A stretch of DNA of 22,508 nucleotides from a virus, in the IMG/VR virus record IMGVR_UViG_3300027747_001711, positions 1 through 22,508 of that record; one strand, given 5' to 3'. The first letter of the stretch is position 1. Every line of letters begins with the position of its first letter. The notes below the pieces were generated by a model that was not told the origin of the DNA, made no database searches, and saw only the letters and a list, made by a program, of their open reading frames with translations. Shown here in pieces: positions 1 to 22,508 of the stretch. Both the position numbers and the translations under genes were made by a program.

Positions 1-1
1 A

Positions 2-454
2 AGCACCAGTGGATTTGGCGGGTCCGGTTTCAGTGGAGCAAGCGCCAGCGGCTTTGGTGCTGGCTCAAGTACCTTTGGTGCTAGTTCATCCAGCATGTCT
101 CAAACAAATTCGTTCAGTGGCACTGGCCAATCCAATAGCAATTTAACAAGCACTGGCGGAGCCATGCAAGAAGGCGGTACCACGACAATTGAAGCATCAA
201 AAGGATTTGGAGATTTTATCAATAGCAAATGGCGCCCAATGATGGCAGTGATTTATATGATTACCTGTTGCACAGACTTTGTAATATTTCCAGTGCTATG
301 GTCAATAATGCAATCATTATTTCATGGGTCGGTTACAAGTCAATGGTCACCACTAACACTACAAGGCGCTGGCCTGTATCACATTGCCATGGGTGCTGTA
401 TTAGGTTTAGCGGCATATGGTCGTAGTCAAGAAAAGATTGCAGGTAAAGCATAA
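2..454 (+). CDS. Putative holin-like membrane protein, 5' end outside window
   Basis: The reading frame is open to the left edge, so the gene starts upstream; the first in-window ATG (95) is probably internal. The visible N-terminal part (about 55 residues) is low-complexity Ser/Gly/Phe/Ala with recurring SGFG-type motifs. After a KWRPMM segment come two hydrophobic stretches: one rich in aromatic and Cys residues (from MAVIYMITCC to SIMQSLF) and one near the C-terminus (GAGLYHIAMGAVLGLAAYG), followed by a short charged tail. Small size, the WRP entry motif, paired membrane helices and a charged end resemble the three-TM holins of phages and gene transfer agents. The holin role, controlled inner-membrane permeabilisation at lysis, is inferred from this resemblance. 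The stop overlaps the next start by one base, so the two are translationally coupled. A long soluble disordered arm is unusual for a holin; a membrane-associated structural protein is the alternative. Confidence 0.55.
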   Translation, partial: STSGFGGSGFSGASASGFGAGSSTFGASSSSMSQTNSFSGTGQSNSNLTSTGGAMQEGGTTTIEASKGFGDFINSKWRPMMAVIYMITCCTDFVIFPVLWSIMQSLFHGSVTSQWSPLTLQGAGLYHIAMGAVLGLAAYGRSQEKIAGKA

Positions 455-1620
455 TGACAATTAAAATTAATCACTCTCAAGAATCTTTTACACCAGAATC
501 TGGTGTTTTAAAAATTGAAGGTAAAGGAGCCTTAAAGCTTCCCAGCGGGCCCGAATCAGACCGCCCAGTGATTAGTGCCGCCGGCTATGTTAGATTTGAT
601 CAAACTGTAACCAAACCTGAATTCTTTGATGGCACCAATTGGCAAACAATCACAGATAAAGTTTATGTTGACAACAAGGTTGCAACAGAGTTGACCAGAG
701 CAACCGGCGCAGAATCAGTGTTAGATCTTAAAATTGATAATTTAGATTTAAATGCATTGACTGATGTAAACATTACAAATCCAACAGACGGCCAAGTAAT
801 TACATTTGACTCGGCACTGGGACTTTTTAGAACACAGACACAAGCATTCAGTGCAATCACAAAAATATTTTCTGGTGATGAATCAACAATGACATTTGAT
901 CTGCAGATGTCAGTGGCTGGAGTAAACAACTTGGTTGTATCTGTAAATGGAATACAACAAGAACCATTTTACAGTTTTAATTTGATTGATGGGCACATAC
1001 TTGCATTTGATGAACCTCCAGAACAAAATGATAGAATTTTAGTCAGGGTGTTGAAGAGCACAGTTTCAAGTGACAGGCCTAGACCCAACATTGTTGGATT
1101 GTATTATGCCACTCTTTCTAATTTTACCACAATTACAATTGTTGCAACAGATATAACATATGGCACATCAGTTAAAATTGGCGGTAAGGCAATTACTAGA
1201 ATTGATTATCCGTCATCAGACCGCATGCAAGTCATGATCGAAACTTCATTGATGTCAACTCAGTTTTGGCAACAGTCGCAGGATTTGACAATAGTCGACA
1301 CCAGTGGCAATGAGTTTGTGTTTCCAGGCCTTATTAGGGTAGGAACCAATCAGCCACATTGGACAGACTCAACCAGCTATATCGGAACATTTTCCGGTGG
1401 AGACAGCGTTATTTTTCCAATTGGAGTAAATAATGCTACAAACTTTACTATTGATCCAGCATATGATGGAGAAGCCGCAATTTCGTGGCTATCAATTAGT
1501 GGAGGTAATATCGTTGGTACTGCTCCTCAAAACAGTAGTCCAAGCAGATATGAAGTAAAAATTACAGCCAGTGATGGTAGCGTTTATATAACGAAAAACT
1601 ACTGGTTGTTAGTGATATAA
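454..1620 (+). CDS. Tail/fibre-associated structural protein with Ig-like C-terminus
   Basis: This 388-aa protein is probably a virion tail appendage. N-terminal residues carry a short aromatic module (FFDGTNWQTI) followed by a charged helix-like segment (VYVDNKVATELTRA) of the sort that links fibre modules. The middle contains a module (VNGIQQEPFYSF then AFDEPPEQNDRILVRV) that closely parallels the C-terminus of the 1313-aa fibre (VNGLIQAPTYSY then LTEAPEQDDYIYIRV), so the two proteins share a building block. The last 80 residues (SWLSISGGNIVGTAP then YEVKITASDG) look like a putative Ig (He_PIG/cadherin-like) domain. The ATG overlaps the upstream stop (TAATG). The position at the head of the fibre cluster supports a tail role; the exact function is unknown. 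Confidence 0.6.
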   Translation: MTIKINHSQESFTPESGVLKIEGKGALKLPSGPESDRPVISAAGYVRFDQTVTKPEFFDGTNWQTITDKVYVDNKVATELTRATGAESVLDLKIDNLDLNALTDVNITNPTDGQVITFDSALGLFRTQTQAFSAITKIFSGDESTMTFDLQMSVAGVNNLVVSVNGIQQEPFYSFNLIDGHILAFDEPPEQNDRILVRVLKSTVSSDRPRPNIVGLYYATLSNFTTITIVATDITYGTSVKIGGKAITRIDYPSSDRMQVMIETSLMSTQFWQQSQDLTIVDTSGNEFVFPGLIRVGTNQPHWTDSTSYIGTFSGGDSVIFPIGVNNATNFTIDPAYDGEAAISWLSISGGNIVGTAPQNSSPSRYEVKITASDGSVYITKNYWLLVI

Positions 1621-1665
1621 TATATTCTCATGTTGGTTGGCACCATACTTAAAAATGCCAAGATT

Positions 1666-1683
1666 AGAGTTCACTAGAACTCT
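1666..1683 (+). promoter_or_regulatory. Perfect hairpin in the leader of the large fibre gene
   Basis: AGAGTTC, loop ACTA, then GAACTCT gives a perfect 7-bp stem, followed by TTAAGAGGAT and the fibre start at 1700. The T-run after the stem is too short for a convincing terminator. It lies just before the Shine-Dalgarno (AAGAGG), so it could act as an mRNA 5' stabiliser, a processing site or a weak attenuator. No G(G/C)TAAATA box is found in this gap. Confidence 0.4.
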
Positions 1684-1699
1684 TTAAGAGGATAAAAAA

Positions 1700-4600
1700 A
1701 TGCCAATTATTAAAGCCAGGTCAAGTTCCCTATCAGGATCGTTGGACCTTCGTGGAACTCCTACGGCGCCAACCGCGTCACAGTCAGTACACACAACCCA
1801 AGTTGCTACAACAGCCTATGTTGGAACAGCCGTAACAAATTTAATTAACTCTGCTCCTTCAGTACTAGACACACTATCTGAATTAGCAAGTGCGATTAAC
1901 AATGATGCAAGTTTTACATCAACAGTCACTACAGCACTAGCTGGTAAACTGGCCAAAGCCGGCGACACAATGTCAGGTTTCTTGGTATTGAATGCTGATC
2001 CAGTTGCCAACTTAGGTGCTACAACCAAGCAATATGTTGATTCGTTGATCAATGGAATTACAATTAATAGTACAGACGATGTACCAGAAGGTTCAAATAA
2101 CCTATACTACTTGACAACTCGTGTTCGTGGTGATATTTCATTGTCAAGCAATAACACCAGTGTTTTAGACTATAACAGTACAACTGGTGCGTTCACATAC
2201 TCACATCCAACAAGTGATGGCGTATTAGAAGGTACTACAAATGTATATTTTACCAATGCAAGAGCTAGAACAGCAGTTAGTTTAACAACCGACGACAACA
2301 GTATTTTAACATACAGCAGTAGTACTGGTGGATTTACTTTTGCTAAACCAGACACAGATAAAGTAGCAGAAGGTTCAACCCACTTATACTTTACAACAGC
2401 CCGTGCTCGTGCAAGTGTAAGCAATGGTTCCAATATTGCTTATGATTCAGCTACTGGTATTATCAGTACACAAGCCGCAGTTTGGTCAGTTAACGGACAA
2501 AACCACACAGTGGTATTGACAACTTCTGACATCGCCGAAGGTACAAATTTATATTATACAGATACAAGAGCCCGTGCCGCAGTAAGTTTAACAACTGGCA
2601 ACTCTAATCTTTTAGCCTATAACGCAACAACCGGTATTTTCACATTTGTAGTACCAACTACAACTGATATCGCTGAAGGTACAAATTTATATTATACAAA
2701 CACAAGAGCCAGAGCCGCAATCAGTGCAACAGGTTGGGATAGACTAAGTTATACTGCTGGAACAGGTGTTATCAATATTACTGCTCCAAACACAACCAAT
2801 GTTGCAGAAGATCCAGCCGCGACAGTATCAAGTGGTACCATGTATTTCACTAACGCTCGTGTCAAGGCCGCAATCAGTGCAGTTGATGCAGGTGGTGATG
2901 GTAGTTTTGCATATGACTCTGCAACTGGTGCATTTACTTACACAGGTCCAAGTGATGCTGAAGTTCGCGCACACTTTAGTGCCGCAACAAGTGGAACTGG
3001 TTGGGGTGGATTGACATATGACTCAGCAACTGGTGTTAATACATTTGCCAAAGTAACAGATGCAAATATTCGTCAAGCATTGAGCGCCGCAACAAGTGGT
3101 ACTGGCTTTGGTGGATTGACATATGACTCAGCAACTGGTGTAGTTACATTTGCCAAAGTCACAGCCGCTGATGTTCGTGGCAATTTAAGTGCTACAACAG
3201 CTTCAGGTGCCACATATGACTCAGCAACTGGTGTTATTGCATTGGCTAACATTCCAAATGCAAGTTTGACAAACAGCAAAGTTACACTTAACACACATGA
3301 TGTTTCATTGGGTGGTAGTTTAACATTAAATGCTGATGACATTGCTGAAGCTGTTGGTGGAACCAACAAGTACTTGACAGATGCACGATGGGATACAAGA
3401 CTTGCTACTAAGACAACAACCAATCTTGCAGAAGGTACTAACTTATATTATACAACAGCTAGATTTGATACACAATTAGCCACTAAGACAACAACCAATC
3501 TTGCAGAAGGCACTAACCTGTACTACACAAATGCTCGTGCCAGAGCCGCATTAGTTGGTGGAACTGGTGTATCATACAATACTAGCACTGGCGAAATTGC
3601 AATTGGACAGGCTGTAGAGACATCAAGCAATGTTACTTTTGGTAATGTTACAGTTGGTGGTGATTTGACAGTTAACGGTACAATGACTGCTGTAAATTCA
3701 ACAGTTGTTACAATTGCTGATAAAAATATCACACTTGGTGCAGGTGCCGCAGATGCGTCAGCCGCTAACGGTGCTGGTATTACAGTAGATGGCGCAGGCG
3801 CAACAATTACCTATGTTTCAAGTTCAGACAAATGGGCATTGAACAAAGGCTTGACTGTAGCAGGTGACTTGAGTATTACTGGTGGACTGGCCGCACCAAG
3901 CTTTACTGGTGACTTAAACGGTAGCGTATCGGGTGCGTCAGGTACATTTAGTTCGTTGATTAACGGACGAGTTGTATTTGCTGGATCTGCAGGCCTATTA
4001 AGTTCTGATTCAGATCTAACATTTTTAACTGACACACTAACTGCTACAAAAATAGTTGGCACAACAAGTGTTTCTACTGCTAGTTTGACAGCAAGCTCAT
4101 TGACAAGCGGTCGTGTTACATTTGCTGGCACAGCTGGACTACTAAGCGATAATGCTGGTTTGACATTTGCCGCAGGTGTATTAACATCTACAGTTGGTTT
4201 TGCTGGTGCATTGACAGGTAATGTTACAGGTAACCTGACTGGTAATGTAACTGGACAAGTTAGTGATATTAGTAATCACAACACAAGTCAATTAGCAGAA
4301 GATCCAGCCGCGACAGTATCAAGTGGCACCATGTACTTTACACAGGCCCGTGCCCGTAGTACTTTAAGTGTAGTTGATGCAGGTGGTGATGGCAGTTTTG
4401 CATATGACTCTGCAACTGGTGCATTTACTTACACAGGTCCAAGTCCAACTGAAGTTCGCGCACACTTTAGTGCCACAGCAAGTGGAACTGGTTGGGGCGA
4501 TTTGACTTATGCCGCAGGTGTATTCACATACGCAAAAGTAACAGATGCAAACATTCGTCAAGCAGTGAGCGCAACAACAGTAAGTGGTGTAACTTATAGT

Positions 4601-5641
4601 TCATCAACTGGTGTTATTGCACTAGCCGCTATTCCAAATAGCAGTTTGACAAACAGCAAAGTTACAATTAACACACATGATGTTTCATTGGGTACTAGCT
4701 TGGTATTGAACACAGATGATGTACAAGAACTTGGTTCACCAACCAACAAGTACTTCACTGACACTCGTGCTAGAAATGCTATTAGTTTGACCACAAGCAA
4801 AAACACAGTATTGTCATACAATGCCACAACTGGTGTATTTGTATTTGACTTGGCCCATACAACAACTGATGATGTTGCAGAAGGTGCAACCAACAAGTAC
4901 TACACTGACACTCGTGCAAGAGCCGCTATCAGTAACGGTGCCAACATTGACTATGACAACACAACAGGCGTTGTCAGCACACAGGCCGCTGTATGGTCAG
5001 TCAACGGACAAAACCACACAGTTGTTCTATCAAGTGATGACATTTCTGATCTTGGTCGTACAAACAAATGGTTTACAAATGCTCAGGCTCGTGCCGCAAT
5101 TACATTAACATCAAATGATACTAATGTATTAAGCTACAACGGTGGTACTGGTGTATTCACATACGCAAAACCAAATACTGATGCAGTTGCAGAAGGTTCA
5201 ACTAACCTGTACTATACCAATGCAAGAGCAGATGCTCGTATTGCAGCCGCAAGTATTAATGCATTGGCCGACGTTGACACAACAGTTGGTTTATCTGATG
5301 GTTACACACTGGTTTGGTCTGCCGCAGGAAGCAAGTTTGTTCCACAGAACATTGCTACTTCAAGTACATCATTGAACTTTACCGGTGATGGCACAACATT
5401 AAGTTACAGTACTGGTGTTTTAGTAAGCTCAATTGACAATACACAAGTGTATGTCAACGGTTTAATCCAAGCACCTACATACTCTTATAGTATTTCTACT
5501 ACAAGTGGTATAACAAGTATTGTATTAACTGAAGCTCCGGAACAAGACGATTATATCTATATTCGCGTAAGTTCAGTCTCTGGCTTGACAGCTGGTGGTG
5601 TTCTAAATGAGTCTAGTACAATCGACGGTGGTACATACTAA
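1700..5641 (+). CDS. Large repeat-built tail fibre protein
   Basis: This 1313-aa protein is a presumed receptor-binding tail fibre. Residues about 1-115 hold a phage fibre head: an ATTAYV motif, SVLDTLSELASAIN and a TKQYVDSLI helix, typical of tail fibre repeat families. The bulk consists of about 15 imperfect modules of 40-50 residues with the pattern DxVAEGTNLYYTNARARAAIS followed by a YxxxTGVFTY strand motif, as expected for trimeric beta-rich shafts. A middle module (GDLTVNGTMTAVNSTVV and IADKNITLGAG) recurs in the 1150-aa fibre. The C-terminus (from VYVNGLIQAPTYSY) matches a module in the 388-aa neighbour. Two long stretches are near-identical duplicates (see repeat entries). The start has AAGAGG seven bases upstream. 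No S74 domain is seen, so folding may need a separate chaperone or none. Confidence 0.85.
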   Translation: MPIIKARSSSLSGSLDLRGTPTAPTASQSVHTTQVATTAYVGTAVTNLINSAPSVLDTLSELASAINNDASFTSTVTTALAGKLAKAGDTMSGFLVLNADPVANLGATTKQYVDSLINGITINSTDDVPEGSNNLYYLTTRVRGDISLSSNNTSVLDYNSTTGAFTYSHPTSDGVLEGTTNVYFTNARARTAVSLTTDDNSILTYSSSTGGFTFAKPDTDKVAEGSTHLYFTTARARASVSNGSNIAYDSATGIISTQAAVWSVNGQNHTVVLTTSDIAEGTNLYYTDTRARAAVSLTTGNSNLLAYNATTGIFTFVVPTTTDIAEGTNLYYTNTRARAAISATGWDRLSYTAGTGVINITAPNTTNVAEDPAATVSSGTMYFTNARVKAAISAVDAGGDGSFAYDSATGAFTYTGPSDAEVRAHFSAATSGTGWGGLTYDSATGVNTFAKVTDANIRQALSAATSGTGFGGLTYDSATGVVTFAKVTAADVRGNLSATTASGATYDSATGVIALANIPNASLTNSKVTLNTHDVSLGGSLTLNADDIAEAVGGTNKYLTDARWDTRLATKTTTNLAEGTNLYYTTARFDTQLATKTTTNLAEGTNLYYTNARARAALVGGTGVSYNTSTGEIAIGQAVETSSNVTFGNVTVGGDLTVNGTMTAVNSTVVTIADKNITLGAGAADASAANGAGITVDGAGATITYVSSSDKWALNKGLTVAGDLSITGGLAAPSFTGDLNGSVSGASGTFSSLINGRVVFAGSAGLLSSDSDLTFLTDTLTATKIVGTTSVSTASLTASSLTSGRVTFAGTAGLLSDNAGLTFAAGVLTSTVGFAGALTGNVTGNLTGNVTGQVSDISNHNTSQLAEDPAATVSSGTMYFTQARARSTLSVVDAGGDGSFAYDSATGAFTYTGPSPTEVRAHFSATASGTGWGDLTYAAGVFTYAKVTDANIRQAVSATTVSGVTYSSSTGVIALAAIPNSSLTNSKVTINTHDVSLGTSLVLNTDDVQELGSPTNKYFTDTRARNAISLTTSKNTVLSYNATTGVFVFDLAHTTTDDVAEGATNKYYTDTRARAAISNGANIDYDNTTGVVSTQAAVWSVNGQNHTVVLSSDDISDLGRTNKWFTNAQARAAITLTSNDTNVLSYNGGTGVFTYAKPNTDAVAEGSTNLYYTNARADARIAAASINALADVDTTVGLSDGYTLVWSAAGSKFVPQNIATSSTSLNFTGDGTTLSYSTGVLVSSIDNTQVYVNGLIQAPTYSYSISTTSGITSIVLTEAPEQDDYIYIRVSSVSGLTAGGVLNESSTIDGGTY
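2804..3090 (+). repeat. Fibre-gene long direct repeat, copy 1
   Basis: This copy begins GCAGAAGATCCAGCCGCGAC and encodes EDPAATVSSGTMYFT, VDAGGDGSFAYDSATGAF, EVRAHFSA, SGTGWG and KVTDANIRQ. It matches 4295-4572 over almost its full length. Inner stretches are nearly identical at DNA level, including synonymous sites, which argues for a recent duplication or gene conversion rather than old protein repeat divergence. Confidence 0.85.
4295..4572 (+). repeat. Fibre-gene long direct repeat, copy 2
   Basis: This is the second copy of 2804-3090, slightly shorter: where copy 1 reads LTYDSATGVNTFAKV this reads LTYAAGVFTYAKV. In both copies a further conserved segment follows downstream (SLTNSKVT, then NTHDVSLG; at about 3263 and 4643), so the duplicated unit is larger than the best-matching core. 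Confidence 0.85.
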
Positions 5642-5672
5642 TCTAATTTAGAATCTAAATTGGTTGAGTAAA

Positions 5673-5702
5673 AGGGAGGGCATAGGAAACTATGCCTTTC
5701 CT
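5673..5702 (+). terminator. Hairpin with GAAA loop after the large fibre gene
   Basis: The arms 5673-5685 and 5690-5702 form a 13-bp stem (two G-U pairs) around a GAAA tetraloop; the core GGCATAG/CTATGCC is perfect. It lies 32 bases after the fibre stop and directly abuts the putative late box at 5703. A U-rich stretch lies within the 3' arm rather than after it, so termination may be partial. Confidence 0.6.
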
Positions 5703-5710
5703 GCTAAATA
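5703..5710 (+). promoter_or_regulatory. Putative late promoter box GCTAAATA (for 5744 gene)
   Basis: GCTAAATA is one of six intergenic copies of G(G/C)TAAATA in this window. It resembles the T4 late -10 element TATAAATA, which in T4 is read by the phage sigma gp55. A start about seven bases downstream would leave a leader of roughly 27 bases containing a GAGG ribosome site. Confidence 0.6.
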
Positions 5711-5743
5711 CTGCGTCAAATTGACTTTGAGGTAAGAGTATAA

Positions 5744-6244
5744 ATGCCAATATTTCGCGGTAGAAATTTAGTAAGTGCAATCTCAGACTATAAAGATAGT
5801 GCAAGAGTTGTGCTTCGTTCCCCTATTGACCTGGCCAATTCTGTTTTTACAATTGACGGAGTGACACTGAACGATAAAGATAGGGTATTGTTGGCTGGCC
5901 AAAGTCCAGCAACTACCAACGGAATTTATACCTGGTCGGCCAGCACTAATAAACTCACAAGATCAAAGGACGCAGATAGTAGCGTAGAGTTGACTTCCGG
6001 CGCCAAAGTGTATGTGGAAGAAGGAACTATTAACGAAAAAACAACATGGACTGTGATCACTGCAGGAAATTTTACAATTGGCACATCAAGTATTGTATTT
6101 GCCAAAGAAAGCAGAATTGGTCCAGTTGATTTATCTGGAGCCTACGGCGCTTCTACCAAAACCCTAACAATAACATTAAACGAGTCCGGCCAAATTGACT
6201 CAATCGCCCAATCAGACATAGCTCTCGATGGCGGCGAATTCTAA
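5744..6244 (+). CDS. Small tail fibre-associated protein
   Basis: This 166-aa protein shows a pattern common in phage fibre and tail proteins: a segment with DRVLLAGQSPATTNGIYTW, then KLTRSKDADSS, then SGAKVYVEEGTINEKTTW. This is a beta-rich module usually found near the N-terminus of fibres. The C-terminus (GAYGASTKTLTITLNESGQI) is also strand-rich and ends in an acidic DGGEF similar to DGGTY at the end of the 1313-aa fibre. Its own hairpin and late box precede it, so it can be expressed independently of the large fibre. It may be a connector or tip between fibre segments; that role is inferred from location only. Confidence 0.6.
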   Translation: MPIFRGRNLVSAISDYKDSARVVLRSPIDLANSVFTIDGVTLNDKDRVLLAGQSPATTNGIYTWSASTNKLTRSKDADSSVELTSGAKVYVEEGTINEKTTWTVITAGNFTIGTSSIVFAKESRIGPVDLSGAYGASTKTLTITLNESGQIDSIAQSDIALDGGEF

Positions 6245-6281
6245 AATATTCAAGTACTACCACTGATTATTGGTTGGTCCT

Positions 6282-6289
6282 GGTAAATA
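6282..6289 (+). promoter_or_regulatory. Putative late promoter box GGTAAATA (for S74 fibre)
   Basis: GGTAAATA lies 58 bases before the ATG at 6348, in context CCTGGTAAATAGCTT. The predicted leader ends with AAAGGGAG ahead of the start. No strong terminator hairpin is seen between the previous stop (6244) and this box. Confidence 0.6.
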
Positions 6290-6347
6290 GCTTTGGAAAG
6301 AATGGACGAAACCCATCAATAGACCAAAAAGGGAGTAGATACTCAAA

Positions 6348-9300
6348 ATGGCCAATCAAATCATTTTAAAGCGTAGTTCACAGGCGAGCAAAGTTCCAAC
6401 AACAGCTCAACTAGAATTAGGCGAAATTGCTATCAACACATATGACGGCAGAATTTTCATCAAGAAAAACAACGGAGCAACATCAGTTGTTGAAATTGGT
6501 GGTGTAACAACCGTCAACACATACGGCGGCGCAGTAGTTCTAAATGCAGATGATGTATTAGAAAAAGCATCATCGCCAAATAATTTATATTTCACTAATG
6601 CTCGTGCAAGAGCCGCATTAAGTGGAACAGGTAGCATCAGCTACAGCTCATCAACTGGTGTTATCACAACTACCCAGTCAATCACAACTGCCGCTACACC
6701 AACATTTGCTGGTTTAACATTGACCGGCAACATGGGTATCACTGGTAACATTACACCAAGTGCAAGCAACACCTATAGCCTAGGTACTGCTTCATATCCG
6801 TGGAAAGACGTGTTTGTTGGTCCAGGTACATTGTATGTTAACGGCAAAGCAGTTATTCAGGACACATCAGGTACAATGACTTTCAGTACTGACACTGACC
6901 AAAACATGCGTATTACCACAGCTGGTACTGGTGTTTTACAATTGGGTTCAAGTACAACATTAACAGCAGTAAGCGGTACTTTACAAATTCAAAGCGGTAA
7001 GAATGTCACTGACAGCGCAGGCGTAGCAGTTTCGTTTGGTAATGCCATTAACATGAACACTGCCAAAATTATTGGCCTAGGTACTCCAAGTGCCAATACA
7101 GATGCCGCAACAAAAGGTTATGTTGATAGTACAGTTGGCGCATTAAGCACAAGCAGTATCACACAAGGTAACTCAAGTGTTTCAGTAGTTGACACAGGAA
7201 CAGGTTCAATTACACTGACAGCAGATGGTTCAACAGCCATGACCGCTGATGCAACTGGTGTTACAATTTCAGGCAACTTGACAGTCAACGGAACAACAAC
7301 CACAGTCAATTCAAATACAATTAACTTAGCTGACAACATTATCACATTAAACAGTGATTGGACTGGCTCAGCCTCACAAAATGCTGGTGTTGAAGTCAAT
7401 CGAGGTGATGATTCCAAGGTATCATTGCGTTGGAATGAAGGTTCGGACATTTGGCAATTTACAAATGATGGCGCAACATACTATCCAATGGCAGTCAATA
7501 CAGATGGATTGGCAGAAGGTAGTACAAACCAATACCATACAACCACTCGTGCTAGAGCCGCATTGAGTGCAACAACAGCAACTGGTGTTAGCTACAGTAG
7601 TGCAACAGGTGTAATCAGCTTGGGTTCTATCCCAAATACTGCATTGGCAAACAACAGCATCACTATCAATGGAACAGCAACAGCATTGGGTGGAACTCGT
7701 ACATTGACAACTAGCGATGTTGCCGAAGGTACAAGCTTATACTATACTGATACTCGTGCTAGAGCCGCACTCAGCGCAACAACTGCAACAGGCGTTGCAT
7801 ACAACAGCTCAACAGGTGTTATTTCTTTAGCCAGCGTTCCAAACTCATCGTTGACAAACAGCTCAGTCACAATTGGTTCAACTGCTCTAAGCTTAGGTGC
7901 AACATCAACTGTGTTTGCTGGCCTAACAAGTGTAACATCAACAAGTTTTGTTGGTGCGCTAACTGGTAATGCTACAACAGCTACTACATTGGCAACAGCC
8001 CGTACAATTAACGGTGTAAGTTTTGATGGTAGCGCGGCAGTTACAGTTCATACAGCAGGTACAGGTATCAGCGTAAGTGGTACAAGTGTTGCAATTGATA
8101 CTGCTGTAACAGTTGATAAAACAACTACTCAGACTTTGACCAACAAAACATTAACAAGCCCAACAATCAACGGTGCAACAATTGGTGGTCATTTGCTTCC
8201 AAGCACTGATGTTACATACAACTTGGGTAGTGCAACCTACAGATTCAAAGATCTATTCTTAAGCGGCAACACAATTCAACTTGGTACTGCAACAATCTCT
8301 GCCAGTGGCAGTGGTGTTGGTATGTCAAGCTTGGCACTAACTGGTGCAACAAGCGGTACTGTTACATTAACTCCTCCGGCAGTGGCAGGCACAACAGCAA
8401 TTAGTATTCCAGCAACAAATGGAACATTGGTAACAACAGGCGACACAGGTACTGTTACAAGCACAATGATTGCCGACGGTACAATTGTCAACGGTGACAT
8501 TAGTGCCAGCGCCGCAATTGCCTACAGCAAATTGGCACTAACTGGTGCAATTTTAAATGCTGACTTAGCTGGTAGTATTGCTACAAGCAAGATCACTGGT
8601 TTAGCTACATCTGCTACAACAGATACAACTAATGCAAGTAACATTACTAGCGGTACATTACCAAATGCTCGTTTAGTAAGTGTTCCAAACAGCGCATTGG
8701 CAAACAGCTCAGTAACAGTTGGTACAACAGCAATTGCATTGGGTGCAAGCTCAACAACATTGGCTGGTTTAACTAGTGTTACATCAACTGGCTTTACTGG
8801 TGCTTTGACAGGTAATGCAGACACAGCAACAGCATTAGCAACAGGTAGAACTATTGCTTTAACTGGCGATGTCACATACACTAGCCCATCATTTACTGGT
8901 GCTGGCAATGTAACAGCGGCAGCTACACTGGCCACAGTCAACAGTAATACTGGTGCATTTGGTTCAGCAACGGCTATTCCAGTAATCACAGTCAACGGCA
9001 AGGGTTTAATTACTGCAATTTCAACAACAGCAGTTTCTATTCCAAGTGGCGCTTTAACATTCACTGGTGATGTAACAGGTTCAGGTACAACTGGTAGTTC
9101 AACAGCATTGACAATTGCCACCGGCGCAGTTACAAATGTCAAACTAGCAAACAGTTCTGTTACAGTCACAGCTGGTACAGGCATGTCAGGTGGCGGTGCA
9201 GTGGCATTAGGTAGCACAATTACATTGACCAATGCTGGTGTAACAAGTATCGTTGCTGGTACAGGTATTAGCGTAAGTGGTGCAACAGGTGCAGTTACAG

Positions 9301-9800
9301 TTACCAACAGTATCACAAACAACAACCAGTTGACAAACGGTTCTGGCTATGTTACATCAAGCGTCTTGGCAAGTACACACACTGGTGCATTGTCCACAAG
9401 TAGTGCTTGTGCAACAGGTGCTTTGACAGTTACTGGTGCTATTACAGCTACTGGTGAAGTTACAGCTTACTACTCAGACATTAACTTGAAGAAGGACATT
9501 GTAGAAATTACAGATCCTATTGCCAAGGTAATGAGCTTGCGTGGTGTTACTTTCCGTCCAAATGATACAGCGTTGGCCTTGGGCATTGTTGACAAAGAAG
9601 AAGTTGGTGTTATTGCTCAAGAAGTTGAAGCAGTATTACCACAGCTTGTATCAGCCAGTGCATTTGAAGGTTATAAAACTGTTAAGTATGAGAAGTTGAC
9701 AGCATTGTTGCTCGAAGCAATTAAAGCCCAACAGCTACAACTTGATGCCTTAACAGCTCAAATTGCTAAGTTAGGCGGTTCGGCTACAACCGAACTTTAA
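6348..9800 (+). CDS. Tail fibre with C-terminal peptidase S74 chaperone
   Basis: This 1150-aa tail fibre carries an intramolecular chaperone. The N-terminus (IILKRSSQASKVPTTAQLEL then GEIAINTYDGRIFIKK) is a head module common to fibres of marine T4-like phages and probably attaches to the tail. The shaft is built of repeats (VAEGTSLYYTDTRARAALSA, YNSSTGVISL, LTSVTSTSFVGALTGNA) plus a module with VNGTTTTVNSNTINLADNII shared with the 1313-aa fibre. From about residue 1040 a peptidase S74 domain is visible: YYSDINLKKDI with the expected Ser (about 1043) and Lys, then VGVIAQEVEAVLPQLV, KTVKYEKLTALLLEAI and a terminal coiled coil. Known S74 domains trimerise the fibre and then cut themselves off before the conserved Ser. 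A GGGAG ribosome site precedes the ATG. Confidence 0.9.
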   Translation: MANQIILKRSSQASKVPTTAQLELGEIAINTYDGRIFIKKNNGATSVVEIGGVTTVNTYGGAVVLNADDVLEKASSPNNLYFTNARARAALSGTGSISYSSSTGVITTTQSITTAATPTFAGLTLTGNMGITGNITPSASNTYSLGTASYPWKDVFVGPGTLYVNGKAVIQDTSGTMTFSTDTDQNMRITTAGTGVLQLGSSTTLTAVSGTLQIQSGKNVTDSAGVAVSFGNAINMNTAKIIGLGTPSANTDAATKGYVDSTVGALSTSSITQGNSSVSVVDTGTGSITLTADGSTAMTADATGVTISGNLTVNGTTTTVNSNTINLADNIITLNSDWTGSASQNAGVEVNRGDDSKVSLRWNEGSDIWQFTNDGATYYPMAVNTDGLAEGSTNQYHTTTRARAALSATTATGVSYSSATGVISLGSIPNTALANNSITINGTATALGGTRTLTTSDVAEGTSLYYTDTRARAALSATTATGVAYNSSTGVISLASVPNSSLTNSSVTIGSTALSLGATSTVFAGLTSVTSTSFVGALTGNATTATTLATARTINGVSFDGSAAVTVHTAGTGISVSGTSVAIDTAVTVDKTTTQTLTNKTLTSPTINGATIGGHLLPSTDVTYNLGSATYRFKDLFLSGNTIQLGTATISASGSGVGMSSLALTGATSGTVTLTPPAVAGTTAISIPATNGTLVTTGDTGTVTSTMIADGTIVNGDISASAAIAYSKLALTGAILNADLAGSIATSKITGLATSATTDTTNASNITSGTLPNARLVSVPNSALANSSVTVGTTAIALGASSTTLAGLTSVTSTGFTGALTGNADTATALATGRTIALTGDVTYTSPSFTGAGNVTAAATLATVNSNTGAFGSATAIPVITVNGKGLITAISTTAVSIPSGALTFTGDVTGSGTTGSSTALTIATGAVTNVKLANSSVTVTAGTGMSGGGAVALGSTITLTNAGVTSIVAGTGISVSGATGAVTVTNSITNNNQLTNGSGYVTSSVLASTHTGALSTSSACATGALTVTGAITATGEVTAYYSDINLKKDIVEITDPIAKVMSLRGVTFRPNDTALALGIVDKEEVGVIAQEVEAVLPQLVSASAFEGYKTVKYEKLTALLLEAIKAQQLQLDALTAQIAKLGGSATTEL

Positions 9801-9831
9801 GCTCTGGTAACTAGCAAAGGAGATATACATT

Positions 9832-10023
9832 ATGGCAATCCTTCCAGCAACTGGATCGGCAATGACTTTTACTAATGTCAAAAAGGGCTACAGCAATGCG
9901 GCCCCAGGCGCAGGCTCAAATACCGCATTACGCGGTACACTTGGCGCTTACATTAGTATCAGTACAGGTGCCGTTAGTTTAAGTTCTACATTTGGCGGTC
10001 GAAGTACACCTTATGCAACTTAA
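9832..10023 (+). CDS. Small fibre-cluster protein (63 aa)
   Basis: This short protein begins MAILPATGSAMTFTNVKKGY and ends in SLSSTFGGRSTPYAT. Small proteins with an N-terminal LPxSG-type motif and an Ile/Ser-rich end with FGG or YGK recur beside fibre genes in aquatic T4-like phages. They are taken to be virion accessory proteins, possibly fibre tips or connectors. A strong AAGGAG lies nine bases before the ATG, and it follows the S74 fibre by 31 bases with no terminator between, so the two are probably co-transcribed. A strong terminator follows directly. Function is not established. Confidence 0.65.
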   Translation: MAILPATGSAMTFTNVKKGYSNAAPGAGSNTALRGTLGAYISISTGAVSLSSTFGGRSTPYAT

Positions 10024-10035
10024 TCGTTGATAAAC

Positions 10036-10065
10036 AAAGAAAGGGCGGCAACGCCCTTTCTTTTT
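10036..10065 (+). terminator. Strong terminator closing the fibre block
   Basis: A perfect 12-bp stem (10036-10047 with 10052-10063, core AAAGGGCG/CGCCCTTT) is capped by a GCAA tetraloop and ends in a T-run to 10065. It separates the fibre genes from the gene at 10122. The A-rich 5' side may allow weak function on the other strand. Confidence 0.9.
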
Positions 10066-10121
10066 GGTTATGATTTCAGAAAATATTTTGATACATAGTA
10101 AGTTATTAAAGGAGTTTACCC

Positions 10122-10634
10122 ATGCAACTATCACAAGTTGAAGTTCTAGCCAGTTCTAGAGCGTTATTGAAGAATGTACCATTCCGTACCAAATTTGAAA
10201 GAGAAAACTTTCTATATGGATCGGCCAGTGGTCCAAGACTATTGGTTATTCTTTGCCAAGAAATTGAAGCGTTGAATAATTTGTTCGAGCAAACCAGCAA
10301 TGAAGACGAACTAGCGTCAGTGCTAAATGAAATGAATATCATTCTAGAAAAAATTAATGAACTAAAGGCTGAAATTGGCACAGATATTGAAACAGCCTTG
10401 GAAAATGCAGAACCTGAATTCTGGGTAGAAGCATTGGCCAGAAAAGCCGCAATTGAAGCATTGACACAAAAGTTTAGTTTTGATAATATGGAACAGATGT
10501 TAAAATTACCAGCTGAACTGTATGAAGAAACAATTACCAAGTGCCAAAGTTTTCTTAATGTAATTAATAAGACCACCAGGTTAGCAGAACGCAAGGCAAA
10601 TTTATCTAATGTGCCAAGTGACGTGGGCGAATAA
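10122..10634 (+). CDS. Unknown helical protein (170 aa)
   Basis: I do not recognise a family. The protein is mostly helical, with a long acidic segment (about residues 45-95, many Glu, Leu and Asn) that could form a coiled coil, and a basic patch at RTKFEREN near the N-terminus. There is no signal peptide and no membrane segment. The start is well supported by AAAGGAG nine bases upstream. It lies just after the fibre-block terminator, so it needs its own promoter, but no clear late box or sigma-70 match is visible in 10066-10121. Its stop is followed in the same frame, three bases later, by the TTG that opens the glycosyltransferase-like gene, so the two are probably coupled. Confidence 0.7.
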   Translation: MQLSQVEVLASSRALLKNVPFRTKFERENFLYGSASGPRLLVILCQEIEALNNLFEQTSNEDELASVLNEMNIILEKINELKAEIGTDIETALENAEPEFWVEALARKAAIEALTQKFSFDNMEQMLKLPAELYEETITKCQSFLNVINKTTRLAERKANLSNVPSDVGE

Positions 10635-10637
10635 AAC

Positions 10638-11282
10638 TTGTTAAAGTCCGGGAAAACTATCTTTGATAAACAACCTGCTTTGAGTGAGCAGGTTGTAATC
10701 TGCATTCCAACAAATGGAATGATGCATTCATTGAGTGCGTTTTGCCTAACCAACGCAATACGATTCACTGAAAAGCAAGGTATACCAGTAGTACTAGAAA
10801 TGGATGCAGGTACAGTATTGAGCAATCAACGACAAGTATTGTTAGATAGTGCTATTAATACTCATCAAGCAGATCACGTCATGTGGTTTGATAGCGATAT
10901 GACATTTCCAGAAGATGTCATTGTCAGACTACTTGAACACAATAAAAATGTTGTTTGTGCAACATACTCCAAGAGAGTAGAGCCATTTCATGTCACTGCT
11001 TTTTACAACATTAATCCTGTTGAACCAGTGGATGTCAGCGGTCACGGTCTAGCTGAAATAAAATACACAGGAATGGGTTGTGTATTAATGAAGGCCAGTA
11101 TCGTCAATGAAATTCCAAGCCCACATTTTCCTCTAAAGTGGCATGCACCCAGTTCTTCATGGCACGGCGAGGATATGGGTTTTTGCGAAGTGCTTTCGCA
11201 GAACAATGTTAAAATATTTTGCGACTTAGATCTTAGTCGAGAGATTGGGCATTTAGGGACACAAGAATTTTATGTGAAGTAG
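10638..11282 (+). CDS. Glycosyltransferase-like protein (GT-A fold)
   Basis: This 214-aa protein resembles family 2-type GT-A glycosyltransferases found in phages. An N-terminal strand (QVVICIPTNGMMHSLSAF) is followed by SNQRQVLLDSA, then HVMWFDSDMTF containing a DSD (DxD-type) site for metal and nucleotide-sugar binding. Next come VVCATYSKR and a GMGCVLMKASIV segment with a later GEDMGFCE acidic motif, typical of the acceptor side. It probably transfers a sugar to a phage or host surface molecule; the substrate is unknown. The only start upstream of the conserved fold is TTG (10638), or a second TTG near 10677; no strong Shine-Dalgarno precedes either, so translation probably depends on coupling to the previous gene. 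Its last 50 bases overlap the opposite-strand gene at 11233. Confidence 0.75.
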   Translation: MLKSGKTIFDKQPALSEQVVICIPTNGMMHSLSAFCLTNAIRFTEKQGIPVVLEMDAGTVLSNQRQVLLDSAINTHQADHVMWFDSDMTFPEDVIVRLLEHNKNVVCATYSKRVEPFHVTAFYNINPVEPVDVSGHGLAEIKYTGMGCVLMKASIVNEIPSPHFPLKWHAPSSSWHGEDMGFCEVLSQNNVKIFCDLDLSREIGHLGTQEFYVK

Positions 11283-11664
11283 GCAAGCTGACAAAAAATG
11301 AGCACCAGCGATTTAATTTTTTAAGATTGATGCCTGCAGAAATATGATATTCTGGATACATATCATTGGCCAGCACACTACGCATACTTGCACCATCCAA
11401 CACTGAGCTCATTACAAGTTTAGTCTTGAGACTTTGGTCTAAAATTATACTATTGAGCAACGGATGGTACCACAATTCCTCATTGATGAGACGACGAATT
11501 TCCAAGTACCATCTTTCTGTGTGACTGATAGAATTTTTATACAGATTATTTAGAAGAGGGTTGTTAAGCCACGGCTCCCAACAATGTTGATATTCTAGTT
11601 GGTGGTGGGGCCCTGTATAAATGTCAAGTAATTTTTTATTTGGCGCCTTAATTACTCTTAACAT
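11233..11664 (-). CDS. Unknown protein (143 aa), last gene of the gp14 operon
   Basis: No family is recognised. The protein is rich in Leu, Asn, Tyr and Trp, with segments such as YQHCWEPWLNNPLLNNLY and WYLEIRRLINEELWYHP, suggesting a compact helical fold without membrane segments. The ATG lies inside the 3' end of the Nudix gene (17-base overlap) with GAAGG upstream, so coupling is likely. The 3' end overlaps the convergent glycosyltransferase gene by 50 bases. It is accepted because it extends an otherwise tightly packed minus-strand operon and because no plus-strand gene occupies 11283-11664. Confidence 0.65.
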   Translation of the reverse strand: MLRVIKAPNKKLLDIYTGPHHQLEYQHCWEPWLNNPLLNNLYKNSISHTERWYLEIRRLINEELWYHPLLNSIILDQSLKTKLVMSSVLDGASMRSVLANDMYPEYHISAGINLKKLNRWCSFFVSLPTSHKILVSLNAQSLD

Positions 11665-12079
11665 TGTTTAATAACCCTTCGAGCGTTTCTTTAAAACCTC
11701 TACTGTTAAACATCTTGGCTGTATTGCGATGCAATGGCTGTGGCCACTCCCACATGTTTACCCAACAATAACCTGCACTCTCTGAATCAATGATGGGTAC
11801 AAACTCGTCTTCGCATAAGATTAGATAACTGACATGTCTAAATCGTTTGTCTCTAGTGGTGAAAGTGTACACATGACTGATTGCAATAGTTTCTGGCACA
11901 CCAGGAAAACCTAGTTCTTCACACAGTTCTCTTTTGAGTCCATTGAGGTCACCTTCATTGCCTTCAAGCTTGCCGCCCCATATGCCCCAACACATGCTGT
12001 GTGATTCACTGGGACTTCGCAACTGCATCATTGCTCTGCCTGTTTTTTTACTTACGATTAGTGCGCCTACTGCTCTCAT
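11648..12079 (-). CDS. Nudix hydrolase
   Basis: This 143-aa Nudix enzyme is a metal-dependent pyrophosphohydrolase of nucleoside diphosphates linked to another moiety. The Nudix box is complete: G-x5-E-x7-REL-x-EE-x-GF (within GGKLEGNEGDLNGL and KRELCEELGF, about residues 34-57). The first strand, MRAVGALIVSKKTGRAMMQL, and the later WVNMWEWPQPLH also fit the fold. Substrate cannot be read from the sequence; in phages such enzymes cleave ADP-ribose, dinucleoside polyphosphates or oxidised nucleotides. The ATG is nine bases after the gp15 stop with no clear ribosome site, so it probably depends on coupling. A metabolic enzyme inside a neck-protein operon is notable. Confidence 0.92.
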   Translation of the reverse strand: MRAVGALIVSKKTGRAMMQLRSPSESHSMCWGIWGGKLEGNEGDLNGLKRELCEELGFPGVPETIAISHVYTFTTRDKRFRHVSYLILCEDEFVPIIDSESAGYCWVNMWEWPQPLHRNTAKMFNSRGFKETLEGLLNNVKSN

Positions 12080-12088
12080 ACTTTGTAG

Positions 12089-13453
12089 TTAGTTGACTAT
12101 GCGCCACCAGCCTTGTTCGAATATTCCTTCTATTGCCAATACCCAATCTGTGCCATTGAAGTATAACTTTTTCATTGTGTTGGCATTGGTAGTATAACCA
12201 CTGGTGTTGACAGCCCGTGCATCAAATGAAACAATCCAATTACTGCCGTTATACTCAATAATGTCATTGGTAAATGCTTCCAAGTTGCCCCACAAGCTAT
12301 TCATAATCATGTTGTTGGCCAATAGATATCGCTGTCCAACAGCCGGCACAGGAATATTGGCTGTGCCCGGAGAAGATCTTTCTGGATCAACTACACCGTT
12401 GATCATTGGGATTGTATCAGTTGGCAATGTGCTGTTGTCCATAGAATAGCCAAGTACATTTTCATTTCCAGGAACTTCAACCACCCGTAAAATTATTTCG
12501 TTTGGATCCAGTGCATCGCCCAATTTCAATCGAAGTTCAGTAATGCCATTTCTAATGCCGCCGTGTATCTCAAAGTGTGATTTCCAACTTAGGTTTGCAC
12601 CAGTGCTGTCGTCATTGTCTTTTGCAGTATTATCATTGTTCAGTAACTGAACAAAATCTTCATTTACCTTAATGTGACGATCTTTAAAAGTGATCCATTG
12701 TCTGCTGTTTGCAGTCTGCTCATTGAGCACAATGTTGTCAAGGAATGTTGTAGCATCAATTGGGCTGTTGAAAGCACTAATGCTGGCAAGAATACTATGG
12801 ATAAGCACCTGTCTTTTGACCTTGGCAGGTGGTGTCAAATAAATTGGCAGGGAGAAGATTAAACTTGCTACGTCTATGATATCGTCTGTTCCTTGCGGAA
12901 TACTACGAGCAGTCCAAGTAATGTTTACAAGTTCTACCACTGCCAAACTGGTCCAGTCATATGGATTCTGACTGCTTTGTAAGTTAACACTTGGATTGAA
13001 CAATAGTAAAATTTGCTCAAGTAACTGAAGCTTCTGTTCTGTATTACTGGTCCAAATGTCCACATTGATTGTTAGATCAAACGGAATAGGTGCATGTCTT
13101 TCTAAGGTATAAGTTTCACCAATGCTATCTAGTACATTGCCCAGTGGGTCAACTGCCTTCTCATAAATTTGCACAGCATCTTGATGCGACGGATTTAGGC
13201 GGCGATCTGCATTGGGCACAAGCTCTGCAATATAACAACTGATGGCAGGCACACTAAGAATTGTGTTCTCGCTGTTTTTGCGAAGTATGTGTTGACTCAT
13301 ACGATTCGTATCACCGTAGCGTACCGGCACTTGATGATAGTAATCATCATTGTTTGCATCCTTGCCCATCTTAACACTGAAGCCGCCAAACACACGCATG
13401 AACTGAAGCAACCAGCGTCTTATTTGTTGGTCGTAAAAATATTGTTGAGCCAT
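12089..13453 (-). CDS. gp15: Proximal tail sheath stabilisation protein (T4 gp15-like)
   Basis: T4 gp15 forms the hexameric ring that caps the tail sheath and joins the tail to the neck. The N-terminus (YFYDQQIRRWLLQFMRVFGG then VPVRYGDTNRMSQHILRKNS) and the segment SVPAISCYIAELVP are hallmark gp15 motifs. DWTSLAVVELVNITW and FSLPIYLTPPAKVKRQVLIH complete the core, which ends near residue 240. At 454 aa it is much longer than T4 gp15 (about 270 aa). The extra C-terminal part ends in two aromatic modules (IIEYNGSNWIVSF and YFNGTDWVLAI) like those in gp18 and gp14. Its ATG overlaps the gp14 stop by one base (TAATG), so the two are coupled. Confidence 0.9.
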   Translation of the reverse strand: MAQQYFYDQQIRRWLLQFMRVFGGFSVKMGKDANNDDYYHQVPVRYGDTNRMSQHILRKNSENTILSVPAISCYIAELVPNADRRLNPSHQDAVQIYEKAVDPLGNVLDSIGETYTLERHAPIPFDLTINVDIWTSNTEQKLQLLEQILLLFNPSVNLQSSQNPYDWTSLAVVELVNITWTARSIPQGTDDIIDVASLIFSLPIYLTPPAKVKRQVLIHSILASISAFNSPIDATTFLDNIVLNEQTANSRQWITFKDRHIKVNEDFVQLLNNDNTAKDNDDSTGANLSWKSHFEIHGGIRNGITELRLKLGDALDPNEIILRVVEVPGNENVLGYSMDNSTLPTDTIPMINGVVDPERSSPGTANIPVPAVGQRYLLANNMIMNSLWGNLEAFTNDIIEYNGSNWIVSFDARAVNTSGYTTNANTMKKLYFNGTDWVLAIEGIFEQGWWRIVN

Positions 13454-14547
13454 TAATTATCTGCCTTAGGTTTTACAAATACTTTACTCAGGGCCTGGCG
13501 TTCAGGAACAGTATTAACAGTTCCACCAGCGCCTTGCGTAGTGGTAGTATTTGTATTGTTAATAAAATTGCCAGCGTTGACAGTATTGTTGATCCACTGC
13601 ATTTCGTTCAAGTTGTCCATGACCCTATGCCATTTATTTCCACGATACACAAATAATCTAGTTGGAGTAAAATCTGCTCTTTGAAACAACATGCCCTGAC
13701 TTGGCGCATCTGGAAAAGACAATCCACTGTCAACGCCTGTACGATCACTGGAATTTTCAGGGGTAGCAACATGAATGATACTTGTACTCTGTCCGCTCAT
13801 TACATTTATTACTGGAACATTTGTAATGTTATCAAATGGAGTATTAAGGTAGCCGGTGTTTGGAGTCATTACTTTTGCTGATTCAACAATGGCATTGCTA
13901 ATTTGAATTTCTCGATTGTAGGTACTCAATGCATTTTTCAAGCTGTCTTCATCTTCTGGATTGCCTAAGATGCTACGATATTCCTGTGCATCATTCATTG
14001 GTGCCACTTTGATTCGCCAAAGATGCGACCACCAAGTTGGACCAAAACCTTCTGCGGCTTTTGATGCATCCTGTACTACATAAAATTTGTTAATACTTTT
14101 TGCGTTGGCATCTAATAGTAAATCGTCATTCAAGTGCGGCAACTCAATGACATCACCTGCCATTAATTTTCGCCCTAGATGTTTGACCATCTCATTGGTA
14201 TGGAATGTGATAAACAAGGTGTCAGCATTTAAAAATAAACCAAACTGACTCAAGTCAAAGTCTTGGTCGTTGACATTATAAGTACCACGCAATTCATAGA
14301 TAGTGGTATCGTATACACGATCGCGGTTTTCCATAAACAAGATGTCTTGTATGTCCATTTCGTTAATTTCGGTCTGAGCCGCCAAATTTGGCTTGGCCGG
14401 ATCTGATCCATCCTCAACTGCCGCTGGTCCTAAATATTTGTGGACCAACATGCTGGTGCCGCTGGCATCTACCATGTCACGGATCACACGGTCCTGATAG
14501 TAATAGTCTTGCGTTTTAGCGTTTTTCCAAAGTGAGATTCTAGGCAT
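13453..14547 (-). CDS. gp14: Neck protein (T4 gp14-like)
   Basis: This 364-aa protein corresponds to the T4 neck protein gp14, which with gp13 seals the DNA-filled head and accepts the tail. Supporting features are the N-terminal LVHKYLGPAA and EINEMDIQDILFMENRDR region, a TLFITFHTNEMVKHLGRKLM segment followed by AGDVIELPHLNDD (compare the T4 motif for a shallow strand pair ending in GDLIYFP), a WRIKVAPMND strand, and direct adjacency to gp15. It is longer than T4 gp14 (256 aa), owing mainly to a C-terminal extension with FVYRGNKWHRV and an Asn/Thr-rich tail. GAGG precedes the start. The 5' leader has a palindrome and a late box on this strand. Confidence 0.87.
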   Translation of the reverse strand: MPRISLWKNAKTQDYYYQDRVIRDMVDASGTSMLVHKYLGPAAVEDGSDPAKPNLAAQTEINEMDIQDILFMENRDRVYDTTIYELRGTYNVNDQDFDLSQFGLFLNADTLFITFHTNEMVKHLGRKLMAGDVIELPHLNDDLLLDANAKSINKFYVVQDASKAAEGFGPTWWSHLWRIKVAPMNDAQEYRSILGNPEDEDSLKNALSTYNREIQISNAIVESAKVMTPNTGYLNTPFDNITNVPVINVMSGQSTSIIHVATPENSSDRTGVDSGLSFPDAPSQGMLFQRADFTPTRLFVYRGNKWHRVMDNLNEMQWINNTVNAGNFINNTNTTTTQGAGGTVNTVPERQALSKVFVKPKADN

Positions 14548-14556
14548 AATTTCCTC

Positions 14557-14573
14557 AGGTCCATTATGGACCT
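14557..14573 (-). promoter_or_regulatory. Perfect palindrome in the gp14 leader
   Basis: On the minus strand AGGTCCA, loop TAA, TGGACCT forms a 7-bp stem that ends directly at the GAGG ribosome site of gp14. A folded stem leaves GAGG free but within one base of it, so it could position or partly hinder ribosomes, or protect the 5' end of the late transcript expected to start near 14578. Confidence 0.5.
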
Positions 14574-14585
14574 ATTCTATTGTGT

Positions 14586-14593
14586 TATTTACC
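14586..14593 (-). promoter_or_regulatory. Putative late promoter box GGTAAATA (for gp14 operon)
   Basis: Read on the minus strand the context is AGCGGTAAATAACAC, matching the other five boxes. It faces away from the sigma-70 promoter at 14607-14635 and would start RNA near 14578, upstream of the gp14 leader hairpin. Confidence 0.6.
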
Positions 14594-14606
14594 GCTTAGA
14601 TGTCGC

Positions 14607-14635
14607 TTGACAGGTTCGCAAAGATAAGTTATAAT
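14607..14635 (+). promoter_or_regulatory. Perfect sigma-70 consensus promoter
   Basis: TTGACA (14607-14612) and TATAAT (14630-14635) are separated by exactly 17 bases, the textbook bacterial housekeeping consensus. The expected start is near 14642, giving a leader of about 26 bases with GGAG before the ATG at 14668. It should fire with unmodified host polymerase, so the gene at 14668 is probably expressed early. Confidence 0.88.
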
Positions 14636-14667
14636 AGCATCTATACGCTACTAACTTGGAGTAAAAC

Positions 14668-15921
14668 ATGGCCACAGCAACTAAACGCACAGTCGCAAAA
14701 CCCCCTAAAAAGAAAAAAACACTGGGCCGAAGCACTCGTACTGCCAGAGACTCTGGCACAGTAAAATTTGATGCCAATGGCAAGCCCAAGCTAAAAGCCA
14801 TCCAAGTCACTGACATTCATCGTATGGGGCACGAACCAGAATGGACTGAACAGGGCACATGGGATGAAGTGCAACGCAGAATTCAAATGAGCCGTGCGTT
14901 CAACTGGTACAACTACTCCTGTGATCACAAAGATGCCAGGGCATTTTTTGAAGCATATTGTGCTACTAAAGAAGAATTGGCACATTATCCTGCCAAGTTC
15001 AAAGCAGTCAATGACAGCCAGTATACTTTAACAGTTGGTTGGGTGTGCCGTATGGTGCTGGCAGGATTTGAACTGCAAAATGATGAGGAGCGTCACATCC
15101 ATCAGCTAATTGGAAACTTGGAAGCTCGTCTTGCTTCTGAGAAAAATGTGGTAGTTGATCCAGCGGTACCAGTGGTCAAAAAAGAAACAATCCAAGACAG
15201 GCTTGCTGAAAAGTTCAGTGAAGCAATGGGCGAGATTGAAGGAGCAATTGACGAGTTTATAACTGAAGGCAAAGAATTTTCTGCTTACAAATTCTTACAA
15301 GGGCAAAACATTTCTGTGCAGTACATTGCCAAAGTGGCAGAATTCATCCAACCCAAAATTAACGAACTAAATGAATTGCTGGAAGGAAGGGACAGCCAGC
15401 TCATGGAAGGGTACAAACACATGAGCAAGCGTGATGTCAAAGCATTAATCAAGTTCTACGAGGCAATTATCAATGATGCTAGTGCATACAAAACTAGTAA
15501 AATTGCCACTCGTGCCAAGCCCAAGCGCAAGCCAGTGCCACCTGAGCGCCAAGTTAAAGGTCTAAAGTATCTTAGAGAGTTTGCTGAGCTTGGTCTCAAG
15601 AGCATTAACCCAACTGAGATCTTAGAAATGAGTGAGCTGTGGACTTACAATACCAAGACTCGCAAGTTGGGTCGCTTTGTTGTAGCCATGCATGGCGACA
15701 TGGTAGTGGGACAGTTGGGCGTTAAGGGCTCTGCTATCATTGGCTTTGATGAGATCAAGAGCACTTGCAAGACCCTGCGTAAACCCGCAGAAAAGCTGGC
15801 AGAGTTTAAGACACAGGGCAAGCCCGGATTGCGTAAGTTTATGGACACCATTAGATCAGTGGAAACCAGGTTAAAAGGGCGCATTAGTCCAGAAACAATC
15901 TTGCTCCGAGCAATCAAGTAG
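14668..15921 (+). CDS. Unknown protein with lysine-rich N-terminal tail (417 aa)
   Basis: Function is unknown. The first 45 residues are disordered and strongly basic (TKRTVAKPPKKKKTLGRSTR), like nucleic-acid-binding tails. The rest is predicted mostly helical, with a FNWYNYSCDHKDARAFFEAY segment near residues 75-95, a long helical region with TIQDRLAEKFSEAMGEIEGA, a second basic patch (RAKPKRKPVPPERQVKG, about residue 285) and a C-terminal segment ending RISPETILLRAIK. Proteins with a similar basic head occur near neck genes in marine T4-like phages, from memory and without a named function. It sits alone behind the perfect sigma-70 promoter and reads toward gp13, 42 bases downstream. Early timing and the charged tails suggest a nucleic-acid role; this is inference. 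Confidence 0.85.
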   Translation: MATATKRTVAKPPKKKKTLGRSTRTARDSGTVKFDANGKPKLKAIQVTDIHRMGHEPEWTEQGTWDEVQRRIQMSRAFNWYNYSCDHKDARAFFEAYCATKEELAHYPAKFKAVNDSQYTLTVGWVCRMVLAGFELQNDEERHIHQLIGNLEARLASEKNVVVDPAVPVVKKETIQDRLAEKFSEAMGEIEGAIDEFITEGKEFSAYKFLQGQNISVQYIAKVAEFIQPKINELNELLEGRDSQLMEGYKHMSKRDVKALIKFYEAIINDASAYKTSKIATRAKPKRKPVPPERQVKGLKYLREFAELGLKSINPTEILEMSELWTYNTKTRKLGRFVVAMHGDMVVGQLGVKGSAIIGFDEIKSTCKTLRKPAEKLAEFKTQGKPGLRKFMDTIRSVETRLKGRISPETILLRAIK

Positions 15922-15930
15922 GTTTTGTGG

Positions 15931-15961
15931 AGTGTCTCCGGTAAATAGTCTCGGAGACACT
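15931..15961 (+). promoter_or_regulatory. Late promoter inside an SD-sequestering hairpin (gp13 leader)
   Basis: AGTGTCTCCG (15931-15940) and CGGAGACACT (15952-15961) form a perfect 10-bp inverted repeat around an 11-base loop. The late box GGTAAATA (15940-15947) spans the loop start. The 3' arm contains GGAG (15953-15956), the only ribosome site for the gp13 ATG at 15964. RNA read through from upstream would fold and hide GGAG; RNA begun at the late box (about 15953-15955) lacks the 5' arm and leaves it free. T4 genes e, soc and 49 are known to work this way. Confidence 0.75.
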
Positions 15962-15963
15962 AT

Positions 15964-16719
15964 ATGGCAGACGACACAAAAACATCCGAACGATCAAAAG
16001 TACAACGATTCATTGAGCTTAGTCTCGGTGGTGGCATGGTTGATATTGAGCTTGACAAAGAACACTACGATCTTGTGATTGATAAATCTATTGATTACTA
16101 CCGCCAGCGAAGCAGTCGTGCAGTAGAAGAAAGCTTCATGATTTTAAATTTACAACCTGCCGAAAGCACATACTATCTGCCAGACGAAATCAATGAAGTT
16201 ACCAATGTTTACAGATCCAGTGGCGGCGGTATTGGAACCACGGCCGCATCATTTGAACCGTTTGAAGCTGGCTATCTTAATATGTATATGCTGAATGCCA
16301 CAAGAGGCCAAGGACTTGCAACTTTTGAGTTATACATGGGTCAGCGCAAGATGCTTGGCTACTTTTTTGGTGCCAATTTGATGTTTACTTGGATTTCCGA
16401 AACAAAGCGTTTGACATTACATAGAAATATCAAAGGTGATGAACCAGTTATTTTACATACATTCAATTATCGTCCGGTTGAATCACTGCTGGCTGACACC
16501 CATTGCAAGCAATGGCTTAGAAATTACAGTTTGGCCAATGCAAAAATGATACTAGGACAAGCTCGTAGCAAGTTTGCAAGCTTGGCCGGACCGCAGGGTG
16601 GAGTACAATTGAACGGCAATGATCTGATCACACAAGCATCAGCTGAAATAGAAAAGCTGGAAGATGACTTGTCAAAATATTCAGATGGTGGCACACCACT
16701 GGGCTTCATAATTGGCTAA
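15964..16719 (+). CDS. gp13: Neck protein (T4 gp13-like)
   Basis: The 251-aa protein matches the T4 gp13 type: a head-completion neck protein that joins the portal vertex and allows tail attachment. Features are an N-terminal helical VQRFIELSLGGGMVDIELDK region with YDLVIDKSIDYYRQRSSRAV, then YYLPDEINEVTNVYR, a central variable part, WISETKRLTLHRNI, and a C-terminal helix region WLRNYSLANAKMILGQARSK followed by GGVQLNGNDLITQA. T4 gp13 is about 309 aa, so this is somewhat shorter. In T4 genes 13, 14 and 15 are contiguous and co-oriented; here 13 is split from 14-15 by a divergent gene. The start is fixed by GGAG seven bases upstream. Confidence 0.87.
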   Translation: MADDTKTSERSKVQRFIELSLGGGMVDIELDKEHYDLVIDKSIDYYRQRSSRAVEESFMILNLQPAESTYYLPDEINEVTNVYRSSGGGIGTTAASFEPFEAGYLNMYMLNATRGQGLATFELYMGQRKMLGYFFGANLMFTWISETKRLTLHRNIKGDEPVILHTFNYRPVESLLADTHCKQWLRNYSLANAKMILGQARSKFASLAGPQGGVQLNGNDLITQASAEIEKLEDDLSKYSDGGTPLGFIIG

Positions 16720-16726
16720 AAAATAA

Positions 16727-16755
16727 TTGACCTAGTGTCACAGTTGTGCTACACT
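16727..16755 (+). promoter_or_regulatory. Sigma-70-like promoter with dyad before gp1
   Basis: TTGACC (16727-16732) and TACACT (16750-16755) are 17 bases apart. An imperfect dyad fills the spacer and the -10 box: AGTGT CACA GT TGTG CT ACACT (16734-16755). The expected start (about 16761-16763) coincides with the ATG, so the message could be leaderless. The dyad could be an operator or simply an RNA hairpin in read-through transcripts. Confidence 0.5.
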
Positions 16756-16760
16756 TAGCT

Positions 16761-17381
16761 ATGACTACAAAAATTATTGGCGTATGTGGATTTATAGGGT
16801 CTGGTAAAGACACAGCCGCAGACTATCTTGTTAACTTTCACGAATTTCGCAGAGATTCTTTTGCCTCAACCCTCAAAGATGCGGTAGCCGCCGTTTTTGG
16901 CTGGGATAGAGAAATGCTGGAAGGCCGCACTAAACAAGCCCGTGAATGGCGAGAACAAGTGGATCCCTGGTGGAGCACCAGACTTGACATGCCAAACCTA
17001 ACTCCTCGCTGGGTTTTACAGTGGTGGGGAACTGAAGTTTGCCGTAAAAGCTTTCACGACGACATATGGATTGCAAGTTTAGAAGCTCGCTTACGAAATA
17101 CCACAGATAATATTGTAATTTCTGACTGTAGATTTCCCAATGAAATCAAAGCAATTAGAAATGCTGGTGGACAAGTGATCAGGGTAGTGCGAGGAGAAGA
17201 TCCAGAATGGTACGATATTGCCATAAGTACAAATGCTGGTACTTTCAACCATATGGCCACTGCCTACTCAGATGTGCATGCCAGCGAATGGGCTTGGGTT
17301 GGTACCAAGTTTGATGCAGTAATTGACAACAACAGTACTGTGGATAATCTATATAAACAGCTAGAAATGGTTGTCCAGTAA
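16761..17381 (+). CDS. gp1: Deoxynucleoside monophosphate kinase (T4 gp1-like)
   Basis: This enzyme phosphorylates dNMPs to dNDPs, feeding phage DNA synthesis. The N-terminus has a P-loop (IIGVCGFIGSGKDTAADYL; GxxGSGKD). Next come FASTLKDAVAAVFGWDREML, a WREQVDPWW lid region, LQWWGTEVCR and a Walker B-like IVISDCRFPNEIKAI, all in the order seen in T4 gp1-type kinases. An in-frame GTG at 16746 would add MLHLA, but ATG 16761 gives the family-typical MTTKIIG start. No Shine-Dalgarno precedes either candidate; a leaderless message from the promoter at 16727 or coupling to gp13 are the options. A nucleotide-metabolism gene between neck and sheath genes is out of its T4 place. Confidence 0.92.
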   Translation: MTTKIIGVCGFIGSGKDTAADYLVNFHEFRRDSFASTLKDAVAAVFGWDREMLEGRTKQAREWREQVDPWWSTRLDMPNLTPRWVLQWWGTEVCRKSFHDDIWIASLEARLRNTTDNIVISDCRFPNEIKAIRNAGGQVIRVVRGEDPEWYDIAISTNAGTFNHMATAYSDVHASEWAWVGTKFDAVIDNNSTVDNLYKQLEMVVQ

Positions 17382-17401
17382 ATTATAAAATCAGTTGTAC
17401 C

Positions 17402-17409
17402 GCTAAATA
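17402..17409 (+). promoter_or_regulatory. Putative late promoter box 1 for tail sheath
   Basis: GCTAAATA followed by TCGTCAT. It is the upstream member of a tandem pair, 28 bases from box 2. Expected leader about 70 bases. Confidence 0.6.
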
Positions 17410-17429
17410 TCGTCATTTTTCGTTTTATA

Positions 17430-17437
17430 GCTAAATA
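17430..17437 (+). promoter_or_regulatory. Putative late promoter box 2 for tail sheath
   Basis: GCTAAATA followed by TCTTCAT; the 15-base unit matches box 1 at 14 of 15 positions. The expected leader is about 41 bases and includes a short AAGGG/CCCTT stem (17446-17465) and the GGAG ribosome site before 17486. Confidence 0.6.
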
Positions 17438-17485
17438 TCTTCATGAAGGGTAATGAGAATCCCTTAAGATTACGGAGATATTAAA

Positions 17486-19867
17486 ATGGCTCAGCTAGTT
17501 TCCCCAGGCGTAAGTGTATCGATCATTGATGAAAGTGCATACGCATCTGCAGGCAATGGAACTGTACCTGTTATTGTTTTAGCAAGTGCTTCTAACAAGA
17601 AAGCACCAGACGGAACAAGCGCAACTTACACTACAGCACCTTTTGCCCTTAAACCACTAATGCTCACAAGCCAGAGAGAATTAGTACAATTATATGGTGA
17701 ACCAAATTTCACTATCGTCGACGGCACACCAGTACACGGTCACGAATTAAACGAATACGGCTTGTTGGCCGCTTACTATTACTTAGGCATTGCCAACCGC
17801 GCAATTGTTGTGCGAGCAGATCTAAAGATGGAAGAATTAGAGCCATCAGCAATGGCACCAGTTGGTCCTCCAACCAACGGTCAATACTGGTTAGATACAT
17901 TGTTTTCATCTTGGGGAATCTTTGAAGGCGACGGCAACAAGTGGATCAAGCAAAAAGTTAGAGTCACTGTTGGTGCGCCAGGCAACGGCGTTGGTGCCAA
18001 CGGAGACTATGCAGTAGATGCCAGTACCACAATGCGCCAGTTCTATAAAAAATTAGCTGGTGCCTGGGTACATTTAAGTTCAGCCGCAATTTCTGCCACT
18101 GTTACAATTAGTGCTCACTATAACCGTCCAACTCCAACACTTGGAAATGTTTGGTTTAAAGTAACAAGTCCAAATGCAGGATTTGCTCCAGTCATTAAGA
18201 AATACAATGCAAGCACAGAAACATGGACAAAACAAGTAATTGGTCCAAACGGTGCTGACATGAGAATTGGTTACGGCAACAACACACTTGCAACTACAGC
18301 ATTTGGAGATGCACTAAATGTAAATGATCTTTACATTGAATTTCCAGATAGCAACGAAGCAAAATTTCAAATTAGACGCTACAATGGTGATGCTTGGGTT
18401 GTAATTGATCCATCAGCAGGCGATGACAAACCAGCAGGCGCAATTCCAAATGGTAAGTTATGGTATGATGCCGGCGACACCGTTGACATCTATGTAAAAG
18501 ATACAGTGGCAGGAACACCAATTTGGAAAGCAGTCAGTCAAGTTGATGTCAACACTGAAGAGCCAGCAAATCCAAGCTTTGGCGATGTATGGGTTGACAC
18601 AAATGACATGGCCAACTATCCATTACTAAAAGTATATGATGGTAGTGCTTGGGTCGCTCGTGACAATGCAGACCAAACTACAGAAGAAGGTTGCTTGTTT
18701 GTTGATTTAACAACAACATTGGGCGACACCACAGGAACACAAAATGGTGCAACAGCATTAGAGACAGCACCAAACCCAGCTTACTATCCAGATGATATGC
18801 TATTATGGAACAGCGCAATGAGTTCTGGTAATGTTAAGAAATGGGTAGAAGACGGAGATATGAGCCGTTGGCACACAGAATCTGGCAATATCGATGCAGG
18901 CGCCAAAGCCGGTGCTCCTTACATGTTTGACAAGGCACAACGCCGAGTAGTTGTCAAGCGTTTACAAGAAGCATTGACAGACAATCCGGATCTTCGTGCA
19001 GAAACACTAGACTTCAACTTAATTGCAACTCCAGGATATGTTGAATGTTTAGACGAAATGATCACATTGAATTATGATCGTAAGGAAACAGCGTTTATTA
19101 TTGCCGACACTCCAATGAAGTTATCAAGTAGAATGAGTGATGTTCATACTTGGGCATTGGGTACACAAGCAGGCAGTAACAGTGCCGATGGCCTAACAAC
19201 TCGAAGTAGCGGAGCCGCAATTTACTATCCAAGCTGTTTATCAACAGACTTGAATGGCAACGATGTTGCAGTTCCAGCAAGTCATGCAGTATTGCGTGGC
19301 TTTGCCTACAACGACCAAGTTGCTTATCCATGGTTTGCACCAGCTGGTTTAACTCGCGGTGCGCTAAGTGGCATCAGTAACTTGGGTCTAGTAACTTCTG
19401 AAAACGAATTCATGCCAATGGCATTGAATCAAGGTCAGCGAGATACATTGTATCTTGACAAGATTAACCCGTTGGTCAACTTCCCAGGCCAAGGTTTGTA
19501 CATCTGGGGACAGAAAACATTGTACGCGGCAGATACCGCATTGGATCGTGTTAACGTCGGCCGTTTATTAGCTTACTTGCGTAAACAGTTTGATATTATT
19601 GCTCGTCCGTTCATATTTGAACCAAACGATCAAAAGACTCGCGATCGTATTATTTCTGTATTCAACGGCTTCTTGGCAGATTTGTATAGCAAAAGAGCTG
19701 TTTATGACTTCTTAGTAGTTTGTGATTCAACAAACAATACACCAGCTAGAATTGATAGAAATGAACTGTACATTGATGTGGCAATTGAGCCAGTCAAAGC
19801 CGCAGAATTTATCTACATTCCTGTTAGGGTAGTAAACACTGGCGCGATTGCCGGCGGCACTAAATAA
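17486..19867 (+). CDS. gp18: Tail sheath protein (T4 gp18-like)
   Basis: This is the contractile sheath subunit, which polymerises around the tail tube and contracts at infection. The N-terminus (QLVSPGVSVSIIDES) is the signature of the sheath family, with LVQLYGEP, AAYYYLGIANRAIVVRA and, in the C-terminal part, FNLIATPGYVECLDEMI, YYPSCLSTDLNG, HAVLRGFAYNDQVAYPWFAP and a tube-facing end with FEPNDQKTRDRIISVFNGFL. At 793 aa it exceeds T4 gp18 (659 aa). Residues about 115-465 form a surface insert of four to five imperfect modules with a start like NGxxWxD and an end like YNGDAWVV or YDGSAWVA. GGAG nine bases upstream supports the start, and two tandem late boxes precede it. Confidence 0.96.
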   Translation: MAQLVSPGVSVSIIDESAYASAGNGTVPVIVLASASNKKAPDGTSATYTTAPFALKPLMLTSQRELVQLYGEPNFTIVDGTPVHGHELNEYGLLAAYYYLGIANRAIVVRADLKMEELEPSAMAPVGPPTNGQYWLDTLFSSWGIFEGDGNKWIKQKVRVTVGAPGNGVGANGDYAVDASTTMRQFYKKLAGAWVHLSSAAISATVTISAHYNRPTPTLGNVWFKVTSPNAGFAPVIKKYNASTETWTKQVIGPNGADMRIGYGNNTLATTAFGDALNVNDLYIEFPDSNEAKFQIRRYNGDAWVVIDPSAGDDKPAGAIPNGKLWYDAGDTVDIYVKDTVAGTPIWKAVSQVDVNTEEPANPSFGDVWVDTNDMANYPLLKVYDGSAWVARDNADQTTEEGCLFVDLTTTLGDTTGTQNGATALETAPNPAYYPDDMLLWNSAMSSGNVKKWVEDGDMSRWHTESGNIDAGAKAGAPYMFDKAQRRVVVKRLQEALTDNPDLRAETLDFNLIATPGYVECLDEMITLNYDRKETAFIIADTPMKLSSRMSDVHTWALGTQAGSNSADGLTTRSSGAAIYYPSCLSTDLNGNDVAVPASHAVLRGFAYNDQVAYPWFAPAGLTRGALSGISNLGLVTSENEFMPMALNQGQRDTLYLDKINPLVNFPGQGLYIWGQKTLYAADTALDRVNVGRLLAYLRKQFDIIARPFIFEPNDQKTRDRIISVFNGFLADLYSKRAVYDFLVVCDSTNNTPARIDRNELYIDVAIEPVKAAEFIYIPVRVVNTGAIAGGTK

Positions 19868-19884
19868 GGACAAGGAGAAATAAA

Positions 19885-20496
19885 ATGGCGGTCCAATTAG
19901 ACAAATTTAATGTACCAGGTGGTAGCTCAGGCGCTCTTGTTCAACCAAAGTTAGGTTATCGTTTTCGCGTAGTCCTAAATAACTTTGGCAATGGTGCTGA
20001 TACACTTGAACTAACAAGTCAGGTTGTTAGCGTAACTCGTCCAAGCGTAACGCACGACGATATCACAGTTGATGTTTACAATTCAAGAATTTTCTTGGCA
20101 GGTAAACACACTTGGGATCCAATTACAATCACTGTAAAAGATGATGTAACTGGCAAAGTTGCAACAGCAATTGCAAAACAACTTGAAAGACAGCTGGACC
20201 ATGCTAGTCAAGCCGGTGCAACATCTGGACAAGGCTACAAATTTGGTTTGCGTATTGAAAACTTAGATGGCGGAAATGGTGGCGAAGTTGTGTTAGATGG
20301 GTGGCACCTAGGTGGTGCATACATTCAAAACGTCAACTACGGTGAGAACAACTACTCAAGCAGTGATCCATTGAACATTACCATTGCCATCAAGTATGAC
20401 AATGCCAACCATATTGTAACGGATATCCCAGTACTAGAAGGTGACACACCAGACAACACAGCAGGCGTATCAACAGCAGGTGCTTCAGGCGGTTAA
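19885..20496 (+). CDS. gp19: Tail tube protein (T4 gp19-like)
   Basis: This 203-aa subunit of the inner tail tube polymerises inside the sheath and carries DNA during infection. It sits directly after gp18 with a strong AGGAG seven bases before the ATG, the conserved T4 order. Diagnostic segments are LGYRFRVVLNNFG, ELTSQVVSVTRPSVTHDDIT, the GKHTWDPITITVKDD strand pair, VLDGWHLGGAYIQNVNYG and a closing PLNITIAIKYDNA strand. It is longer than T4 gp19 (163 aa) because of a flexible Thr/Ala/Gly-rich C-terminal tail of about 30 residues. Two hairpins follow, so gp18-gp19 probably end here as a high-level late unit. Confidence 0.93.
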   Translation: MAVQLDKFNVPGGSSGALVQPKLGYRFRVVLNNFGNGADTLELTSQVVSVTRPSVTHDDITVDVYNSRIFLAGKHTWDPITITVKDDVTGKVATAIAKQLERQLDHASQAGATSGQGYKFGLRIENLDGGNGGEVVLDGWHLGGAYIQNVNYGENNYSSSDPLNITIAIKYDNANHIVTDIPVLEGDTPDNTAGVSTAGASGG

Positions 20497-20524
20497 TAAC
20501 TAGCTTTAATATCAAGTGATAAGT

Positions 20525-20550
20525 AAGTGTAAGCAGAAATGCTTGCCCTT
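20525..20550 (+). terminator. Imperfect hairpin with GAAA loop after gp19
   Basis: Arms 20525-20535 and 20540-20550 pair over 11 positions with one mismatch and one G-U pair around GAAA. The T-run after it is poor (CCCTTATT). It may be a weak terminator or a 3' stabiliser of the abundant gp18-gp19 message, in tandem with the stronger hairpin at 20563. Confidence 0.45.
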
Positions 20551-20562
20551 ATTAGGAGAAAT

Positions 20563-20588
20563 AAAAAGGGCGAGAAATCGCCCTTTTT
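20563..20588 (+). terminator. Strong hairpin terminator between gp19 and the tube-fold gene
   Basis: AAAAAGGGCGA, GAAA tetraloop, TCGCCCTTTTT: a perfect 11-bp stem with five terminal Ts, symmetrical enough to work on both strands. It ends only 11 bases before the ATG at 20600 and follows an AGGAG at 20554-20558, so it also lies inside a possible ribosome binding site. Confidence 0.85.
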
Positions 20589-20599
20589 CATTATAACAA

Positions 20600-22018
20600 A
20601 TGTCATATTCAAATTTAGCAACACGACTTATTGGCCGTCAGGAAAATGGACTTCCTCTTGAAAGCGGATTCCCTTACCTAAAATTTGCATGGGATGTTGT
20701 TCTCAGTGGTGAAGGCATTGGTTCAAGTCCCCCGTTGGTCGCTAAAACTTGTGAGTTGCCACGCTGGTCTACTGACACACAAATTATCAATGTCTACAAC
20801 CATAAAACAATTGTACAAACAAAATTCAACTACGAACCAATTACTATAAGCTTTTATGACCAGTGTAACAAAGTTGCAGATTCGGTGATTTGGAAATTTG
20901 TGCATGGTCAGTTTGATTGCACAGACGGCAGTAAAAAAGCAGACTTTGCGTCAATCGAAGTAAAAATTACGCAGAAGTCGTTGGGAGGTGGCCCTACCTC
21001 TGATAAAATATACACATTGAAGAATGCATTCATTACAGATGCACAACACGATACTTTGGATTATGCAACTAGTGATGTGGTGTTATGGACAGTGACAATT
21101 AGGTATGAAAATATGGAATCTGAATTTTGTGATGGACAGGCACAAGATGTTACCACTGGTGTTGGTGCTTCGGCGTTGAACAAGACTCAATCACCTCCAA
21201 ATGCAATATCAACCCCAGTGAATCCAGCAGTTAACAAGCCAGCTGATAAACCTGTAAATGGCTGGGTGCAAAATGGCGGCGGTTCCGCCAATAACAGTGA
21301 TCCGACTTCGGCGTCATACGGAATCCCAAGAGGAAGAGCTGGTCTACACAAGCTACCAGGTGATGTTGGATATGATCCAAATATAAATCCAGTCAAGCCA
21401 GGAAGCCTGGCCAGTCGTCGAACAACATTGCCACCAGATCCACATGCCAAGCCACCGACACCAACAGTGGAATCTTTTATGGCAAGAAGCTTTAGTACAA
21501 CTACACCACAATTTGTAAATACAGTTACAATTCCATTGGATAATAACACAGCAGAGCCAAGTTTGTATGATGCAAGCACTGGTACAGTTTCTCCTGCGAC
21601 AAATAGTACTTTTCCAACTCGCACCGAGGCCAGCAAACAGTCAGACTTTTTGTCTAGACTAGAAAACATGCCCGACTTCAAGTCAAGCACTACAGAATGG
21701 CAAACTGCATTTAAGAACAATTTTAATCCTGCCAGCGATTCTCCAAAGGATTTACAGATAGCAGTCAAGCAAGCTCAACTGGAAGCCAATACATCAACAC
21801 AGAGATATGCACCCGAAGTCAGAGTGGTCGATAGAGAAGTAATCTATAATACTGCGCTGAACCAACAAAAAGAAGCAATTGGTCCAGCTGTTGTCAACGG
21901 ATATGCACCTGTCAACGCCAACGATACCAAAAGCAATACACTATCAAGCCAACAGGCCGCTCGACAACAAAGTTATCAAACAACTAATCCATTAAAGGGT
22001 AATTCAACAGTATGGTAA
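20600..22018 (+). CDS. Tail tube-fold protein with long disordered C-terminus
   Basis: Residues 1-190 resemble a T4-type tail tube domain: YLKFAWDVVLSGEG, CELPRWSTDTQIINVYNHKT, the FNYEPITISFYDQCN strand pair, and a later LKNAFITDAQHDTLDYATSD with VVLWTVTIRYENME. These are in the same order as in gp19. The remaining roughly 280 residues are low-complexity Pro/Thr/Ser/Asn/Gln and look disordered. In T4, gp48 and gp54 contain tube-like domains that start or cap the tube on the baseplate; this protein could be such an initiator or a gp19 paralogue. Placement right after gp19 fits all three options. No Shine-Dalgarno lies between the terminator hairpin and the ATG; an in-frame TAA just upstream fixes the start region. 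Confidence 0.72.
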   Translation: MSYSNLATRLIGRQENGLPLESGFPYLKFAWDVVLSGEGIGSSPPLVAKTCELPRWSTDTQIINVYNHKTIVQTKFNYEPITISFYDQCNKVADSVIWKFVHGQFDCTDGSKKADFASIEVKITQKSLGGGPTSDKIYTLKNAFITDAQHDTLDYATSDVVLWTVTIRYENMESEFCDGQAQDVTTGVGASALNKTQSPPNAISTPVNPAVNKPADKPVNGWVQNGGGSANNSDPTSASYGIPRGRAGLHKLPGDVGYDPNINPVKPGSLASRRTTLPPDPHAKPPTPTVESFMARSFSTTTPQFVNTVTIPLDNNTAEPSLYDASTGTVSPATNSTFPTRTEASKQSDFLSRLENMPDFKSSTTEWQTAFKNNFNPASDSPKDLQIAVKQAQLEANTSTQRYAPEVRVVDREVIYNTALNQQKEAIGPAVVNGYAPVNANDTKSNTLSSQQAARQQSYQTTNPLKGNSTVW

Positions 22019-22296
22019 AAGTAATTCCACAAGTGGACTTTGACAAAGCAGTTCAAAAGATTTTATCAGTTGGACTGTCCAGGATTGCCGCAGAAAACAT
22101 TGTGATTGTTTTTTGGAATGTGTGTGTAGAAAAAGATTTAAACTTTAAACAATTTGTTGACAAAGCTACCAGCACAGGTAAAATAGATGTTGATCAAAAC
22201 ATATTGGATTATATCAATTTAACCTTGCCCAACACAGTTAGATATTACAAAGACAAACCTGCCAAATTGAGTACTGTAATTGCTCGTGAACTATAA
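22012..22296 (+). CDS. Small unknown protein (94 aa)
   Basis: The family is not recognised. The protein is soluble and mostly helical, with a hydrophobic central helix (AAENIVIVFWNVCVEKDL) and a C-terminal segment LPNTVRYYKDKPAKLSTVIA. Its ATG lies inside the end of the tube-fold gene (seven-base overlap) and its stop overlaps the gp4 start by one base, so translation is coupled on both sides. This tight packing between a tail gene and gp4 suggests a virion assembly role; nothing in the sequence states which one. Confidence 0.75.
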   Translation: MVKVIPQVDFDKAVQKILSVGLSRIAAENIVIVFWNVCVEKDLNFKQFVDKATSTGKIDVDQNILDYINLTLPNTVRYYKDKPAKLSTVIAREL

Positions 22297-22508
22297 TGGC
22301 CAACAACTACTCACAAGGGTTCTTTACTCCAACGCACCCGGAGAAATATGTAGGTAAAGGCACTCCTAAATACCGCAGTGGTTGGGAACTGACATTCATG
22401 CGTTTTTGTGACAACCATCCGGGTGTAGTTAATTGGGCAAGTGAAAATGTACGCATACCTTATCGCAATCCTTTCACAGGAAAAGACACATTCTATGTTC
22501 CAGACTTC
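22296..22508 (+). CDS. gp4: Head completion protein, nuclease-like (T4 gp4-like), 3' end outside window
   Basis: Only the first 71 codons are present and the frame runs off the right edge. The segment YRSGWELTFMRFCDNHPGVV, then NWASENVRIPYRNP and TFYVPDF, is characteristic of the T4 gp4 (gp50) head-completion family. That family shares an endonuclease-like core with a conserved Glu (position 31 here) and a PDF acidic motif (69-71), as in TnsA-type nucleases. T4 gp4 is needed to finish filled heads before tail joining. The ATG overlaps the preceding stop (TAATG), so it is coupled to the 94-aa gene. The remaining catalytic residues lie beyond the window. Confidence 0.85.
   Translation, partial: MANNYSQGFFTPTHPEKYVGKGTPKYRSGWELTFMRFCDNHPGVVNWASENVRIPYRNPFTGKDTFYVPDF

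Follow-up and report, generated by a model that had tools for sequence, protein, structure and literature searches.

The gp13 neck protein gene of a T4-like phage is preceded by a hairpin that has a late promoter box as its loop and the SD of the gene in its 3' arm, and comparison of this leader among related phages shows that the hairpin exists as an RNA structure, conserved with compensatory changes. We interpret it as a cis-acting translational switch that keeps gp13 off early and turns it on late in infection, a reading that the comparative sequence evidence supports well and to which we assign a probability of roughly 0.8. The window, by which we mean the whole stretch of DNA analysed, is a 22.5-kb IMG/VR virus record, a fragment with virion genes of a T4-like phage. 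In the proposed mechanism, RNA from the sigma-70 promoter at 14607 would run through the upstream gene into gp13 and carry both arms of the repeat; this long RNA would fold to the 10-bp hairpin in which the gp13 SD is paired, keeping ribosomes off. Late in infection a gp55-type sigma factor would start RNA inside the hairpin, at G15953 if T4 spacing holds, and the resulting mRNA, beginning with the SD itself and missing the 5' arm, would be unable to form the hairpin and so would be translated. From this arrangement we infer where late RNA starts, that read-through RNA exists and that gp13 translation is affected.

The gp13 leader

The gene product is a gp13-type neck protein, or head-tail adaptor Ad2, of 251 aa (15964-16719, plus strand; phrog_211, E 2.9e-36) with 40% identity to the neck protein of GAP32, and its relatives among isolates are the jumbo phages GAP32, Atu_ph07 and PA5oct, at about 40% identity. 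The leader at 15931-15961 on the plus strand has the layout AGTGTCTCCG-GTAAATAGTCT-CGGAGACACT. An inverted-repeat search of the window returned the 5' arm AGTGTCTCCG (15931-15940) and the 3' arm CGGAGACACT (15952-15961) as 10-nt sequences of 100% complementarity with 11 nt between them, and the perfect 10-bp repeat around the late box, with GGAG in its 3' arm, was thus found as the sequence-only reading had claimed. The box itself, GGTAAATA (15940-15947, plus strand), is essentially the hairpin loop, while the SD, GGAG at 15953-15956, ends 7 nt before the gp13 ATG. The late boxes of T4 lie at positions -13 to -6 (PMC1524935), and this spacing applied to GGTAAATA, together with the distance from the box to GGAG, puts the predicted late transcription start (+1) at G15953, the first base of the SD, giving an 11-nt leader from which the 5' arm is predicted to be missing. 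The same reading had taken the GGAG of the 3' arm to be the only one before the gp13 ATG, which is incorrect since a second lies at 15929-15932. At 31 nt from the ATG this copy is too far upstream and cannot serve as the SD of gp13; it can pair with CTCC at 15936-15939, which lowers the computed blockage in the window phage.

The box GGTAAATA occurs three times in the window against 0.74 expected, three or more copies being reached in 4 of 100 shuffles, and its copies at 6282, 14586 (minus strand) and 15940 each lie 16-58 nt upstream of a start codon. Perfect stems of at least 10 bp number four in the window, two of them obvious terminators, while eight Markov-1 simulations had 0 or 1 such stem per simulated window (at least 10 bp, 3-20 nt loop). 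Taken alone, the 101-nt stretch has an unremarkable folding energy (z = -1.49), and the case for the gp13 hairpin therefore rests on conservation and covariation. An Rfam search of the window gave no matches, and exact matches to the leader were confined to the near-identical contig of L001/L081. Elsewhere in the window a perfect 10-bp inverted repeat, ACAACCTGCT...AGCAGGTTGT, is present at 10670-10696, near the start of a glycosyltransferase-like reading frame (10638-11282).

Conservation and covariation of the hairpin

Eighty IMG/VR loci encoding gp13 relatives were collected and their leaders compared. A stem whose loop holds the box and whose 3' arm includes GGAG is found, in the same nested order, in 60 of the 61 members of the main clade (the window counted), in which the distance from box to GGAG is nearly always 5 nt. 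The arms vary between phages and match within each, as in the pairs GTGCCTCC/GGAGGCAC (L033), GCAGTCTTC/GGAGACTGC (L023) and GGTATCTCC/GGAGATACC (L047). Among 17 divergent leaders 92.8% of cells are paired, two-sided changes occur at five of nine pairs, and the covariation score is 0.374 as compared with 0.193 +/- 0.026 after shuffling (reached in 0 of 500 shuffles) and at most 0.138 when the arms are slid. The 3' arms also match their own 5' arms better than those of other phages, with 279 paired cells against 242.5 +/- 5.9 when 3' arms are swapped between phages and a maximum of 261 over 2000 swaps. As the shuffling and arm-swap controls ignore the relatedness of the phages, changes were also counted on the gp13 tree, where a minimum of six changes is required at pairs 4-7 (1, 1, 2 and 2), every one of them two-sided, and pairs 0 and 1 account for four wobble changes. 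The inner six pairs hold eight U-G cells and no A-C cells, an asymmetry that points to plus-strand RNA and not to a palindrome in DNA. The sequence-only reading had named variation of the 5' arm unaccompanied by change in the 3' arm as evidence against it; apart from a few single mismatches this did not occur, and the arms co-vary. The unmatched changes are one in L002/L003/L006 (C-A at pair 6) and two in L021, and pair 7 is absent in a clade of 11 rows. A distant clade (L072-L080) has stems of its own, the SD being part of the stem in L076 and lying just beyond it in the remaining loci.

Upstream gene, promoter and late sigma factor

The gene upstream of gp13 (14668-15921, plus strand; 417 aa, phrog_11903) has no late box close upstream and is preceded by a sigma-70 promoter, TTGACA-17-TATAAT at 14607-14635 on the plus strand, whose placement at 14607 in the sequence-only reading is borne out by a consensus match of 12/12. 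It is conserved in the relatives, with 10-12/12 matches in the main clade and its sister clade at every locus that includes a correctly called start of the upstream gene. In none of these was a late box found within 80 nt of that start, and a single TAAATA lies at -91 in L043. A Pfam search of the upstream gene assigned no function; its homologs in phiM12, Ochrobactrum phage OC and DLP_6 are situated near RNase H genes and outside the structural cluster, as would suit a gene of the early or middle class. What precedes the upstream gene is a gene on the opposite strand, which makes the sigma-70 promoter the natural source of read-through into gp13. The window does not extend to the gp55 gene, and the late sigma factor is known from relatives: a gp55-type protein is encoded in all six relative contigs long enough or so placed as to show it (E down to 2.7e-91), as well as in GAP32, RaK2, Munch, PA5oct, Atu_ph07 and T4.

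Around the same promoter, the late box of the divergent virion gene (14593-14586, minus strand) lies about 13 nt from the -35 element of the plus-strand sigma-70 promoter, and this divergent pair of late and early promoters (14586-14635) is kept in most relatives. A 7-bp hairpin at 14557-14573, AGGTCCATTATGGACCT, separates the late box of the minus-strand virion gene from its SD; relative G002 has a variant of this hairpin.

Modelled exposure of the SD in phages with and without the hairpin

Over 56 distinct leaders, exposing the SD is modelled to cost on average 13.4 kcal/mol in the long RNA against 0.8 kcal/mol in the late RNA, and in the window the four SD bases are each unpaired with a probability of at most 0.001 in the modelled ensemble of the long RNA. 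The modelled blockage in the window and its closest relatives is about 5-7 kcal/mol (about 6 in the window itself), among the weakest of the clade, because the GGAG at 15929-15932 and a small hairpin, TTGCTCCGAGCAA, compete with the main stem.

The gp13 hairpins of the isolated jumbo phages are laid out alike, the late box lying within or next to the 5' arm and the SD forming part of the 3' arm, in sequence unrelated to that of the window. The leaders of GAP32, CBB, XbC2 and BF read ACCCCTAAA...TTTAGGGGT or nearly so, that of Munch reads GCACCCCTAT...ATAGGGGTGC, and those of PBECO4 and RaK2 read GCACCTC...GAGGTGC. For these seven phages the modelled cost of SD exposure is 11.9-17.3 in the long RNA as against 1.0-3.3 in the late RNA.

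Where gp13 follows a divergent gene (L045, Atu_ph07, Phosso, Vibrio 2.275.O and SCTP-2), exposing the SD in the long RNA costs just 1.4-5.6. Among the 80 IMG/VR loci only L045 lacks the early gene; its gp13 adjoins the divergent virion gene (tblastn), and its stem is cut to six pairs, two of them wobbles, with an SD cost of 3.7 kcal/mol. Because this locus diverges at the base of the clade, the lack of the hairpin there may be the ancestral state instead of a loss. Atu_ph07 and Phosso have the same divergent neighbour as L045 and no strong hairpin, and in Vibrio 2.275.O and SCTP-2 the upstream gene is also divergent and a strong hairpin is likewise lacking. The ten loci of a sister clade (L049-L051, L053-L057, L070 and L071) retain the early gene and its promoter and have no sequestering hairpin (0.1-0.7 kcal/mol), which indicates that the switch is not obligatory. 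A survey of all late-box genes in six genomes showed no excess of switch-like leaders downstream of genes lacking a late box (16 of 168 versus 8 of 87, Fisher p = 1); its classification was crude and it included chance TAAATA sites within genes. A scan of the same kind finds T4 e, 49, I-TevI and I-TevII again and missed T4 soc, and so is neither complete nor specific.

Alternative explanations

The hairpin lies 10 nt past the stop codon of the early gene, a position that would suit a transcription terminator or attenuator ending the early transcript before gp13, and in GAP32, Munch and PBECO4 a T run does follow the hairpin, so that termination may add to the effect in those phages. In an intrinsic terminator a T tract comes immediately after a GC-rich stem; in the window the stem is followed by ATATGGC, the rest of its clade has this sequence or a similar one with no T tract, and the hairpin is not among the terminator-like hits of the window. 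Termination also leaves aside that the loop has a late promoter and the 3' arm an SD at fixed spacing, and we regard it as an unlikely account of the element. The early gene directly upstream would also suit a processing or stability element, either an RNase site or a structure protecting the 3' end of the early mRNA, which could form only in read-through RNA and whose overlap with the SD would be incidental. This we consider highly improbable, as neither the nested box nor the constant 5-nt spacing between box and GGAG is explained by it.

An element symmetric about a promoter could also act as DNA, as an operator around the late promoter through which a dimeric protein controls transcription of gp13, and an operator over a late promoter has a precedent in T4 I-TevI (PMC2988022). 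The pattern of substitution makes this the most remote of the explanations considered: the outer pairs are free to change sequence provided that pairing stays, the inner departures are U-G and never A-C, and the gp13 hairpins of GAP32 and Munch keep the same design in a different sequence.

Other leaders of similar design

A second candidate switch lies before the tail sheath gene at 17430-17482 on the plus strand, with the box GCTAAATA at 17430-17437, the 5' arm AATATCTTC and the SD arm GGAGATATT; it is weaker in the window than in the relatives. The window carries two TAAATA boxes before this gene (17404-17485), and it is the sequence from the second box, AATATCTTC, that can pair with GGAGATATT; in most relatives a small AAGGG...CCCTT hairpin is found between the box and the SD of the tail sheath gene. 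The gp18 leader of enterobacterial jumbo phages presents a similar arrangement in another sequence, AATCCTCC...GGAGGATT.

Several further leaders were observed in the relatives and isolates. In relative G002 the start of the endolysin gene (L115:5157-5825, minus strand) is preceded by AAAACTTCC-ATAAATA...GGGAGTTTT, an arrangement that recalls T4 gene e, and a 54-aa gene of the same relative (L125:15175-15339, minus strand) has AGCCTCCAC-GCTAAATA-GTGATGGAGGCT and a T run, and is switch-like and terminator-like at once. The strongest switch candidate of PA5oct is a hypothetical gene (L181:15020-16453; PA5oct 135020) with the leader GTCTCCGT...GATAAATA...ACGGAGAC, situated before a UvsX-like recombinase gene. 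GAP32_032 (L148:16348-16869), a virion structural gene amid small hypothetical genes, has a leader, CCCCTAAATA...TTAGGGG, like that of GAP32 gp13.

Comparison with known systems

The T4 genes known to use such switches encode an accessory capsid protein, lysozyme, a nuclease and homing endonucleases; here the gene is that of a core neck protein and probably also that of the tail sheath, so that a device known from T4 very probably extends to core virion genes of giant phages. The design spans a large family of uncultured jumbo phages together with culturable isolates (GAP32, CBB, RaK2 and Munch), and this family both supports the pairing on phylogenetic grounds and sets phages that have the early gene beside others that lack it, a natural comparison by which, with the isolates in culture, the purpose of such switches becomes testable. 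In the literature searched, of which coverage was partial, no report of a gp13 hairpin switch in these jumbo phages was found. A broader generalization, which we offer tentatively and at somewhat less than even odds, is that in T4-like jumbo phages a late promoter nested in an SD-hiding hairpin is the standard means of silencing core virion and lysis genes (gp13, gp18 and an endolysin) on read-through early RNA, that it arose or was rebuilt more than once from unrelated sequences, and that in the clade of the window the late start falls on the SD itself, leaving an 11-nt leader with a 5'-terminal SD.

Several features of ribosome binding site sequestration in T4 recur here. The SD is paired in modelled RNA started upstream, the arms show compensatory changes, the box is placed so that late RNA with the predicted start lacks the 5' arm, and a gp55-type sigma factor is encoded in relatives. 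The gene may also be carried on early or middle transcripts, its own strand having a consensus sigma-70 promoter that the relatives keep. Early-off/late-on leaders are documented for T4 e, soc, 49 and I-TevI (PMC3014915), and the first three of these had rightly been cited as precedents by the sequence-only reading. Long early transcripts of the lysozyme gene e fold so that the SD is hidden, and late ones without the 5' part are translated well (PMC3014915); unlike gene e, the window gene encodes a neck protein, its box is GGTAAATA and its late RNA is predicted to start on the SD. T4 soc and 49 are listed with the same inhibitory structures (PMC3014915), of sequence unrelated to that of the window, and soc is an accessory capsid protein whereas gp13 is a core component of the neck. 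In I-TevI, I-TevII, I-TevIII, segB and Aeh1 mobE the ribosome binding site is sequestered in early or middle read-through RNA and freed by a late promoter inside the structure (PMC2988022). These are homing endonuclease genes, three of them in introns, whereas the window gene is a core virion gene with a separate early-type gene on one side and the tail genes on the other. For CBB and GAP32 an ATAAATA late motif before structural genes and a gp55-like sigma factor have been described (PMC5259590); the word hairpin does not occur in that paper, and both phages have the nested design in their gp13 leaders. The mechanism would thus be that of T4 e, 49 and I-TevI, and what sets the present case apart is its probable use on a core virion gene, its conservation across jumbo phages and its apparent rebuilding among them.
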